From the NCBI GenBank assembly GCA_903882745.1, contig CAIRYG010000005.1:62001-126000 (forward strand): a stretch of 64,000 nt of DNA. The letters are read 5' to 3'. This stretch comes from an uncultured Gemmatimonadota bacterium. Its GTDB lineage: Bacteria; Gemmatimonadota; Gemmatimonadetes; Gemmatimonadales; Gemmatimonadaceae. Positions 1-64,000 of the stretch are shown here, one piece after another. The notes under the pieces are model-generated. The model was not told the DNA's origin. It ran no database searches and was given only the letters and a program-made list of their open reading frames with translations. The position numbers were made by a program, and so were the translations under genes. Each line of letters starts with the position of its first letter. The stretch's first letter is position 1.

Positions 1-63
1 GAACAACACGCGCAGTGCGTGCGGCGCGCTCACGTACGGCGCGCTCACGTACGGCGCGCTCAC
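1..63 (-). CDS. N-terminal fragment of a gene running off the left edge, possibly a glycosyltransferase
   Basis: Only the first 21 codons are inside the window. A GTG start overlaps the TGA of the methyltransferase upstream in a GTGA junction, the same arrangement as the three preceding genes of this operon. The visible peptide begins with VSAPY repeated twice, then VSAPH, then ALRVLF. The RVLF strand resembles the first beta strand of GT4-type glycosyltransferases, but so few residues cannot settle the family. The repeated pentapeptide comes from a 15-bp tandem repeat, so any of three in-frame GTG codons could be the start. Confidence 0.4.
   Translation of the reverse strand, partial: MSAPYVSAPYVSAPHALRVLF
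19..63. repeat. 15-bp tandem repeat, three copies, at a gene junction
   Basis: Three head-to-tail 15-bp units are visible, two of them identical (GTACGGCGCGCTCAC) and the first differing at one base. On the minus strand every unit carries an in-frame GTG and encodes VSAPY or VSAPH. The array therefore multiplies the possible start codon of the gene leaving the window and touches the stop codon of the methyltransferase. Confidence 0.85.
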
Positions 64-785
64 GGGCGGCCCTCTCCGCCCGCTCCGCGGGTAGCGACGG
101 TCAGCGAGTGAGCGCCGAACCAGCGGGTGATCGCACGCACCTGATCGAGCGCAAACATCCGCTTGGGACGGCGACCCGGTAAGTACAGATAGTGCCCGAA
201 CCCGTCAATCACGTCGACCCGGCAGCCGAGCGCACGCAGGGCTCGCACGCGTCCGATGAGTGTCACGGGTTGGTTGATAGGCTGCCCCGTTTCGGCATAC
301 GGGCGCCCGGTGAGGTTCCGGAACGCGCGATACAATCCGAGCAGCCCAATATAGTTCGGCGTTGTGATGATGAGCCGGCCGCCGGGCTTCGTCACGCGCA
401 CGAGCTCGGCGAGTCCTGCGGATGGCGACGGCACGTGCTCGAGCGTCTCAAAACTGCAGATGAGGTCGAAGGTCGCGTCCGCAAAGGGAAGACGCTCGAT
501 ATCGCCGGCGAGGAATCCACCCTCGGGTGCCCCTGACGCACCGTCGCGTTTAGCGATCGCGACGGCGGCCGGAGAATAGTCCGCGAAGGCAATACAGCGG
601 GCGCCGCGGCCCGCGAGCCAGCGGACAAATGCTCCGCGGCCGCAGGCGATCTCGAGTACCACGAGGCCCGTGAGATCGCCCACATAGGGCATCGCGGCCT
701 TGTGCCATGGCGAGAGTACGTCGTCGGGCCGCTCGACCTCGAGCGCCCGATGCCAGTCGTCATAGGCGCGGCGTGTGTCCGTCAT
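60..785 (-). CDS. class I SAM-dependent methyltransferase (UbiG/Methyltransf_11 type)
   Basis: The 241-residue product has the standard features of a Rossmann-fold SAM methyltransferase: motif I VLEIACGRG at about residues 43-51, an acidic strand-2 end (FADYS), the FDLICSFETLEHV segment that follows SAM-binding strand 4 in this family, and a late KPGGRLIITTPNY strand. The substrate cannot be read from sequence. The ATG at 785 overlaps the TGA of the upstream glycosyltransferase (ATGA), so I prefer it to the longer frame beginning at 845. The neighbouring GT2 and second methyltransferase suggest modification of a surface glycan or a small glycosylated molecule. Confidence 0.85.
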   Translation of the reverse strand: MTDTRRAYDDWHRALEVERPDDVLSPWHKAAMPYVGDLTGLVVLEIACGRGAFVRWLAGRGARCIAFADYSPAAVAIAKRDGASGAPEGGFLAGDIERLPFADATFDLICSFETLEHVPSPSAGLAELVRVTKPGGRLIITTPNYIGLLGLYRAFRNLTGRPYAETGQPINQPVTLIGRVRALRALGCRVDVIDGFGHYLYLPGRRPKRMFALDQVRAITRWFGAHSLTVATRGAGGEGRP

Positions 786-1627
786 CCGCGCACGACGCGC
801 TGCGCCTGCCGCTGCCACGCGCGGAAGTGCCAGAGGATGTGCCACGATTCGGCGACAAGCGACGCGAGCGCGCTGCAGCTGTCGACGAGTACTGGACGTT
901 CACGTATCGCGCGGAGCCGTGTGAGTACCACGCGTCGCAGCAGCACTGTGAGCGACAGGGTTTCGCGGTGAATGGCCGAGTAGAGCACCACGGCATAGTG
1001 CTGCCGCGCGAGCGCTCCGCCCCACGCGAGTCGCCGCGGCGGGTGGTCGACAATGGCCTCCGAGGAGAATCCTTCGACGAGTCCGCCGTCACGTGCACGC
1101 TGCTGCAGATCGAAATCTTCCATGTGCGCGTGCGGAAACCGTTCATCAAATCCGCCAAACTGTTCGAAGGCGCTGCGGCGCATCAGGAAGTTGCAACTCC
1201 AGATCCACGCGCCCGCTTCGTTCACTGGCGAGATCTGCAGGGGCGATGTCCACGGCTGGCGGCAGACGGTGCGCCCCGGGGAGATGTCCCATCCATGCGC
1301 GACCGCGACGAGGAAGCCACTCAGCCAGTTGGGATCCGGAAGGCAGTCGTCGTCAGTAAAGACGAGATACGACGCCCGCGCCAGCCGCGCGCCCGCATTG
1401 CGGTTTGCGGAGGGGCCCCGCCGTGGGCCCGCCGTCCACTGAGCCCACGGGTAGCGGTCCGCCACCATACGGCGCGAGGTCTCGTCGGTACTGTCGTCAG
1501 AAACAATGACTTCGTAACGCGCGGCGTCGAGCGATTGCATGCCAGGTGCGAGTCGATCGAGGCACTGGGCCAGCGTGTCGGGGCGTTGGTACGTGGGAAT
1601 CACCACGCTGATCTGCGGCACGGTCAC
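782..1627 (-). CDS. family 2 glycosyltransferase
   Basis: This 281-residue GT-A glycosyltransferase carries the GT2 hallmarks: ISVVIPTYQRP near the N terminus (residues 6-16), SDDSTDE at 43-49, GPSANRNAGA at 71-80, and the metal-binding TDDD at 91-94 in VFTDDDCLP. It is expected to use a nucleotide sugar at the cytoplasmic face of the membrane. A GTG at 1627 overlaps the preceding gene's TGA in a GTGA junction, and the homologous part starts immediately after it, so the longer frame from 1660 is unlikely. Its partners in the operon are two methyltransferases. The acceptor is unknown. Confidence 0.88.
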   Translation of the reverse strand: MTVPQISVVIPTYQRPDTLAQCLDRLAPGMQSLDAARYEVIVSDDSTDETSRRMVADRYPWAQWTAGPRRGPSANRNAGARLARASYLVFTDDDCLPDPNWLSGFLVAVAHGWDISPGRTVCRQPWTSPLQISPVNEAGAWIWSCNFLMRRSAFEQFGGFDERFPHAHMEDFDLQQRARDGGLVEGFSSEAIVDHPPRRLAWGGALARQHYAVVLYSAIHRETLSLTVLLRRVVLTRLRAIRERPVLVDSCSALASLVAESWHILWHFRAWQRQAQRVVRG

Positions 1628-2331
1628 AACGCCGATTCCGCCCGAGCGGCGCGGCGCCACGCCACACCCAGTTGCTGCGGATCCTCACCAGCAATGCGGG
1701 TGAGTCGCCATCCATCAGCCGCGGGTAAGTGATCCATGGCCGCGCGACGAACCTGCGCGTCAACCCAATCGTGAAAGAGAATCACCGCGTTGGCCGGCAT
1801 GCGCGGGGCCACGAGTATGAGCTCATCGCGCACCCCGTCGTAGTCGTGGCGGCTGTCCTGAAAAAACACATCCGGCACTGTGGTCTCGAGCACCGGGGGC
1901 ATCGACGCCACCGAGGGCTGTCCGCGATGCACCACAATCCATGGCCGCAGCGCCTGTGCAATATGCGCCCCGGCCTTGGGGTAGAGATCGAACGTATGGA
2001 CCGCGGTCCCCTGCGCCTCGCGCACTGCGGCCGCCAGGATAGACGTCGAGAAGCCCCAATACGTGCCGGTCTCAAACACAATGCGCGGCTGCGCCGCGCG
2101 TACAATGGCGAACAGCGCACGCGCCGTGTCGGGGTGCACGGTGTTGGAACGTGCGAAGCCCGCGTCGAGTCGACGCACAATCCACGCGGGCAACCAGCGC
2201 CGTAACCGCGTCTCACGTTCAAGTAGGCGCACCATCGGTGCCAGTGCGTCGGCCGGTGGTTCGGTGACCGTCGCGCCGAATGCATCGCGCACAAACGCTG
2301 TGAGCGAGACGACGGTCTGGTCGTCGATCAC
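1624..2331 (-). CDS. class I SAM-dependent methyltransferase, CmcI/Methyltransf_24-like
   Basis: The product (235 residues from the GTG at 2331) contains a SAM-binding motif I RIVFETGTYWG around residues 83-93, an acidic FDLYP at the end of strand 2, and the pair FFQDSRHDYDG ... ILFHDWV that is typical of the CmcI/TylF-like Methyltransf_24 group, which methylate sugar or antibiotic hydroxyls. GTG 2331 overlaps the upstream TGA by GTGA. An ATG six bases earlier (2337) is an equally possible start. It lies in a translationally coupled operon with a GT2 and another methyltransferase, which supports a glycan-decoration role. Confidence 0.75.
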   Translation of the reverse strand: MIDDQTVVSLTAFVRDAFGATVTEPPADALAPMVRLLERETRLRRWLPAWIVRRLDAGFARSNTVHPDTARALFAIVRAAQPRIVFETGTYWGFSTSILAAAVREAQGTAVHTFDLYPKAGAHIAQALRPWIVVHRGQPSVASMPPVLETTVPDVFFQDSRHDYDGVRDELILVAPRMPANAVILFHDWVDAQVRRAAMDHLPAADGWRLTRIAGEDPQQLGVAWRRAARAESAL

Positions 2332-3305
2332 GTCCATCCTGACGCGCGGCGCCACACCTTCCGATCGAGTCGCCAGTAGCGCTTCACCGAAAACTCTTCA
2401 TCGCCCGGGAACATCTCCGTATCGGCAACGGCGTCGGTAAAGTTGTTGCCGTTCGCCGACGATTGATCGGCCCAGTGCAACAGCTCCGCCTCCAATGTCA
2501 TGGGGCGAACGGCCGCACCATGTTCGGGAAGTCCGTGATGCGACTGAATAAAATGATGCAGTTCGAGCTCCTGCACCTCCGTCAGCGTGCCGGGCGGCAG
2601 GGTGCGCAGTCGACGGTCGAGCATGATCGAGCCGAGGACGATGTGCTGCAGCAGATAGCCGGCCTGCGTGTAGTCAAAGCCGGCGGCGCCAATCGAGTAC
2701 GTCTCCACCTTGCCGATGTCGTGCAACAGCGCGCCTGCGGTCACGAGATCGCGGTCGCCCCCCATGGTCTCGGTGGAATGGCGGGCAATGGAGGCGACCT
2801 CCACCACGTGCAACAACAGCCCGCCAACCAGCGCGTGGTGACCACGCGGAGCGCCGGGGGTGCGCTCAAAGCGCGAACGGAACTCGTCGTCAGCGAAGAA
2901 CAGATCCACCGCGCGCCGTAGCGTCTTGGACGTCATCTCCCCGCGCCACTGATCGACCTGCGTCCACAGCGACTCCGTGGACTGGCGAATGCGCGGGAGA
3001 AAGTCGTCGAGATTGATCGCGGCACTCGGCACCACGCGCGGGGGGCTCGCGACCTTGATCTGGCGGCGCCCCAAATAGAACTCGACCGTGCCGATCACCT
3101 GCACGACCATGCCAGCTTTGACGCCGGCCATCGCGGCAACCTGCTCCTTCCAAATATTGGCGCCGATTGTGCCGCTGGCATTCCCGAGCTGCAGCGCAAC
3201 GAAGGGATCGCCGCTCTTGGTCTGCTTGTCCTCGCGCGTGCGGACCATCAGCTCGTGCTGGACGCGTGTGCCTTCGACGAGCGATGGGATATCGAGGATG
3301 GCCAC
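2328..3305 (-). CDS. YhaM-like OB-fold/HD-domain 3'-5' exoribonuclease
   Basis: An N-terminal OB-fold (about residues 10-95, including ANIWKE and VIGTVEFYLGRRQIKV) is followed by an HD phosphohydrolase domain with HHALVGGLLLHVVEVA, the metal-binding LLHDIGKVETY, and a late LLHWADQ. This order and the length of about 325 residues match YhaM/CBF1-type 3'-5' exonucleases that trim RNA or single-stranded DNA. A GTG at 3305 is proposed as the start. The frame stays open to 3380, but that stretch contains the terminator of the upstream gene, so the longer N terminus is unlikely. It is the first gene of a four- or five-gene overlapping operon. Confidence 0.82.
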   Translation of the reverse strand: MAILDIPSLVEGTRVQHELMVRTREDKQTKSGDPFVALQLGNASGTIGANIWKEQVAAMAGVKAGMVVQVIGTVEFYLGRRQIKVASPPRVVPSAAINLDDFLPRIRQSTESLWTQVDQWRGEMTSKTLRRAVDLFFADDEFRSRFERTPGAPRGHHALVGGLLLHVVEVASIARHSTETMGGDRDLVTAGALLHDIGKVETYSIGAAGFDYTQAGYLLQHIVLGSIMLDRRLRTLPPGTLTEVQELELHHFIQSHHGLPEHGAAVRPMTLEAELLHWADQSSANGNNFTDAVADTEMFPGDEEFSVKRYWRLDRKVWRRASGWT

Positions 3306-3343
3306 AGTTGTCTGCGCGTCGTCGCGCGGCGAGGGAAAACGGA

Positions 3344-3369
3344 GCCGAGTCCGCGAGTGCGGACTCGGC
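3344..3369 (-). terminator. intrinsic terminator after the PD40 propeller gene
   Basis: A perfect 11-bp GC-rich stem (GCCGAGTCCGC and its complement) with a 4-nt loop lies eight bases past the stop of the propeller gene. On the minus strand it is followed by TCCGTTTTCCC. It separates the protease/propeller pair from the YhaM operon. Confidence 0.7.
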
Positions 3370-3376
3370 GCTGACC

Positions 3377-4510
3377 TCACGGCTTCCAGTCAGCCATGAA
3401 AAGATTGGTCTCGTGCGGCTGCGAGCCGTACCGATTTGACGCCCACATCAGCTTTTTACCGTCCGGGCTGAAAATCGGAAAGCCGTCGAACTCCGCGTTC
3501 TTCGTGATTCGCTCGAGCCCTGACCCGTCGAGGTTCACAAGATAGATATCGAAGTTCCGGCTCTTGGGGTTCGTGTAGTTCGACGAGAAAATGATACGCG
3601 TGCCGTCGTGCGTCCACGAGGGACCAAAGCTCGCGCCGCCGAGGTGCGTGATCTGCCGTTGGTTGGAGCCGTCGGCGTTCATGACGTAGAGATCCATCTT
3701 GTTCGGACGGATCATGTTCTGCTTGAGCAGGTCGCGGTACTGCGCGAGCTCCGTGCTGTCGGTGGGATGATACGCGCGGTACACAATCTGCTTGCCGTCG
3801 GGCGACCACCAGGGACCACCGTCGTAGCCAGGCGTTGTGGTGAGTTGCTTCACGTCGGTGCCGTCGACGTTCATGGTGTAGATGTCGAGATCCCCACCCT
3901 TGAGCGACGTAAACACAATCCGTTTGCCGTCTGGCGACAGCACGCCCTCGGCGGTGTACACGCCGTAGTTCGTGAGGCGCTTCAGCCCCGAGCCGTCACG
4001 GTTGACGGTGTACATGTCGTAGGGATCGATCCCCCACACGTAGCCCTTGGAAGGATCTGGAACAGGCGGGCAGGCGCTGTCGGCCATGTGCGTCGAGCCG
4101 AAAAAGAGCCGCTTGCCGTCGGGGAGGAACCAGCCGCAGGTCGTCTTGCCGGCATTTGGCGAGACACGTTTCCGCTCGGTGCCATCGACTTTCATCACAT
4201 ACTGGAGGTCGCACTGATGCGCCTGGCCAGGAATCTGCGCCTGATAGGTGACCCACTTTCCATCGCGCGAGAAGTAGGCCTCGGCGTTGCTGCCGCCAAA
4301 GGTGAGCTGACGGATGTTGCGCAGGTGCGCGTCTTCGCCCGGATCGGCGGGACGTGCGACCGGCTTGGTCGGCGCGGCCGTCGGCGCAACCGGTGTGGTC
4401 GAGAGCACCGTCTGGGCGGAGGTCTTACTGACGGGGCCTTGGGCCCCCGCCGTTGAAGCAACCACCGCCAGCAGGAGCGCGGTGGCCCGAATGCGAATCA
4501 CGACAGGCAT
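3377..4510 (-). CDS. secreted TolB-like PD40 beta-propeller protein
   Basis: The 377-residue protein has a classic signal peptide (hydrophobic ALLLAVVAS, cleavage near AGAQG), then a Pro/Ala-rich linker, then repeated PD40/WD40-like blades marked by FSRDGKWVTY, LSPDGKRIVF, WSPDGKQIVY and FSPDGKKLMW. This organisation matches the periplasmic propeller of TolB and of DPP-IV-like proteins, but no peptidase domain follows. The role is probably binding or scaffolding in the periplasm or at the surface. It starts 15 bp after the S41 protease gene and is probably cotranscribed with it. A TAACTT element overlapping that gene's stop could also give it its own promoter. Confidence 0.8.
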   Translation of the reverse strand: MPVVIRIRATALLLAVVASTAGAQGPVSKTSAQTVLSTTPVAPTAAPTKPVARPADPGEDAHLRNIRQLTFGGSNAEAYFSRDGKWVTYQAQIPGQAHQCDLQYVMKVDGTERKRVSPNAGKTTCGWFLPDGKRLFFGSTHMADSACPPVPDPSKGYVWGIDPYDMYTVNRDGSGLKRLTNYGVYTAEGVLSPDGKRIVFTSLKGGDLDIYTMNVDGTDVKQLTTTPGYDGGPWWSPDGKQIVYRAYHPTDSTELAQYRDLLKQNMIRPNKMDLYVMNADGSNQRQITHLGGASFGPSWTHDGTRIIFSSNYTNPKSRNFDIYLVNLDGSGLERITKNAEFDGFPIFSPDGKKLMWASNRYGSQPHETNLFMADWKP

Positions 4511-4525
4511 GAGAGAGGGCTAAAG

Positions 4526-6145
4526 TTACTTGAGACGGCCAGGCGCTGATGGTGCAGCGGTGGACGCGGCGAGCGCGAGCAGCTCCTTGGTGGTCTTGCC
4601 GCGTCGCAAGAGATCCAACGCCTTCTGCAACTGGGGATCATCGTGCAGGTCACGGCGCTTGGCCGTGCTGTCACCCCACGCGAGCGTCGCGATCTTCCCG
4701 TCGAGCAGACGGTCGATGTACTTGATGCCCGCATCGAACTCCTTGCGGTCCACGGTCACGCCACGCTTGGCGAGACGCGCGTAGAACTCATCACGCATCG
4801 CCGGTGTAATCGCGAAATCGGGCTTCACCTGCTTGCTCATCTCGAACGAGTAGTCGTAGAGCGCCAGGTAGGTCTCCTGCTGCTTGGAGAGCATTGAGCG
4901 CGCCAACTTCTGCTCGGCGGTCGTAAAGGTGTCGTACGGCACGATGACGTCCGGCGTGATGGCGCCGCCACCGTAGACCACGCGACCGCCGTCGCTCTTG
5001 TACTTGGGGCGATTCTGGCGCACCGCTTCGGTCTCGAGCGAATCTGGCTTCACTTCGACGAGCTGACCGTCGTCGGTGAGCTTGCGTTCTTTTTGGATGC
5101 TGCGACCGCTCGGGGTGTACCACTTGGCGGTCGTGAGCTTGATCGCAAAACCACCATCGAGGCGGTACATGGACTGCACGAGTCCCTTGCCGAACGAGGT
5201 GGTGCCGACGACCAGCGCGCGATCGTGATCCTGCAACGCGCCCGCGACGATTTCAGAGGCAGATGCCGAATAGCCGTCGGTGAGAATCACGAGCGGAATC
5301 TTCGGCGCAATCGGGGTCATGTCCGTTACGTGGACCTGCGGCGGCTCGCCGCGACCGCGCACACTCAGAATCTCTTTTCCCTTCTCAACAAAGAGGTTGG
5401 TCATCGTGTCGGCCTGCTCGAGGAACCCACCAGGATTCCCACGCAGGTCGAGCACGAGACTCGTCGCGCCTTCGGCGACTAGTCGTTTGAGATTGTCGGT
5501 GACTTCCTTGGCCGCAGTCTCGCTGAAGCCCTGCACAGGGATGTAGGCCGTCTTCCCGTCGAGCATGATCGCGTACGGCACGGCCGGAATGCGAATCACG
5601 CGCCGCGTGAAGGTGACGGCAAACGGTTCCGTGGTGCCAGGACGCACAAAGGTCGCGCCGATCTTGGTACCCGGCTCACCCTTCAACCGTCCGGAGACCA
5701 TCTCGATTTTCCACGAGGCGGTGATCCGTGCGGTGTCGATCTTTACAATCCGATCGCCGACGCGAATCCCTGCTTCGTCGGCTGGTGTGTGCGGAAACAC
5801 TTTGGCGATCACGATCGTGCCTTCCTGCTGCTCGATCTGCATACCGACGCCGGCGTAGAACCCGCCCGTCGTCTGATTGAACGCCTCAAGCTGCTTGGGC
5901 GAATAGATCTCGGCGTACGGATCCTTGAGCTCTGCCACGAGCCCGCGGGCGGCCTTCTCGTACAGCGAGCCAATGTCGACCGAGTCGACATAGCGATCGC
6001 TGACGATGGCCATCACCTGTTCAAACAGGCGCACACCACTCTGCGCACCGCGCTCTTGGACCACGAACGCGCCGGCAATGAGCGGAATGAACGCGAGCCC
6101 AATCAGGGCTGCCTTTGGGAGTCTACGCATCGAGATCCGAGTCAC
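4526..6145 (-). CDS. S41 family carboxy-terminal processing protease (CtpA/Prc type)
   Basis: This 539-residue protease has an N-terminal membrane anchor or signal (residues 11-28), a tail-specific protease N-terminal helical region, a PDZ domain (about 95-175, starting at GGFYAGVGMQIE), and the S41 core. The catalytic pair is visible: Ser295 in GYSASASEI and Lys320 in TSFGKG, 25 residues apart as in Prc. LDLRGNPGGFLEQA is the conserved substrate-cradle strand. Members cleave the C termini of periplasmic proteins. A long C-terminal helical extension rich in charged residues follows the core. The propeller protein downstream may be a partner. Confidence 0.92.
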   Translation of the reverse strand: MTRISMRRLPKAALIGLAFIPLIAGAFVVQERGAQSGVRLFEQVMAIVSDRYVDSVDIGSLYEKAARGLVAELKDPYAEIYSPKQLEAFNQTTGGFYAGVGMQIEQQEGTIVIAKVFPHTPADEAGIRVGDRIVKIDTARITASWKIEMVSGRLKGEPGTKIGATFVRPGTTEPFAVTFTRRVIRIPAVPYAIMLDGKTAYIPVQGFSETAAKEVTDNLKRLVAEGATSLVLDLRGNPGGFLEQADTMTNLFVEKGKEILSVRGRGEPPQVHVTDMTPIAPKIPLVILTDGYSASASEIVAGALQDHDRALVVGTTSFGKGLVQSMYRLDGGFAIKLTTAKWYTPSGRSIQKERKLTDDGQLVEVKPDSLETEAVRQNRPKYKSDGGRVVYGGGAITPDVIVPYDTFTTAEQKLARSMLSKQQETYLALYDYSFEMSKQVKPDFAITPAMRDEFYARLAKRGVTVDRKEFDAGIKYIDRLLDGKIATLAWGDSTAKRRDLHDDPQLQKALDLLRRGKTTKELLALAASTAAPSAPGRLK

Positions 6146-6269
6146 TCTTGAGAGGAAGAGGGAGAATACCTAGTCCGTACGCCTGTCGCCACGGCGAGTT
6201 TCGTGCCATCGGGCACTCCGTAACTTTACGTAACTGGCCCAACTCTATACGCGACAACGGGATAGATCG

Positions 6270-7115
6270 TTAGGTGGCTTTTTGCCCGAGGCGATAGCTG
6301 ACCACCCAGTGCTTCCCGTCCTGCTCGATGACTGCCTCGCGGGCTGCGCCCGAGGTCACGAGCATCTCGTGGGCGGGCTGGAGCACACGCTGGAGGTGGG
6401 ACGGAAATCGCTGAACCAAGGGGAGTTGTTCGGCGAGTTGCTCGAGTCCCACGCGCCAGGTGGTGTGCCCCTCGGCGCGGGCTACGGCGAGCAACCGGTA
6501 GAGGCGCCGTGCGACCGGACTGTTGAGCGACCAGTACTGCGACGACAACAGGGTGATACTCCAGCCCGCGGCGATGTTCGCGCGGAGTGGGGCGGCGATG
6601 GTCACACGTGCGTCGCCCGATTCGTTGCTCGTCAGCAGCGGAAAGAGCCCGAGTTGGTCGCGATCGGTCATGCGCCGCCGGTCGATCTGCACGAGCGCGA
6701 GCACGGCCATCTGGCCCGAAAAGAGCGGGCCCGCGGAGCCTTCTCGATAGCAGTCGGTGGATTCGAGCAGGGTACGTTCGAGACGGGTGAGCGCCGAGCG
6801 CAGTTGCTCGTAGGTGCGTCCGTCCACGCGCCGTCCCATGGCACGGAGAAAGGCATGGAGCGTGAAGGTGACGGTGCCATCGGCGGGCGCGCCCGCTTCG
6901 TGATAGCGGCGCATCAACTCGACGTAGACATCCTGATCGAAGGTGCCCGGCAGTCGTTCGCCTGGGGCAGGGAGCACGCGCCAGCGACCGCCCGAGGGGG
7001 GCGACCAGGTGATGACCGTCTCTTCGGCGGAGTCGCTGAGCCGGAAGATAGGAAGCGCCTCAAGGGAGCGGTCGAGCACGATGGTGCGCGAAGGCTGCTT
7101 GCGGCGCGTCGCCAT
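6270..7115 (-). CDS. RepA-like replication initiator protein (plasmid-type, RPA family)
   Basis: The 281-residue product matches what I know of the replication initiator protein A family: an N-terminal winged-helix region with GTFDQDVYVELMRRYHE, a TYEQLRSALTRLERT segment, then LGLFPLLTSNES, and a second winged-helix region with SPVARRLYRLLAVARAEG. These proteins normally open iteron-type plasmid origins. The gene follows the MerR-like gene by 73 bp and looks cotranscribed. No iterons were found nearby, so on this chromosome it may have become a regulator or an accessory initiator. The family call is by recognition, without a database search. Confidence 0.65.
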   Translation of the reverse strand: MATRRKQPSRTIVLDRSLEALPIFRLSDSAEETVITWSPPSGGRWRVLPAPGERLPGTFDQDVYVELMRRYHEAGAPADGTVTFTLHAFLRAMGRRVDGRTYEQLRSALTRLERTLLESTDCYREGSAGPLFSGQMAVLALVQIDRRRMTDRDQLGLFPLLTSNESGDARVTIAAPLRANIAAGWSITLLSSQYWSLNSPVARRLYRLLAVARAEGHTTWRVGLEQLAEQLPLVQRFPSHLQRVLQPAHEMLVTSGAAREAVIEQDGKHWVVSYRLGQKAT

Positions 7116-7188
7116 TAGCCGCGGTGGGTGACGCGCGGACTCCGCCGTTGGCTCGGGGTGTTACCCGCGCGCTGGGTGGTCTGCGCGA

Positions 7189-7734
7189 TCATCGCAGCTC
7201 CTCGCGACCGAGTGCCGCGCGTACGGCTTCGCGAATGGCGATGATCACGGCGTCGCGTGCGGCGGGGGAATCGTCGCGCACGTTGAGTTCAATCCCATCG
7301 GCCACGGGGAGTCGGCGCCAGCTCACGGGTTTGTCGTCGTCGTGCGCCACGGCGCGATCGCTGCCGGCACCGAGTGCGGGGGCGAGCGCTTGGGCAACGC
7401 GGCGCTCGAGTTGATCGCCGGTGACGTCAATCATCTCCGCTTTGATGGCGTCGAGCGTTTGGCCTTCGCGCTGACGAATCTTGATGCCGAGCAACTGCAG
7501 GAGATGGCGATAGTGATACGTCGCCGCTGTGCCTTTGCCTTCGGGATGATCGATCAGTCCGGCTGCGACGTAAAAACGCACCGCGCGTGCACTTGGCGTC
7601 GCGCGCGCCGACGCGTTGGTGGGCCGCATGCCGGCGGCGTCAACGAGTGCCGTGGCATGCGAGGCGAGTCCGCGTGCGTTCCATGGAGCGTGGCGCGCGT
7701 GGGCGCGCAAAAGTGCAACAGAAGACTCAGCCAT
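7189..7734 (-). CDS. MerR-type DNA-binding regulator upstream of repA-like gene
   Basis: Within 181 residues a MerR winged helix is visible around residues 45-95: ARAVRFYVAAGLI, the wing with YHYRHLLQLLGIK, and LDAIKAEM. The C-terminal 75 residues are unlike metal-sensing MerR proteins: there are no cysteines, and the segment looks like a dimerisation or ligand domain of unknown type. The gene precedes the RepA-like gene in the same direction and probably controls it. The ATG lies only four bases past a TTATTGTAT sequence that could be a -10 region, so the message may be nearly leaderless. Confidence 0.7.
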   Translation of the reverse strand: MAESSVALLRAHARHAPWNARGLASHATALVDAAGMRPTNASARATPSARAVRFYVAAGLIDHPEGKGTAATYHYRHLLQLLGIKIRQREGQTLDAIKAEMIDVTGDQLERRVAQALAPALGAGSDRAVAHDDDKPVSWRRLPVADGIELNVRDDSPAARDAVIIAIREAVRAALGREELR

Positions 7735-7819
7735 CCCGATACAATAACTCCGGCGGAGCGAAACTTCGAGAACGGGGCGGACGGGGGCGCGGTCGGGCAG
7801 GTCACAACAGCAGGTAACA

Positions 7820-7853
7820 ACGGGGGGTACGCGATGGTTCGCGCACCCCCCGT
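7820..7853 (-). terminator. hairpin terminator after the histone-like gene
   Basis: A 9-bp perfect stem (ACGGGGGGT with its complement) is extended by four further CGCG pairs past one mismatch, with a 6-nt loop. It begins about 40 bp beyond the stop of the Lys-rich protein gene on the minus strand and is followed by a moderately T-rich stretch. Confidence 0.6.
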
Positions 7854-7890
7854 TCTCCCAAACGGCCGGGGCCGAGGGAGGGAATGTCGG

Positions 7891-8643
7891 TTACTTCTTG
7901 GCCTTCGCGGCCTTTTTCACGACCTTCGCGACCTTCTTGGCTGGCTTCGCCGGCTTCTTAGCGGCTTTGACCGGCTTTTTGGCGGCCTTGACCGGCTTCT
8001 TAGCGGCCTTGACCGGCTTGGCGGCTTTCTTGGCGGCTTTTACGGGCTTCTTTGCGGCGACCTTTGCCGGCTTCTTGGCTGGGGCCTTGGCAGAAGCCTT
8101 GGCAGAAGCCTTGGCAGCAGCCTTGGCAGCAGCCTTGGCAGCAGCCTTGGTAGCAGCCTTCGCGGGCTTGGCCGGCTTCTTGGCGGCCTTCACAGGGGCG
8201 GCTTTGGCCGGAGCCTTGGCCGCGGCCTTCGGAGCAGCCTTTGGAGCGGCCTTTGGAGCGGCCTTTAAAGCAGCCTTCGGGGCAGCCACCGGTGCTTCGA
8301 CGGGGGCGTCTACCGGTGCTTCCTCTGGTGCATCCGTCTCCGAGGCGGGCTTGCGACCGCGCTTCCGCGGGGCGCTCAGCCCACCACCGAACAGATCCGA
8401 GTCGTCCTCGTCGTCCACGACGCCGGCGTCCGGCGCGAGTTCGCCCGGAACGCTCTCTTCGTCGTCGTCGTCCGACTCCTCGGTGCTATCCCACAGCGAG
8501 TCGCTCTGGTCCTTGTTGATCGACCAGCCGCCGTCCTCGTCCTCTTCGTCGTCGTAGGGAATCCCGCCGCCGCTGTAGCCGCCGAGTTCCTCGCCGTCGT
8601 CGTCGCCGTAGCCGCCAGCGGCCATTGCATCGCCGAAACTCAT
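7891..8643 (-). CDS. histone H1-like Lys/Ala/Pro-rich nucleoid protein with acidic N-terminal domain
   Basis: The 250-residue protein is bipartite. Residues 1-90 are strongly acidic (runs such as DDEEDEDG and ESDDDDEE). Residues from about 93 contain an AT-hook-like core RKRGRKP, followed by about 130 residues of AAPKAAPKA and KKPVKAA repeats like the C-terminal tails of histone H1 and chlamydial HC1/HC2. The tail should neutralise DNA charge and compact the nucleoid; the acidic head could bind the tail or recruit partners. The start is supported by a good AGGAGG site six bases upstream and by a consensus promoter. The codon repeats make the gene prone to length change. Confidence 0.8.
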   Translation of the reverse strand: MSFGDAMAAGGYGDDDGEELGGYSGGGIPYDDEEDEDGGWSINKDQSDSLWDSTEESDDDDEESVPGELAPDAGVVDDEDDSDLFGGGLSAPRKRGRKPASETDAPEEAPVDAPVEAPVAAPKAALKAAPKAAPKAAPKAAAKAPAKAAPVKAAKKPAKPAKAATKAAAKAAAKAAAKASAKASAKAPAKKPAKVAAKKPVKAAKKAAKPVKAAKKPVKAAKKPVKAAKKPAKPAKKVAKVVKKAAKAKK

Positions 8644-8696
8644 GTCCTGCCTCCTGTCACAACGTTCAATAAAAGGTGGACGACCAGTCCCACCGC

Positions 8697-8725
8697 TGAA
8701 TACAAAAGTCGCGCGCAGCTGTCAA
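8697..8725 (-). promoter_or_regulatory. sigma-70-type promoter of the histone-like gene
   Basis: On the minus strand a perfect -35 TTGACA is followed by a 17-bp spacer and a -10 TATTCA. The expected start site leaves a leader of about 45 nt ending in the AGGAGG ribosome-binding site. It is the clearest housekeeping promoter in the window, which fits an abundant nucleoid protein. Confidence 0.75.
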
Positions 8726-8830
8726 GCGATACGGAAACGAATCTGCCCGCTGAGCCACAGAGTATACAACACCCGTCCTACGCACAAGGTTTACCGCGCG
8801 ATGACGTGAGACGAGGTCCGCCAGGCGCCC

Positions 8831-11800
8831 CTACGGACGCGTTGAATTGGCCAGGACGCCGTCGGGGAGATGGTGACCCGCCGGCGTTGGCTCGACCGCC
8901 GCGTCCTGGCCGCCGCTCCTGCGTGACTTGAGCCACAGGGTGAAGTCATCGAGCAGCGAATACACGACGGGCACCACAAACAGCGTGAGCAGGGTGCTGG
9001 TGATGAGTCCACCGATCACCGCGTGCGCCATCGGGGCCCGCTGCTCCGCTCCCTCGCCGATCGCGAACGCGAGCGGGAGCATGCCGAAGATCATGGCCAC
9101 CGTGGTCATGATGATCGGGCGCAGACGGATGCGTCCCGACTCGAGGATCGCCTGGAGCCGGTCCTCCCCCTCTTCGCGTCGCTGGTTCACGAAGTCGATG
9201 AGCAGGATGCCGTTCTTGGTCACGAGCCCCATGAGCATGATGATGCCGATCATGCTCATCACGTTGATGGTGCCCTTCGTGACGAGCAGGCCGAGCGCGA
9301 CGCCGAGGAAGCTGAGGGGCAGGGCGAGCATGATCGAGAGCGGCTGCAGGAACGAGCCGAACAGTGAGGCCAGGATCAGGTAGATGAAGATGACGGCGAG
9401 GGTGAGGGCTTCGCCGACGTAGCGCTTGGTGTCGTTGAGGTCCTGCACGTTGCCGGTGAAGACGGTGCGATAGCCCGGGGGCAGCACCAGTGAGTCGATC
9501 GCGATGCGTACGCGGTCGGCGACGTCGCCGATCGGCGCATTGGGGAGCACCTGCGCGTTGATGCGGATCTGGCGTTCGAGGGCGCGGCGTTCGATCTGCT
9601 GCGGGCCGACGCCGGGCTGGATGTCGGCGACCTGTGAGAGCATCACGCCGGCGGGGAGGTTGGTGCGGCTGTCGATCCCGCTGCCGTTGATCAGGATGTT
9701 GGACACATCGCTCTGCGTTCGGCGGAGCGAGTCGGGGAAGATCACGACCACGTCGTGCGTGAAGCCGGCGGGGTCCTGCCACACCGAGGCGCGGAAACCG
9801 CTGAACAGCGGCTGCAGCGTGGTCGCGATGCTGTTGATGCCGAGTCCGGCGGCCCAAGCCTGCTGCCGGTCCACATTGATGTTGAGCTGCGGGATATTCC
9901 CTTCATCGCTCGACTGCGGTTCGGCGATGCCGGGGACCTTCTTCATGGCGTCGAGCACCTGGCTCGCGATCAGCTTGAGGCGCTGCGGCTCCGGCCCCTG
10001 CACGTTCACCGTGATCGGCGCGCCACGACCACCGAAGATGGTCTGCGTCTGTCCGATGCTCGCGCTGATGCCCGGGAACTTGCCGAGGGAGGCGCGGAGC
10101 TTGGTCTGGATCTCGAACTGCGAATGCGGCCTCTCGCGACGGGGCTTGAGGCGCATGTTGATGCTGCCGTTGTTGATGCCACCGCCGCGCCCACCGGTCG
10201 AAAGCGAGGTGAAATCGAGGTCGGCGTCGAACTCCTTACGGATGAACGCGTCGAGCTCACGTCCCTTGCCGAGCGTGTAGGCGAGGTTGGAGCCCGGTGC
10301 CGTGCGGAAGCTCACGGAGAACTCGCCGCCGTCGAAGTCGGGCATCCAGGTGAAGCCCAGCTGCGCGTAGATCAACCCCGCGATCACGACGGAGCCGATG
10401 GCACCGCCGACCACCAGCCAGCGACGCTTCATCGCCCAGCGCAACATCGCCGGGTAATGATCGGCCATGCGCTCGAACCAGCGGTCGAAGCGCAACGCGA
10501 TCCGGCGCACCGGACCCGCGTGCGCCCACGCCTCTTCCCCATGCTCCATCGCTTCGGGGTCGTGCCACACCGACGAGAGCATCGGGTCGAGCGTGAACGA
10601 CACGAAGAGCGAGACGATCACGGCGAAGCTCACCGTGACGCCGAACTGGAAGAAGATCTTGCCGATCTGGCCGCCCATGAAGGCGACGGGGATGAACACC
10701 GCGACCACGGCCGCCGTGGTGGCGAACACCGCAAGGCCGATCTCGTCGGTCCCTTCCTTGGCGGCGCGATGATGGTCCTTGCCCATGGCCACATGGCGCA
10801 CGATGTTCTCGCGCACCACGATCGCATCGTCGATCAGCAGACCGATGGCGAGCGAGAGGGCGAGCAGCGTCATCGTGTTCACGGTGAAGCCCAACGCCCA
10901 CATCGCGAAGAAGGCGGAGATGATCGACACCGGGAGTGTGAGTCCGGTGATGACGGTCGATCGCCAGGAGTTCAGGAACAGGTAGATGATGAGCACCGTG
11001 AGCAGCGCGCCCACGATGATCGAGATCTCGACGTCCTCGAGCGATGCGCGGATGCGGCGCGAGTCGTCGCGCGTCAGGCGCAGATTCACGTCGCTCGGCA
11101 GTTGGCGCTCGATGTCGGCGAGCACGGCCTTGATGTTGTCGGCGACCTGGACGGTATTGGAGCCCGAGATCTTGAGCACGTCGAGCGAGAGCGCGACGGT
11201 GTCCTTGTACAGGGAGGCACTGCGGGGTTCGGCGATCGTGTCGAGCACGGTGGCGACGTCGCGGACACGGACCGGAACTCCGTTGCGCACCGCGACGACG
11301 AGGTTCTTGAACGTGAGCGGATCGATCAGGCGCCCGGTGACGCGCACCCCGCGTTCGGTGTCGCCCTGCTTGATGCGTCCGGCGGGGACTTCGCGGTTCT
11401 CGCGGTCGATCGCCGTCGAGACCTGATCCGGGCTCAAGCTGTTGGCGCGCATCGCGGCCGGATCGAGCTCCACGTGGATCTCGCGCGTGGCCGCGCCACT
11501 CAACTGCACGCCACCCACACCGTTCACGCTCTCGAGACGAGGCCGGATGACCTGGTCGCCCAGGTCGGTGAGTTCGCGCAACGAACGCTCGCGGCTCAGC
11601 ACCGCGACGGTCAGGATCGGCTGATCGTTGGGATCGAAGCGCGAGATGACCGGTTCCTGGATGTCGAACGGCAGCTGACGGCGGATACGACCGACCTTGG
11701 CCGAGACCTCCGGCTGCATCTTGGTCGGGTCGACGCCGAGCTTGAACTGCAGACGGACGTTAGAGCTCCCTTCCGACGAGGTCGAGGTGAGTTCGTAGAG

Positions 11801-12028
11801 GCCGTCCACGGTATTGAGCGCCGTCTCGATCGGACGCGAGACCACGCGCTCGACCACTTCCGGGGAGGCCCCGGGATACGAGACGTTGACGCTGATGATC
11901 GGATAGGTGACGTCGGGATATTCGTCCACGGCGAGTCGCTTGTACGACGCGACGCCGAGAACGACCAACGCCACCATCATCATGGTGGCGAAGACCGGAC
12001 GCTTGATGGAAACGTCGGAGAGGAACAT
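8831..12028 (-). CDS. RND efflux transporter permease (AcrB/MexB-like, HAE1 type)
   Basis: At 1,065 residues this has the usual length of an RND pump. It opens with the typical SIKRPVFATMMMVALVVLG first transmembrane helix and porter domain (DEYPDVTYPIISV, YPGASPEVVE). The proton-relay pair is visible as LLIDDAIVVREN in transmembrane helix 4 near residue 400, and the second half repeats the fold with FVNQRREEG and RLRPIIMTT. It exports drugs or other amphiphiles across both membranes using the proton gradient. Its ATG overlaps the adaptor's TGA (TGATG), so pump and adaptor are translationally coupled. Confidence 0.95.
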   Translation of the reverse strand: MFLSDVSIKRPVFATMMMVALVVLGVASYKRLAVDEYPDVTYPIISVNVSYPGASPEVVERVVSRPIETALNTVDGLYELTSTSSEGSSNVRLQFKLGVDPTKMQPEVSAKVGRIRRQLPFDIQEPVISRFDPNDQPILTVAVLSRERSLRELTDLGDQVIRPRLESVNGVGGVQLSGAATREIHVELDPAAMRANSLSPDQVSTAIDRENREVPAGRIKQGDTERGVRVTGRLIDPLTFKNLVVAVRNGVPVRVRDVATVLDTIAEPRSASLYKDTVALSLDVLKISGSNTVQVADNIKAVLADIERQLPSDVNLRLTRDDSRRIRASLEDVEISIIVGALLTVLIIYLFLNSWRSTVITGLTLPVSIISAFFAMWALGFTVNTMTLLALSLAIGLLIDDAIVVRENIVRHVAMGKDHHRAAKEGTDEIGLAVFATTAAVVAVFIPVAFMGGQIGKIFFQFGVTVSFAVIVSLFVSFTLDPMLSSVWHDPEAMEHGEEAWAHAGPVRRIALRFDRWFERMADHYPAMLRWAMKRRWLVVGGAIGSVVIAGLIYAQLGFTWMPDFDGGEFSVSFRTAPGSNLAYTLGKGRELDAFIRKEFDADLDFTSLSTGGRGGGINNGSINMRLKPRRERPHSQFEIQTKLRASLGKFPGISASIGQTQTIFGGRGAPITVNVQGPEPQRLKLIASQVLDAMKKVPGIAEPQSSDEGNIPQLNINVDRQQAWAAGLGINSIATTLQPLFSGFRASVWQDPAGFTHDVVVIFPDSLRRTQSDVSNILINGSGIDSRTNLPAGVMLSQVADIQPGVGPQQIERRALERQIRINAQVLPNAPIGDVADRVRIAIDSLVLPPGYRTVFTGNVQDLNDTKRYVGEALTLAVIFIYLILASLFGSFLQPLSIMLALPLSFLGVALGLLVTKGTINVMSMIGIIMLMGLVTKNGILLIDFVNQRREEGEDRLQAILESGRIRLRPIIMTTVAMIFGMLPLAFAIGEGAEQRAPMAHAVIGGLITSTLLTLFVVPVVYSLLDDFTLWLKSRRSGGQDAAVEPTPAGHHLPDGVLANSTRP

Positions 12029-13302
12029 CAGGGCGCTCCCTTCTTCTTGCTGCCGTCGCTCTTGCTGCCGTCCTTCCCCTCACCCTTGCCGCCGCGACCG
12101 CCGCCGGCCTTGGTGTCGTTCCCGAGGATCGTGGCCTTCATCCCGCGCCCGAGCGTGCCCGGGTTGCCCACGACCACCACGTCCTTCTCTTCGACCCCTT
12201 CGAGGATCTCGACCACACCACGGGCGTCGTCGCTGATGCCCGTCTTCACGGTCGCGGGATTGAGCACGCCGCCTTCGACCTTGTAGACCATCGTCTTGCC
12301 GTCCACGGGGCTGATGCGGACCGCCGCCTGCGGCACCACGAGCGCATTGCCCACGGTGCGCGACACGATCTGGCCGGTGGAGAAGGTGTTCCCCTTGAGC
12401 GCGTTCTTGGGATTCGGGATCTGGATGTACACCGTGACGTTGCGCGACGTGGGATCGATGGTCGGGCTCACGCGGGCGACCTTCCCCGTGAACTGCTTGC
12501 CGTCGGCGGCGAAGCGCGCCACTTGGCCCTCACGGACGCCGCCGGCCATCTTGGCGGGGAGCGAGGCGGTGAGTTCGAGGATCTCGTTGCGCACCATCGT
12601 GAAGAGGGCGGCGCCGCGGAGCGTCTGCTCGCCGTTCTGCACGGCCTTGGTGCTGATGATCCCGGCGACCGGCGCGACCACGCGCATGTCGCGCAATGTG
12701 TTCTGCGCCGTGCGGAGTCGCGCTTCGGACGCGGCGAGGCGCGCCTTGGCCGCATCGGCGGCCTGCTGCGAGGTGCGCATGTCGCGTTCCGCGATGGCGC
12801 CCGCCTTGAAGAGCGCGACGTTCTGCTCGTAGGTCCACTTCTGCGTCTCGAAGTCACTCGCGTTCGCGAGCCGGTCCGCTTCGGCCGAGGCGAGCGCGGC
12901 CTCCTGCTCGGTGGACTCGAACTTCGCCAGCAACTCGCCGGCCTTCACGGCCTGCCCTTCACGCACGAGCACCGACTCGAGGATGCCGTCGGTGCGGGTG
13001 CGCACGGAGATCGTCTCGATCGGACGCAGATCGCCGGAGATCGGGAGCCCGGCCTCGATGGTGCCGCGCGCGACCTTGTACACGTCGGTCGCGGAGAGGA
13101 TCACCGAGGCGGTGCGGCCGCCGCCGCCACCACCCTTGGAGCCGGACTTGGCATCGGCGCCCTGCTTGGCGTCGCCCGACTTCTTCCCGGCATCCTGCGC
13201 CGTGAGGAGCGTGGGGCCGAAGGTGAGCGTGGCGAGCGCAGCGAGAGCAGCGAGTGCGGCGGCGCGCAGGATGCGCGTCGGTTCAGCGATTCGAAGGTGC
13301 AC
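12028..13302 (-). CDS. RND efflux periplasmic adaptor (membrane fusion protein)
   Basis: This is a HlyD/AcrA-type adaptor of 424 residues. A signal sequence (AALAALAALATLTFG) is followed by a Gly/Lys-rich linker, a first lipoyl half (RTRTDGILESVLVREGQ), an alpha-helical hairpin (EQEAALASAEADRLA through RLRTAQNTLRDM), a second lipoyl half (VVAPVAGIISTKAV) and beta-barrel and membrane-proximal domains. The GTG at 13302 is preferred because AGGA lies about ten bases upstream and the signal peptide follows directly. It overlaps the TolC-like gene by 20 bp. The longer frame to 13509 lies inside that gene and is not credible. Confidence 0.9.
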   Translation of the reverse strand: MHLRIAEPTRILRAAALAALAALATLTFGPTLLTAQDAGKKSGDAKQGADAKSGSKGGGGGGRTASVILSATDVYKVARGTIEAGLPISGDLRPIETISVRTRTDGILESVLVREGQAVKAGELLAKFESTEQEAALASAEADRLANASDFETQKWTYEQNVALFKAGAIAERDMRTSQQAADAAKARLAASEARLRTAQNTLRDMRVVAPVAGIISTKAVQNGEQTLRGAALFTMVRNEILELTASLPAKMAGGVREGQVARFAADGKQFTGKVARVSPTIDPTSRNVTVYIQIPNPKNALKGNTFSTGQIVSRTVGNALVVPQAAVRISPVDGKTMVYKVEGGVLNPATVKTGISDDARGVVEILEGVEEKDVVVVGNPGTLGRGMKATILGNDTKAGGGRGGKGEGKDGSKSDGSKKKGAP

Positions 13303-14740
13303 TGGGCAGTCCTGAAGTGGAGCGCACCGGCACCGTGCCGCCCGTGGGGAGCGGAATAGGCCGGCCGCGCACGCGGGCCAGATCGGCGGCCGCGAGATAA
13401 AGATCGTAGGTCGAGCGGGCTTCGGTCGACTTGGCGGTGAGCAGCGCGAACTGCGCGTCCGACACCTCGACTTGGGTGGAGAGACCACGCGAGAATCGCA
13501 GCGTGGCAAGATCGAACGCCTCTTGGGCCTCGGAGGCGTTCACGGTGCGCGCGTTGTACGCGAGCTGCGCGCGGTCGAACTCGGCGCGTGAGCGCGCCAG
13601 TTCGAGCGACGCGGCCTCGCGCACCTGATGCAACGACGTTTCGGCGATCCGCGCCGCGGTGCGTGCGAGGTCGACGTTCCCCTTGGTGCGGAAGCCGTCG
13701 AAGGCCGCCCAGGTCATGGCGACGGTGAAGTTGCGGTCGGGGAAGAAGCCGTTGTTCTGGCACACCTTGCCCGTGGTGCCGGCGGGGCAGTAGGCCAGCG
13801 ACGTCGCGCCCAGTCGACTCGGGAAGCCGTTCACCGACGGGAGCGCCAGATAGCCCCAGTTGAAGGTCGCGGTGACCGTGGGGAGATAGTCGCCGCGGGC
13901 GACGCGTACCCCTTCCTGACGGGCGCGAAGCGAGAGCTCCGCCGAGCGCACCGAGCCGCGGATTTCGTCGGCGAGCTTGTCGTTGGCGACGGTATTAACC
14001 ACCTGACGAACCATCGTGGTGTCGAGCGCGGTGGTGAGGATCAGCGGCCGCTCCGCGTCGATATCGAGGAGTCGCTTGACGTCGAGCAGCGCGACATCGC
14101 GATCGGAGTGTGCTTGGATGGCGAGCGGCTCAATATTCGCACGGTCCACGCGCGCGCGGAGCACGTCGAACCGCGCGGAGCGTCCCGCGGCAAAGAGCTG
14201 CTCAACCTGCGCGAGGCGGTCGCTGGACAGCTTGAGGTTTTCGTCCTGCAATGCGGCAAGTCGGGCGAGGTACAGCGCGTTGAGGTAACTGCGCTGGATG
14301 TCGACGGCGAGCCGGGCGCGGGTCTCGCCGGCGTCGAAACGCACCGCTTGGCGCGTGTTGTCGGCCGCACGAGTAGCCGCGACAATCTTTCCGCCCTGGA
14401 ACAGCGTTTGCGACAGGGCGAACGTGTTGTTGTACGTGTACGCTTGCCCGAACACCGACCCGACGATCTCGGCGCGCGCATTGGTGAGGACCTGGTTGTA
14501 GCTGCCGTTGAAACGGAGCTGCGGCAGCCCCGTGGCGCGCGCGGTCGTAACCGCCGCGTCGGCATTATCGACGGAGAGCAAGGCGAGCTTGTTCTCGTCG
14601 GAACTGCGCAGGACGTAGTTGACCGCGTCGGCAATGCCGACGCGGACGGTATCCGCGCGCTGACCCTGCGCGGCGGGGAGCGCCAGGCAGGTCGCGAAGA
14701 CGAGGGCGCTGGCGCGCGAAAGTACGGAGCGTGAAATCAT
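13283..14740 (-). CDS. TolC-family outer membrane efflux protein
   Basis: The 485-residue product begins with a signal peptide (LVFATCLALPAAQGQ) and then shows the duplicated TolC pattern of long amphipathic helices, for example ADAAVTTARATGLPQ, EVSDAQFALLTAKSTEARS and YDLYLAAADLARVRG near the C terminus, with NWGYLALP-type strands of the barrel. It forms the outer membrane exit duct for the RND pump encoded downstream. The ATG at 14740 is chosen because the signal peptide starts there; the frame extends to 14896 but only through the structured leader. First gene of the efflux operon. Confidence 0.92.
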   Translation of the reverse strand: MISRSVLSRASALVFATCLALPAAQGQRADTVRVGIADAVNYVLRSSDENKLALLSVDNADAAVTTARATGLPQLRFNGSYNQVLTNARAEIVGSVFGQAYTYNNTFALSQTLFQGGKIVAATRAADNTRQAVRFDAGETRARLAVDIQRSYLNALYLARLAALQDENLKLSSDRLAQVEQLFAAGRSARFDVLRARVDRANIEPLAIQAHSDRDVALLDVKRLLDIDAERPLILTTALDTTMVRQVVNTVANDKLADEIRGSVRSAELSLRARQEGVRVARGDYLPTVTATFNWGYLALPSVNGFPSRLGATSLAYCPAGTTGKVCQNNGFFPDRNFTVAMTWAAFDGFRTKGNVDLARTAARIAETSLHQVREAASLELARSRAEFDRAQLAYNARTVNASEAQEAFDLATLRFSRGLSTQVEVSDAQFALLTAKSTEARSTYDLYLAAADLARVRGRPIPLPTGGTVPVRSTSGLPSAPSNR

Positions 14741-14876
14741 CAGAGTATATACGCCGAAGGGAGCGCCAACGCTGGCGTCAGCCTCCCTGAAGGAGCAGGG
14801 CACGCGACCCGGCTCAGGCATCGAGACGCCGTCGCTGAGCCACGGGGATGTCGCACCGACTAAAATCAGCCGGTGC
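14741..14876 (-). promoter_or_regulatory. structured leader upstream of the TolC-adaptor-RND operon
   Basis: Four potential hairpins lie in tandem: a 9-bp stem at 14853-14876 with an A/T loop and one G-U pair, a 7-bp stem at 14811-14841 (GGCTCAG/CTGAGCC), a 5-bp stem at 14785-14800, and a nested GGGAG/CTCCC plus CGCCA/TGGCG structure at 14759-14787. The first could be a terminator of the preceding zinc-ribbon gene, although no T-run follows. Together they suggest leader regulation of the efflux operon. They match no riboswitch class I recognise. Confidence 0.4.
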
Positions 14877-14967
14877 AACAGGCCATCAAATCGCACAAAT
14901 GGCTCTAGATTGTCTTGTTTGTGTCGCTTTGGTGTCTTTAAATACGCGATAATTTCATAACAATAGC

Positions 14968-15864
14968 CTACTTCTTGACCATCGCCTTCAGCGCCCCGTC
15001 AATGTCCCCACGATGCGACTCGTACTCCGGAAGCTTCTTGGCCAACTCGGCGTCCTTGGCAGCCACCAGTCGCTTCTCAAAGGCCGCGCGCTCGGCCGGC
15101 TTGTTGGCGAGTCCGGCCGCCTTCATTGCCACCACCAACCCAAGCAAATGCGTCGGGTTCGCCGAGAGGATCGTGTCGGCCTGCGCCTTGGCGATCCCGG
15201 CATCGCCGGCAATCACCGCGATCATTCCGATGTCGTAGCGACGATGCGTGTCGAGCGCCCCGATCATCTCGTAGGCCTGGATTGCCATCGGCGCGAAAAT
15301 CCGGGCGCTGTCCTGCTTCCCCTCGGAGCCATAGCGCATCACCCGATCAAAGAGCCGGTCGGCGCGCTGCTCGGGGGTCATTTGCGAAATATCGGGCGGC
15401 GCGCCACCACCACCGGCGCCAGCACCGGCTCCACCACTGAACGGGCCCGCCATTGGAGCACCGCCGAGCGGTGTCTTGTCGCCCTCCGGTGCCGCGCCGC
15501 CTGCGTTTCCTGAGAGCTTCTGCGCAATCAGGAACACCACGAGCATGAGTACGGCGATGCCCGGAACGAGCCATCCCCACTGAAAGGTCCCCGCCGGGGC
15601 CGGCTGCGCGCCTGGCGCAGCAGGACCTGCTTTGGAAGGGCCAGTAGCCGGCCCGTCCTTGAAGCGATTCTGCCCCTGCTGGCGTGCCGTGCCGCTCCCA
15701 CTGACCGCGACGCCGCACTGGTGACAAAAGTGCGCCCCCGAGGCGAGCGGCTTGCCGCACACACTACAGACCGCCTTGGGGTTCAGGAGGGCGCCGCAGG
15801 TGGCGCAGAAGTGACCGCTCGCGGTCTCGCCGCAGCTTGGGCAGTTCGGGCTGGTGTTGGTCAT
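14968..15864 (-). CDS. double zinc-ribbon membrane protein with C-terminal helical-repeat region
   Basis: The first 55 residues hold two CxxC...CxxC zinc ribbons (CPSCGETASGHFCATCG, then CSVCGKPLASGAHFCHQCG). A Gly/Pro/Ala-rich linker leads to one transmembrane helix around residues 97-114 (WLVPGIAVLMLVVFLIAQ). After a second Gly-rich linker a helical domain follows, with QMTPEQRADRLFDRVM and repeated TPR-like segments (SARIFAPMAIQAYEMIG, AGIAKAQADTIL). The topology puts the zinc ribbons in the cytoplasm and the helical domain in the periplasm. Function is unknown. It lies upstream of the efflux operon on the same strand with a 227-bp gap, so cotranscription is possible but not assured. Confidence 0.7.
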   Translation of the reverse strand: MTNTSPNCPSCGETASGHFCATCGALLNPKAVCSVCGKPLASGAHFCHQCGVAVSGSGTARQQGQNRFKDGPATGPSKAGPAAPGAQPAPAGTFQWGWLVPGIAVLMLVVFLIAQKLSGNAGGAAPEGDKTPLGGAPMAGPFSGGAGAGAGGGGAPPDISQMTPEQRADRLFDRVMRYGSEGKQDSARIFAPMAIQAYEMIGALDTHRRYDIGMIAVIAGDAGIAKAQADTILSANPTHLLGLVVAMKAAGLANKPAERAAFEKRLVAAKDAELAKKLPEYESHRGDIDGALKAMVKK

Positions 15865-15910
15865 CGGACAAACATACAGGAATCGCCGCCAGAATTGAGG
15901 CCTTGGCGGT

Positions 15911-15939
15911 TTGCCGAGTGGCGCGTCGAGGCTGATATT
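15911..15939 (+). promoter_or_regulatory. likely promoter of the type I glutamine synthetase gene
   Basis: TTGCCG and GATATT are separated by 17 bp, about 40 bp before the GTG start. A small AGGAG/CTCCT hairpin (15942-15958) sits near the expected transcription start and could affect translation. Confidence 0.4.
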
Positions 15940-15980
15940 TCAGGAGACAGAACCTCCTCCTACCTGCGAGCATCACCATC

Positions 15981-17345
15981 GTGGCCGGTAAGTCGCGTGC
16001 CCTCCTCGCCGATCTCGGCGGGGCCACTAAGAAGGACATCCTGGAGCTCGCCGAGGCGCATCGCGTCCGGTACCTGCGCCTGATGTTCACCGACATTCTT
16101 GGGATCAACAAGAATGTCGAGATTCCCGCGTCGCAGTTCGCTAAGGCGCTCGACGGCGACATCATGTTTGACGGGTCGTCGATTGAGGGGTTCGTGCGGA
16201 TCGAGGAGTCGGACATGTTGCTCGTGCCCGACCTGAGCACCTTCAAGATTTTTCCGGGTGGCGATGATCAGGGGCGCGTGGCGCGTCTGATCTGCGATAT
16301 CCAAACCCCAGAAGGGGCGCCCTTTGATGGCGATCCACGCGGCGCGCTCAAGCGCCAAGTCGCGCGGGCTGCCAAGATGGGCTACACGATGAACGCCGGC
16401 ATGGAAGCGGAGTTCTTCATGTTCAAGTTGTCGGCTGAGGGGATGCCGACGACGACGACGCATGATGCCGGTTCATATTTCGATCTTGCGCCCGTGGACT
16501 TGGGTGAGACCGCGCGTCGCGCGGTGGTGGATGTGCTCGAGCAGATGGGCTTTGAGATTGAGGCTGCGCATCACGAAGTGGCGCATGGGCAGCACGAAAT
16601 CGATTTCCGCTATGCCGACGCGGTGACCACGGCCGACAATCTTGCGACGTTCCGATTTGTGGTGCGTGATGTGGCGCAGCGTTTTGGGTTGCACGCGTCG
16701 TTTATGCCGAAGCCGATTTTTGGACAGAACGGCAGCGGGATGCACACGCATCAGTCGCTGTTCCACAACGGGAAGAACGCGTTCTACGATGCGGCCGGCG
16801 ATTACGAGCTCTCGGCGATTGCGCACCATTACATCGGCGGCTTGCTGACGCATGCGCGCGGGATGAGTGCGATCACCAATCCGTTGGTGAATTCGTACAA
16901 GCGGCTTGTCCCAGGTTTTGAAGCGCCGGTGAATGTGGCGTGGAGCATGCGGAATCGGTCGCCGTTGATTCGCGTGCCGGCGCGTCGTGGCACGGGGACG
17001 CGCGTGGAGTTGCGCTCGCCCGATCCGGCGGCGAATCCGTATCTCGCGCTCGCGGTGATGCTTGCGGCCGGGCTCGATGGCATCGATACCAAGGCGAGCT
17101 CGCGCGAGCCGGTGAACGAGAATATTTGGGAGATGTCGCATCGCGAGAAGCGGCGGCTGCGCATTGACGATCTGCCGCACGACCTCAACGAAGCGTGCGA
17201 CGAACTCGAAAAGAGCGATGTCGTGCAAGAAGCGCTTGGGCGTCACATCACCACCAACTTCCTCGCGGCGAAGCGGCAGGAGTGGAGTGATTACATCTCT
17301 CAGGTGAGCGCGTGGGAGTTAGAGCAGTATCTCGCGAAGTACTAG
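15981..17345 (+). CDS. glnA: glutamine synthetase type I (GSI-alpha-like)
   Basis: This 454-residue enzyme makes glutamine from glutamate, ammonia and ATP. Conserved features include FDGSSIEGF (about residues 63-71), the metal-binding MEAEFF, HHEVAHGQHE, the NGSGMHTHQSLF loop, and NPLVNSYKRLVPG leading to RRGTGTRVELRSPDP. An Arg at about position 73 in the IEGFVRIEESD segment is typical of the GSI-alpha (Bacillus-type) enzymes. The NLYDLPPEE adenylylation site of GSI-beta is not seen, so control by adenylylation is unlikely. The start is GTG. Its end overlaps the Omp85-like gene. Confidence 0.95.
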   Translation: MAGKSRALLADLGGATKKDILELAEAHRVRYLRLMFTDILGINKNVEIPASQFAKALDGDIMFDGSSIEGFVRIEESDMLLVPDLSTFKIFPGGDDQGRVARLICDIQTPEGAPFDGDPRGALKRQVARAAKMGYTMNAGMEAEFFMFKLSAEGMPTTTTHDAGSYFDLAPVDLGETARRAVVDVLEQMGFEIEAAHHEVAHGQHEIDFRYADAVTTADNLATFRFVVRDVAQRFGLHASFMPKPIFGQNGSGMHTHQSLFHNGKNAFYDAAGDYELSAIAHHYIGGLLTHARGMSAITNPLVNSYKRLVPGFEAPVNVAWSMRNRSPLIRVPARRGTGTRVELRSPDPAANPYLALAVMLAAGLDGIDTKASSREPVNENIWEMSHREKRRLRIDDLPHDLNEACDELEKSDVVQEALGRHITTNFLAAKRQEWSDYISQVSAWELEQYLAKY

Positions 17346-19021
17346 CGCTCCTGGTGGCGTGCCTTGTCGGCGCGCCATCGGTTGGCACGCTATTCGTCGG
17401 CGCGCTACCGCTGAGTACGCTTCAGGCACAGGGCGCTCCCGCGCCCAGTTGTACGACCGATACCCTGACCGTGGGATTTCCACAGCGCTGGCTTGGCACA
17501 CGCATTGGCCAGGTATCGGTGGATGCGCACACGGTTGAGGCGCCGCCCGGGTTTATCGGCGGTGTTGTGCGCGCACTGCATTTCACCACGCGACTCAGCG
17601 TTCCGCTCAACAACCTGACCTTCGCGTCGGGGCAGCCGATGGACTCGCTCGAGATCCAGGAGTCCATGCGACGCTTGCGACGGAGCGGTGTGTACAATGA
17701 CGTGCTCCTGACGGGCACGCACTGCGGCGATGGCACAACAGATATCACGATCACCACGCACGATTCGTGGAGTCTCCGCGGCGATGTGCGCTACGGACGG
17801 GTGACCTCGCGGGTGTCCGTGAGCGAGATGAATGTTGGCGGATCGGGACGATCAATTACTGCGGTCGCGGAGAACGTCGACGACCGCGCCGCGGTGACGC
17901 TGACCTATTCGGATCCGTACCTCTTGGGATCGCCGTTGCGCGGTGGCCTCTCGTTGCGCAACTACGGCGATGGTCGTTCGTGGGGCTGGAACATTCGGTC
18001 TCGCGATTTTTCGCCGCGTGATCTGTGGCGCATGGCGTTCACGAGTTCGCAGCTCATGCGTCAGCAGTTGGATGTGACGCAACCCGTCGCGCTGCTCATC
18101 GAACGACGGCTGGATGTCTTGTCGTTTCAGCGCCGGATTCAGCAGGACGAGAACGGGGTGACGGCTGTTGTCTTTGGCGTGGAACACGAGAAGTCCGATT
18201 TGGATGTGGTCCAACGCAATGCGCGCCTCGGGCGCCCAACGGTCGCGCGCGAATTCACGGCGCCGCTGGTGGGCTTCGCGCGACGGTCGATGCAGGTGGG
18301 CGCTATCAACTGGCTCGTACCGGGACAGCAGAGCGCCGAGGTCCCGCGTGGATTCGACGGCGAGTTTGTGGTCGGGGTTGGGCGCGAGCTGTTTGTGGGC
18401 GGACCGATTACGCATTTCGACAGCTGGGGCGGCTACACGGCGCAGCCCGATGCCAGCACGATTCTGACCGGTGATCTCTGGCTCTCGGGCTACGTCGAAA
18501 ACGATTCGATCGCCGATGGTGTGGCTCGCATTGCAGCGGCGGCGTATCGCCGCGCGCCGCGCGGGTCGTGGGCGCTCCGTGTGGCAGCGGAACGCGTGCT
18601 CAATCCGGACCCCGATGTGTTCGCGCTCTCGACTGTTGATCCGACACTGCGCGCGCTGATTCCAGGTTCGCGTCTCGCGGAGAGTGCGTTCAATGTGACG
18701 CTCGAGCGGTCGATCACGGCCTACACCAAAGATCGGCGCTGGGCCGTCGATGCCGTGCCATTCGTTCAGTACACGGAACGCCATCGCAATGTGGCCAGCA
18801 ACGACACGCTCACCACCAATCCCGAGGCGCTCTTACTGGGCATCGGCATTCGGCGCGTGTGGGGGCAGCCGTCGCAGGCGCCGCTTCGGTTCGATATTGC
18901 CAAGACGGTGTGGATGCGTGGCGGTGTGTCGAATCGCTGGCTCTTTACCATCTCCACGCAACCGTGGTTCAATATTTCCCGTCGGCGTCAGGGCGGTCGC
19001 GATTTGAATAACGGACGCTAA
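17312..19021 (+). CDS. outer membrane protein with POTRA-like domain and beta-barrel (Omp85-related)
   Basis: A signal peptide (VLALLVACLVGAPSVG) is followed around residues 85-150 by a POTRA-like unit: NLTFASGQPMDSLEIQESMRRLRRSGVYNDVLL and then TDITITTHDSW, the pattern that precedes BamA/TamA-type barrels. The remainder is rich in alternating aromatic and polar strands (VTLTYSDPYLLGSPLRGG, WLFTISTQPWF), as expected for a barrel. It may insert or export outer membrane material; the cargo is unknown. The GTG start lies within glnA with a 34-bp overlap, which is unusual for such different functions and suggests coupled translation. One POTRA only, unlike the five of BamA. Confidence 0.65.
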   Translation: MGVRAVSREVLALLVACLVGAPSVGTLFVGALPLSTLQAQGAPAPSCTTDTLTVGFPQRWLGTRIGQVSVDAHTVEAPPGFIGGVVRALHFTTRLSVPLNNLTFASGQPMDSLEIQESMRRLRRSGVYNDVLLTGTHCGDGTTDITITTHDSWSLRGDVRYGRVTSRVSVSEMNVGGSGRSITAVAENVDDRAAVTLTYSDPYLLGSPLRGGLSLRNYGDGRSWGWNIRSRDFSPRDLWRMAFTSSQLMRQQLDVTQPVALLIERRLDVLSFQRRIQQDENGVTAVVFGVEHEKSDLDVVQRNARLGRPTVAREFTAPLVGFARRSMQVGAINWLVPGQQSAEVPRGFDGEFVVGVGRELFVGGPITHFDSWGGYTAQPDASTILTGDLWLSGYVENDSIADGVARIAAAAYRRAPRGSWALRVAAERVLNPDPDVFALSTVDPTLRALIPGSRLAESAFNVTLERSITAYTKDRRWAVDAVPFVQYTERHRNVASNDTLTTNPEALLLGIGIRRVWGQPSQAPLRFDIAKTVWMRGGVSNRWLFTISTQPWFNISRRRQGGRDLNNGR

Positions 19022-19048
19022 ACACGAACCGTATCGTACCGACGTGCA

Positions 19049-19081
19049 GAGGCCCCCACCGGCAGTGCCGATGGGGGCCTC
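19049..19081. terminator. bidirectional terminator between convergent genes
   Basis: A 16-bp stem with a single mismatch (GAGGCCCCCA... paired with ...TGGGGGCCTC) stands in the gap between the barrel protein gene and the convergent type III glutamine synthetase gene. It is positioned to end transcription from both sides. Confidence 0.8.
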
Positions 19082-19119
19082 GTCGTACAGTGTTGCGGTA
19101 GTGCCGCAGTGCCGCGTGA

Positions 19120-21339
19120 TCAGACCGGGAAGAGCATCTCGCGGTAACGCGGGAGCGGCCAGAAATCGTCGCCAACGGTGAGCTCGATAGCATCACTCAC
19201 CGCGCGCACGGCTTCCATGGCCCCAGCGCCGACGCTCGTCAGATGCTGCGCCTGCTTGGCCGGATCGTGATGGAGCGTCTCGGCCTTCTGAATGGCCGCA
19301 TGCAGTGCGGCGCCCGCCTTCTGGAGCGCCACCACCTGCTTGCCGGTGGCTTCGGCCGCGGCGCGCTGCGGTACCGTCTTGATCCCTGCGCTCTTGGCCT
19401 TGGCCGCCGCATCCGCGAGCGTGCCGAGGTAGCCGTACGACGCCGGCAGCACGAGCGTGTCAATGATCTCGGCCAGCGTGTACATCTCGATCATGATGTC
19501 CTTGATGTAGCGCTCGAGCCGGATGTGATAGCGCGAGTCCACCTCTTCCTTGGTCAGGATGCCGAGTGAGGTGAAGAGGTGCATGCTCTGCTTGGAGACG
19601 ATCTGGAGCAACGCCTCGGGCGAGCGACGGTAGTTCGGAAGGCCGCGCTTCTTGGCTTCCTTGACCCAATCCTCGCTATAGCCGTTGCCTTCGAAGCGCA
19701 CCGCCTTGGTGAGCTTGAACGCTTCGCGCACCACCTTGAGCACGGCGTCGTCGCGATCCTTGGTGGTCTTGAGTTCGTGCTTCAGCGCTTCGGTCATCTC
19801 CACCACAGCTTCAGCGACCGTCGCGTTGAGCAGCATGACTGGGAACGCGATGCTCTGGCTCGATCCCACGGCGCGGAACTCGAACTTTGCGCCGGTAAAG
19901 GCGAAGGGCGACGTGCGGTTCCGGTCGGTGTTGTCCTTGGCGACTTCGGGGAGCTTGGCGACGCCGAGCTGAATCATGGCCTGTGCCGCGTTCTGCGAGC
20001 CCGTCTTGCCGGCGGCGATGTCGTCGATGACGCGGGTGAGCATGTCACCCATGAACACCGAGATGATGGCCGGCGGCGCTTCGTTGGCACCCAGGCGATG
20101 CTCGTTGCCGCTCGTGGCGATGCCCGCGCGGATCAAGCCGGCATGCTTGTGCACCGCCTTGAGGACGGCGGCCAAGAAGAGCAGGAAGCGGATGTTCTGG
20201 TGCGGCGTCTTGCCCGGCTTGAGGAGATTCACGCCGTCGAGATCGTTGTCGGACGTGATCGCCATCGACCAGTTGCAGTGCTTGCCGCTGCCGTTGATAC
20301 CAGCGAAGGGCTTCTCCGCGAGCAGCGCCTGAAGGCCGTGACGGATCGCGACTTTCTTGAGCACCGACATCACGAGTTGGTTGTGATCCACGGCGATGTC
20401 GGTTTCTTCGAACTGCGGCGCCATCTCAAACTGGCAGGGCGCGACTTCGTTGTGGCGCGTCACGATCGGCACGCCAAGCTTGGCGAGCTCGAACTCCACT
20501 TCAGCGATGCAGGCGAGCACGCGCTCGGGGATTCCACCGAAGTAGTGGTCTTCGAGCTGCTGACCGCGTGGCGGGGCGGCGCCAACCAGCGTGCGGCCAC
20601 CCATCACGAGATCCGGGCGCATGGCGAAGTGCGTGCGGTCGATCAGGAAGTACTCCTGCTCGGCGCCCATCGTGGTGTAGACGCGCAACGCGCCCTTGTC
20701 GCCGATGAGCTCGAGGAGCTCCTTGGCCTTTTCGGAGAGGATGTCGCTCGAGCGAAGGAGCGGGGTCATCTCGTCGAGCGCTTCGCCGTGATAGCCGATG
20801 AAGACCGACGGGATGCAGAGCGTCTTGGCGCCCGGGCTCTCCATGATGAACACCGGCGAGGCCGGGTTCCAGGCGGTGTAGCCGCGGGCTTCCCACGTGG
20901 CGCGCAGTCCGCCGCTCGGGAAGGAGGACGCGTCGGGCTCCGACTGAATGAGCTGGTCGCCGGTGAACTGTTCGATCGCCGACTTGTTCTCGTCGAAATT
21001 CATGAAGGCATCATGCTTTTCGGCCGTGAGCCCCGTCTGCGGCTGGAACCAGTGGCAGAAGTGGGTGACCCCACGCGAGACCGCCCATTCCTTGATGACC
21101 TGCGCAACGGTCGGCGCGATCTCGAGGTCGAGCTTCTTCCCGAGGCGCACGGCCTCGACGAGCTTCTGATAGATGTCCTTGGGGAGCTTGTCGCGCATCT
21201 GACGCGCGCCAAAGGTATTGATGCCGAAGTACGACGAGGTCGGCTCGTTGGAACCAGCGGCCGGAACGTCGGGTGCGGCGGTCACGCGATTGCTGATGGC
21301 GTGCATCGCCGAAACACGGGGCGAGAACTTGCTCGACAT
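19120..21339 (-). CDS. glnN: glutamine synthetase type III
   Basis: The 739-residue length and motifs are those of GSIII, a family separate from GSI. They include SYFGINTFGARQMRDKLP at the N terminus, FCHWFQPQTGLTAEKHDAF, MGAEQEYFLID (metal ligands), HNEVAPCQFEMAP, NGSGKHCNWSM, and GANEAPPAIISVFMGD. GSIII makes dodecamers and often serves under nitrogen limitation. I chose the ATG at 21339 because the conserved part begins nearby; an upstream in-frame ATG at 21378 would add 13 residues. Neither has a clear ribosome-binding site. It faces the GSI gene, giving the locus two glutamine synthetases. Confidence 0.93.
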   Translation of the reverse strand: MSSKFSPRVSAMHAISNRVTAAPDVPAAGSNEPTSSYFGINTFGARQMRDKLPKDIYQKLVEAVRLGKKLDLEIAPTVAQVIKEWAVSRGVTHFCHWFQPQTGLTAEKHDAFMNFDENKSAIEQFTGDQLIQSEPDASSFPSGGLRATWEARGYTAWNPASPVFIMESPGAKTLCIPSVFIGYHGEALDEMTPLLRSSDILSEKAKELLELIGDKGALRVYTTMGAEQEYFLIDRTHFAMRPDLVMGGRTLVGAAPPRGQQLEDHYFGGIPERVLACIAEVEFELAKLGVPIVTRHNEVAPCQFEMAPQFEETDIAVDHNQLVMSVLKKVAIRHGLQALLAEKPFAGINGSGKHCNWSMAITSDNDLDGVNLLKPGKTPHQNIRFLLFLAAVLKAVHKHAGLIRAGIATSGNEHRLGANEAPPAIISVFMGDMLTRVIDDIAAGKTGSQNAAQAMIQLGVAKLPEVAKDNTDRNRTSPFAFTGAKFEFRAVGSSQSIAFPVMLLNATVAEAVVEMTEALKHELKTTKDRDDAVLKVVREAFKLTKAVRFEGNGYSEDWVKEAKKRGLPNYRRSPEALLQIVSKQSMHLFTSLGILTKEEVDSRYHIRLERYIKDIMIEMYTLAEIIDTLVLPASYGYLGTLADAAAKAKSAGIKTVPQRAAAEATGKQVVALQKAGAALHAAIQKAETLHHDPAKQAQHLTSVGAGAMEAVRAVSDAIELTVGDDFWPLPRYREMLFPV

Positions 21340-21429
21340 ATATGGATTCGGTGGGCGGAGGTTAACGCGTGCTGACATTCATTTTTTGCAGATAATGCAA
21401 ATTTAGCCAAACATTCAGCAATAACAAGC

Positions 21430-21459
21430 CGCCGACCGCCCGTTTGGGCGCGGTCGGCG
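21430..21459 (-). terminator. hairpin terminator downstream of the GMC oxidoreductase operon
   Basis: A 9-bp stem (CGCCGACCG/CGGTCGGCG) extends through three further GC pairs past a 2-nt bulge, with a GTTT loop. On the minus strand GCTTGTTATTGC follows. It lies about 100 bp after the gluconate-dehydrogenase-subunit-like gene and just upstream of glnN, insulating the two. Confidence 0.5.
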
Positions 21460-21557
21460 TGTAAAAAATGCAGGATTTCTTAATCGCTTAGCCAATACTA
21501 GAGCGCCCTGTTGTGACAGCTAAGACGTTGCGGCATAAGGGGATAGTACGCCCCGCG

Positions 21558-22244
21558 TCAGATCCCCAGCTTGGCGCGGATCTCCGCCGGCGGGAGCTCC
21601 CACTTGGGGAGCGCCACGTTCCCCACGAATCCCACATCCTTCATCCCCGCGTCCGTCGTATAGAAGGCGGTCCCCACCAGGTTGCGGACGAGCGAGAAGA
21701 ACCGGGCACCCGCTTTGAACTCCTCCTTGGCCTTCGGGAGGTAGCAGATGTCGTCGCAAATGGCGGTCTTCTGCTCAAGACTGCACTTCGCGAACGGCGT
21801 GCTGAAGCGCTTCTCGCTCTCGAGGTTGATCCAGCTGACGCCACCGCGCACGCGCACGAGATCGCGTTCGTAGCTCGCGCCGGGCGCCGACACATGCTCA
21901 TTGATATACAGGTGCGCCCCCACCGTTGACGCGCTCGGCGAGTGTGCATCCTTGGGAATGATCATGTCGGCGAGCGCCGCGAGCGTTGTCATCTCGGCGG
22001 TCGTCAGTTTGCGGGGCCAGTCTTTGCTGGGGTGCTGCATGTCGGGGTCCCACGCGTCGCCGCGCGGGACGCCACGGGTGAGTTGCACCAGCGGAGTTGG
22101 CGCTGCGTGCGGCACGGCTGGCGGCGCTACGGGCGGAACTGCCGTCTGCTCGGTGGTGCCGAGCATCGGCAGCGCGATCGCGGCGGCCATGCCTTTGATC
22201 GCATCGCGCCGACCAACACCGTGCGTCGTTTCGTCGTCACGCAT
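21558..22244 (-). CDS. gluconate 2-dehydrogenase subunit 3-like protein with Tat-type signal
   Basis: The 228-residue protein has a twin-arginine-like leader (GRRDAIKGMAAAIALPML), a Pro/Ala linker, and the domain of the small subunit of membrane-bound sugar dehydrogenases (LTTAEMTTLAALADMIIPKDAHSPSA, SLEQKTAICDDICY, FFSLVRNLVGTAFYTT). Such subunits travel through the Tat system bound to the flavin subunit and help its maturation. The ATG at 22244 overlaps the GMC gene's stop (TGATG), fixing the start and the partnership. The longer frame to 22388 is inside the GMC gene. Confidence 0.88.
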   Translation of the reverse strand: MRDDETTHGVGRRDAIKGMAAAIALPMLGTTEQTAVPPVAPPAVPHAAPTPLVQLTRGVPRGDAWDPDMQHPSKDWPRKLTTAEMTTLAALADMIIPKDAHSPSASTVGAHLYINEHVSAPGASYERDLVRVRGGVSWINLESEKRFSTPFAKCSLEQKTAICDDICYLPKAKEEFKAGARFFSLVRNLVGTAFYTTDAGMKDVGFVGNVALPKWELPPAEIRAKLGI

Positions 22245-24037
22245 CAGCCGATCTCCCGCTTGTTCAGCTGGTCGAGGATATGATCCGTGGTGCGCCACGC
22301 CAGCGCGAGAATGCTCAGCGTGGGGTTCTTGTCGGCGTTGGAGACGAAGGGCGCGCCGTCGGTGACAAAGAGGTTCTTCACGTCCCACGACTGACAGTAC
22401 TCGTTGAGCACCGAGCTCTTGGCGTCGGTCCCCATGCGGCAGGTGCCAACTTCGTGGATGATCTGGCCCCCCTTGGCGATCGCCTGATTGCCGTCGGTCG
22501 CCGGCTTGCCGTTCACTTTGCCGCCCATCGCCTCAATGATCTGGGCAAAGGTCTGCTGCATGTGCACGGCCTGCTTGAGCTCGTGATCTGACCACTTCCA
22601 ATGGAAGCGGAGCACGGGAATACCCCACTGATCGACCGTCTCGGGGTCGATCTCGCAGAACGATTGCTCGTTGGGAATCATCTCGCCGCGGCCGTCGAAC
22701 CAGACCGACGATCCATAGTAGCGGCGTGCGGCTTCCTTGTACTTGGTGCCGTACGCACCCTCGGTCTTCCCTTCGAGGAAGTTGAACGACCCGTTGCCCG
22801 GCATTCCGCGCCCACCACCGAACTCCACATGGTAGCCGCGCGCGAAGCCAAGTTTGCCACCGATCTGTTCTTTATAGAGCCACCACGGGATGTACATATG
22901 CATCCCTGAGGCGCCCTCGTTGTTGTACGGCGGGAGGCCTTCGAGCGCAGGGATCTCGCCGCCGATGCCGGCGCCGACCGTGTCCATCAAGTACTTGCCG
23001 ACGAGCCCGCTGGAATTCGAGAGCCCCTGGGGGAACTGGTTGCTTTTGCTGTTGAGCAGAATGCGCGCTGTTTCGGCGGCCGATGCGGCGAGCACCACCA
23101 CGCGGGCCTTCACGTGGTGATCGGTGCGCGTGCGCTTGTCGATGTAGTGCACGCCGGTGGCGCGGCCGTTCTTGTCGACCGTGACCTCACGCACCATCGC
23201 GTCGGGCACCAAGTCGACATTGCCCGTGGCGAGCGCGGGCGGAATCAACACGGTGGTCGACTGGAAGTTGGCTTTGATTGAGCACCCTGACCCGCAGGGC
23301 GTGGCGTAGAAGCAGGCCTGTCGTGAGCGCATCGACTCGGCGAGGACGCGCTGCGCGAGCTTATTGCCAGGATGGAGCTTCTTGGGGAGGACTTCCGCAT
23401 CCTGGCGCTGCGTCATGATGGCCAGATGCGCGGGGATGACGGGAATCCCCATGGGTGCGGCGTGCTTTTTTGCGAGCAGCTCTACGACACGCGGCGCGGG
23501 CGCGGGCTGGAGCACCCCGGGTGAGGAGCGCGGGGTGTTCTCGAGATCATCGTCACCGCCGTAGACGCCAATGAGCATCTCGGTTTTGTCGTAGTACGGC
23601 GCGAGATCTTTGTATGCGAGCGGCCAGTCGGCGCCGAGTCCGTCGCGGGTTTTGGGCTTGAAGTCGTACTCGCCCATGCGGAGCGAGATGCGCCCCCAGT
23701 GGTTGGTGCGGCCGCCGAGCATCCGGGACCGCCACCACCGGAAATCGGTGCCTGGGGCGTTGGTGTACGGTTCGCCCGGGACTTCCCAGCCACCGTCGAC
23801 GGTGGCGTCGTAGTAGCCGAACGGTTTCTCGCGTCCGCCGGCGCCGCGGAGTGGGGCTTCGCGCGGGAGCTTGAACATCGGCGTCTCGCGCACGGGGTCG
23901 TAACTCCGACCCGCTTCGAGCAAGAGCACCTTGAGGCCGTTGATCGAGAGCTGGTAGGCGGCCATCCCGCCGCCAGCGCCCGACCCGACGACGATCACGT
24001 CGTATTCCGTGTGGGATTTCGGACTGCCCGTCTGCAC
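22244..24037 (-). CDS. GMC-family FAD oxidoreductase (sugar/alcohol dehydrogenase large subunit)
   Basis: At 597 residues the protein opens with the FAD-binding Rossmann motif VVGSGAGGGMAA (about residues 16-27), followed by LLLEAGRSYDP and the GMC signature region RRMLGGRTNHWG-like segment (SRMLGGRTNHWG). A CGSGCSIKANFQ segment and the C-terminal GMC motif (HEVGTCRMGTD, NLFVTDGAPFVSNADKNPT) are also present. It lacks its own signal peptide and is expected to ride with the Tat-signal small subunit encoded next. Electrons probably go to a cytochrome c, but none is encoded here. Substrate is unknown; gluconate, sorbose and related polyols are used by relatives. Confidence 0.9.
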   Translation of the reverse strand: MQTGSPKSHTEYDVIVVGSGAGGGMAAYQLSINGLKVLLLEAGRSYDPVRETPMFKLPREAPLRGAGGREKPFGYYDATVDGGWEVPGEPYTNAPGTDFRWWRSRMLGGRTNHWGRISLRMGEYDFKPKTRDGLGADWPLAYKDLAPYYDKTEMLIGVYGGDDDLENTPRSSPGVLQPAPAPRVVELLAKKHAAPMGIPVIPAHLAIMTQRQDAEVLPKKLHPGNKLAQRVLAESMRSRQACFYATPCGSGCSIKANFQSTTVLIPPALATGNVDLVPDAMVREVTVDKNGRATGVHYIDKRTRTDHHVKARVVVLAASAAETARILLNSKSNQFPQGLSNSSGLVGKYLMDTVGAGIGGEIPALEGLPPYNNEGASGMHMYIPWWLYKEQIGGKLGFARGYHVEFGGGRGMPGNGSFNFLEGKTEGAYGTKYKEAARRYYGSSVWFDGRGEMIPNEQSFCEIDPETVDQWGIPVLRFHWKWSDHELKQAVHMQQTFAQIIEAMGGKVNGKPATDGNQAIAKGGQIIHEVGTCRMGTDAKSSVLNEYCQSWDVKNLFVTDGAPFVSNADKNPTLSILALAWRTTDHILDQLNKREIG

Positions 24038-24104
24038 TGCTGGGGCTCCTGATGGAGGATTCCGGAAATCTACGCCTCGGTCTTACGCGGCGGGAAGGTC
24101 GTGC

Positions 24105-25505
24105 TTACCACCAGCCGAGCACTTTCCACCAGCCGAGTCCGACGACGGTGAAGATGGTGATGGTGGTGAGTGCGACGATGAGGCCCAGTCGCCACCAGTC
24201 GCGTTGGGTCACATAGCCGGCGCCGAAGTAGATCGGCGAGGTGGTGGTGCCGAAGTGCGTGAGCGCGGCGCCCAAGTTGGAGAAGTAGGCAAGAAAGAGC
24301 ACGGCGATCAGCGGCGGTGCGCCTGCTGCGAGGAGCACCACGAGAAACGGGGTGAACATCGCGGTGATGTGGGCGGTGATGCTCGCGAAGCCGTAGTGCG
24401 CAAAGAAGTAGACGAGTACGAGCACCGCGAGCGCGGCGCCCCAGGTCCAGCCGGTGGTCATCCCCGCGGTGGCCTGCGCGAAGCGTGTGGTGAGTCCACT
24501 TTCACCGATGGCGCCGGCCATACGTACGAGTCCGCCGTACCAGAGAAAGACATCCCACGCGCCGCGTTCGCTGGTGATGTCGTCCCAGGTGAGCACGCCG
24601 GCGAGGAAGAGTGCGCTGACACCGCCCATGGCCACGACGGTGTAGTCGAGGTGATGGAAGGGGGTGGTCATCCAGGTGATGGCGACGATGCCGAACACAA
24701 CGAGCATGACCCGTTCGCTGCGCGACATGGGGCCCATGCGCTGCAGTTCGTCGTTCGCCATGCGGGCGGCGTCGGGGGTGCTGGTGATGTCGGGCGGATA
24801 GATGGCAAAGAGCAACCGCGGCACGACGAGCAAGGCGAGCAGTGCAGGGACGGACGCGCCGAGGAGCCAGGTGGTGTAGGAGAGATCTACATGTGCGGTG
24901 TCGTGCGCGAACTTGGCGGCGAGAACGTTGGACACCTGTCCGGTGAGGAAGGTGGCGCAGGCGATCACATCGCACTGGTAGACCGTGAAGAGCAGGTAGG
25001 CGCCGAGTCGTCGGGCGGTAGGACCCGGTTGCGAGTCGTAGGCTTCGGCGAGTGAGCGGGCGACGGGGAAGACCACACCGCCGGCGCGCGCCGAGTTGCT
25101 GGGGAGGAATGAGGCGAGGAGCGTGTCGGTGCCGACGAGTGCGTAGGCGAGGCCCAGTGAGCTCGAGCCGATGGCGCGAATGAAGCGATACGCGATGCGT
25201 CGTCCGAGTCCCGTTTTGAGCACGCCGCGTGACATGAAGAAGGCGCAGAGGACGAGCCAGACGAGCGGTTCGGAGTAGCCACCGAGCGCTTTGGCGGGGG
25301 TGAGTGTCCCCGTGAGTGCGAGTGTGGTCACGCCGAGGAAGACCACGGCACCCGCGGGGACGGGGCGCACGATGGATCCTGCGATGGTGGCGGCGAAGAT
25401 GGCGAAGAGCCGCCAGGACTCGGGGGTAATCCCCGCGGGGAGGGGCACGGCGAGGATGATGGCCGCGGTCCCGAGGACGGTCGCCCATCGAAGCGTGGAG
25501 TTCAT
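24105..25505 (-). CDS. DASS-family anion transporter (CitT/DIT1-like dicarboxylate carrier)
   Basis: The 466-residue membrane protein has about 12 hydrophobic segments and DASS features: GGYSEPLVWLVLCAFFMSRG in the first half, the TDTLLASFLPSNSARAGG helix-hairpin tip, and FSNLGAALTHFGTTTSPIYFG in the second half. The SNSARAGG and THFGTTTSP tips correspond to the paired SNT/SNA carboxylate-binding loops. Plastid-type DIT1 and bacterial CitT relatives exchange or import 2-oxoglutarate, malate or citrate. A 67-bp gap separates it from the GMC gene downstream, so the two may share a transcript. Confidence 0.85.
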   Translation of the reverse strand: MNSTLRWATVLGTAAIILAVPLPAGITPESWRLFAIFAATIAGSIVRPVPAGAVVFLGVTTLALTGTLTPAKALGGYSEPLVWLVLCAFFMSRGVLKTGLGRRIAYRFIRAIGSSSLGLAYALVGTDTLLASFLPSNSARAGGVVFPVARSLAEAYDSQPGPTARRLGAYLLFTVYQCDVIACATFLTGQVSNVLAAKFAHDTAHVDLSYTTWLLGASVPALLALLVVPRLLFAIYPPDITSTPDAARMANDELQRMGPMSRSERVMLVVFGIVAITWMTTPFHHLDYTVVAMGGVSALFLAGVLTWDDITSERGAWDVFLWYGGLVRMAGAIGESGLTTRFAQATAGMTTGWTWGAALAVLVLVYFFAHYGFASITAHITAMFTPFLVVLLAAGAPPLIAVLFLAYFSNLGAALTHFGTTTSPIYFGAGYVTQRDWWRLGLIVALTTITIFTVVGLGWWKVLGWW

Positions 25506-25580
25506 GGCGGCGAATATACGATATGGCGCGGCGGTTCGCCTGCGTCATCCACCGTGGCGATTCGCCGATGGCGATTCGCC

Positions 25581-25609
25581 TTGAGGAAGAGGTGTGGAGC
25601 GGCTACCTT
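25581..25609 (+). promoter_or_regulatory. promoter of tRNA-Cys
   Basis: TTGAGG and TACCTT are spaced by 17 bp, and the -10 ends eleven bases before the mature tRNA. The 11-mer GGCTACCTTCC that includes this -10 recurs exactly before dctA. Confidence 0.6.
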
Positions 25610-25620
25610 CCGTCGAGTAA

Positions 25621-25691
25621 GGCGCCGTCGCCAAGTGGTAAGGCAGGAGACTGCAAATCTCCCACCGTCGGTTCGATTCCGACCGGCGCCT
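25621..25691 (+). tRNA. tRNA-Cys (anticodon GCA)
   Basis: The 71-nt cloverleaf is complete: acceptor GGCGCCG paired with CGGCGCC, a 3-bp D stem, anticodon stem GGAGA/TCTCC with loop CTGCAAA, a short variable loop, and T stem GTCGG/CCGAC with loop TTCGATT. The anticodon GCA and the T discriminator base identify cysteine. The 3' CCA is not encoded. Confidence 0.97.
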
Positions 25692-25726
25692 CTGAATGCG
25701 CAGCACGATACACAGTACGAAACACC

Positions 25727-25756
25727 GCACGAATCGCAGCACGAATCGCAGCACGA
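25727..25756. repeat. 12-bp tandem repeat downstream of tRNA-Cys
   Basis: Two full copies and a half copy of GCACGAATCGCA follow each other between the tRNA and its terminator hairpin. No coding or known regulatory role is apparent. Confidence 0.7.
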
Positions 25757-25792
25757 CAGGGGTCGAGCGACATCACGTCGCTCGGCCCCTGT
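25756..25792 (+). terminator. long hairpin, likely tRNA-Cys terminator
   Basis: A 16-bp stem with one G-T pair and a 5-nt loop (ACAGGGGTCGAGCGAC arm) stands 64 bp after the tRNA. There is no T-run immediately after it, so termination could be partial. The next 110 bp hold nothing recognisable. Confidence 0.5.
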
Positions 25793-25908
25793 GTGCACAC
25801 GGCATTTGAGAAACTTTGCAATCACTATTGCGCAATGCGCACATAATGTTGTAATCTTGGCGCATCGCCCCGCGACGCGTCCGGGCGCAGTGGTGCGATA
25901 GCGCGAAG

Positions 25909-25947
25909 CGAAAGGCCGGTAACTCGTAAGAGTTCACCGGCCTTTCG
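25909..25947 (-). terminator. strong terminator after the rhodanese gene
   Basis: A 12-bp arm (CGAAAGGCCGGT) plus five more pairs past a single bulged base forms a long hairpin with a GTAA loop, 30 bp beyond the stop of the MBL/rhodanese gene. The minus-strand exit is CTTTCGCTTCGC. Confidence 0.75.
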
Positions 25948-25976
25948 TGCGTTCAGAAGTGCGTTCACATGTGCGT

Positions 25977-27398
25977 TCAGTCGAGTGCAATCGCGCGTCC
26001 TTCGCGCTCCCAATCGCCGAATCCTCCTCGGAGATTGATAATGTCGTGTACGCCGCCGCGCCGCAAAACACTCGAGGCAATCGCACTGCGCGCGCCGCCC
26101 TGACACTGCAGCACAATGGGTTTGTCGCGCGGAATCTCTGCCAATCGCTCGGTGAGGTACCCAACCGGGATGTGCAGCGCGCCCGGAATGTGCCCGTGCG
26201 CAAACTCGCTGTGATTGCGTACGTCGACAACAGTGACCTCGTGCGCGGCAACGCGCGGCGCCAACTCCGCTCCCGTGGCCTGCGGAATGGTCTCAACGAC
26301 GTGCCCCACGGACGTCCACGCGGTCATCGCCTCGGCGGTCGTGAAACCGGCCACATGGTCGAGGCCGATCATGGCCATCTCGCGCGTCGCGCGCGCAGCC
26401 TGCGCGGCATCGTTGGCGATCAGCACCACGTCGCGATCATAGGGGAGCAGCCACCCGGCCCAGGTCGAGAAGCTCTTGCCGAAGGGAATGTTGAGCGTGC
26501 CCGGGATGTACCCAGCGGCGAACTCGTCTGCGGCACGAATGTCGACCACGATTCCTTCACGCACCACCGTGGGTGTGAGCGCGGTGGCGTCGAGTGCCTT
26601 GGGGCTTGGCATGGCCCCAAGGATCGCCGGGCCGTCGCGGTTCAGGCGCTTCATCGTCGCGAAATACACCGGCGGCTCAGGCTGCCCAGCGAGCACTTCG
26701 TGCACAAAGCGGTCTTCCTGCGTAGCACTCACCCCCCAGTTGGCAATGCGCTCATACCCAACCGTGCTCTGTGGCATGGCGCCGAGTGCTTTGCCGCACG
26801 CCGAGCCGGCGCCGTGGCCAGGCCAGACTTGGACGTAGTCGGGGAGTGCGCGGAACTGCTCGAGCGAATGAAAGAGTTGGTGAGCCGCGACTTCCATAGT
26901 GTTCGCGACCTTCGCCGCGCGCTCAAGCAGATCCGGGCGCCCGACATCGCCAACGAACACGAAATCGCCGGAACAGAGTCCAACGGGGCGATCGCTGGCG
27001 GCCGTGTCCGTCACGAGGAAGCTCAGATGCTCCGGCGTGTGTCCGGGGGTGTGCAGCACGTCGAGGCGTACCTTGCCGAGGGTGATCTGATCACCGTCGT
27101 GAAGGAGTTGTGCGTGGTCCGCCGCGGCGAATCGATACTGCCAGTCCTCTCCCCCTTCGGCGCTCAGATACAGCCTGGCGCCGGTGGCGCGCGCGAGCTC
27201 ACGACTGCCGGAGAGGAAATCGGCGTGGATGTGCGTCTCCGTGACCGCCACAATCTGCAACTTCTCGGCGGCCGCGGCCGCGATATAGGCGGCGATATCG
27301 CGATTGGCGTCAATCACGATCGCCTCGCGCGTGCCGTCGCAGCCAATCAGGTAGCTCGCTTGGGCGAGACCGTCGTCGTAGAAGCGTTTAAAGAACAT
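25977..27398 (-). CDS. metallo-beta-lactamase-fold persulfide-dioxygenase-like protein fused to two rhodanese domains
   Basis: The 473-residue protein starts at MFFKRFYDDGL, an N terminus typical of this family. Residues 1-240 are an MBL-fold domain of the ETHE1/CstB kind (TETHIHADFLSG, LHTPGHTPEHLSF, FVGDVGRPDLL, VWPGHGAGSACG). Two rhodanese domains follow: the first has no active-site Cys (VVLIANDAAQAAR), the second has one (IVLQCQGGARS). CstB-type enzymes oxidise persulfides and move sulfane sulfur, releasing sulfite or thiosulfate. The sulfite-exporter-like TauE gene just upstream supports this reading. The last His of the usual HxHxDH is Phe, as in some relatives. Confidence 0.88.
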   Translation of the reverse strand: MFFKRFYDDGLAQASYLIGCDGTREAIVIDANRDIAAYIAAAAAEKLQIVAVTETHIHADFLSGSRELARATGARLYLSAEGGEDWQYRFAAADHAQLLHDGDQITLGKVRLDVLHTPGHTPEHLSFLVTDTAASDRPVGLCSGDFVFVGDVGRPDLLERAAKVANTMEVAAHQLFHSLEQFRALPDYVQVWPGHGAGSACGKALGAMPQSTVGYERIANWGVSATQEDRFVHEVLAGQPEPPVYFATMKRLNRDGPAILGAMPSPKALDATALTPTVVREGIVVDIRAADEFAAGYIPGTLNIPFGKSFSTWAGWLLPYDRDVVLIANDAAQAARATREMAMIGLDHVAGFTTAEAMTAWTSVGHVVETIPQATGAELAPRVAAHEVTVVDVRNHSEFAHGHIPGALHIPVGYLTERLAEIPRDKPIVLQCQGGARSAIASSVLRRGGVHDIINLRGGFGDWEREGRAIALD

Positions 27399-27414
27399 AT
27401 CGTGGCTCCGCGCG

Positions 27415-28200
27415 TTAGAACTGCGAGCGATTCTGCCAGAGGAGCAGCGTAGCGACCACGAGCAGGAGGAGGGCGAATCCCCGCTTGAGACTGCCGACGG
27501 CGACTCGGCGGGCGAGCCGCGTGCCGACAACAAGACCAATCATGGACGTCGCGGTAAAGATAGCGATGACGCCACACGGGAGCGCGGCGACGTTGTGTTG
27601 CCCGGCGAAACCCGCCACGCAGTTAGCGGTGATAATGAGCAACGAAGTGCCCACCGCCTCGCGCATGGCCACGCCACCGTAGCCGACGAGGGCCGGAACG
27701 ATCAAGAAGCCCCCGCCAACGCCCACGAGTCCGGTCAGCGTGCCGACACACAGTCCAACCAGTGCGAGCACCGCAGGGCGCGGCGGCGCGGCGTCGGCGG
27801 GCACATCGGCTTTGCTCGCCGAGCGCAGCATCGTGACGGCGGAAACGAGCATGACGGTGCCGAGGATCACGAGTTGGAGCGTTCCTTTCACGCCATGCGA
27901 GAGTCGAGCGGCCACGAAAGCAGCTGACATCGACGCCGCGCCGACAATTAGCGCGCGCTGCATGTTCACAAACCCTGCGCGGTATCGACCCACAGCGCCC
28001 ACGAGTGTCGTGAAGCCCACCACCGGATAGCTCATCGCGATCGCGAGCTTGGGGTCGTAGCCGAGCACGTACACAAACACCGGCACGGTGAGAATAGAGC
28101 CGCCCCCGCCGAGCATGCCCAGGGTGATGCCGATGATAAAGGAGAGCGCGAGCCCTGGGAGGAGATGGCCTGGCGTTGCGATGCTCAGGAGGTCGGTCAT
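27415..28200 (-). CDS. TauE/SafE-family sulfite/sulfonate exporter-like membrane protein
   Basis: The 261-residue protein has about eight hydrophobic helices with the family's glycine-rich first loop (IIGITLGMLGGGGSILTVPVFVY) and its repeat in the second half (VGLCVGTLTGLVGVGGGFLIVPAL). TauE proteins export sulfite or other sulfur anions. The ATG at 28200 overlaps the amidase stop (ATGA), and the MBL/rhodanese gene begins 16 bp after this one, so all three are one operon. Export of sulfite made by the persulfide-oxidising enzyme is the simplest model. Confidence 0.88.
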   Translation of the reverse strand: MTDLLSIATPGHLLPGLALSFIIGITLGMLGGGGSILTVPVFVYVLGYDPKLAIAMSYPVVGFTTLVGAVGRYRAGFVNMQRALIVGAASMSAAFVAARLSHGVKGTLQLVILGTVMLVSAVTMLRSASKADVPADAAPPRPAVLALVGLCVGTLTGLVGVGGGFLIVPALVGYGGVAMREAVGTSLLIITANCVAGFAGQHNVAALPCGVIAIFTATSMIGLVVGTRLARRVAVGSLKRGFALLLLVVATLLLWQNRSQF

Positions 28201-29864
28201 GCGTCGAGCACCGGATGCCACCGTGTTGGGGCGCGGCGCTCGACGATTTGTTCGGCCATGGCGGCAATGCGGAAGAGGAGGCGTTCGCCCCACGGGCGAC
28301 CGATGGCTTGCAGCCCGATCGGGAGTCCGTTGCTGTCGTAGCCTGCCGGCATGGTGATGGCCGGGTGCCCCGTGAGGTTGGCCGGTTGGCAGAAGCGCAT
28401 GACGCGGAGCGACATGGAGAGGTCGCTGTTGCCATTGGGGAGCGAGCGCTCATCAATCGCGGGCGCGGTCTGACCGGTGGTCGGCGTGATAATGGCGTCG
28501 ACGTCGGCGAAGGCATGCGCCCAAATCGCTTGGGCGCGGGTGCGAATCCGTTGTGCCGTGAGATAGTCGCGTGCGCCGAAGCTGCGGGCTAACGCGAGAT
28601 TCACCCGCACGTCGAGTCCGAAGTCGCGACGGTGTTCGGCGTAATGCCGCTCCATACTGGTGGTCATCTCGCTGGTGATGCTCACGATATGCGCGATGCG
28701 CTGCGCGTCGAGCTCCGGGATTTCGACGTCGTGCAGGGTGGCGCCGCGTGCGACGAGCTGCTGCAGCAACCGATCGGTGTGTTGTACCACGTCGGCGGTC
28801 GCATGCTCGAACCAGGGGCGGTAGATCCCCAGTCGGATACCCGCGAGCGAGGCCGGCGCGGATTCGTCGAGGGAGATTTCGGGTTTGTCGGCGGTGTTCG
28901 CGTCGTGCGTGTCGTGGCCCGCCATGATGGCCCAGGCGCGCGCGGTGTCGCGCACGGTGGCGGCGATGGGTCCGAGGTAGCCCAGACTCCAGCAGAGCGG
29001 AAAGGCGCCGTGCTCACTCACTCGACCGAAGGTGCTCTTGATGCCGACTACGCCACAGAGGGCCGCGGGAATACGAATGGAGCCGCCGCCGTCAGCGCCA
29101 ATTGCCACGGGTACGAGTCCGGCAGCAACGGCGGTGCCGGAGCCGCTGGAAGAGGCGCCGGTGTGGTAGCGGTCGTTGTACGGATTGCGCGTGCATCCGT
29201 GATGCGGATTGAGACCGGTGATGTTGATGCCGATCTCGTGCATGTTGGTTTTGCCAACGATCAATGCGCCGGCGGCACGCATGCGGGCGACGACCGTGGC
29301 GTCGTGCGTGGCGGGCGTGCGTCCCAGAAATTTGGTGCCGACCGCCGTCGGATACCCGGCCACGTCCATTTCATCTTTCACGCCGACAGGGACGCCGTCG
29401 AAGAGGCCGAGTGGGCGGCCGGCGCGCCAGCGGTCGGTGCTCGCGCGCGCTTGGGCGAGGACGTCGTCGCGATTGATGGCGACGAAGGCGCGCAGGGGGC
29501 GGTCGCCGCGCTCACTTTCGTCGACGCGGGCGAGAAACTGCGTCGCGACGTCGGTGGGCGTGGTGCGCCCCGATCGGTATGCCTCGTGATAGTCGTCGAC
29601 GCTCGGGAAGTGGAATCCCGGAGCGGTGGTGGGTGCGGTGGCGCGGACGAGCGGGGGGAGCGCTCGCGTGTCGGCTGGCAGGTGCGGGTACATGGTGGGG
29701 ACTTCGTCCGGGGTGCGCTGATCAAAGCCGGCGAGCCCGCCATCCTTCTTCAGTTTCTCCACCAAGAGCGGCCCAACAATGGGGCTTTCGGCGATTGCGA
29801 CAACGACGCGCAGTCCCGTGGTGCCCAGTTTGGGGAGGGAGACGTCCTTTAGATCGTAGGTCAC
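28197..29864 (-). CDS. amidase-signature-family amidase
   Basis: The 555-residue enzyme carries the Ser-cisSer-Lys catalytic set of the amidase signature family: Lys in GVPVGVKDEMDVAG, cis-Ser in the GASSSGSGTAVAAG region, and the nucleophile in GADGGGSIRIPAALCG. About 110 extra N-terminal residues precede the usual core (ESPIVGPLLVEKLKKDGG onward). It is probably cytoplasmic, as no signal peptide is seen. GTG at 29864 overlaps the upstream TGA (GTGA), so I prefer it to the frame from 29948. It is unclear how the amidase relates to the sulfur genes; an amide or amidated sulfonate substrate is a guess only. Confidence 0.88.
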   Translation of the reverse strand: MTYDLKDVSLPKLGTTGLRVVVAIAESPIVGPLLVEKLKKDGGLAGFDQRTPDEVPTMYPHLPADTRALPPLVRATAPTTAPGFHFPSVDDYHEAYRSGRTTPTDVATQFLARVDESERGDRPLRAFVAINRDDVLAQARASTDRWRAGRPLGLFDGVPVGVKDEMDVAGYPTAVGTKFLGRTPATHDATVVARMRAAGALIVGKTNMHEIGINITGLNPHHGCTRNPYNDRYHTGASSSGSGTAVAAGLVPVAIGADGGGSIRIPAALCGVVGIKSTFGRVSEHGAFPLCWSLGYLGPIAATVRDTARAWAIMAGHDTHDANTADKPEISLDESAPASLAGIRLGIYRPWFEHATADVVQHTDRLLQQLVARGATLHDVEIPELDAQRIAHIVSITSEMTTSMERHYAEHRRDFGLDVRVNLALARSFGARDYLTAQRIRTRAQAIWAHAFADVDAIITPTTGQTAPAIDERSLPNGNSDLSMSLRVMRFCQPANLTGHPAITMPAGYDSNGLPIGLQAIGRPWGERLLFRIAAMAEQIVERRAPTRWHPVLDA

Positions 29865-32059
29865 GGCGTGCCTCTCGAGTACTTGGATACGCGTCCACGT
29901 GGACCCGCGACCCATCCCGCGTCTGGCGCGGGGAAGCTCACGGCCCATGAGGTAAGAGTATCACCGTGTTGCCAGCTGGCGCCGAAGTCGGTGGTGAAAG
30001 CGGTACCCCATCCACCGGTGGCCACAAAGGTCGGAGTGCGCGCGCCGCGCACGAGCGCGAGGCCTTGGGTGACGCCATCGGGCCGGTGAAGGGCGTCGCC
30101 CGCGGGTTTCCAAGTGAGACCGCCGTCGGTGGTGCGGATAGCGAAGTCGGTGATACCGCGCGGAATGTTGTAGTCGCCGCCCACGGCGAGTCCGTTGAGG
30201 GGATCACTGAAGGCAATGCCGAAGAGTCCTGCGCTCGCGCCGCCGGGCATGCCGGTGCTGGCAACCGTCCAGCTCCGCCCGCGGTCGGTGGTGCGAAAGA
30301 CGCGCGCTTCTTTGCCACCGCCGGTGGCAATCCAGGCGTTGCTCGTGCCCTGTGTGGTGAGCTGCGTGTTGCTCGCGGCGAAGGCCGCTTCTTTGTCGAT
30401 GATCGGCGGGATGTTGGCGGGGTTGGAGCGCTGCCAGCTCTTGCCCCCGTCGGCGGTGGTGAGAATCACCAGCTTGTTGTCGATCGGATCGCTGAAGGTG
30501 ATGCCGTGTTGCGCGTCCCAGAAGGCGAGCCCGTCGAGGAACATGCCTGTGGTGGAATCGCTGAAGGTGAGCTGCCAAGATTTTGCGCCATCGGTGGTAC
30601 GATAGATGCGCGCTTGTCCTTGTTCGGCTGGCCCGGCGCTCGCGACGACGGCGGTGTTGGCGTCGAAGGCGGTGATGCCGCGGAAATCCAAGCGGGCGGC
30701 ACCCGGCACGGAGTCCACCTGCCAGGTGGTGCCCCCGTCAATCGTGCGGAACACTTTCCCACCGGTGCAACCCACCCACGCGACACTCGGCGTGGGCGCG
30801 CTCATGCTGCGGCAACTTGATGTGCTGCGCACCGGCTGCGCCGTCCAGGGGGTGGCGTTGGTGGTGAAGAGCAGCTGGTCGACAATCCGTTCGGCGAGCT
30901 TGATCGGTTCCCCTTCATTGCGATTTGTGAGGACGATTACGGTTGCTTTGAGCGCCGGAATGCGAATGATCGCGTTGCGGAATCCAATGGAGGAGCCGGT
31001 GTGATAGAGGCGCGGGACACCGCGGTAGCTGTCGGTGAGCCAGCCGTAGCCGTAGCCGGTGCGTTTGCGGTCCGTCGTCGAGCCGGAGGTAAAGGCTTCC
31101 TTGAGTGTGGCCTGCGGGAGAATCGCGTCGGTGTAGAGTGCTTGATCCCAGCGGTAGAGATCGTCGATGGAGCTGTAGATGCCACCATCGCCGAGTACGG
31201 CGGAGGTGTTGGACTGATCGGTGCGCGTCCAGGTGGTGCCGGCGCGTGAGTGGCCGTAGACGCGATTTGTGAGGGCTGGATCGCCTTGTCGATAGGCGAT
31301 GGTGGTGCTCATACCGAGCGGGGTGAAGATGCGCTGTTTGAGGAACTGGTCGAACGGGATGCCGCTACGAGTGGCGACGATTTCGCTGAGGAGGGCGTAG
31401 CCTGTGTTGCTGTAGTGGTAGGTGGCGCCTGCCGGGCTGAGCACACTGTCGGTGTGCTTCATGAAGGTGAGGGCGTCGGCGTCGCTGACTTGGCGCGTTT
31501 GTGAATCGGGAACGAAGTCTTCGTAATCGCGGAGCCCGCTGGTGTGGTGCAGGAGGTGTTTGACGGTGATCGACTTGCCGTAGGCGGGGAAATCTGGCCA
31601 GATGTCGGTGAGCGATTCGTCGAGTCGCAGTTTGCCGTCGTTGACCAGGAGGAGAGTGGCGGCGGCGGTGAACTGCTTGGTCATGGAGGCGAGGCGGAAG
31701 TTGCTCCGGCTCGTGATGGTGGTGGCGTTGGTGGTTTTTGGTGCGAGGTCGCTGCTTCCGTAGCCCGTGTGGACGAGCAGTTGGCCGTCGAGGGCGACGA
31801 GGACGGCGGCGCCAGGTCCGTTGGGGGCGCGATAGGCGCTGAAGAGGGAGTCGAGGAAGGCGGTGGTGATTGCGCCCGCCGGTGCGCCCGAGAGAGCGCC
31901 CACCGGCGCGCCCGTGAGCGCGCCCTGGGTGGAGCGCGCGGCCATCGTGAGCGCGATGATTGTCAGCGCGGCGATGCGTGTGGCAGCACGTGACGTGCGC
32001 AGTGACACGCGCTGCGACAGGCGCTGCGACGGGCGGTTACGGGCAGGGGATGCAGTCAT
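29861..32059 (-). CDS. class C beta-lactamase-fold serine hydrolase fused to a Ycf48/BNR-type beta-propeller
   Basis: An Arg-rich start and hydrophobic stretch (AALTIIALTMAARSTQ) look like a signal peptide. The first 400 residues form a serine hydrolase with SMTK (near residue 124), YSN (YHYSNTGYALL) and HTG (LYHTGSSIG), the three motifs of class C beta-lactamase-like peptidases and esterases. Residues from about 410 to 732 form repeated BNR blades (FRTIDGGTTW, YRTTDGAKSW, FRTTDRGRSW, IRTTDGGLTW) as in Ycf48 and sialidase-like propellers. ATG 32059 has GAGGAG eight bases upstream. A short GAPVGAL/GAPAGAI repeat lies after the signal. The fusion is unusual. Substrate unknown. Confidence 0.88.
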   Translation of the reverse strand: MTASPARNRPSQRLSQRVSLRTSRAATRIAALTIIALTMAARSTQGALTGAPVGALSGAPAGAITTAFLDSLFSAYRAPNGPGAAVLVALDGQLLVHTGYGSSDLAPKTTNATTITSRSNFRLASMTKQFTAAATLLLVNDGKLRLDESLTDIWPDFPAYGKSITVKHLLHHTSGLRDYEDFVPDSQTRQVSDADALTFMKHTDSVLSPAGATYHYSNTGYALLSEIVATRSGIPFDQFLKQRIFTPLGMSTTIAYRQGDPALTNRVYGHSRAGTTWTRTDQSNTSAVLGDGGIYSSIDDLYRWDQALYTDAILPQATLKEAFTSGSTTDRKRTGYGYGWLTDSYRGVPRLYHTGSSIGFRNAIIRIPALKATVIVLTNRNEGEPIKLAERIVDQLLFTTNATPWTAQPVRSTSSCRSMSAPTPSVAWVGCTGGKVFRTIDGGTTWQVDSVPGAARLDFRGITAFDANTAVVASAGPAEQGQARIYRTTDGAKSWQLTFSDSTTGMFLDGLAFWDAQHGITFSDPIDNKLVILTTADGGKSWQRSNPANIPPIIDKEAAFAASNTQLTTQGTSNAWIATGGGKEARVFRTTDRGRSWTVASTGMPGGASAGLFGIAFSDPLNGLAVGGDYNIPRGITDFAIRTTDGGLTWKPAGDALHRPDGVTQGLALVRGARTPTFVATGGWGTAFTTDFGASWQHGDTLTSWAVSFPAPDAGWVAGPRGRVSKYSRGTP

Positions 32060-32158
32060 GGCGGGGAACTCCTCGCATTGCGGGGAACGGGTGCGATAGC
32101 CAAAGTACGATATTGGCTGAGTTGAGGCTATTCTCGCGCGCGCTGACTGGAGTGTGTG

Positions 32159-32941
32159 ATGCACGACCTGACCACGCAATTGCTGGCCGGTACGACGACG
32201 GTGTTGGGCATGATGTTCCTGCTCTGGTGTCTGCACCTCGCGCTCAAGAACGCGGCGGTGGTCGACGTGGGGTGGACGGCTGGGCTTGGGATTCTCGCGG
32301 TGCTCTACGCCTGGCTTGGCACCGGTTGGGGTCCGCGGCGACTCGCCGTGTTGCTGATGGTGGGGCTGTGGAGTGCGCGGCTGACCCTGCATTTGGTGGC
32401 GCGGGTGTCGAGCGAACCGGAGGATGCGCGCTACACCGAGATTCGGGCGCGTTGGAAGACGAACCTTGGCATCAAGTTCTTCGCCTTCTTCATGTTTCAG
32501 GGGGTGCTGGATCTGCTGCTGTCCACCCCGTATCTGATTGCGTCACGGAATGCGGCGGTTGGGGTGAGCCCGTTCGAGCTACTCGGCGCGCTGGTCTGGG
32601 TGGTGGCCGTCATTGGCGAGGCGATTGCCGACCGGCAGCTCCGCGCGTTCAAAGCCGACCCCGCCAACACAGGCACGGTGTGCCGCGTGGGGCTTTGGGG
32701 ATGGAGCCGGCACCCGAACTACTTCTTTGAATGGTTGATCTGGGTGTCGTTCGCGACTTTTGCGCTCGGTTCGCCCTGGGGATGGCTGGGGATTGGGTGT
32801 CCGATCCTGATGCTGTACTTCTTGTTGCGGGTCACCGGGATCCCGGCGACCGAAGCGCACGCGGTGAAGTCGCGCGGGGAGTCGTACCGGCAGTATCAGC
32901 GGGAGGTGTCGGCGTTTGTGCCGCGGCGGCCGCGGGGGTAG
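32159..32941 (+). CDS. DUF1295-family membrane protein (steroid 5-alpha-reductase/ICMT-like fold)
   Basis: The 260-residue protein has about six or seven hydrophobic helices and the DUF1295 motifs: VVDVGWTAGLG early, WSARLTLHLVAR, and the C-terminal GLWGWSRHPNYFFEWLIWV with the RHPNY cofactor-binding signature shared by isoprenylcysteine methyltransferases and steroid reductases, then SRGESYRQYQREVSAFVPR. It probably reduces or methylates a lipid. ATG 32159 has TGGAG six bases before it and is preferred to the GTG at 32156. It is divergent from the beta-lactamase-like gene. Confidence 0.88.
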   Translation: MHDLTTQLLAGTTTVLGMMFLLWCLHLALKNAAVVDVGWTAGLGILAVLYAWLGTGWGPRRLAVLLMVGLWSARLTLHLVARVSSEPEDARYTEIRARWKTNLGIKFFAFFMFQGVLDLLLSTPYLIASRNAAVGVSPFELLGALVWVVAVIGEAIADRQLRAFKADPANTGTVCRVGLWGWSRHPNYFFEWLIWVSFATFALGSPWGWLGIGCPILMLYFLLRVTGIPATEAHAVKSRGESYRQYQREVSAFVPRRPRG

Positions 32942-33046
32942 TACCTGTTGGCAATCGATTGATGCGGAGCGCGACAGATTGATGGTGCATCTATCAGGAG
33001 TCTGCCGCATGTTCGAGACATGACCATCGCTCACCGCGAAGCTCGA

Positions 33047-33088
33047 TTGCCGCAAAAAGGGGGTGTAATTACATTGTATGCACACCCC
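33047..33088 (+). promoter_or_regulatory. promoter and operator of the mazEF module
   Basis: TTGCCG and TACATT are spaced by 17 bp. The region contains a 10-bp palindrome TGTAATTACA (33064-33073) and an outer inverted repeat GGGGTGT/ACACCCC (33060-33066 with 33082-33088). Both overlap the -10 region, as expected for autorepression by the antitoxin or the toxin-antitoxin complex. Confidence 0.65.
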
Positions 33089-33097
33089 AAATCTCCC

Positions 33098-33349
33098 ATG
33101 CGCAGCCGACTCATCAAAATTGGAAACTCCCGCGGTGTCCGCCTCGCCAAGCCCATGCTTGAAGAGGCCGGACTAACCGATGCGGTCGAGATCCATGTTC
33201 GTGGACGCTCCATCGTGATTACCCCCGCTGCGAAGGTACGGGAGGGGTGGGCGGAGCATGCACGGCTCGGTGCACTGAGAGGCGACGATCGACTGCTCGA
33301 TACCCCGGCTCCCACGAAGTTTGATGAGGAGGAATGGGTATGGGAGTGA
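33098..33349 (+). CDS. mazE: MazE-type (AbrB fold) antitoxin
   Basis: The 83-residue protein begins with MRSRLIKIGNSRGVRLAK, the swapped-hairpin AbrB/MazE DNA-binding fold, followed by a strand VEIHVRGRSIVITPA and an acidic C-terminal tail (KFDEEEWVWE) of the kind that blocks the MazF RNA-binding groove. It should bind the palindromic operator just upstream and repress its own transcription. The frame extends upstream to 33020, but the AbrB fold begins exactly at the chosen ATG. The toxin gene overlaps its end by 10 bp. Confidence 0.9.
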   Translation: MRSRLIKIGNSRGVRLAKPMLEEAGLTDAVEIHVRGRSIVITPAAKVREGWAEHARLGALRGDDRLLDTPAPTKFDEEEWVWE

Positions 33350-33672
33350 GCGGGCCGCGACGCGGCGATGTGTACCTCGTCGAGCTAGACCCGACTCGCG
33401 GGGCCGAAATTCGAAAGACACGCCCCTGTGTCGTGGTGTCGCCGGACGATCTCAATGAGTTCTGGGGCACGTTGACGGTGGCGCCGCTCACCACTGGGAG
33501 CCACGCGTACCCGTTCCGCGTTCCGTGCCGCTTCGCCGGGAAGAACGGCTTTGTCCTGCTCGATCAACTCCGCGCGGTCGACCGGAGCCACCTCACCAAA
33601 CGCGCCGGGCGGTTGCACGAGGTCACGCTTACTCGGATACTGTTGCTGCTGCAAGAAATCTTCGCGGTATAA
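33340..33672 (+). CDS. mazF: MazF-type mRNA interferase toxin
   Basis: The 110-residue toxin has the PemK/MazF core: RRGDVYLVELDPTRGAEIRKTRPCVVVSPDD, with the conserved Arg of RKTRP that acts in RNA cleavage, then LTVAPLTTG and GFVLLDQLRAVDRSHL. MazF enzymes cut single-stranded RNA at short motifs. ATG 33340 has AGGAGG seven bases upstream, whereas the ATG six bases earlier abuts that site, so the shorter form is chosen. The overlap with the antitoxin gene couples their translation. The pair sits alone between metabolic genes. Confidence 0.92.
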   Translation: MGVSGPRRGDVYLVELDPTRGAEIRKTRPCVVVSPDDLNEFWGTLTVAPLTTGSHAYPFRVPCRFAGKNGFVLLDQLRAVDRSHLTKRAGRLHEVTLTRILLLLQEIFAV

Positions 33673-33679
33673 CACCCGA

Positions 33680-34444
33680 CTAAATCGTATACCCCCCGTC
33701 CGCCATGTACACGCCGCCGGTGCAGAACGACGCGGCGTCGGAGCAGAGAAACAACGCCAGCCCGCTAATATCGTCTGGCTCGCCAAGTCGGTTGACCGCC
33801 TGCTTGCGCAGTGTGTAGGCGAGAAGCTTGGGGTCGGACCACAGCGCACTCGCGAAGTCGGTCTTGATCAGCCCCGGGCAGATCGCGTTGGCGCGGACGT
33901 GATGCTTTCCCCACTCCTTGGCCATCACCTTCGTGAGCGAAATAATCGCCGCCTTGCTCACGGAATAAATACCGAGCCCGGGCTCCGGCGAGACACCACC
34001 GATGCTCGAGATGTTGAGCACCGCGCCACCGCCACGCGCGATCATGCTGGGCAGGCAGGCCGAAGCGATTTCGAAGGGCGCCTTGAGGTTTACCCCCATA
34101 ATCTTGTCGAAAACGTCGCCGGTGCTCTGTTCGACTGGGCCGTAGGCGGGATTCGCAGCGGCATTGTTCACGAGGATATCGACCCCGCCAAACTGCTCCG
34201 TGGCAAAGGCGACAATCCGCGCCGCCTCCCCCGCTCGGCCAACATGCGACGAAAGGCCTGCCGCACGTCCACCCTCCGCGGTAATCAGCGCCACCGTGGC
34301 GTCCACCGATTCTTGCTTCCGACTGACCACCACGATCTGCGCGCCCTGCGCCGCAAAGAGACGCGCCATCGATTGGCCGATACCGCGTGTGGCACCGGTG
34401 ATCACGGCGACCTTGCCGTCGAGAGAGAATTGGGTGGTGGACAT
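33680..34444 (-). CDS. short-chain dehydrogenase/reductase (SDR)
   Basis: A classical SDR of 254 residues: cofactor loop TGATRGIGQSMA, LVNNAAANP, the catalytic Ser in LNISSIGGVSPEPG, YSVSK with catalytic Tyr and Lys, and a C-terminal FLCSDAASFCTGGVYMADGGY. The Arg after the first strand (VVVSRKQESV) suggests NADP(H) preference, though this is only suggestive. The substrate cannot be told. ATG 34444 is at the start of the SDR fold (STTQFSLDGKVAVITG). The gene converges on mazF with a 7-bp gap and is divergent from the SCO-like gene. Confidence 0.9.
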   Translation of the reverse strand: MSTTQFSLDGKVAVITGATRGIGQSMARLFAAQGAQIVVVSRKQESVDATVALITAEGGRAAGLSSHVGRAGEAARIVAFATEQFGGVDILVNNAAANPAYGPVEQSTGDVFDKIMGVNLKAPFEIASACLPSMIARGGGAVLNISSIGGVSPEPGLGIYSVSKAAIISLTKVMAKEWGKHHVRANAICPGLIKTDFASALWSDPKLLAYTLRKQAVNRLGEPDDISGLALFLCSDAASFCTGGVYMADGGYTI

Positions 34445-34490
34445 AAGAGTGGTGAGCGGGAAGTCCGAGCGCGGAACCGTTAGATTCTGA

Positions 34491-35108
34491 ATGATGCCGT
34501 ACTTTCCTCGACTTCGCACCTCTCTCGCCCAAGCACTCTGTGCGGCGGCGCTTCTGCTCTCGGCACTCGGCCTGTCCGCATGCGGGGCACCAGCGCCCAT
34601 GCACGGCACCATGCTCAGCGACCCGCAGCTGGCCCCACCGCTTGTGCTGACCGGCGCGGATGGCACGCGGTTCGACCTGGCCGCCGAGAAGGGGAAGATC
34701 GTGCTGATCTATTTCGGGTACACGCACTGTCCCGATGCCTGCCCGACGATGCTGAGCGACTGGGCCAAGGTCCGTCGCACGATGGGGAAGGACGCCAAGG
34801 ATGTGCGGTTTGTCTTCGCCACGGTCGATCCCGACCGCGACACGCCAGCAATCGCATCCGCGTATGCGCAGAAGTTTGACGCGGCGATTCTCGGATTCGC
34901 GGTTGGGCGTCCGGCCATCGACACGGTCCGTCAGGCCTGGGGCTTTGCGGTGTTTAAGGAATTTCTGCCGAGTATGCCCGCGGGGACGTATGGGGTGATA
35001 CATCCCGGGCAGGCGTTTGTGGTGTATCCCGATGGCAAACTGACGATGATCTACCCGCCGAACACCAAGCCCGATGACATCGCGGCTAACTTGAAGAGGA
35101 TCAAGTGA
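34491..35108 (+). CDS. SCO1/SenC-family copper chaperone lipoprotein
   Basis: The 205-residue thioredoxin-fold protein has a lipobox (LSALGLSAC), the copper-binding CPDAC in YFGYTHCPDACPTML, the redox-relay segment VDPDRDTP, and the third metal ligand His in GVIHPGQAFVV. SCO proteins deliver copper to the CuA site of cytochrome oxidase or keep its cysteines reduced. No oxidase genes are in the window. A TAGATT hexamer ends only four bases before the start codon, so the message may be leaderless. Its stop overlaps the next ATG (TGATG). Confidence 0.92.
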   Translation: MMPYFPRLRTSLAQALCAAALLLSALGLSACGAPAPMHGTMLSDPQLAPPLVLTGADGTRFDLAAEKGKIVLIYFGYTHCPDACPTMLSDWAKVRRTMGKDAKDVRFVFATVDPDRDTPAIASAYAQKFDAAILGFAVGRPAIDTVRQAWGFAVFKEFLPSMPAGTYGVIHPGQAFVVYPDGKLTMIYPPNTKPDDIAANLKRIK

Positions 35109-36712
35109 TGATGCGTCGTCTCCTGACGATCAGCGTGCTGGCCGCTGCACAGCTCTCGGCGCAATCGCCGGTGAAGCCCGGAGCTCCAAAGCCTGCGGCT
35201 CCAACGCCTGCGGCTCCAGCCGCACCGGCTGCACTGATTGCCCCGTGCCCCACGAACGACACCGACTGTGTGCCGCCGGCAGTGCAGCGCGAGTTCCGCG
35301 GCGTCTGGGTGGCCACCGCGCGCAACACTGATTGGCCCTCCAAGCCCGGACTCCCCACCGCGCAGCAGCAGGACGAGCTGCTCGCGATTATGGATCGAGC
35401 GGCCAAGGTCGGGCTGAATGCGGTGATTTTTCAGGTGCGCCCCGAGGGCGATGCGTTCTACGCTGACGGACTCGAGCCCTGGTCGGAGTATCTCACCGGC
35501 AAACAGGGGCGCGCGCCGGAGCCTGCGTGGGACCCGCTCGCCTTTGCGGTGCGAGAGGCGCATGCGCGCGGGATGGAGCTGCATGCGTGGTTCAATCCGT
35601 ATCGCGCCAAAGAGCCCAACATGAAGGGGCCGCTCGCGAAGTCGGCCTTCGCGCGCACACATCCGGCGCTGGTCAAGAAGTACGCCACGCACCTCTGGAT
35701 GGATCCCGGCGAGCCCGCGGTGCGCAAGCACACGCTGGCGGTCGTCCTCGATGTCGTCAAGCGCTATGACATCGATGGCGTGCACTTGGATGACTATTTC
35801 TATCCGTATCCCGAGAAGCGCGCCAATGGCTCCACCGATTTTCCTGATGACGCGAGCTGGAAGCGCTATCAGAAGAAAGGCGGCGAGCTCGCGCGCGACG
35901 ACTGGCGCCGCGAGAATGTGAATCAATTGGTCGAAGAGCTCTACACCGGGATCAAGAAGACCAAGTCGTGGGTGAAGTTTGGAATCTCGCCCTTTGGCAT
36001 CTGGCGTCCCGGCAACCCCGAGTCGGTGAAAGGCTTTGACTCGTACGACAAGCTCTACGCCGATTCCAAAAAATGGATCGAGAACGGCTGGGGCGACTAT
36101 TTCACCCCACAGCTCTACTGGGCGATCGACAAGGAAGGCCAGCGCTACAACGACCTCCTCGGCTGGTGGCAGTCCAAGAACAGCAAGGCGCGTCATCTCT
36201 GGCCCGGGAATTACACGAGCAAGGTTGGCGAGGGGGGGAAGAACGAGTGGAAGCGCGGCGAAGTGCTGGCGCAGGTCGCGGCCACGCGCGCGACCCCCGG
36301 TGTGACGGGAAATGTGCACTTCTCGATCGACGTGTTCCTCAAGAACCGCGACAGCATCGCGACGGCGCTCGAGCGAACTGCCTACTCCCAACCTGCCTTG
36401 GTGCCCGCTTCACCCTGGCTCGGCGGCTCCGATCTCCCCGCGCCGACGCTCACGGCAAAGAAGCAAAAGGAAGGGGGCACGGTGCTTGTGCCGACGGTGC
36501 CGAAGGCGAATGCGAAGGACGTGCGCTGGTGGCTCGTGCAGCAGCAGATCGGCGGGCAGTGGGAGACGCTTGTCCTTGATGGGAGTCTCAAGGAGATCGT
36601 GCTGGCGCAGTTGCTGCGGAACCCGTTTGTGCACGCCGAGATCGTGGCGGTGAGCGCGGTGGATCGGGTGGGGAAGGCGGGGCCGGCGACTGTGGTGAAG
36701 GTCGCCGATTAA
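35108..36712 (+). CDS. secreted GHL10-type glycoside-hydrolase-like protein (DUF187/DigH group)
   Basis: A signal peptide (LLTISVLAAAQLSAQ) and a Pro/Ala-rich linker precede a TIM-barrel with GHL10 landmarks: REFRGVWVATARNTDWPSKPG, NAVIFQVRPEGDAFY, GMELHAWFNPYRAK, and DIDGVHLDDYFYPYPE with likely catalytic acidic residues. Family members such as DigH cut denuded peptidoglycan glycan strands. A C-terminal Ig-like segment (LAQLLRNPFVHAEIVAVSAVDRVG) resembles the domain that follows in relatives. GAGG eight bases upstream and the TGATG overlap support the chosen ATG. Two more ATG or GTG codons flank it. Confidence 0.85.
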   Translation: MMRRLLTISVLAAAQLSAQSPVKPGAPKPAAPTPAAPAAPAALIAPCPTNDTDCVPPAVQREFRGVWVATARNTDWPSKPGLPTAQQQDELLAIMDRAAKVGLNAVIFQVRPEGDAFYADGLEPWSEYLTGKQGRAPEPAWDPLAFAVREAHARGMELHAWFNPYRAKEPNMKGPLAKSAFARTHPALVKKYATHLWMDPGEPAVRKHTLAVVLDVVKRYDIDGVHLDDYFYPYPEKRANGSTDFPDDASWKRYQKKGGELARDDWRRENVNQLVEELYTGIKKTKSWVKFGISPFGIWRPGNPESVKGFDSYDKLYADSKKWIENGWGDYFTPQLYWAIDKEGQRYNDLLGWWQSKNSKARHLWPGNYTSKVGEGGKNEWKRGEVLAQVAATRATPGVTGNVHFSIDVFLKNRDSIATALERTAYSQPALVPASPWLGGSDLPAPTLTAKKQKEGGTVLVPTVPKANAKDVRWWLVQQQIGGQWETLVLDGSLKEIVLAQLLRNPFVHAEIVAVSAVDRVGKAGPATVVKVAD

Positions 36713-36721
36713 TCGGACGTT

Positions 36722-37507
36722 CTACTTCGTGTGCGTGAACAACCAGATCGCACTCGAGAACCCGATCACCGTCACCGACCCGCGGATCCAACTCTGCGGC
36801 ACCTTCTGCGCCAAGTTCGACCCCGCCCACCCGCCGACGATGCTCCCCGCCGCCATGGTCGCGGCAATGGGCCAGTCGACCAGCCCCTTCCATATGAACG
36901 CGCAAATCGCGACCAGATTAAAGGTGATCGCGAAGTAGTTCTTGAGCCCGTTCATCTGGTGGATGTTCGTGAGCCCGATCAGGCCGAGTGATGCAAGGAT
37001 CAGCATACCCGCGCCGCCACCGAAATAGCCCCCGTAGATCGACACAAAAAAGTGCGAAATCATAAAGCCTAGCGGGGGGCGATGCGAGGCGGGGTTCTCA
37101 CGCGCCGGGTGCGCCAACGAATAGCGACGGAACGCGGCGAGAATCGGCTTTTGGAGCATGAACACGGTGGTCGCGAACCCCACCAACCAGGGGACGATAT
37201 GGTCGAACTGCCGCTGCGTGGTGAGGGTCAGCAACACGCCACCCACCAGCCCACCCAAGACACTGGGAATAAAGAAGGCGATCGCGACCGCTTTGGCGCC
37301 GCGGAGTTCGTCGCGGTAGCCATACATCGAGGTGAGCGTGCCCGGCCAGAGCGCTACCGTTGAGGTGGCATTGGCCACGAGCGACGGCACCCCGAGCCCC
37401 ACGAGGGCGGGGAAGGTCAGAAGCGTGCCCCCGCCGGCAATGGAATTCGCCGCCGCTCCAACGAGCGTGATCAGGGCAATGACAATATGCTGGCTAGGAG
37501 AAATCAC
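36722..37507 (-). CDS. TauE/SafE-family membrane transporter
   Basis: The 261-residue protein has about eight hydrophobic helices with the family repeat seen as AAANSIAGGGTLLTFPALVGLG in the first half and SIYGGYFGGGAGMLILASLGLIG in the second. It is the second TauE-like gene in the window and only distantly like the one in the sulfur operon. Relatives move sulfite, sulfoacetate or similar anions. It is convergent with the GHL10 gene (9-bp gap) and divergent from dctA. No sulfur gene is beside it. Confidence 0.85.
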   Translation of the reverse strand: MISPSQHIVIALITLVGAAANSIAGGGTLLTFPALVGLGVPSLVANATSTVALWPGTLTSMYGYRDELRGAKAVAIAFFIPSVLGGLVGGVLLTLTTQRQFDHIVPWLVGFATTVFMLQKPILAAFRRYSLAHPARENPASHRPPLGFMISHFFVSIYGGYFGGGAGMLILASLGLIGLTNIHQMNGLKNYFAITFNLVAICAFIWKGLVDWPIAATMAAGSIVGGWAGSNLAQKVPQSWIRGSVTVIGFSSAIWLFTHTK

Positions 37508-37556
37508 CCGCTAATTGTAGCACAACGCACAGGGGTTCGACTTCGGGCGTTCCGCG

Positions 37557-37567
37557 GGCTACCTTCC
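37557..37567 (+). promoter_or_regulatory. -10 region of dctA, identical 11-mer to the tRNA-Cys promoter
   Basis: GGCTACCTTCC is found here and at the tRNA-Cys promoter. TACCTT (37560-37565) lies six bases before the GTG start, so transcription would begin at or next to the start codon. A weak TTCGAC lies 18 bp upstream. Confidence 0.45.
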
Positions 37568-37571
37568 CAGC

Positions 37572-38807
37572 GTGAAAAAACTCGCCAAGAATCTCACCGT
37601 GCAGGTCCTCTTCGCCGTGACCTGCGGCATCATCCTGGGTGTCCTCGACCCCGAGCTCGGCAAGGCGATGAAGCCTGTGGGCGATACCTTCGTGAAGTTG
37701 GTGAAGATGGTGATCGGGCCGATCATCTTCCTGACCATCGTCGTGGGGATCGCCGGCATTGCCGATGTCAAGAAAATCGGCCGTGTGGGCGGCAAAGCCT
37801 TCCTGTACTTTGAGGTCGTAAGCACCATCGCGCTGGCGATCGGGCTCACGGTGGTGAACATCACCAAGCCTGGCGTTGGCGTTGATATCAGCGGGATCCC
37901 CAAAGGCGACATCACTGCCTACGCCAAGCAGAGCGAGGCGCTGACCTTCAAGGACTTTGTGACGCACATTGTGCCGTCGAGTCCGGTGGATGCGTTCGCG
38001 CAGGGCGACGTGCTGCAGATTGTGTTCTTTGCGGTGCTCTTTGGCTTTGCCGCCGTGACGGTCGGGGGCAATGTGAAGCCGCTGACGGACGTTCTCGAGA
38101 AGATCCTCGAAGTGATGTTCCGCATGGTCGCCATGATCATGAAGCTCGCCCCACTCGGCGCGTTCGGCGCGATGGCCTATACGATTGGGACGTTCGGGCT
38201 CAAAACGCTGTTGCCGTTGCTGCGACTCATGGGCGACGTGTATCTGACGATGTTCCTGTTCATTTTCGTGGTGCTGAACCTGATTATGAAGTTCTATGGG
38301 TTCAGCCTCTGGAAGTTCTTGGTGCATATCCGCGAAGAGCTACTGGTGGTCCTTGGCACGAGCAGCTCCGAGGCAGCGCTTCCTGGTATGATGGCGAAGC
38401 TCGAGCACTATGGATGTGCGCGAAGCGTGGTCGGGTTGGTGATCCCGACCGGGTACTCGTTCAATCTCGATGGAACGAGCATCTACCTGACGATGGCGAC
38501 CATATTCTTGGCGCAGGTCTATGGGAAGGATCTTGGTATCGGGGAGCAGCTCGCGATTCTTGGCGTGTTGATGGTGACGTCGAAGGGCGCGGCTGGTGTG
38601 ACCGGGTCGGGGTTCATTGTATTGGCGAGTACGCTGGCGGCGACGCACACCATTCCTATAGAAGGGGTAGCGATCCTGTTGGGTGTGGATCGTTTTATGA
38701 GTGAGGCGCGCGCGATTACCAACCTGATTGGGAATGGCGTCGCGACGTTGGTGATTTCGAAGAGTGAGGGGGCGTTCACGCCGAGGGTGGAGTCGCCGGC
38801 GAGTTAG
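37572..38807 (+). CDS. dctA: dicarboxylate/amino acid:cation symporter (DctA/GltP type)
   Basis: The 411-residue carrier follows the DAACS fold: VIGPIIFLTIVVGIAG, the re-entrant hairpin HP1 with LGTSSSEAALPGMM, and NLDGTSIYLTMATIF in transmembrane helix 7, followed by HP2 (KGAAGVTGSGFIVLASTL) and VDRFMSEARAITNLIGN. The serine-rich HP1 and the DRFMSEARA-type helix 8 fit C4-dicarboxylate uptake (succinate, fumarate, malate) better than glutamate, though this is inference. The GTG start follows a likely -10 by six bases, so the mRNA may lack a leader. Confidence 0.9.
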   Translation: MKKLAKNLTVQVLFAVTCGIILGVLDPELGKAMKPVGDTFVKLVKMVIGPIIFLTIVVGIAGIADVKKIGRVGGKAFLYFEVVSTIALAIGLTVVNITKPGVGVDISGIPKGDITAYAKQSEALTFKDFVTHIVPSSPVDAFAQGDVLQIVFFAVLFGFAAVTVGGNVKPLTDVLEKILEVMFRMVAMIMKLAPLGAFGAMAYTIGTFGLKTLLPLLRLMGDVYLTMFLFIFVVLNLIMKFYGFSLWKFLVHIREELLVVLGTSSSEAALPGMMAKLEHYGCARSVVGLVIPTGYSFNLDGTSIYLTMATIFLAQVYGKDLGIGEQLAILGVLMVTSKGAAGVTGSGFIVLASTLAATHTIPIEGVAILLGVDRFMSEARAITNLIGNGVATLVISKSEGAFTPRVESPAS

Positions 38808-38869
38808 TGGTCGGTTGGTTTGCTGCGAAACGCCTGGTTGAAAGCGAGCCGCCACCCTGTGCGACACTC

Positions 38870-38905
38870 TTGCAGGATGCTACAAAAGTGCTACATTAGT
38901 AGCAC
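38870..38905 (+). promoter_or_regulatory. promoter and operator of the AbrB-Doc module
   Basis: TTGCAG and TACATT are separated by 16 bp. The -10 is embedded in a perfect inverted repeat GTGCTAC/GTAGCAC (38888-38905), and TGCTACA occurs twice 11 bp apart (38878, 38889), one helical turn. This fits cooperative autorepression by the antitoxin. Confidence 0.65.
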
Positions 38906-38928
38906 ATCTATGCTATGGGGAGGGGACG

Positions 38929-39156
38929 ATGGTGCGCGATGTGACCCTGCGCCAAGTCGGCGGATCAGTAGGCGCCACGATTCCGAAGGATATGGCCGAC
39001 CGACTTCACTTGGACGTCGGTGACCACGTGTTGGCGGTAGAGACCGACCGAGGCATCCTGCTGACGCCGTACGACCCAGAAATCGCTGCCGGGCTCGAGG
39101 CGGCGGCCCGTGCTGCCAAGAAATTTCGCAACGCACTGCGCGAACTCGCGAAGTAG
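38929..39156 (+). CDS. AbrB/MazE-fold antitoxin of a Doc-type module
   Basis: The 75-residue protein has a SpoVT/AbrB swapped-hairpin: VTLRQVGGSVGATIPKDMADRLHLDVGDHVLAVE, followed by a charged, Ala-rich C-terminal helix that would wrap the toxin. A purine-rich GGGGAGGGG sits right before the ATG. The inverted repeat upstream is its likely operator. The Fic/Doc toxin gene starts three bases after its stop. Doc toxins more often pair with Phd-type antitoxins, so this AbrB-Doc combination is noteworthy though not unique. Confidence 0.88.
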   Translation: MVRDVTLRQVGGSVGATIPKDMADRLHLDVGDHVLAVETDRGILLTPYDPEIAAGLEAAARAAKKFRNALRELAK

Positions 39157-39159
39157 TCT

Positions 39160-39555
39160 ATGCGTGAGCCCCGGTGGGTCGCCCGCATGGTCGTGGATGC
39201 GGTGCACTTCGATCAACTGCGCGAGCACGGTGGATTGCCGGGCATTCGCGACGAGACGGCGCTTGAGGCGGCGTTGGCTCGACCGCGACACAAGTGGCAC
39301 TACGAAGCCGACGTCGATCTCGCCGCTCTCGCAGCGGCCTATGCCTATGGACTTGCCACGGCGCACGCCTACGCAGACGGCAACAAGCGAATTGCCTTTC
39401 TGGTCGCCGTGATTTTTCTCGACCTGAACGGGAAGGCCCTGGATACCGACGAGTTTTCGGTCGTCCAAGCGATGACATCGTTGGCGGCCGGCACGCTGAG
39501 CGAACCAGAACTCGCGGCGTGGATCCGGGAGCGGCTGAAGCGGGTGGTGCGGTAG
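39160..39555 (+). CDS. doc: death-on-curing (Doc/Fic-fold) toxin
   Basis: The 131-residue Fic-fold protein contains the Doc-type motif HAYADGNKRIA (canonical HxFx(D/A)xNKR), with catalytic His and the NKR anion-binding end, preceded by LPGIRDETALEAALARPRHK. Doc kinases phosphorylate elongation factor Tu and stop translation. The short length and absence of an inhibitory helix are typical of Doc rather than larger Fic AMPylators. It forms a two-gene operon with the antitoxin. Confidence 0.92.
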   Translation: MREPRWVARMVVDAVHFDQLREHGGLPGIRDETALEAALARPRHKWHYEADVDLAALAAAYAYGLATAHAYADGNKRIAFLVAVIFLDLNGKALDTDEFSVVQAMTSLAAGTLSEPELAAWIRERLKRVVR

Positions 39556-39641
39556 GAGCGGCCGACCGTCACCCCCCCCTCCTACGCCCCCACCCGCAGC
39601 ACCCGTATGTTAGGGCATCACTCCTCACCCCAAGGCACCTC

Positions 39642-41075
39642 ATGCGCCGTCTGTCCCTCTTCGCCCTGCTGGCTGTCGTGCTGGCTGTCGTGCTCGCCGT
39701 CCCGCTGCGCGCACAGTCCACCGCACACGAAAAGCTCGCCCGTGAGGTCTACAAGCAACTCATCGAAATCAATACGGTCGATTCTGTCGGATCGGTCACC
39801 AAAGCGGTCGAAGCGCTCGCGGTGCGCTTCAAAGCGGCCGGCTTCCCAGACGCCGATATCCACGTCCTGATCCCGACCAACGCGCCCACCAAAGGCAATC
39901 TCGTGGTCCGCTACCGCGGTCGCGGTGGCGTGGGCGCCCCGAAGCCGCTCCTGCTCCTGGCGCATCTCGACGTCGTCGCAGCCCTGCGCGCAGACTGGCC
40001 GCGCGACCCGTTCACCCTGAACGAAGAGAACGGCTTCTTCCTCGGCCGCGGCACCTCAGACGACAAATCCATGGCGTCGATCTTCGCCACCAATCTGTTG
40101 TGGATGAAGCAGGAAGGGGTGGTTCCGGATCGCGATATTATCCTCGCGCTGACCGCCGACGAAGAAGGGGGCAGCTCCAACGGCGCGCATTGGATTGCCA
40201 CCGAACACAAAGATTTGATTGACGCCGAGTATGCGATCAACGAAGGGGGCGACGGCGCGCTGATCAATGGCAAGCCGGTCACGAACGGCGTGCAGGCAGC
40301 AGAGAAAGTGTCGGTAAACTTCACCTTTACCGCGCTCAACTCTGGCGGCCACTCCAGCATGCCGCGCCCCGACAACGCGATCTACGCCCTCACCAAGGCG
40401 CTGCTCAAGGTGAGCGAGTTTGAGTTTCCAGTCGTGCTGAATCCGGTGACAACCGCGTACCTGCTCCAGTCGTCCAAGGCGATGCCAGATCCGGCCGTTG
40501 CCGCCGCCATGAAAGCGATTGTCGCGAACCCGAAAGATAAAAAAGCCAACGCGATCCTCGCCAAGGATGCGTTCGTCCATTCGGTGCTGCGCACCACCTG
40601 TGTTGCCACGCGTCTGGCCGGCGGTCACGCCAACAACGCGCTCCCGCAGACAGCCACGTCCAATGTGAACTGCCGTATCGAACCGACCTCGACTTACGAA
40701 TACGTAAAGTCCACACTCGAGCGCGTGGTGGGTGACACCGGCGTAAAGATCACGCTGATTGGCAACGCACTGAAGGGCGTGGTGGGTGCGCCGCCGAGCG
40801 CGGTGCCCGCTGAGTTTTTGGGCGCGGTCACCGCGATTACGAAGAAGATGTGGGGCGATATCCCCGTCGTGCCGAACATGAGCACCGGTGCAACTGACGG
40901 CCGATATATGCGCGAGGCAGGGATCCCCACCTTCGGCGTCAGCGGCCTGTTCTACGAAGGGGAAGAACGGAACATGCACGGCCGCGACGAGAAGATTCGC
41001 GTCAAGTCGTACTACGACGGGCTCGCCTTCCTCGATCAGCTGGTGCGGACACTGACGGTAAAAACAAAGATGTAA
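39642..41075 (+). CDS. secreted M20-family zinc peptidase
   Basis: A signal peptide (LLAVVLAVVLAVPLRAQ) precedes a 450-residue M20 core. Metal-site motifs are visible: LLLAHLDVV, GRGTSDDKSMA, the catalytic pair in LTADEEGGSSNGA, NEGGDGA, and a late His in GEERNMHGRDE. The lid or dimerisation domain includes FTALNSGGHSSMPRPDNAI. These enzymes trim peptides or acyl-amino acids in the periplasm. The frame is open upstream to 39294 through the doc gene, but the signal peptide fixes the start at 39642. A TATGTT hexamer and the 12-mer ACTCCTCACCCC precede it. Confidence 0.92.
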   Translation: MRRLSLFALLAVVLAVVLAVPLRAQSTAHEKLAREVYKQLIEINTVDSVGSVTKAVEALAVRFKAAGFPDADIHVLIPTNAPTKGNLVVRYRGRGGVGAPKPLLLLAHLDVVAALRADWPRDPFTLNEENGFFLGRGTSDDKSMASIFATNLLWMKQEGVVPDRDIILALTADEEGGSSNGAHWIATEHKDLIDAEYAINEGGDGALINGKPVTNGVQAAEKVSVNFTFTALNSGGHSSMPRPDNAIYALTKALLKVSEFEFPVVLNPVTTAYLLQSSKAMPDPAVAAAMKAIVANPKDKKANAILAKDAFVHSVLRTTCVATRLAGGHANNALPQTATSNVNCRIEPTSTYEYVKSTLERVVGDTGVKITLIGNALKGVVGAPPSAVPAEFLGAVTAITKKMWGDIPVVPNMSTGATDGRYMREAGIPTFGVSGLFYEGEERNMHGRDEKIRVKSYYDGLAFLDQLVRTLTVKTKM

Positions 41076-41125
41076 GCCATTTCCACACACACAGCGCACT
41101 ACTCCTCACCCCTCGGCCGCCCCCC

Positions 41126-42730
41126 ATGCGCCTCCTCGCCCGCGTTGCCACCACGATCGCCCTCACCGCTGGCCTCGCGCGCGCACAGGCGCCCACCGCC
41201 GCTGACACACGCGCGGACCGCCTCAAAGCAGAACTGGCCACGGCCATCGACGGCCGCGCAAAACTCGCGCAGCAAATGGTCGACCAAGTCTTCTCCTTCG
41301 GTGAACTCGGCATGCAAGAATTCGAGACCTCCAAGTATCTGACGGGGATCCTCGAGAAAAACGGCTTCACGATCGTGCGCGGCGTCGCCGGCATCCCCAC
41401 CGCGTGGACCGCGCGATGGGGCTCGGGCTCACCAGTCATCGCCTTGGGCTCCGATATCGATGGCATACCGCAATCGAATCAGAAACCGGCCACCGCCGCC
41501 AAAGATTGGATCGTCCCCGGTGCCCCCGGGCACGGCGAGGGCCACAACAGTGGCGTTCCGCTCAACATCATTGCCGCGCTCGCCGTGAAAGACATTATGG
41601 TCCGCGAGAAGATTCCTGGCACGATCATGCTCTGGCCTGGGGTCGCCGAGGAGCAGCTGGGGAGCAAGGCGTATCTCGTGCGGGCTGGCGTGTTCAAGGA
41701 TGTGGACGCCAACCTCTTTGCGCACGTGAGCGACGAGTTCGGCATTTCGTGGGGCGACGAACCGGCGCTCGCCTTGATCTCGGCGATCTTCAAGTTCAAA
41801 GGCGAAAGTGCGCACGCCGCGGCCGCGCCGTGGCGTGGTAAGAGCGCGCTCGACGCGGTGATGAACATGGGGAACGCGTGGGAGTTCCACCGCGAGCACA
41901 TGGAGCTGTCGCAGCGCTCACACTATGTGATCACCGATGGGGGCGACCAGCCGAATGTGGTGCCGAGTACCGCGTCGATCTGGTTTTATTTGCGTGAGCG
42001 CGATCCCGCGCGCGTGACGCAAATGTTTGAGGATGCCAAGCAGATTGCGCGCGGCGCGGCGATGCAGACCTTCACCAAGCTCGACACGGTCGTGATGGTT
42101 GGGTCGGCGTGGCGTCCGCACTTCAACAAGCCGATTGCGGTGGCCATGCATGCCAACGCGGTAAAAGTCGGCATGCCCAAGTGGGATGCGAATGATCAGT
42201 CCATGGCCAAGGCGGTGCAGCGCATACTCGGCAAGCCCGACACGGGGCTCGCGACCAAGGTTGCGCCCCTGCGGTCGCCCGAAGAGGCGGCCGCGGCGAG
42301 CAGCGGAACGGGGAGCGATGATATTGGCGACGTGACGTGGACGGTGCCGTCGGTGACGCTCTATTATCCGTCGAACATCCCCGGCACGCCTGGCCACAAC
42401 TGGGCGGACGGGATCGCCATGGCAACGCCGATTGCGCACAAGGGTGTGATGGCGGGGGCGAAGGTGCAGGCCATGACCTTGCTCGATCTGATGCTGTCGC
42501 CGACACTTGTGACGGATGCCAAGCGTTACTTCACGGATGTGCAGACCAAGACGGTGACGTATAAGCCGCTGATGTCACCGGCCGACCAGCCCGCGATCTG
42601 GTTGAACGCCGAGAAGATGGCGAAGTACCGCGAGCTGATGCGACCGTTTTACTACGATGCCACCAAGTTCTCGACGTATCTGGAGCAACTCGGGATCAAG
42701 TATCCAACGATGCCCGGGTCGGTGCCGTGA
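41126..42730 (+). CDS. secreted M20D-type amidohydrolase, AbgB-like
   Basis: The 534-residue protein has a signal peptide (TTIALTAGLARAQ) and the amidohydrolase fold of aminobenzoyl-glutamate hydrolase subunit B: FSFGELGMQEFETSKYL, LGSDIDGIPQSNQ, GHGEGHNSGVPLNI, LWPGVAEEQLGSKAYLV, and ESAHAAAAPWRGKSALDAV. AbgB works with AbgA in E. coli; here no AbgA is seen and the protein appears to be exported. The 50-bp gap from the preceding M20 gene, and the same 12-mer ACTCCTCACCCC before the start, suggest related expression. Confidence 0.9.
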   Translation: MRLLARVATTIALTAGLARAQAPTAADTRADRLKAELATAIDGRAKLAQQMVDQVFSFGELGMQEFETSKYLTGILEKNGFTIVRGVAGIPTAWTARWGSGSPVIALGSDIDGIPQSNQKPATAAKDWIVPGAPGHGEGHNSGVPLNIIAALAVKDIMVREKIPGTIMLWPGVAEEQLGSKAYLVRAGVFKDVDANLFAHVSDEFGISWGDEPALALISAIFKFKGESAHAAAAPWRGKSALDAVMNMGNAWEFHREHMELSQRSHYVITDGGDQPNVVPSTASIWFYLRERDPARVTQMFEDAKQIARGAAMQTFTKLDTVVMVGSAWRPHFNKPIAVAMHANAVKVGMPKWDANDQSMAKAVQRILGKPDTGLATKVAPLRSPEEAAAASSGTGSDDIGDVTWTVPSVTLYYPSNIPGTPGHNWADGIAMATPIAHKGVMAGAKVQAMTLLDLMLSPTLVTDAKRYFTDVQTKTVTYKPLMSPADQPAIWLNAEKMAKYRELMRPFYYDATKFSTYLEQLGIKYPTMPGSVP

Positions 42731-42750
42731 TCGGTGGCAGCGTTTACCTG

Positions 42751-42840
42751 CTATAACCAAATGTCATCATATGGGAGCGCGCTGCCTTTGCAGGCCAGCA
42801 AAGATGCCGTTGCGAATGCAATCAACAGGGTGTGTTTCAT
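42751..42840 (-). CDS. 29-residue lipoprotein-signal-like micropeptide
   Basis: A short frame on the minus strand encodes MKHTLLIAFATASLLAC followed by 12 residues and a TAG. The KH start, the hydrophobic run and SLLAC form a complete lipoprotein signal with lipobox. After lipidation only 13 residues would remain, as in entericidin-like or lysis peptides, or the gene may be the stump of a larger lipoprotein. The ribosome-binding site is weak (GGA only). It is not covered by a longer credible gene. Confidence 0.4.
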   Translation of the reverse strand: MKHTLLIAFATASLLACKGSALPYDDIWL

Positions 42841-42977
42841 CGTCCATTGTCTACAGGGTGAGGTACTGCATATCGATGGACAGGTGAAAGCCACAATCTT
42901 TTAATACGATTCTGTGTCAGCGAGCGCTAGAGGCACAGCGCAACCACCGCGGCAGAATCGATGAGGGCCGAGGACGT

Positions 42978-43364
42978 TTAGTCCTGATACTTCCGAAGAC
43001 GCCACAGGGGGATTGCGAGCGAAAGTCCGCCGGCCACGATCCAGACATCGCCGATGAGATGCCCACGGTGTTGGGGATTACTCAGCGCGTGATACAGCAT
43101 CACGCCGCCGTGCGTGAAACTTGAGACCGCGACAAACCATAAAAAGCTGGTGTGTTTGAGCGGATTCCGAATCGCCATTGCTGAGCAAATGCCGACGGCG
43201 ATATAGATGCTCACCATCATCTGATCATAGACCGCGTTGTAGGGTGGCCAACGCCAGCCCCTAAGTAGATCACACGCGACGGCGAGGGGAATACCGAACA
43301 ATCCCATAATCGCCCAGCCAATGACCGCGCCCCTGAGGGAAGCGCTACTCGTGTGTTCTGTCAT
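42978..43364 (-). CDS. small four-helix membrane protein of unknown function (DUF6632-like)
   Basis: The 128-residue product has four hydrophobic segments: AVIGWAIMGLFGIPLAVA, MMVSIYIAVGICSAMAI, TSFLWFVAVSSFTHGGVMLY and LIGDVWIVAGGLSLAIPLW. The spacing, and motifs such as YDQMMVSIY...RNP and THGGVMLYHA...GHLIGD, resemble a family annotated DUF6632. That is recalled, not searched. ATG 43364 is preferred to the frame from 43451, because the extra residues would be encoded by the terminator-like hairpin. It begins a region of lower GC. Confidence 0.65.
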   Translation of the reverse strand: MTEHTSSASLRGAVIGWAIMGLFGIPLAVACDLLRGWRWPPYNAVYDQMMVSIYIAVGICSAMAIRNPLKHTSFLWFVAVSSFTHGGVMLYHALSNPQHRGHLIGDVWIVAGGLSLAIPLWRLRKYQD

Positions 43365-43402
43365 CTGATGATTCCAAAGGTTGTGAATTGAGTCCGGAAA
43401 AC

Positions 43403-43428
43403 AAAAAACCACCAGCGGGTGGTTTTTT
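43403..43428. terminator. perfect bidirectional terminator without an obvious gene feeding it
   Basis: An 11-bp perfect stem of AAAAAACCACC and its complement with a 4-nt loop gives an A-run on one side and a T-run on the other. It lies upstream of both flanking genes (they diverge from it), so it ends no gene that I can see. The 230 bp to its right hold no convincing gene. Confidence 0.8.
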
Positions 43429-43662
43429 TGTTTCGTGGTTGAGTCGACCAAGTTTTCACGGTATTCAATCCAACGCTTTACCAGTTATCAAGGGTGGGGC
43501 GTACGGCCAGGTGGTGGGGATGCGCCGAAGATTTCATTTGCACGTCAGCGCATCGCAACGAGGAGGTCACGATGCGCTCGTTTGACATGTTTAGAACTTG
43601 AATGTTTCTCAGACGCTGACTAACCTCTGCGCATCCGAGGAGAGCTGGAAACATTTAGCCCC

Positions 43663-45006
43663 ATGTCAATAATGAAAAAGCTCCTAAGCTGTGTCGGCGT
43701 CGTCGTCGCTTGTTTATTCCCATCTTTAGTATACGGGCAGAGCGAACCGAAGTATCCAAATACGATTGTGAATGCTGGCGGTGCGACGGTGCGTGACGGG
43801 ATTTCCCTAAGTGACTGTCTTAACCTAGGAAAGACCGGTGGGTTTCCCTTTGTCAATTACACGAAGAATCGCGCACCTGCGAATTCACGCTGCAGTCTAT
43901 TCCCTCAGCGGACCTTCCAGGACCTGAGTACGGCCGGCAGCCAGGACTGGGATCTCTATGTATTGGGTGTAGTGGCCCCAAGCGTGACCGCACCTTCTGA
44001 AGGCAAAATTGCCTGCGCCGTCGATGGTCAGACCTGTAATCTTTCCGGCCCCGCCTGGGTACAATATGGCGTGGCTGGAAATCTGAAAGGGTCATTCAAA
44101 ATGAATGGGGCATTTACATGTTTGCCCGCCAGCTTCAACATACCCGATCCGATTCCGGGTGTTCAAAAGACCTGTTTCATTAGTTCCAAACCAGTGCTGG
44201 CTGATGACGGCAGCGTCACTGCCTGTGCCGGCGATGGTGAGACCTGTAATCTTTCCGGGCCAGCCTGGGTGGTGTATGGCGTGCAGGGAAATGTTAAGGG
44301 ATCATTTGAAATGAAGGGGGCCTTCATGTGCTTGCCTGCCAGCTTCAACATCCCGGATCCAATCCCGGGTGTGCGAAAGACGTGTTTCATCAGCTCTAGG
44401 CCACTCATCCCGCCTTATTCGCGCCCAGCGCTGACCGTAGGTCCGATCAGCCCTACGGAGTTTGGTAATGGCTCGATATCATTTCGTGCGAATATTTCAA
44501 CCGGTGGCGCCGCCACCACCTATCAGTTTTTCGTCGAGCCCACCAACGCAAACCCTCCTACTGGGTTCACGCTTGGGAGCGCTGGTTTAGGGGCAAACGC
44601 TGCGCCGCCGACGGCGACGTCCATCAGCGGCACGGTGTCTGGTCTCACCTGTGGCACGAGCTATTATTTGGGTGTCACCGTCAATAATGGCGGTAGTAAC
44701 GTATATGGAATTACGCCAATACCGTTTGTCGTGAAATGCTCAGAATCTCAGGTGACACCGGCGTATCCGAATACGATTGCGAATGCTGGCGGTGCGACGG
44801 TGCGTGACGGGATTTCCCTAAGTGACTGTCTCAACCTGGGAAAAACCGGTGGGTTTCCCTATGCCAATTACACGAAGAATCGCGCACCTGCGAATTCACG
44901 CTGCAGTCTATTCCCTCAGCGGACCTTCCAGGCACTCAGTACGGCCGGCAGTTCGGACTGGGATCTCTATGTAACGGGTGCAGAGAGAGAAAAGTTTAAC
45001 GACTGA
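43663..45006 (+). CDS. secreted cysteine-rich repeat protein with an Fn3-like domain
   Basis: A signal peptide (LLSCVGVVVACLFPSLVYGQ) is followed by an A-B-B-Fn3-A layout. A units (about residues 30-100 and 368-437) share DGISLSDCLNLGKTGGFP and ANSRCSLFPQRTFQ and look PAN/apple-like. B units (about 117-178 and 187-248) show the pattern C..DG.TCNLSGPAWV.YG...C...DP.PG..K.C, known to me from many secreted carbohydrate-related proteins. An Fn3-like domain (about 255-360) links them. The A units are nearly identical at DNA level. Codon use is less GC-rich than in the neighbours, suggesting transfer. A ligand-binding or adhesion role is likely. Confidence 0.75.
   Translation: MSIMKKLLSCVGVVVACLFPSLVYGQSEPKYPNTIVNAGGATVRDGISLSDCLNLGKTGGFPFVNYTKNRAPANSRCSLFPQRTFQDLSTAGSQDWDLYVLGVVAPSVTAPSEGKIACAVDGQTCNLSGPAWVQYGVAGNLKGSFKMNGAFTCLPASFNIPDPIPGVQKTCFISSKPVLADDGSVTACAGDGETCNLSGPAWVVYGVQGNVKGSFEMKGAFMCLPASFNIPDPIPGVRKTCFISSRPLIPPYSRPALTVGPISPTEFGNGSISFRANISTGGAATTYQFFVEPTNANPPTGFTLGSAGLGANAAPPTATSISGTVSGLTCGTSYYLGVTVNNGGSNVYGITPIPFVVKCSESQVTPAYPNTIANAGGATVRDGISLSDCLNLGKTGGFPYANYTKNRAPANSRCSLFPQRTFQALSTAGSSDWDLYVTGAEREKFND
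43753..43962 (+). repeat. 210-bp direct repeat, first copy
   Basis: This segment and 44764-44973 are nearly identical at the DNA level over 210 bp (offset 1,011 bp), differing at only a small number of positions. Both encode the A unit of the secreted repeat protein. Such conservation at silent sites indicates recent duplication or gene conversion. Confidence 0.9.
44011..44192 (+). repeat. B-unit tandem duplication, first copy (second at 44221-44402)
   Basis: Two adjacent units repeat with a period of 210 bp. Identical stretches such as GACCTGTAATCTTTCCGG are mixed with diverged ones, so this duplication is older than that of the A units. Both encode the C..DG.TC repeat. Confidence 0.85.
44764..44973 (+). 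repeat. 210-bp direct repeat, second copy
   Basis: Partner of 43753-43962. It ends nine codons before the start of a divergent, charged C-terminal tail of the protein. Confidence 0.9.
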
Positions 45007-45155
45007 CGGGAAAAACTTGGGAGCGCCATTTCCCGAGCTTGTTTCGGATCGGCGTACAGGTTGCTCCTGACGATGGTAGAGGCATTCAGCGCGGTGCGAG
45101 GGGCGGCCAGTGGTGCGATGTGCACACTGGCGCCTCATCGCAGCGGCTGAAGACT

Positions 45156-45401
45156 TCACACCGCGTGCCTTCGCCAGGCAAACCACCCGCTGACGGCGAT
45201 CGAGAGCCCGATTAGGATCTGACCGGCAGGCTGGCGCGCTGGCGCGCGGACGAGCCACACGGCACCCCAGACCATGGAGGCGATGCCGAAGGTCATAAGG
45301 ACAGCGGCGATTGCGGCGTGGTGGCCGCGGGCGCGTCGCACGATGAGGTATACCAGCAGCAGCGGAACGAGCATCAGCGCACAGGCGAGGAGCAGTTCCA
45401 T
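45156..45401 (-). CDS. small membrane protein, unknown
   Basis: The 81-residue product has three hydrophobic stretches (LLLACALMLVPLLLVYLIV, AIAAVLMTFGIASMVWGAVWLV, AGQILIGLSIAVSGWFAW) and positively charged loops (RRARGHH). A CGGAGA site ten bases before ATG 45401 supports the start; the frame upstream to 45734 encodes an unlikely Arg/Pro-rich sequence and is rejected. It follows the next membrane protein gene by 59 bp on the same strand. No family recognised. Confidence 0.55.
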   Translation of the reverse strand: MELLLACALMLVPLLLVYLIVRRARGHHAAIAAVLMTFGIASMVWGAVWLVRAPARQPAGQILIGLSIAVSGWFAWRRHAV

Positions 45402-45460
45402 GTGATGAATCTCCGCGGTGGGTGGGATTCGTGCGGTGGGTGGTGCGTGCTGTTGACCGC

Positions 45461-45913
45461 TCAGCGCATCGTGCGGAAAGGCCAGCGGGGCCAGGCGCAC
45501 TGCTGTGATGCGTCGCCGCTGTCGAGAAACTCCAGGGCAAAGGCAAGCCCGCCGACGCCAACTACCATGAACGCCATGGTGGTTGCGGCCCAGATTCCGC
45601 GAGTTGCCGAGTGGGCTGCGCCGACGATGGGGAGCCGCGACTCGAGCGCCGTGATCATGCCCACGCACAGGACACAGGCGACTGCGGGGAGCGCGCACAC
45701 CGTGAGGAAGCGGCGCCATGACGCGCCCGTCCAATGTGCACGTCGCCGGAGATACCCGGAGCGCGCGCGGGTGAGATAGCGACCGAGGACGGCCGTCGCG
45801 ATGAGGAAGGTGAGCCCGTTCCTGAGCGGTGATGCGGGCAGCAGGATGGCAACAATAATTGCGAGAAGCGCGATGCTCGTGCCGATAGAGCGGAGGCTGT
45901 TGCTAATCGGCAT
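45461..45913 (-). CDS. membrane protein, unknown
   Basis: The 150-residue product has four hydrophobic segments (IGTSIALLAIIVAILLPA, GLTFLIATAVLGRYL, FLTVCALPAVACVLCVGMITAL, GIWAATTMAFMVVGVGGLAFAL) and a central Arg-rich loop (ARSGYLRRRAHW). ATG 45913 is chosen because the hydrophobic region follows closely; the frame also allows 45940. Probably cotranscribed with the small membrane protein downstream. No family recognised. Confidence 0.55.
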   Translation of the reverse strand: MPISNSLRSIGTSIALLAIIVAILLPASPLRNGLTFLIATAVLGRYLTRARSGYLRRRAHWTGASWRRFLTVCALPAVACVLCVGMITALESRLPIVGAAHSATRGIWAATTMAFMVVGVGGLAFALEFLDSGDASQQCAWPRWPFRTMR

Positions 45914-46036
45914 CCGGCTCCTGGGGTAAATGGCACGCACTGTTCGCCCACTAGTTTCTACGAACGGCAGTCCGAAACGGACTTGTGGTACGGTGTGTCC
46001 CTGACGTGCCGCCGCTGGCGCAGCTTTGACCGTTAC

Positions 46037-46963
46037 TTACGAATCCTCGAAGTAATCTCCGTCGATGCTCTTGACCGTGTATGACCCTTTGGGGCTGACA
46101 CCGATGTCGAACTCAAACATCAGACCGACGAGGCGCCCGCCATCAATTAATACGATCCGGCTGTCAATCTTCTGGGCATACTCCTCTGCCTCGCGCGTGA
46201 AGGTAGACGTTGTGATGAAGACGCCTTTCTTCGCTCGCTGACCCTGAAGCGCGCCAGCGAACTTCTGAATTTCTGGTCTTCCCACTGACGACTCCCATCG
46301 TTTCGCTTGGACATAGATTACGTCAAGGCCCAAACGATCTTCGTCGATTACGCCGTCGATACCACCGTCGCCTGATCGCCCAACGGCGCGAGCCGCTTCC
46401 TCTCGGCTTCCGCCGTAGCCCATACGGACGAGAAGGTCAATCACAAGCTGTTCGAAGAAGGCCGGCTGCACCTGTTTCACGGTGCTGAGTAGTTCCGCCT
46501 CGATCTCAGTTCGGAGCCTGCCGTACGCTTCCTCAAGTGCCTCGTCGGGCGGGAGCGACAGTGTAGCCGAGACGTGAACCGTGGAATCCGCTATCGTTTC
46601 ATCGATGGCCTCGACGCGCGAACGAGATCGAAAATTACGAAAATCCTCGAACTGCGCTAGAAAGTCGGAGTCGATGCGGCTTGGCTTTTGCGCCAAGACT
46701 TGTGTTCCACGATTCGTAATCGCGTACAAGCCGCGTCGCGGCGAATCGACGAGGGCGGCTTGTTTCAGGTAGGTCAGGGCCCAGCCAACACGACTCCGAA
46801 TCACCGTCGCCCTTCCGCTTGGCAGAAGCACTTCGCGTTCAGCCGCTGATAACTGAAAGTGATCGGCCATTAGCTCCGTCATCGCGAGCCGTTGCCGAGC
46901 CTTACCGTCCGCGAGAGCCTGTAGCACGGGAAGCATCGCGTCTATGTGGGTGGGTATCGGCAT
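46037..46963 (-). CDS. mrr: Mrr-type restriction endonuclease
   Basis: The 308-residue protein has the Mrr architecture. An N-terminal winged-helix domain (MLPVLQALADGKARQRLAMTELMADHF through RSRVGWALTYLKQAALVDSPRRGLYAIT) is followed by the Mrr_cat PD-(D/E)xK nuclease: FEQLVIDLLVRMGYGG, GRSGDGGIDGVIDEDRLGLDVIYVQAKRW with the D...QxK active-site residues, and GVFITTSTFTREAEEYA. Mrr cuts DNA carrying foreign methylation. It has its own likely ribosome-binding site (GGAG) and is not fused with the neighbouring PH-domain gene. It belongs to the accessory stretch that also holds the restriction-modification operon. Confidence 0.9.
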   Translation of the reverse strand: MPIPTHIDAMLPVLQALADGKARQRLAMTELMADHFQLSAAEREVLLPSGRATVIRSRVGWALTYLKQAALVDSPRRGLYAITNRGTQVLAQKPSRIDSDFLAQFEDFRNFRSRSRVEAIDETIADSTVHVSATLSLPPDEALEEAYGRLRTEIEAELLSTVKQVQPAFFEQLVIDLLVRMGYGGSREEAARAVGRSGDGGIDGVIDEDRLGLDVIYVQAKRWESSVGRPEIQKFAGALQGQRAKKGVFITTSTFTREAEEYAQKIDSRIVLIDGGRLVGLMFEFDIGVSPKGSYTVKSIDGDYFEDS

Positions 46964-47080
46964 TGCGAATTGGCTCCAGGTTCCTGCTATTTTGCGAACG
47001 ACGAATTTCTATTTCGCGGCCAACTGGTGACCTACGTTGCTCCTGCTGGGCTTAGTCTCGTGCGTCCAGCGCGGACACAA

Positions 47081-47689
47081 CTAACGCGCGGGCTCGACAG
47101 TTTGCCCGCAGAAGCGACACCGTGTTGCCTTACCGAGAATTCGCTCGGCACAGTACGGACAGTCGCGCTCTTGGCGGGGCTCGGCGACGACGCCAGCATT
47201 GCTCAGGCTCTCGGTTCTTGACGGTCTCACGGATGGGGTGTCGAGTTGTTGCTGCACTTGCTTTCGAAACTCGATTGGAGCGCGAATGTACTGAAATGGT
47301 TCTTTAGTTCCTCCGGTTCCACCAACGACGAGTGTTCCGAAATCGAATATCCGGCCAAGAATGTCTTGTTCGACGAGAATTCCCTCGACCTTTGAAAGCT
47401 GCAGCTCAATGGTCCGCCTGCTCAGTAGCCCAACCTTGATGATCACCCGGCTGGTGGTGACGGCGAACTCGCTCGTCTTGTATCGGACAGCGGCATAACC
47501 GGCGACAAGTGCGGCGAGAGCGAGCAGCAGTCCAGCGGCCGGGCCGGCTTCAGCGGCTGACTTGGCCACGAACAGCAACAGCAGGCTGAGAAATGCCAAT
47601 ATGCCGGCGCCGGCGAAGATGATTGGGTGAAGAGTGGTTCTGAAGACAACCCGTTCACCTGCGTTCAATTGATTGTCCACGTAGCTCAT
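47081..47689 (-). CDS. bacterial PH-domain membrane protein with C-terminal zinc ribbon
   Basis: In 202 residues: an N-terminal GERVVFRTTLHPIIFAG, two transmembrane helices (about 24-65), a bPH2/YdbS-like domain (YKTSEFAVTTSRVIIKVGLLSRRTIELQLSKVEGILVEQDILGRIFDFGTLVVGGTGG region), and a C-terminal zinc ribbon CPYCAERILGKATRCRFCG. ATG 47689 has GGAG six bases before it, so the frame from 47740 is rejected. PH-domain proteins of this type sense or bind membranes; a defence role is possible from the location between Mrr and a restriction operon, but is only inference. Confidence 0.82.
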   Translation of the reverse strand: MSYVDNQLNAGERVVFRTTLHPIIFAGAGILAFLSLLLLFVAKSAAEAGPAAGLLLALAALVAGYAAVRYKTSEFAVTTSRVIIKVGLLSRRTIELQLSKVEGILVEQDILGRIFDFGTLVVGGTGGTKEPFQYIRAPIEFRKQVQQQLDTPSVRPSRTESLSNAGVVAEPRQERDCPYCAERILGKATRCRFCGQTVEPAR

Positions 47690-47841
47690 GCAAACTCCAT
47701 CTTTCCAGAGGTTCGAGGGTGCGTGAGCGAGATGTGGCAACTCACGGCGCCAGTGTTCTAGAGCGAAAACAGGACAGATCTCTTGTACTCAACTGACAAT
47801 GCGATCGTGGAGTGATTGGCGTAAGCGGTGTGACGCTCGCG

Positions 47842-50406
<2,565 letters not shown>

Positions 50407-50422
50407 GTATTGGCGACGCCGG

Positions 50423-50752
50423 CTAGTTCAGACCTAGTCGCAAACCTTCGTTCTCCACGAGCTTCCACCACCGCTGATTGTCGTTGAAGCGGTATTTATA
50501 CTCGCCAGATTTGTATCCTCTGCGTGGCCCCTCGACATGCACGCCAGAGGCCTTCAATACCGTGGCCATAGCATGGTCATTGAAGTAGACACGCAACTCA
50601 GCGCCCCACTTGTTGCTCTGGCTCTGATAGTGCTCTGGCGTTCCCGGTGACACTGCGATGCCAGTGGCGGCTTGATAGCGCTTCTCAAACCTTGCTCTGC
50701 CGCCCGGGGATACTTCCGCCTCAAGAAGCAAGCCAATTTTTTTAGTCGCCAT
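50423..50752 (-). CDS. small unknown protein inside the restriction-modification operon
   Basis: The 109-residue product begins MATKKIGLLLEAEVSPGGRARFEKRYQ-like and is rich in aromatic and basic residues (GPRRGYKSGEYKYRFNDNQRWWKLVENEG). No signal or transmembrane helix is seen. GAGG eight bases before ATG 50752 and an 11-bp overlap with the methyltransferase gene fix the start; the helicase gene follows 16 bp later. Conservation inside this operon should tell whether it is a specificity factor, an inhibitor or a DNA mimic; the net basic character argues against a DNA mimic. Confidence 0.6.
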   Translation of the reverse strand: MATKKIGLLLEAEVSPGGRARFEKRYQAATGIAVSPGTPEHYQSQSNKWGAELRVYFNDHAMATVLKASGVHVEGPRRGYKSGEYKYRFNDNQRWWKLVENEGLRLGLN

Positions 50753-52358
50753 CTTCTTTCCCCTCGTGTTGAGACGTTTCTTCACCCTTCACGGCGCTAC
50801 TGTCGAAAGGTCGAATCTTTGAACCAATGAACGCGACTTCCTCTTTCGTTAGCGAATATCGTTTCGCAAGTATTTCATCTGTCCATTCTTCCTTTGCGTC
50901 AAGCACTGGCACGAAGCCGTACGCAGATTTCGTGAGGTGGTGCGAGTACATGAACTGAGACAGAAGGAACCGGAAGAAGCGCGTTTTCATGTAGGCAACC
51001 AAATTGATCGCTTCTTTCTTTGTCTTGTATGCACCGACAACAAGGTATGTCTCGTTGCAAATTGTCCCGGGGGGAAGAATGTCGATCTTCGAGAGCACCC
51101 GTCGTCGCCCGTCCTTGCCAGGATTGCCGGCGTGGTCGTACCCGACGTAGGAGGTTATGACTTTCCACTTACCAATCAACTCTGTGCCAACTTCAACCTT
51201 GGTGCGGGGGTATGGACCTTCACCTTTTTCCCAGCGAAGAATCAAGTCGCCAGATTTTTCTGGGCGAACATTGGTAGCAATGCCGAAGGGCTTTCTAGCC
51301 GACACCTGCTCGCTCATCCGCACTTCTTCCGCCTTTAGGACTTTGCGGATGATGGGCACTGCGTCGCTATGCCTCACAAATGTCGGAAATTCATCCAGAC
51401 GCCGCACTGCAACCGCGGGAAGGGTATCTCCTGCGAAGTTGGTCACTTCGCACAGCCCCTCCGAATCACGTTCCCAGAGGAAGTAGCAAACACCGCCAGC
51501 GAGATCGATACCCGGGAATGCATCTGTCGCGTTCTCATAGTCCACAACTTTTCGGATTCTCCGATCCCCTAACATCGTCGCTCTAAAGTCGCCAAGTCCT
51601 TTCCCGCCTCCAAACCACCGCGAAGGAATCACCATCGTGAGGTAGCGCGGCTCAAGGGCCTTAGCCTGTTCAACAAATTTGTTATAGATAGGCATTGCGC
51701 TCGCGCCAAAGCCCCCGTCGTTCAGTTGATACGGTGGATTCCCAATAATGACGTCGAACTGCATATTGCCTCCAAATATCTCAGCGAGCCGAGACTTGAT
51801 GTTGTCAGTGTGTATGAACTCGTACGCATGAGTCTCAAGGTCAGCCGCCCTGTCAAAGTTGGATTTTCCAGCGCCGCAATACTGGCACTTGTCACCATCC
51901 CATGAGTGTTTAAGGCGGGTGAACCAGATGTTCCCATAGTAGTTAGAAAACGACTTGGCGATCGAGTGCTTGCCGTTAGCATGCTTTGAGCAATACAAAC
52001 TGCGCCTAGCGAGCAGACTGGTGAGTTGTGTAATGCCGATGCCGAACACCTGCTTCGTCACGATGTGGTTAACTCGCTTCTCCAAGTCCGGAATCTCTCG
52101 CTCCAGCCCCTTGGTAAGGCGGCTCGTTATCTCGCGCAAAAACACGCCGGACTTCGTGCAGGGGTCCAAGAACTTCAGGTTCTTGTCGGTCCAGATGTTC
52201 GCGCCGTCGTAGTTGTCGGCCCATGACTCGGCCAGTGTGTCCAGCATCCGGTTCGCGAACTCCGGCTGCGTGAATACCTCGTCATTGGAGAGGTTCGCGA
52301 TGCACGATAGAACGTCCGGATTGCGGCTGCGCAAGGCAAAGCTGGATTGGTTGCTCAT
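50742..52358 (-). CDS. Eco57I-like adenine-specific DNA methyltransferase
   Basis: A 538-residue gamma-type N6-adenine methyltransferase. NDEVFTQPEFANRMLDTL leads to a modified motif I (FLDPCTKSGVFL, about residues 63-74), then GIGITQLTSLLARRSLY, and the catalytic NPPY (IIGNPPYQLNDGG, 207-210). Between them is an insert with CxxC (GDKCQYCGAG, 158-161) and earlier Cys/His that could bind zinc. The C-terminal 250 residues (SARKPFGIATN..., RRVLSKIDILPPGTICNETYLVVG) resemble target-recognition regions of Eco57I/Type IIG enzymes. No nuclease motif is evident in it. It starts in an ATGA overlap with the upstream gene. No HsdS gene is present. Confidence 0.85.
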   Translation of the reverse strand: MSNQSSFALRSRNPDVLSCIANLSNDEVFTQPEFANRMLDTLAESWADNYDGANIWTDKNLKFLDPCTKSGVFLREITSRLTKGLEREIPDLEKRVNHIVTKQVFGIGITQLTSLLARRSLYCSKHANGKHSIAKSFSNYYGNIWFTRLKHSWDGDKCQYCGAGKSNFDRAADLETHAYEFIHTDNIKSRLAEIFGGNMQFDVIIGNPPYQLNDGGFGASAMPIYNKFVEQAKALEPRYLTMVIPSRWFGGGKGLGDFRATMLGDRRIRKVVDYENATDAFPGIDLAGGVCYFLWERDSEGLCEVTNFAGDTLPAVAVRRLDEFPTFVRHSDAVPIIRKVLKAEEVRMSEQVSARKPFGIATNVRPEKSGDLILRWEKGEGPYPRTKVEVGTELIGKWKVITSYVGYDHAGNPGKDGRRRVLSKIDILPPGTICNETYLVVGAYKTKKEAINLVAYMKTRFFRFLLSQFMYSHHLTKSAYGFVPVLDAKEEWTDEILAKRYSLTKEEVAFIGSKIRPFDSSAVKGEETSQHEGKEDGD

Positions 52359-52999
52359 ACAGTGATCTCCGGCGCGAGCGCGGCGAGTTCACCCACCATC
52401 ATGGGCGGGTAGCTTTTGGCCGCAGTGAAAATCTCGTGCTTGCCAAGGTGGGCAAAGAGCGACCCCTCGGCGCTGTAGGCGGATGACTGGGTGAGGCTGT
52501 CGTAGCGAAAGTCGCGTCGTTGAAACCGGCCTTTACCCAGATAGCCCCACTCAGCGAAAGTGATCGGCAGGTTGCCCTGGGCGCGCAGCTTCAGGGCGTC
52601 GCCGTGGACTAGGTTTTGCGATAGCACGTGGAACGCCGCGCGGTACAGGTCATCTGCCGGCGCGAGCTGCAGATACTCTGCGAAGATCGCCAGCAGGTTC
52701 GCGCGGCATTCAGCGATGTTGTCCGTGAGGAGCTCAATGCCGTAGATGCACATCAGCGCGAGCAACGCGTAGTGTCTCCGTTCGAAATCGGACTTGCCGT
52801 ACTTGTGTTCCACGGCGACCAACTTGCGTCGCAGAATCTGCACGAGGAAGTTGCCATCGCCGCACGCTGGCTCCAGAAAGCGCGAATCAATGCGCTCAGT
52901 CTCGCCTTTTACGAGGTCGAGCATTGCCTCAACCATCCATGCGGGGGTGAAGACCTCCCCGTGGTCGGCGACGCGCTGTTTGGATTTGACTAGGCTCAT
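52355..52999 (-). CDS. short N6-DNA-methylase-like protein lacking NPPY
   Basis: The 214-residue product resembles the SAM-binding half of HsdM/Eco57I-type enzymes: HGEVFTPAWMVEAMLDLV (residues 13-30), motif I FLEPACGDGNFL (41-52), and YALLALMCIYGIELLTDNIAECRANLLAIF. A catalytic NPPY or DPPY is absent from the remainder (residues 130-214). It may therefore be a non-catalytic partner of the Eco57I-like enzyme, or a remnant. ATG 52999 begins the conserved part, with GGAG 11 bases upstream; the frame from 53050 is less likely. First gene of the operon. Confidence 0.75.
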   Translation of the reverse strand: MSLVKSKQRVADHGEVFTPAWMVEAMLDLVKGETERIDSRFLEPACGDGNFLVQILRRKLVAVEHKYGKSDFERRHYALLALMCIYGIELLTDNIAECRANLLAIFAEYLQLAPADDLYRAAFHVLSQNLVHGDALKLRAQGNLPITFAEWGYLGKGRFQRRDFRYDSLTQSSAYSAEGSLFAHLGKHEIFTAAKSYPPMMVGELAALAPEITV

Positions 53000-53054
53000 G
53001 GGTCGATGCACTCCAGGCGTCGCGCTCTCTCGGTCACTGCGGGCTAACATGAAT

Positions 53055-53110
53055 TAGGCCGCATGCTTCACCCCACCGAGCAGCAAATACCCGCCTGACG
53101 GTGCGGCCTA
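53055..53110. repeat. 9-bp inverted repeat flanking 38 bp upstream of the restriction operon
   Basis: TAGGCCGCA and TGCGGCCTA face each other across 38 bp in the divergent intergenic region, followed by a short AGAGC/GCTCT hairpin (53115-53127). The repeat could be an operator for the restriction operon or the edge of an inserted segment. No recombinase gene is near. Confidence 0.45.
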
Positions 53111-53234
53111 TCAATAGAGCATCGCTCTTTATAAGGAGCGCCGCAAGTCGCGACCCCACTGAGTGTTGACCGCGCCCCCACCGAGCATCCCGGGCGACCC
53201 TCCGCCCTCCATAACGCTTCCCCCCCCAAAGCCG

Positions 53235-53240
53235 TAAGTT
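53235..53240 (+). promoter_or_regulatory. TAAGTT -10-like element of the M28 peptidase gene
   Basis: The hexamer lies 28 bp before the peptidase ATG and belongs to the recurrent TAnnTT class seen before other genes here. No convincing -35 is seen. Confidence 0.35.
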
Positions 53241-53268
53241 GAATCGTCCCCCTACCCGAGCCCGCACG

Positions 53269-55443
53269 ATGTCAATTCGCGCCGTCCGTACCGCGCTCCG
53301 CACCGCTCTCCATACCGCTGCCGTTGCGGCGGCTCTCATCGCCGCGCTGCCTCTCGCCGCACTCCACGCCCAAGAAAAAGAGGATCGCACCCTCCTCTCC
53401 TGGGACCAGATGCGCGCCATCATCATGGAAGCCTCCGGCGAACGCGCGATGCACCACGTGCTCGAGTTCGTCCCCTATCAACGAGTACGCCCCGCCAGCG
53501 AATACACGGTCGGACCGTTCCGCGAAAGCCAAGCGGTGCTCAACCTCGCCAAAGAATACGGATTCTCCTCCGTCGAAGTCGAACGCTTTCCCAACGCGCC
53601 ACTCTGGCAGCCCACCAAAGGACAACTCTGGGCCTCCGAAGCCAAAGGCCCACGTAAGCTCTACGACATCTACGACACACCTGTCGCACTCGGCGCCAAT
53701 ACCCCCACCGGTGATCTCTCCGGCGAACTGATCGACGTCGGGAATGGCGGCCGCGCCGAGGACTATGCCGGCAAGGACGTGAAAGGGAAGGTCGTTATGG
53801 GGTCCGCCTCGCTGAATGCACTGCAACGATTCGCCGTGTTCGAACGCGGCGCAGTGGGCGTGCTCTCCTGGAACTCCATGCGCCCCATCCAGCAGCCAGA
53901 CATCATGATCTCGTCGTCCATCGCCGCGGCCAACCCCGCAGGCGGAAGCCCGGGCTTCGGGTGGATGGTCACCACGCGCACGGCGTTCGACCTCAGCACG
54001 CGCCTCCAAAAGGGCGAGAAGATCACCGTGCGCTCAGTGGTCGAGGCGCAAATGTATCCGGGACGGCAGGAAGTGATCCACGCCACCATCGCCGGCGACG
54101 GCAGCTCGAACCAAGACATCGCCGTTAGCGGCCATATCTATGAAGGGGTGATCAAGCAGGGCGCTAACGACGACAACTCCGGCGCCGCGCACATTCTGGA
54201 GATGGGACGCACCTACATCCAACTGATCAAAGAAGGCAAACTCCCGCGCCCCAAGCGCACCATCCATTTCATGTTCGTGCAGGAGATCAGCGGCACTAAT
54301 GCCTGGCTCAATGCGCATCCGGACTTGGCCAAGCGGATCATTGCCTGCCTCAACTACGACATGGAAGGGCTGCGCCTCACCACGAGTGGTGCTACCTGGC
54401 TACTCATGCGCACGCCGGACTCGTACCCGAGCTTCCTGAACGACATTTCGCAGAACTTCCTGGAGTATGTCGCCGAGATTACGCGGGAGCGGGTGCGGTA
54501 CCGTGCGAACGGGTATCAGCCCGCGCTCGATGTGCTCTCACCCAATGGGAGCCGCGATCCCTTCTATACAAAGGTCGACAAGTATTACGGCTCGAGCGAC
54601 CACGCCACGTATATGCAGCACGGGATTCCGGCGGTGATTTTCAATACCTGGCCGGACCCGTGGTACCACTCGTCGCAGGACACGCCCGACAAGCTCGACG
54701 CCACGCAGTTCAAGCGCGCGGCGGTGGTGAGTGTTGGGGCGATGGTTGTGCTCGCCGCCGCGGATGATCCCATGGCGGTGCGCGTGACCGCCGACGCACT
54801 CGGCCGCGGCGCCGAGCGTATGGGCGCGGCGCAGCGGAAGGGGCTTGGGTATATCGGTGATGTGACGAGCGCTGCGGAGCTCGCGCAGGCGTATACCGAT
54901 GCCAAGGCCACGATCCGGCACCAGGCGAACATTGAGAAGGCGGTGGTGAAGTCGTCGTCGGTGCTTTTTGCGGATGTGGCTGGGGCGGAGAAGAAGTTGG
55001 CGGCGAGCTATGACGCGATGATTGAGGCGCGGGCGGCGGCGCTGACCGCTGAGGTGAAGAGCACCTATGCGTTGGCGGCGGCCACGTGGAAGGTGCCGGC
55101 CGCGGAGCCGGTGATGTCGGAGTTGGAGAAGGTGGCGTCTCGGACTGTGGTGGAGCGGGTACCCGCTCCCGCGGGCGGTGCCGGTGGTGGGCGCGCGGGC
55201 GGCCCCGGTGGTGGGGGCGGCGGTGGCGGCGGTGGTGGCGGGCGCGGTGGTGCGGCGAGCAAGATCCCGGGGCACATGACGAGTGAGCTCTCGCCGTTGT
55301 TGGGGCGCGGGATGACGGTGCTCGAGATCCGGGATTTTATATCGGGGGAGTTTGAGCCCGTGCCGCTGCAGGATGTGATGGACTACATCAAGGCGCAGGA
55401 AGTGGCGGGGGCGGTGAAGCTGTCGGTGCGGGCGGGGCGGTAG
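53269..55443 (+). CDS. secreted M28-family peptidase-like protein with altered catalytic motifs
   Basis: A signal peptide ends near LHAQ (residue 35). A PA-like insert (ELIDVGNGGRAEDYAGKDVKGKVVMG) interrupts the fold before the M28 core: SGHIYEGVIKQGANDDNSG (His289, Asp301/302), FVQEISGTNAW (Glu339), NYDMEGL, and SSDHATYMQHGIPAVIF. The usual HxD is H-I-Y and the usual EE pair is Gln338-Glu339, so the Asp that orients zinc and the general-base Glu look replaced. The C-terminal third has a Gly-rich linker (about residues 640-665) and a short helical end. ATG 53269 starts the signal peptide. Aminopeptidase activity is therefore uncertain. Confidence 0.82.
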   Translation: MSIRAVRTALRTALHTAAVAAALIAALPLAALHAQEKEDRTLLSWDQMRAIIMEASGERAMHHVLEFVPYQRVRPASEYTVGPFRESQAVLNLAKEYGFSSVEVERFPNAPLWQPTKGQLWASEAKGPRKLYDIYDTPVALGANTPTGDLSGELIDVGNGGRAEDYAGKDVKGKVVMGSASLNALQRFAVFERGAVGVLSWNSMRPIQQPDIMISSSIAAANPAGGSPGFGWMVTTRTAFDLSTRLQKGEKITVRSVVEAQMYPGRQEVIHATIAGDGSSNQDIAVSGHIYEGVIKQGANDDNSGAAHILEMGRTYIQLIKEGKLPRPKRTIHFMFVQEISGTNAWLNAHPDLAKRIIACLNYDMEGLRLTTSGATWLLMRTPDSYPSFLNDISQNFLEYVAEITRERVRYRANGYQPALDVLSPNGSRDPFYTKVDKYYGSSDHATYMQHGIPAVIFNTWPDPWYHSSQDTPDKLDATQFKRAAVVSVGAMVVLAAADDPMAVRVTADALGRGAERMGAAQRKGLGYIGDVTSAAELAQAYTDAKATIRHQANIEKAVVKSSSVLFADVAGAEKKLAASYDAMIEARAAALTAEVKSTYALAAATWKVPAAEPVMSELEKVASRTVVERVPAPAGGAGGGRAGGPGGGGGGGGGGGGRGGAASKIPGHMTSELSPLLGRGMTVLEIRDFISGEFEPVPLQDVMDYIKAQEVAGAVKLSVRAGR

Positions 55444-55467
55444 GGGCGGTAGGGGCCACCGCGCCCC
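55443..55467. terminator. possible terminator between convergent genes
   Basis: GGGGCG and CGCCCC flank a GGT/ACC extension past a 2-nt bulge in the 37-bp gap between the M28 gene and the STAS gene. No T-run follows, so the call is weak. Confidence 0.3.
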
Positions 55468-55480
55468 GTGTCGCCGCTGC

Positions 55481-56722
55481 CTATTGGCGTGTCGGGGAGG
55501 ACTCCGACACGCCGATGCGCAGGGCCTCGCGCAAGGTGGCCATCATGCGCACGCCACGCGTATCGACGCCGAGTTCTACAATCGTTCTGGCAATGGCCGG
55601 CGACAGGCCAGAAATGAGTGTTTCGCAGCCCATCAAGCGCGTGGCTCTGGTGATTTTTAGCAGCTGATTAGCGACTGCCGTGTCTACAACCGGCACGCCA
55701 CTGATGTCCAAAATAAAGGTCTTGGCCTGCGTGATATTCACCTGATCGAGCGTTTTGCGCAGGATGTCTTCGGTGCGGGTGGAATCCACGATCCCGATCA
55801 GTGGAAGCAGCAGGACGCCCTCCCAAACTGGAATCACCGGGGTCGAGAGTTCCTGGAGGGCGCTGTCGAGTGCTGCCCGCTGGATTTCGGCCTCACGGCC
55901 CCGCTGCAGGGCGCGTTCAAGCGCTACGGACTTCTCGGCGACTTCGTGCGCGGCGGCGACTTTGTCGGTGATATCCATCGCAAATTTAACGACGCGGACC
56001 ACCTGACCCTGTTCGCCGAAGACTGGATTGTAGGTGGCTTCAAGCCACACCGAATGACCGTCTTTGGCCAAGCGCTGAAACTGCCCCGCCACAACCTCCC
56101 CAGCGCCCAGCGACCGCCAGAACTCTCGATACGCCGCTGTGCCAGCCTCGACGGCTGGAACGAACATCCGATGATGACCGCCCGCGAGTTCGGCGGCTTG
56201 GTACCCGAAGGCAGAAAGGAACCGCTCGTTCGCGCGCACGATGGTGCCATCGGGGAGGAACTCGATGACGGCCATCGACCGTTCGATGGCGTCCACGGTG
56301 GCAGTGCTGGCGAGCGCCAAACGCTTGGTGTGCGAGATGTCGGTCGCGACTTTGATGACGCGGACGGGTTGCCCACCCGTGTCGAGGACGGGGCTGTAGC
56401 TCGCTTGCAGCCAGACCTCTTTCCCGCCTTTCCCAACGCGCTGGAACTCGGCGAGCAGCGACTCGCCGCTACGCAGCGTGTTCCAGAACTCACGATACTC
56501 GTTGGATGCGGCGACACCGGGACTTACGAACAGCGAATGGTGCTGGCCGACGAGTTCCTCGGCGGTGTAGCCCATCGCCTCGCAGAACAAGCGGTTGCTC
56601 CAGAGAATTCGACCGTCGAGGTCGAACTCGATCATGGCTTGCGACAAATCGATGGCGCGAACGATTGCGCTGGCTTCCTGGCTCGATAGTTCGGACAGTT
56701 TGGACGGCATCGCGGTGACCAT
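55481..56722 (-). CDS. PAS-PAS-STAS protein, RsbR-like stressosome or signalling component
   Basis: The 413-residue protein has two PAS domains with PAC motifs (about residues 20-135: IEFDLDGRILWSNRLFCEAMGY ... GKEVWLQASYSPVLD; and 140-260: IEFLPDGTIVRANERFLSAFGY ... GHSVWLEATYNPVFG). A helical linker and a STAS domain (about 295-405) follow, with the RsbR-type entrance PVIPVWEGVLLLPLIGIVDSTR and ILDISGVPVVDTAVANQLLK. In stressosomes RsbR proteins hold RsbT until stress. No rsbS, rsbT or phosphatase gene is adjacent, so it may join a complex encoded elsewhere. The ATG at 56722 follows a TTG that could also serve. Confidence 0.88.
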   Translation of the reverse strand: MVTAMPSKLSELSSQEASAIVRAIDLSQAMIEFDLDGRILWSNRLFCEAMGYTAEELVGQHHSLFVSPGVAASNEYREFWNTLRSGESLLAEFQRVGKGGKEVWLQASYSPVLDTGGQPVRVIKVATDISHTKRLALASTATVDAIERSMAVIEFLPDGTIVRANERFLSAFGYQAAELAGGHHRMFVPAVEAGTAAYREFWRSLGAGEVVAGQFQRLAKDGHSVWLEATYNPVFGEQGQVVRVVKFAMDITDKVAAAHEVAEKSVALERALQRGREAEIQRAALDSALQELSTPVIPVWEGVLLLPLIGIVDSTRTEDILRKTLDQVNITQAKTFILDISGVPVVDTAVANQLLKITRATRLMGCETLISGLSPAIARTIVELGVDTRGVRMMATLREALRIGVSESSPTRQ

Positions 56723-56857
56723 CAAGGGGCGCTGTGAGCAGGCAGGACAATCTCGGGCTGTCCGACGCGTTTCTTAACGCCGACTCAATAAGGTACTGCG
56801 CGACGTCCCGATCCGCGAAGTGGCGTTTGGGGGGGGCCGGCGGCCAGGGCTACGGAA

Positions 56858-56977
56858 CTACCGCGCGTGCCACCATGCTACGGCGACCACACCAATCCAC
56901 GCGAGACCTTTCGCGAGGAAGAAGAGAAAAGCGGCACCCCCGGCAAGGGCGGCGGGGCGGAATCGGCGTTGGGTCAC
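56858..56977 (-). CDS. 39-residue single-pass membrane peptide
   Basis: A GTG-started minus-strand frame encodes a basic N terminus (TQRRFRPAALAGG) and one long hydrophobic helix (AAFLFFLAKGLAWIGVVAVAWW) ending in HAR and a stop. Basic-then-hydrophobic order fits a small inner-membrane protein. A TACATT hexamer (56985-56990) ends seven bases before the start codon, giving a possible leaderless promoter, and no ribosome-binding site is seen. It would be divergent from the giant glycosidase gene. Conservation is needed for confidence. Confidence 0.4.
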   Translation of the reverse strand: MTQRRFRPAALAGGAAFLFFLAKGLAWIGVVAVAWWHAR

Positions 56978-57072
56978 AGCGATAAATGTAGCGGGAGGAG
57001 GTGTTTCGCCTTAACGTAGCGAATACACCAGAAGTGCCAGTCGCACCCCCGTTTATCGATCTGGACCGCCCT

Positions 57073-60000
57073 ATGACCACACCCACGCTGGGTCGCCTGC
57101 TGAGCCGCACCCTGCTGATTCGCGCCCTGATGATCCGCGCCCTGCTGATAAGCACGTCGCTCCTGATTTCGCCACGCGCGCACACGCCGCTCGCTGCGGC
57201 ACCCGTGCAGGGCGGAACACTGAACGCGGTAAGCACCGCTTCCGCCGCCGCTTCCGCCGCCGCCCCCCGCGCCACGGTGCGTGAGTTCCAGCGAGTCTTT
57301 CCCACGTATCCCTTTGATGACCCAAACCCGATCCCCGTGGTCGGGCGGATCTATCCGTACTTCCGATTCGACGGATTCGCCGCAAAGTCGGTGCAAAAGT
57401 CGTGGAAAGTGGTGGAGCTCGAAAACGCCTACATCAAAGTCTGGATCCTCCCCGAAATCGGCGGAAAAATCTGGAACGCGGTCGAGAAAAAGACGGGCAA
57501 GTCGTTCATCTACTTCAATGAAACGGTCAAGTTCCGCGATATCGCCATGCGCGGACCCTGGACGAGCGGCGGCATCGAAGCGAACTACGGAATCATTGGC
57601 CACACGCCAAATGTTGCAACGCCGGTCGACTACGTCACCAAAGAAAACGCCGACGGCAGCGTGACCTGCACGATCGGTGCGCTGGATCTGCTCACCCGCA
57701 CCCCCTGGCGCCTCGAAATCAAACTGGGCAAGGACGACGCCTCCTTCAGCACGACATCATTCTGGTACAACGCGTCAAATGTTGAACAGCCATACTACTC
57801 CTGGATGAATGCCGGAATCAAGGTCGACGGGAAGTTGCAGTACATCTATCCCGGCACCGCGTACCTCGGACACGCGGGCGAACATGGCCCCTGGCCGATC
57901 GACGCGAGCGGACGCGACCTCTCGTGGTACGACAACAACAACTTTGGCGGCTACAAGTCGTACCACGTATTCGGCCGCGAAACAGACTTCGTAGGCGCCT
58001 ACTGGCACAATGACGACTACGGCATGGTGCGCTACGGCGCCCGCGACGAAAAAGCGGGAAAGAAAATCTGGATCTGGGGACTCTCACGCCAAGGGATGAT
58101 CTGGACCGATCTGCTCACCGATACCAACGGCCAGTATTCCGAAGTGCAGTCGGGACGGCTGTTCAATCAGAGCGCCGAGGCGAGCACCTTGACGCCGTTC
58201 AAGCATCGCGGCTTCGCGCCCCATACCGCCGACCGGTGGACAGAATACTGGTACCCGGTGGTGGGCACCAAGGGGTTCGTGGCGGCGAGCCGTATTGGCG
58301 CAATGAATGTGTCGGGCGCGGGCGATCGGTTGATTCTCACCGTCTCGCCTACCGTTCCGCTGCACGATTCACTGATCGTGACCGCTGCGGGAAAGCGTGT
58401 GGCTGCGCGACTGGTACAGCGCGCACCACTCAACCTCTGGACCGACACGATCTCCCTGAACGGCGCCCCGCGCGACTCTGTGCGTATCACACTCGGCGGC
58501 GATTTGCTCGAGTACGTGATGAACCAAAGCGTGAACGATCTCGCGCGCCCGCTCGACACACCCCCCACGTTCGACTGGAACTCGGCGTACGGACTCTGGA
58601 CGCGCGGCAAGGAGTGGATCCGCCAGCGCGAGTACGCCCAAGCGCGCACGGTGCTCGACAGCGCGTTGCTCAAGGACCCCAACTATGTCCCCGCGCTCGC
58701 AGATCGCGCGATGCTTGCGGTGCGAAGCGGAGAATACGCGGCGGCGCGAAAGTTCGCGCTCTCGGCGCTGGCCGTTGATTCCTATGACGCCGCCGCGAAC
58801 TACTACTATGGCATCGCGAATCGCCGACTGGGAAAGTTGACAGACGCGAAAGACGGGTTCGAGCTTGCGGCCCTGTCGCCAGAGTATCGTGGCGCGGCGT
58901 GGACGGAGCTCGCGCGGCTCACGCTCGCGGGCGGCAGCGCTCGCGGCGCGATGCAGTTCGCGCAGAAGGCGCTCGTGGATGACGGTTCGAATCTCGATGC
59001 ACTCGGCGTGGCGATTGTCGCGGCGCGGCAGCTCGGCGATACGGCTGCTCGCTCGCAGTACATCGCGCGCCTTGAGCGTGCAGATCCACTCAGTCATCAG
59101 GCGCGTGCGGAACGGTTGCTCGCAGCGCGTGATGCGGCGTTCGGTGCACCGCTGCTCGCCGGTGTGCGCAGTGAACTCCCCGAGCAAGTATTGATTGAGC
59201 TCGCTGGGTGGTATGCAGATGTTGGCGAGACGAGCACGGCGCGTATGGTGCTCGAGGCGCTTGGTGATCATCCAGGGGCGCTCACGCTTCGCGCAGCGAT
59301 GGCCAGCCCAAGTGAATCGGCGACGTTGTTGCAGCGTGCGGACGCGCAGTCGCCGAGGTTTGTGTTTCCGTTCAGAGCCGAGGCGGTGCCGGCGTTCCAG
59401 AAGGCGGTGAAGGAATCACAGAGCTGGAAGCCCAAGTACTATCTAGCGCTGACGTACTGGTCGCTCGGACGAATGGCGAGTGCGGACTCGTTGTTCAAGG
59501 CTGTTGGTGACGCTTCCGGTTTTGCTCCGTTCTATGCCGCGCGCGCAACGTTCCCCTGGAGGGCGGCACATTTGGCGCGCGCAGATCTTGAGCGCGCGGC
59601 GAAGCTCGATCCATCAGAATGGCGCTATGGGAAGCTGCTGAGCGAAATGGCGCTCGCGAACGGTGATGCGCCGACCGCGGTGTCGTGGGCGCGGGAGTAT
59701 TACGCAAAGTTCCCGGTCAACTATTTAATTGGCGGCACGCTCGCGAAGGCGTATCTCGCGGCCAGGCAGTACGCCGAGGCCGATGCGGTGTTGGCGAAGC
59801 TTGAGGTGCTCCCGCACGAGGGGGCGCGTGATGAGCGGGGGATGTATCGCGAGGCGAAGCTACGGTTGGCGGAGCAGGCGATCGCGGGGAAGCAGTGGGA
59901 CGCAGCGGAGAAACTCATTGCTGATGCGCGGCTCTGGCCGGAGCGACTCGGGGCGGGGAAGCCGTACGATGCCGACTTAGATGAACGGTGGGAGGATTCG

Positions 60001-63000
60001 CTTGCGACGGTGGTGACGCGGCGTGGCGTGGCGGCTGTGTCGGCGCCGGAGCCAGCACCCCGCCCCGGAGCCTCGCTCGAAGTCGGCACGGGCGGCTGGG
60101 AAGCGGATTCGCTGGGGAATCACCGCGCGACGGTGTTCGTGGAGAAGGCGAGCGATGCCGTGGTCGCGCGCATCGAGTGGCGGCGGCGCGACAAGGCGCC
60201 GGAGTTGGTAAATGTGATTGTCACCGAGGAACCCTCGGGGCGCCGGATCTTGAACGTGGCGCGCGTGAGGATCACGCGAGAGGCGGGGGAGCTGGTGTTT
60301 CAAGCGCCGAATGCTGGGGTGTATCGCATCTACTACCTGCCGTATACGGGAACATTCAAGTCGAACTATCCCAAGATTACGTATCGCGCGGTGGAGGCCA
60401 CGGCGGATCCGCGTTGGCTCGCGCGCAATGGGTTGAGCGGCGCGTCAATCGCAACGGCGTCGCTCCCGCGCGCGCGGTTCGACGGTTTCGACGCGATCAA
60501 TGATTTCAGCAAGTTCACCGAGATGGAGTACATCGCGACGAGCGCTGAACTCGCGACGGCTGTTGCGAAGGAACCCACCGCTGCCTGGCTCGCGTTCGCG
60601 GAGTCGCGCGCGAACTCGATTCGGATGATGGACGACATTCCGGCAACCTGGGCTACGCGTGGCGCGTTTCAGCCGTTCACGGGGGCGGCCGCGCGCGGCG
60701 AATTTTACTCCTGGCAGGTTGGGGTATGGGCTCACAAGGACGCCGTGGATTCGCTGCGGTATAAGGCCACCGTCTTCAAGCAGAAGGGCGGTGCAGGGAC
60801 GATCCCGGCGAGCGCTATTAGCTCGATCAACTTTGAAGGCACCGATTGGGCAGGGGTGCGGTTCAGCAAGCCGCTCCACGTAGACAAGGGCAAGGTCCAA
60901 GCCCTCTGGTTCGGCGCTGATATTCCGACCGCTGCCGCTCCCGGCGACTACGAAGGGAGAATCACGCTCACGAGCAAGGGTGGCGTGAGTCGCGACATCA
61001 GCATCACGTTGCGCGTTGGCAAAGCGGTCGCCGTCAACCACGGTGACGACAAGCCGGCCGATCTCACGCGGCTTCGCTGGCTCAACTCCCAGCTCGCGGC
61101 CGACGACAGCATCGTGAAACCCTACACCGCACTCAAGGTGAACGGCACGACGATCTCCCTCTTGGGACGCAGCTTTACGTTCGGCAACGACGGATTCCCT
61201 ACCAGCATCAAGTCGTTCTTCTCGCCGAACAACACGAGCATCGGCAGCACGAGCCGAGAGATCTTGAACGCGCCGGCGCGATTGCATATGACCGACGCCG
61301 AGGGCAAGGACATCGTCTGGACTGGCGCCGCGCCCACCATCACCAAGCGGGCGCAGGGGGCCGTGGCGTGGGAGACGCGTAAAGCAGCAGGTGCCCTCAC
61401 CATGCACACCAAGGCGCAGCTCGAGTTCGACGGCACCGCCGAGTACACCGTGGCGGTGAGGGCGAGCAAGGCGACGACGCTAAAGAACGTGAGCTTCGAG
61501 CTCCCGATCAACTCGGCGGCTGCGAAATACATGATGGGGTTAGGTCAGAAGGGCGGGTATCGCCCGGCTGATTTCCATTGGACGTGGGACGTGGCCAAAA
61601 AGAACCAAGACGCGGCGTGGATCGGTGATGTGAATGCCGGCGTGCAGTTCACACTGCGCGATGAGCACTATGTGCGTCCGCTCAACACGAACTTCTATCT
61701 GAGCCAGCCGCTTATTGCTCCGCGCTCTTGGGCCAACGATGGCAAGGGCGGGTGCGACATTACACAGAGCGGCGAACGGGTGCTGGTGAACTGCTATAGC
61801 GGCACGCACACGATCGCCGCTGGTGATTCGCTCCGCTTCGATTTCCGCCTGATGATCACCCCCTTCAAGACGCTCGACACTAAGGGGCAATGGGGGACGC
61901 GCTACTTCCACGCGTTTGTGCCGGTGGATTCGGCGGCCGCGCGCGGCGCGAACACGCTCAACGTGCATCACGCGAATCGCGTGAACCCGTGGATCAACTA
62001 TCCGTTCATCGAGACGGCGGGGATGCGCGCGTATATCGACTCGTCGCACGCCAAGGGGATGAAGACCAAGATTTACTACACGGTGCGTGAGCTCACCAAC
62101 CACTCGCCCGAGATCTTCGCCCTCCGCTCACTCGGCGACGAAGTGCTGAGCCACGGTCCGGGCGGCGGCTACTCGTGGCTGCAGGAACACTTGGGCGACG
62201 ACTACATCGCCGCCTGGCATGTGCCCACGATCAAGGACGCGGCGATCGTGAACAGTGGCGTGAGCCGCTGGCACAACTTCTACATCGAAGGGCTCAACTG
62301 GTTGGTGAAGAACGAAACAATCGACGGCCTCTACCTCGACGACGTCGCCTTTGACCGCATCACCATGAAGCGCGTGCGCAAAGTGCTCGACCGCGGCAAC
62401 GACGGCGCACTCATCGACTTGCACTCCGCCAATCAGTACAACAAGAACGACGGCTTCTCTTCGAGTGCAAATCTCTACCTTGAGCACTTTCCCTTCATCA
62501 ATCGCCTCTGGTTCGGAGAGTACTTCGACTACAACTCCAAACCCGATTACTGGCTCGTGGAAATCTCCGGGATTCCCTTCGGTCTTATGGGGGAGATGCT
62601 ACAAGACGGCGGCAACCCGTGGCGCGGGCTCACCATGGGAATCACGGCGCGTCTTCCGTGGAGCGGCGATCCGTCGCCGATCTGGAAGCTGTGGGACAGC
62701 TTCGGAGTGCAGTCGAGCACGCTCAACGGCTGGTGGTCGGGCGCTGATCCGGTGCGGACGAGCGATGCGGAAATCCTAGCCACCACGTGGACCAAGCCAC
62801 ACACGGCCATGATCTCGCTCGGCTCCTGGCGCGACGACGACACCAAAGTCACCCTCACCGTCGATTGGCAGAAACTGGGAATCGATCCCGCTCGGGCACG
62901 GTTCCGCGCGCCGGCTATTGCTAACTTTCAAGACAGTGGAAGCTGGCTCCCGGGCGCGGCGATCACCGTACCAGGGAAGAAGGGGCTCGTGCTGATTGTC

Positions 63001-63012
63001 GAGGAGCGGTAG
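57073..63012 (+). CDS. very large secreted DUF5107-TPR-glycosidase-like protein
   Basis: At 1,979 residues this is the largest gene in the window. After a signal region (LLISTSLLISPRAHTPLAA) comes a DUF5107 domain (about 75-335; FPTYPFDDPNPIP, IPYF-like RIYPYFRFDGF, LPEIGGKIWNAVEKKTGKSFIY), a galactose-mutarotase-like fold. Next is a TPR array (about 505-970), a beta-rich linker, and from about 1180 a GH123/DUF6067-like unit. That unit begins with a beta-sandwich (WQVGVWAHKDAVDSL) and ends in a barrel with IDGLYLDDVAFDR near 1750, carrying likely catalytic acids. DUF5107-TPR proteins occur alone elsewhere; here a hydrolase is appended. ATG 57073 starts the signal; the GTG at 57001 is possible. 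Substrate probably a plant or microbial glycan. Confidence 0.85.
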   Translation: MTTPTLGRLLSRTLLIRALMIRALLISTSLLISPRAHTPLAAAPVQGGTLNAVSTASAAASAAAPRATVREFQRVFPTYPFDDPNPIPVVGRIYPYFRFDGFAAKSVQKSWKVVELENAYIKVWILPEIGGKIWNAVEKKTGKSFIYFNETVKFRDIAMRGPWTSGGIEANYGIIGHTPNVATPVDYVTKENADGSVTCTIGALDLLTRTPWRLEIKLGKDDASFSTTSFWYNASNVEQPYYSWMNAGIKVDGKLQYIYPGTAYLGHAGEHGPWPIDASGRDLSWYDNNNFGGYKSYHVFGRETDFVGAYWHNDDYGMVRYGARDEKAGKKIWIWGLSRQGMIWTDLLTDTNGQYSEVQSGRLFNQSAEASTLTPFKHRGFAPHTADRWTEYWYPVVGTKGFVAASRIGAMNVSGAGDRLILTVSPTVPLHDSLIVTAAGKRVAARLVQRAPLNLWTDTISLNGAPRDSVRITLGGDLLEYVMNQSVNDLARPLDTPPTFDWNSAYGLWTRGKEWIRQREYAQARTVLDSALLKDPNYVPALADRAMLAVRSGEYAAARKFALSALAVDSYDAAANYYYGIANRRLGKLTDAKDGFELAALSPEYRGAAWTELARLTLAGGSARGAMQFAQKALVDDGSNLDALGVAIVAARQLGDTAARSQYIARLERADPLSHQARAERLLAARDAAFGAPLLAGVRSELPEQVLIELAGWYADVGETSTARMVLEALGDHPGALTLRAAMASPSESATLLQRADAQSPRFVFPFRAEAVPAFQKAVKESQSWKPKYYLALTYWSLGRMASADSLFKAVGDASGFAPFYAARATFPWRAAHLARADLERAAKLDPSEWRYGKLLSEMALANGDAPTAVSWAREYYAKFPVNYLIGGTLAKAYLAARQYAEADAVLAKLEVLPHEGARDERGMYREAKLRLAEQAIAGKQWDAAEKLIADARLWPERLGAGKPYDADLDERWEDSLATVVTRRGVAAVSAPEPAPRPGASLEVGTGGWEADSLGNHRATVFVEKASDAVVARIEWRRRDKAPELVNVIVTEEPSGRRILNVARVRITREAGELVFQAPNAGVYRIYYLPYTGTFKSNYPKITYRAVEATADPRWLARNGLSGASIATASLPRARFDGFDAINDFSKFTEMEYIATSAELATAVAKEPTAAWLAFAESRANSIRMMDDIPATWATRGAFQPFTGAAARGEFYSWQVGVWAHKDAVDSLRYKATVFKQKGGAGTIPASAISSINFEGTDWAGVRFSKPLHVDKGKVQALWFGADIPTAAAPGDYEGRITLTSKGGVSRDISITLRVGKAVAVNHGDDKPADLTRLRWLNSQLAADDSIVKPYTALKVNGTTISLLGRSFTFGNDGFPTSIKSFFSPNNTSIGSTSREILNAPARLHMTDAEGKDIVWTGAAPTITKRAQGAVAWETRKAAGALTMHTKAQLEFDGTAEYTVAVRASKATTLKNVSFELPINSAAAKYMMGLGQKGGYRPADFHWTWDVAKKNQDAAWIGDVNAGVQFTLRDEHYVRPLNTNFYLSQPLIAPRSWANDGKGGCDITQSGERVLVNCYSGTHTIAAGDSLRFDFRLMITPFKTLDTKGQWGTRYFHAFVPVDSAAARGANTLNVHHANRVNPWINYPFIETAGMRAYIDSSHAKGMKTKIYYTVRELTNHSPEIFALRSLGDEVLSHGPGGGYSWLQEHLGDDYIAAWHVPTIKDAAIVNSGVSRWHNFYIEGLNWLVKNETIDGLYLDDVAFDRITMKRVRKVLDRGNDGALIDLHSANQYNKNDGFSSSANLYLEHFPFINRLWFGEYFDYNSKPDYWLVEISGIPFGLMGEMLQDGGNPWRGLTMGITARLPWSGDPSPIWKLWDSFGVQSSTLNGWWSGADPVRTSDAEILATTWTKPHTAMISLGSWRDDDTKVTLTVDWQKLGIDPARARFRAPAIANFQDSGSWLPGAAITVPGKKGLVLIVEER

Positions 63013-63028
63013 CACTCTAGGTCTACCT

Positions 63029-63068
63029 CTGCCCTGCCCGCGTCCGTAACTTCAGACGGGTAGGGCAG
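63029..63068 (+). terminator. hairpin after the giant glycosidase gene
   Basis: A 12-bp stem (CTGCCCT/AGGGCAG plus GCCCG/CGGGT with one wobble) stands 17 bp after the stop codon. The loop contains TAACTT (63047-63052), which may be the -10 of the following gene. No T-run follows. Confidence 0.45.
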
Positions 63069-63160
63069 CGGTTGTCACCTGCATGTGGGACTCTGCCTCG
63101 TTCACCTCACGACGCCGTAGGGATGACACTGCGCAGCACCCCCGTACTGATGTCGCGCGA

Positions 63161-64000
63161 ATGAGTCCGCTGACCGTCGAAAGCGAGCCCATTACCACCC
63201 GTACCCAGCAATGGGGGCGGTGGATTGGTATCGCCGTTGGGGCGACGATTCTTGGCGTGGCGCTGTATGCGTTACGCGCCGAGTTTGCGACGTATAACCT
63301 GCGACAGGTGCGCGCGGCGGTGCACTATCTGGACCCGATCTTCGTGCTCCGGGCCCTGCTGTTCGCGATTGGCGCCTATGTGGTGCTGATCTCCTACGAC
63401 ATTCTGGCGCTCCGCTATATCAAGAGCGACCTGCCGACGCCGCGCGCGGCATTCATCTCGTTCATTGCATTTTCGTTCTCCAACGCGCTCGGCTTCCCGG
63501 TGCTACTGGGCGGTGGGTTGCGGTATCGGTTGTACAACGCCGCGGGACTCTCGACCGCCGACATCGCACTGACGATTGCATTCAATTCGGTCACCTTCTG
63601 GATTGGGGTGCTCGCGGTCGGTGGTGGCGCGCTACTGTTCGCGCCCAGCGCGGGCATAACGCTGCTTGGCGTTCCGCTCGTGGCGCTGCGGCCCGTGGGC
63701 GCATTACTGATAGCGGTGGTCGTGGCGTATGTGCTCGCCTGCATGTTTTATCGCAAACCCATTCGGATTTTTGGATGGGAGTTCACGCCGCCCACCACCA
63801 GGATGGCGCTCATCCAGGTGGTAGTCGCCGTGGTGGACTGGGCGCTGGTGGCCGCCGTGCTTTGGTCGGTGATTCCACTCCCCCCCGAGTCACTCACTTT
63901 CGGTTTGGTGCTCGGCGCATTCACGCTCGCACAGGTGGCCGCGCTCGTGAGTCATGTGCCCGGCGGACTCGGCGTATTCGAGATCACCTTCATTGCGCTC
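63161..64000 (+). CDS. MprF-like multipass membrane protein (UPF0104 family), truncated by window end
   Basis: The frame is open from ATG 63161 through the last base (280 codons). The product is strongly hydrophobic with at least seven segments. It contains family landmarks of the lysylphosphatidylglycerol flippase/synthase membrane domain: FSNALGFPVLLGGGLRYRLYNAAGLS, then LTLAQ-type AFTLAQVAALVSHVPGGLGVFE, the HVPGGLGxFE motif being characteristic. MprF modifies membrane lipids with amino acids and moves them outward, lowering susceptibility to cationic peptides. Whether the soluble synthase domain is present lies outside the window. An upstream in-frame ATG at 63083 would add 26 mostly charged residues. 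Confidence 0.85.
   Translation, partial: MSPLTVESEPITTRTQQWGRWIGIAVGATILGVALYALRAEFATYNLRQVRAAVHYLDPIFVLRALLFAIGAYVVLISYDILALRYIKSDLPTPRAAFISFIAFSFSNALGFPVLLGGGLRYRLYNAAGLSTADIALTIAFNSVTFWIGVLAVGGGALLFAPSAGITLLGVPLVALRPVGALLIAVVVAYVLACMFYRKPIRIFGWEFTPPTTRMALIQVVVAVVDWALVAAVLWSVIPLPPESLTFGLVLGAFTLAQVAALVSHVPGGLGVFEITFIAL

Follow-up and report, generated by a model that had tools for sequence, protein, structure and literature searches.

A plasmid-type replication initiator homologue conserved on the chromosome of Gemmatimonadaceae

Introduction

Nearly all sampled genomes of the bacterial family Gemmatimonadaceae carry a chromosomal gene of the RPA family (PF10134), homologous to the replication initiators of plasmids. 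Its product probably helps to control the copying of the chromosome, or genes tied to that copying. The best-supported reading, to which we assign a probability of about 0.5, is that RPA is a domesticated DNA-binding protein linked to replication. Computed for RPA were its family, its predicted fold, its restriction to one clade, the selection acting on it, its missing C-terminus, the lack of iterons, a sequence motif and its usual location near dnaA.

The gene came to notice in a window of 64,000 nucleotides from an uncultured Gemmatimonadota bacterium (contig CAIRYG010000005.1). An earlier note, made from those letters alone, offered three explanations for it: a relic of plasmid integration, an accessory chromosomal origin system, or an initiator fold reused as a regulator. 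The third fits the results best; the first two fare worse, for reasons given below.

In the model that we propose, the stem lineage of the family would have acquired a plasmid initiator on a single occasion and domesticated it. Both DNA-reading winged helices would have been kept, whereas the C-terminal half and the iterons of the plasmid relatives would have gone. An exposed loop carries a motif of the beta-clamp-binding type that lacks a counterpart at that place in the plasmid proteins. RPA would read one fixed chromosomal sequence and be coupled to replication through the clamp. It would thereby act as a replication-linked regulator of initiation or of replication-timed expression, and not as a plasmid-type starter at its own gene. 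Possible roles include modulating initiation, marking replicated DNA, setting replication-timed expression and starting a second origin. A more specific version holds that the captured plasmid initiator, stripped and fitted with its motif, became a family-wide replication control factor near the origin, either a clamp-dependent regulator of DnaA initiation or the starter of a second origin. This version we hold tentatively, at a little under even odds. The combination of a conserved DNA-reading helix with a clamp motif lends itself to direct tests of how mobile elements can supply the components of replication control.

Results

The locus is chromosomal and its initiator homologue belongs to PF10134

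A Pfam profile search gave the 281-residue protein 71.4 bits for RPA, against a cut-off of 27; the search might have placed it in another family, as the earlier note had considered, and instead named RPA. All 16 aligned family members match PF10134 at E 0.01 or better. Other collections had less to say about the protein: NCBIfam assigned it no family, its PHROGs matches were weak (E 0.0041 and 0.006), and a PDB sequence search found nothing below E 0.07. The MerR-type gene lies directly upstream, 73 nt away on the same minus strand, and its product scores 25.4 bits for MerR_1 (PF13411), barely above the cut-off of 21.6. The coordinates of these features are collected in Table 1.

Table 1. Features of the RPA locus, in window coordinates
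Feature	Position	Strand	Remarks
S41 C-terminal processing peptidase	4526..6145	-	PF03572, 160 bits; constant downstream neighbour
RPA-S41 gap	6146..6269	-	124 nt
RPA-family (PF10134) initiator homologue	6270..7115	-	281 aa; two winged helices predicted
Helix 238-255, putative recognition helix of second winged helix	6351..6404	-	in the most conserved segment
QLGLF, residues 154-158, beta-clamp-binding-type motif	6642..6656	-	low-confidence loop
Helix 99-114, putative recognition helix of first winged helix	6774..6821	-	assignment inferred from fold
MerR-type DNA-binding protein	7189..7734	-	181 aa; neighbour, no obligate partner

The surroundings are those of an ordinary chromosomal gene: Pfam identifies the flanking genes as encoding an HD-domain protein, a PD40-propeller protein, the S41 peptidase and an AcrB-type pump. 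The earlier description of an initiator among chromosomal genes with a MerR-like gene next to it and neither partition genes nor iterons in sight proved accurate. No partition protein occurs among the Pfam-scanned neighbours, and positions 5900-7890 hold no iteron array, only four families of two-copy repeats. The open reading frame at 7891-8643 has no Pfam match; it encodes an acidic N-terminus followed by a Lys/Ala/Pro-rich tail like that of histone H1.

The genome of the window has one RPA copy, and its assembly places dnaA (contig C3) and RPA on separate contigs. In the single-contig relatives G019, G039, G073 and G128 the two genes share one molecule, and the RPA locus is therefore chromosomal, judged by synteny with them. 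That the contig might be a plasmid, a possibility that the earlier note had raised, is ruled out by the same closed relatives.

RPA is confined to one family and usually lies near dnaA

A profile search of 298 genomes sampled from the phylum found PF10134 in 94, with 93 above the cut-off. All 94 belong to the family of the window, Gemmatimonadaceae, of which 103 genomes were sampled; the other 195 genomes had none. Among named genomes, the best 80 of 143 relatives are labelled Gemmatimonadota, Gemmatimonadaceae, Gemmatimonas or unspecified bacteria. In six of the nine family genomes without RPA, dnaA and dnaN are absent as well, which suggests that binning missed the origin region. The other three (G168, G028 and G205) have only distant S41 matches, at 34-38% identity, which indicates that the whole locus, or its assembly, is missing.

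Two side observations concern these genomes. Nine family genomes have neither dnaA nor dnaN despite completeness scores above 90% (G091, G123, G129, G201, G222, G248, G024, G174 and G210), likely by loss of the origin region in binning. Five genomes (G244, G026, G190, G252 and G082) have two or three PF10134 matches each, some in long frames; these are possibly plasmid copies, paralogues or gene fragments.

Among the matches listed, 17 genomes have dnaA and RPA on one contig, a set in which short draft contigs favour short distances. The two genes are 66-295 kb apart in 16 of the 17; the exception is G079, where RPA lies 681 kb from dnaA on its other side. Across the four genomes that consist of a single contig (3.3-5.2 Mb), the spacing of dnaA and RPA ranges from 76 to 295 kb. 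The two genes are on opposite strands in all of the 17 genomes except G244 and G079, hence in 15.

The gene is under purifying selection

Our locus set comprises 100 RPA loci, 97 of them distinct; the three duplicates are included in the counts of PSHLQR ends, omega, ECF elements, alignment conservation and iterons. Median omega is 0.069 for RPA (170 pairs), compared with 0.109 for S41 (128 pairs) and 0.124 for MerR (68 pairs), the pairs overlapping. RPA is under purifying selection. The matched RPA stretches contain no stops, and RPA and S41 identities correlate (0.81 over 92 loci).

The first of the earlier explanations, a functionless relic of plasmid integration, has in its favour that plasmid relatives exist. 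It founders on the presence of RPA in 94 of 103 family genomes, the open matched stretches, the low omega and the conserved position. We consider it ruled out, its probability being close to nil.

RPA probably descends from a plasmid initiator and lacks the C-terminus and iterons of its plasmid relatives

A sequence search recovered 12 plasmid relatives at 24-30% identity, from Deinococcus, Rubrobacter (five) and Allomeiothermus; no phage relative appeared at E 0.01. A tree was built from 29 of the 100 loci and nine plasmid proteins, trimmed to the two winged helices. All 29 family members form one side of a branch whose support is 100/100. The family stem measures 3.26 changes per site, the median end branch 0.23. 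The identity of the nearest plasmids is uncertain, because three plasmid rows are long, the joins of two with the family drew warnings, and five deviate in composition. In our preferred reading, RPA derives from an initiator of iteron plasmids similar to the Rubrobacter and Deinococcus megaplasmids. Uptake would have happened most likely once, in the stem of Gemmatimonadaceae, followed by domestication.

Nine of the 12 plasmid relatives were fetched, including four of the five from Rubrobacter. Their proteins have 463-499 residues, and 7-10 iteron copies stand upstream of the gene in all nine, where shuffled sequences gave 1-3. The chromosomal proteins lack the C-terminal stretch of about 190 residues found in these nine and stop soon after the second winged helix: in 94 of 100 loci they end 39-53 residues past the sequence PSHLQR, and the other six have a variant of PSHLQR and end likewise. 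In all four Rubrobacter proteins the C-terminus resembles DnaA_N (DnaA domain I), at 20.4-26.0 bits with one above the cut-off of 24.6. DnaA_N matched none of the five Deinococcus/Allomeiothermus plasmid proteins scanned and, at E 0.01, none of the 16 family members. Because RepE and Pi are initiators that have no C-terminal domain of this type, its loss does not disprove initiator function in RPA.

At least five iteron-like copies occur in the 600 nt upstream of RPA in only four of 96 loci. When up to 1.5 kb upstream is considered, arrays of at least four copies are found at 28 loci; 22 of these arrays fall within coding repeats rich in Lys/Ala/Pro/Val, and six are of other kinds. One further iteron-like array, in locus L050, lies inside the RPA gene.

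The predicted fold is that of known initiators

The AF2 model of RPA predicts two winged helices with a mean pLDDT of 87. VIA-align matched it to RepE of the F plasmid with Z 17.2 (8ac8; 205 residues, 14% identity) and 16.8 (1rep), to RctB with Z 15.6 and to Pi of R6K with Z 15.0 (2nra; 10% identity). Foldseek ranked RctB first (E 2.9e-9) and RepE next; TrfA matched weakly (E 0.1), a rank that excludes nothing. In its predicted fold RPA matches RepE, Pi and RctB, and a protein so folded would be expected to bind DNA.

Conservation is concentrated in a few segments. Helix 99-114 averages 0.89, against 0.75 for the whole protein. Residues 235-252, assigned to the second recognition helix, are the most conserved (0.98), and the top three 16-residue windows begin at 235-237; residues 51-66 come second (0.96). 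A second reading helix that is nearly invariant would imply a fixed DNA target, and we infer that RPA binds one fixed chromosomal sequence. In a search for that target across seven genomes, every 9-mer fell short of the enrichment threshold in at least three of them.

A loop carries an invariant clamp-type motif

The loop ahead of the second winged helix is exposed in the model, with pLDDT below 50 at residues 148-155 and 159-162 and over most of the motif segment. The form Q[LF]x[LF]F occupies residues 154-158 in all 97 distinct loci, and the strict form QLxLF in 78. Q154 and F158 are invariant and L157 is 97% conserved. The motif is part of a longer one, RRRxxDRxQ[LF]x[LF]F, in which R146-R148 are invariant and R152 is 98% conserved. 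At the equivalent place none of the nine plasmid relatives has a clamp-type motif, though QPSLF occurs towards the C-terminus of the plasmid protein L265, and the less strict QVDIF at another position in L264. QLxLF was present in nine of 1435 sampled genes, three of which were RPA, and in no gene of the window other than RPA.

QLxLF is described as the beta-clamp consensus (PMC4549789), and in TrfA a clamp motif is reported to be required for replication from oriV (PMC4980987). A motif of five residues is by itself weak evidence of binding; by its sequence, RPA may bind the beta clamp.

S41, and not MerR, is the constant neighbour

Comparison of the locus across the family bears on the earlier claim that RPA and the MerR-type gene are paired. 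All 84 distinct loci with enough downstream sequence have an S41 peptidase gene no more than 3 kb downstream of RPA and on its strand, the gap exceeding 700 nt in two of them. The MerR-type gene lies within 400 bp on the same strand in 20 of the 78 distinct loci with enough upstream sequence, as it does in the window. In another 25 it lies within 3.5 kb, in three it is farther away, and in 30 it is not in the fetched range. Its annotation goes no further than MerR_1, yet it is widely conserved and mostly single-copy, being present in 92 of 103 family genomes. Two sister families have it too, in 54 genomes that yielded no RPA, mostly at 45-59% identity (two cases are weak). MerR and S41 matches are non-adjacent in 12 sister-family genomes.

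The adjacency counts, the MerR genes of the sister families and the 84 of 84 loci with S41 mean that the pair is local and that RPA-S41 is the constant linkage. We reject RPA and MerR as a unit; that they form one functional pair is very improbable, despite their adjacency on one strand at some loci.

A GGAAC-N17-CGTA element stands before S41 in 62 of 92 loci (59 of 89 distinct), where 0.4 would be expected. We take it to be ECF-like by its consensus, suggesting control of the S41 protease by an ECF sigma factor across the family. The window's own gap (locus L036) has no match to it, and it precedes RPA in none of 100 loci.

These data bear on the possibility that RPA is a plain transcription factor, whose winged helices regulate its own gene or S41 while the QLxLF-like loop serves another job. 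The constant position of RPA before S41 would suit such a role, and relatives of initiators can turn into regulators, as archaeal Orc1-2 is reported to have done (PMC9738581). However, S41 has its own ECF-like element in most loci, and visual inspection of 97 RPA upstream regions revealed no operator common to the family. The invariant clamp-type motif would also be left unexplained. We consider a plain transcription factor unlikely. The domesticated, replication-linked protein that we favour would have a regulatory role as well, one tied to replication.

Nucleotide skew and DnaA boxes around dnaA and RPA

The remaining alternative is that RPA is an accessory chromosomal initiator, which would open another origin, located at its own gene or close by, and load the clamp or the helicase there, as TrfA does on RK2. 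Its full initiator fold, with RctB as the top Foldseek match, would fit this, as would the clamp motif, since an initiator such as TrfA has one too. We computed third-position, strand-corrected skew for seven genomes with RPA and for two controls without it (Table 2).

Table 2. Third-position, strand-corrected skew around dnaA and RPA (in controls the interval was set at 0-80 kb)
Genome	Left of dnaA	dnaA-RPA interval	Right of RPA	Remarks
G004	-0.066	0.025	0.069	
G010	-0.078	0.038	0.035	
G155	-0.048	0.008	0.018	
G040	-0.097	0.096	0.128	
G128	-0.091	-0.013	0.073	
G039	-0.103	0.033	0.104	
G073	-0.077	0.012	0.068	
G013	-0.073	0.047	0.139	RPA-less control
G198	-0.017	-0.041	0.005	RPA-less control

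The interval has intermediate skew in most of the seven genomes (G128, G039, G073, G004 and G155). This is what two origins would give, but the RPA-less control G013 shows the same rise; in the other control, G198, the skew switches about 115 kb from dnaA. G010 has no step in skew at RPA and G040 little. In G039 and G073 it is at dnaA that whole-base skew switches sign. In G128 the cumulative minimum, at 51 kb, falls away from dnaA (1 kb), between it and RPA (77 kb). Among the matches listed, no cluster of DnaA boxes occurs at the RPA loci of G039, G073 and G128; in G073 one perfect box lies ~0.4 kb past the RPA gene. As 92 of 96 loci also have no more than four iteron-like copies upstream, we regard a second origin started by RPA at or near its own gene as rather improbable.

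Contig G128:C1 has sites like DnaA boxes in two 200-nt stretches, at 18.6 and 20.7 kb, whose AT content is the highest in 260 kb; these stretches are a candidate oriC about 20 kb from dnaA.

Discussion

Plasmid initiators run secondary chromosomes, and RctB, the initiator of Vibrio chromosome 2, serves one of these. RPA resembles RctB in fold; unlike RctB, it sits on the dnaA-bearing molecule in closed genomes. Among the matches listed in the open-licence literature, judged by title and the start of the abstract, we found no report of a main chromosome bearing dnaA on which a plasmid initiator has become a fixed, single-copy core gene.

One close comparison is with the RepA/TrfA-type initiators encoded by plasmids of Rubrobacter, Deinococcus and Allomeiothermus, in which, as in RPA, the PF10134 domain spans two winged helices. 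The chromosomal protein differs from these in its shorter length, in the almost constant absence of iterons and in the presence of the clamp-type motif. RepE and Pi likewise share the two winged helices; unlike them, chromosomal RPA has no iteron array next to its gene. TrfA of RK2 is a winged-helix initiator with a clamp-binding motif, like RPA, but its motif lies elsewhere in the chain, at L137/F138 (PMC4980987), whereas that of RPA is at residues 154-158. Orc1-2, the archaeal precedent for an initiator relative as a regulator, is an AAA+ protein of a family unrelated to RPA (PMC9738581). For chromosome II and the megaplasmid of Deinococcus radiodurans, PMC7671480 describes 8-11 iterons of 18 bp, and its authors report no known initiator there. 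These iteron origins belong to secondary replicons of a genus that has PF10134 plasmid relatives, whereas the RPA locus has no iterons.

Some minor features of the intergenic DNA were also seen. A small open reading frame of similar sequence (about MATKLEKT..REIEIDGE) lies between RPA and S41 in L043, L049, L052, L091 and L124, which represent several genera. In about a dozen loci of one subgroup, a promoter-like CTTGCCyG-N-ACATT and a partial inverted repeat stand just before the RPA start (the former upstream of RPA in L040, L041, L042, L083, L102, L109, L110, L114, L120, L134 and L135). Finally, intergenic samples of G010, G155, G040 and others are enriched, in some genomes, in TTAGTTGCAACTAA-like palindrome words and in GCCTAACG words.
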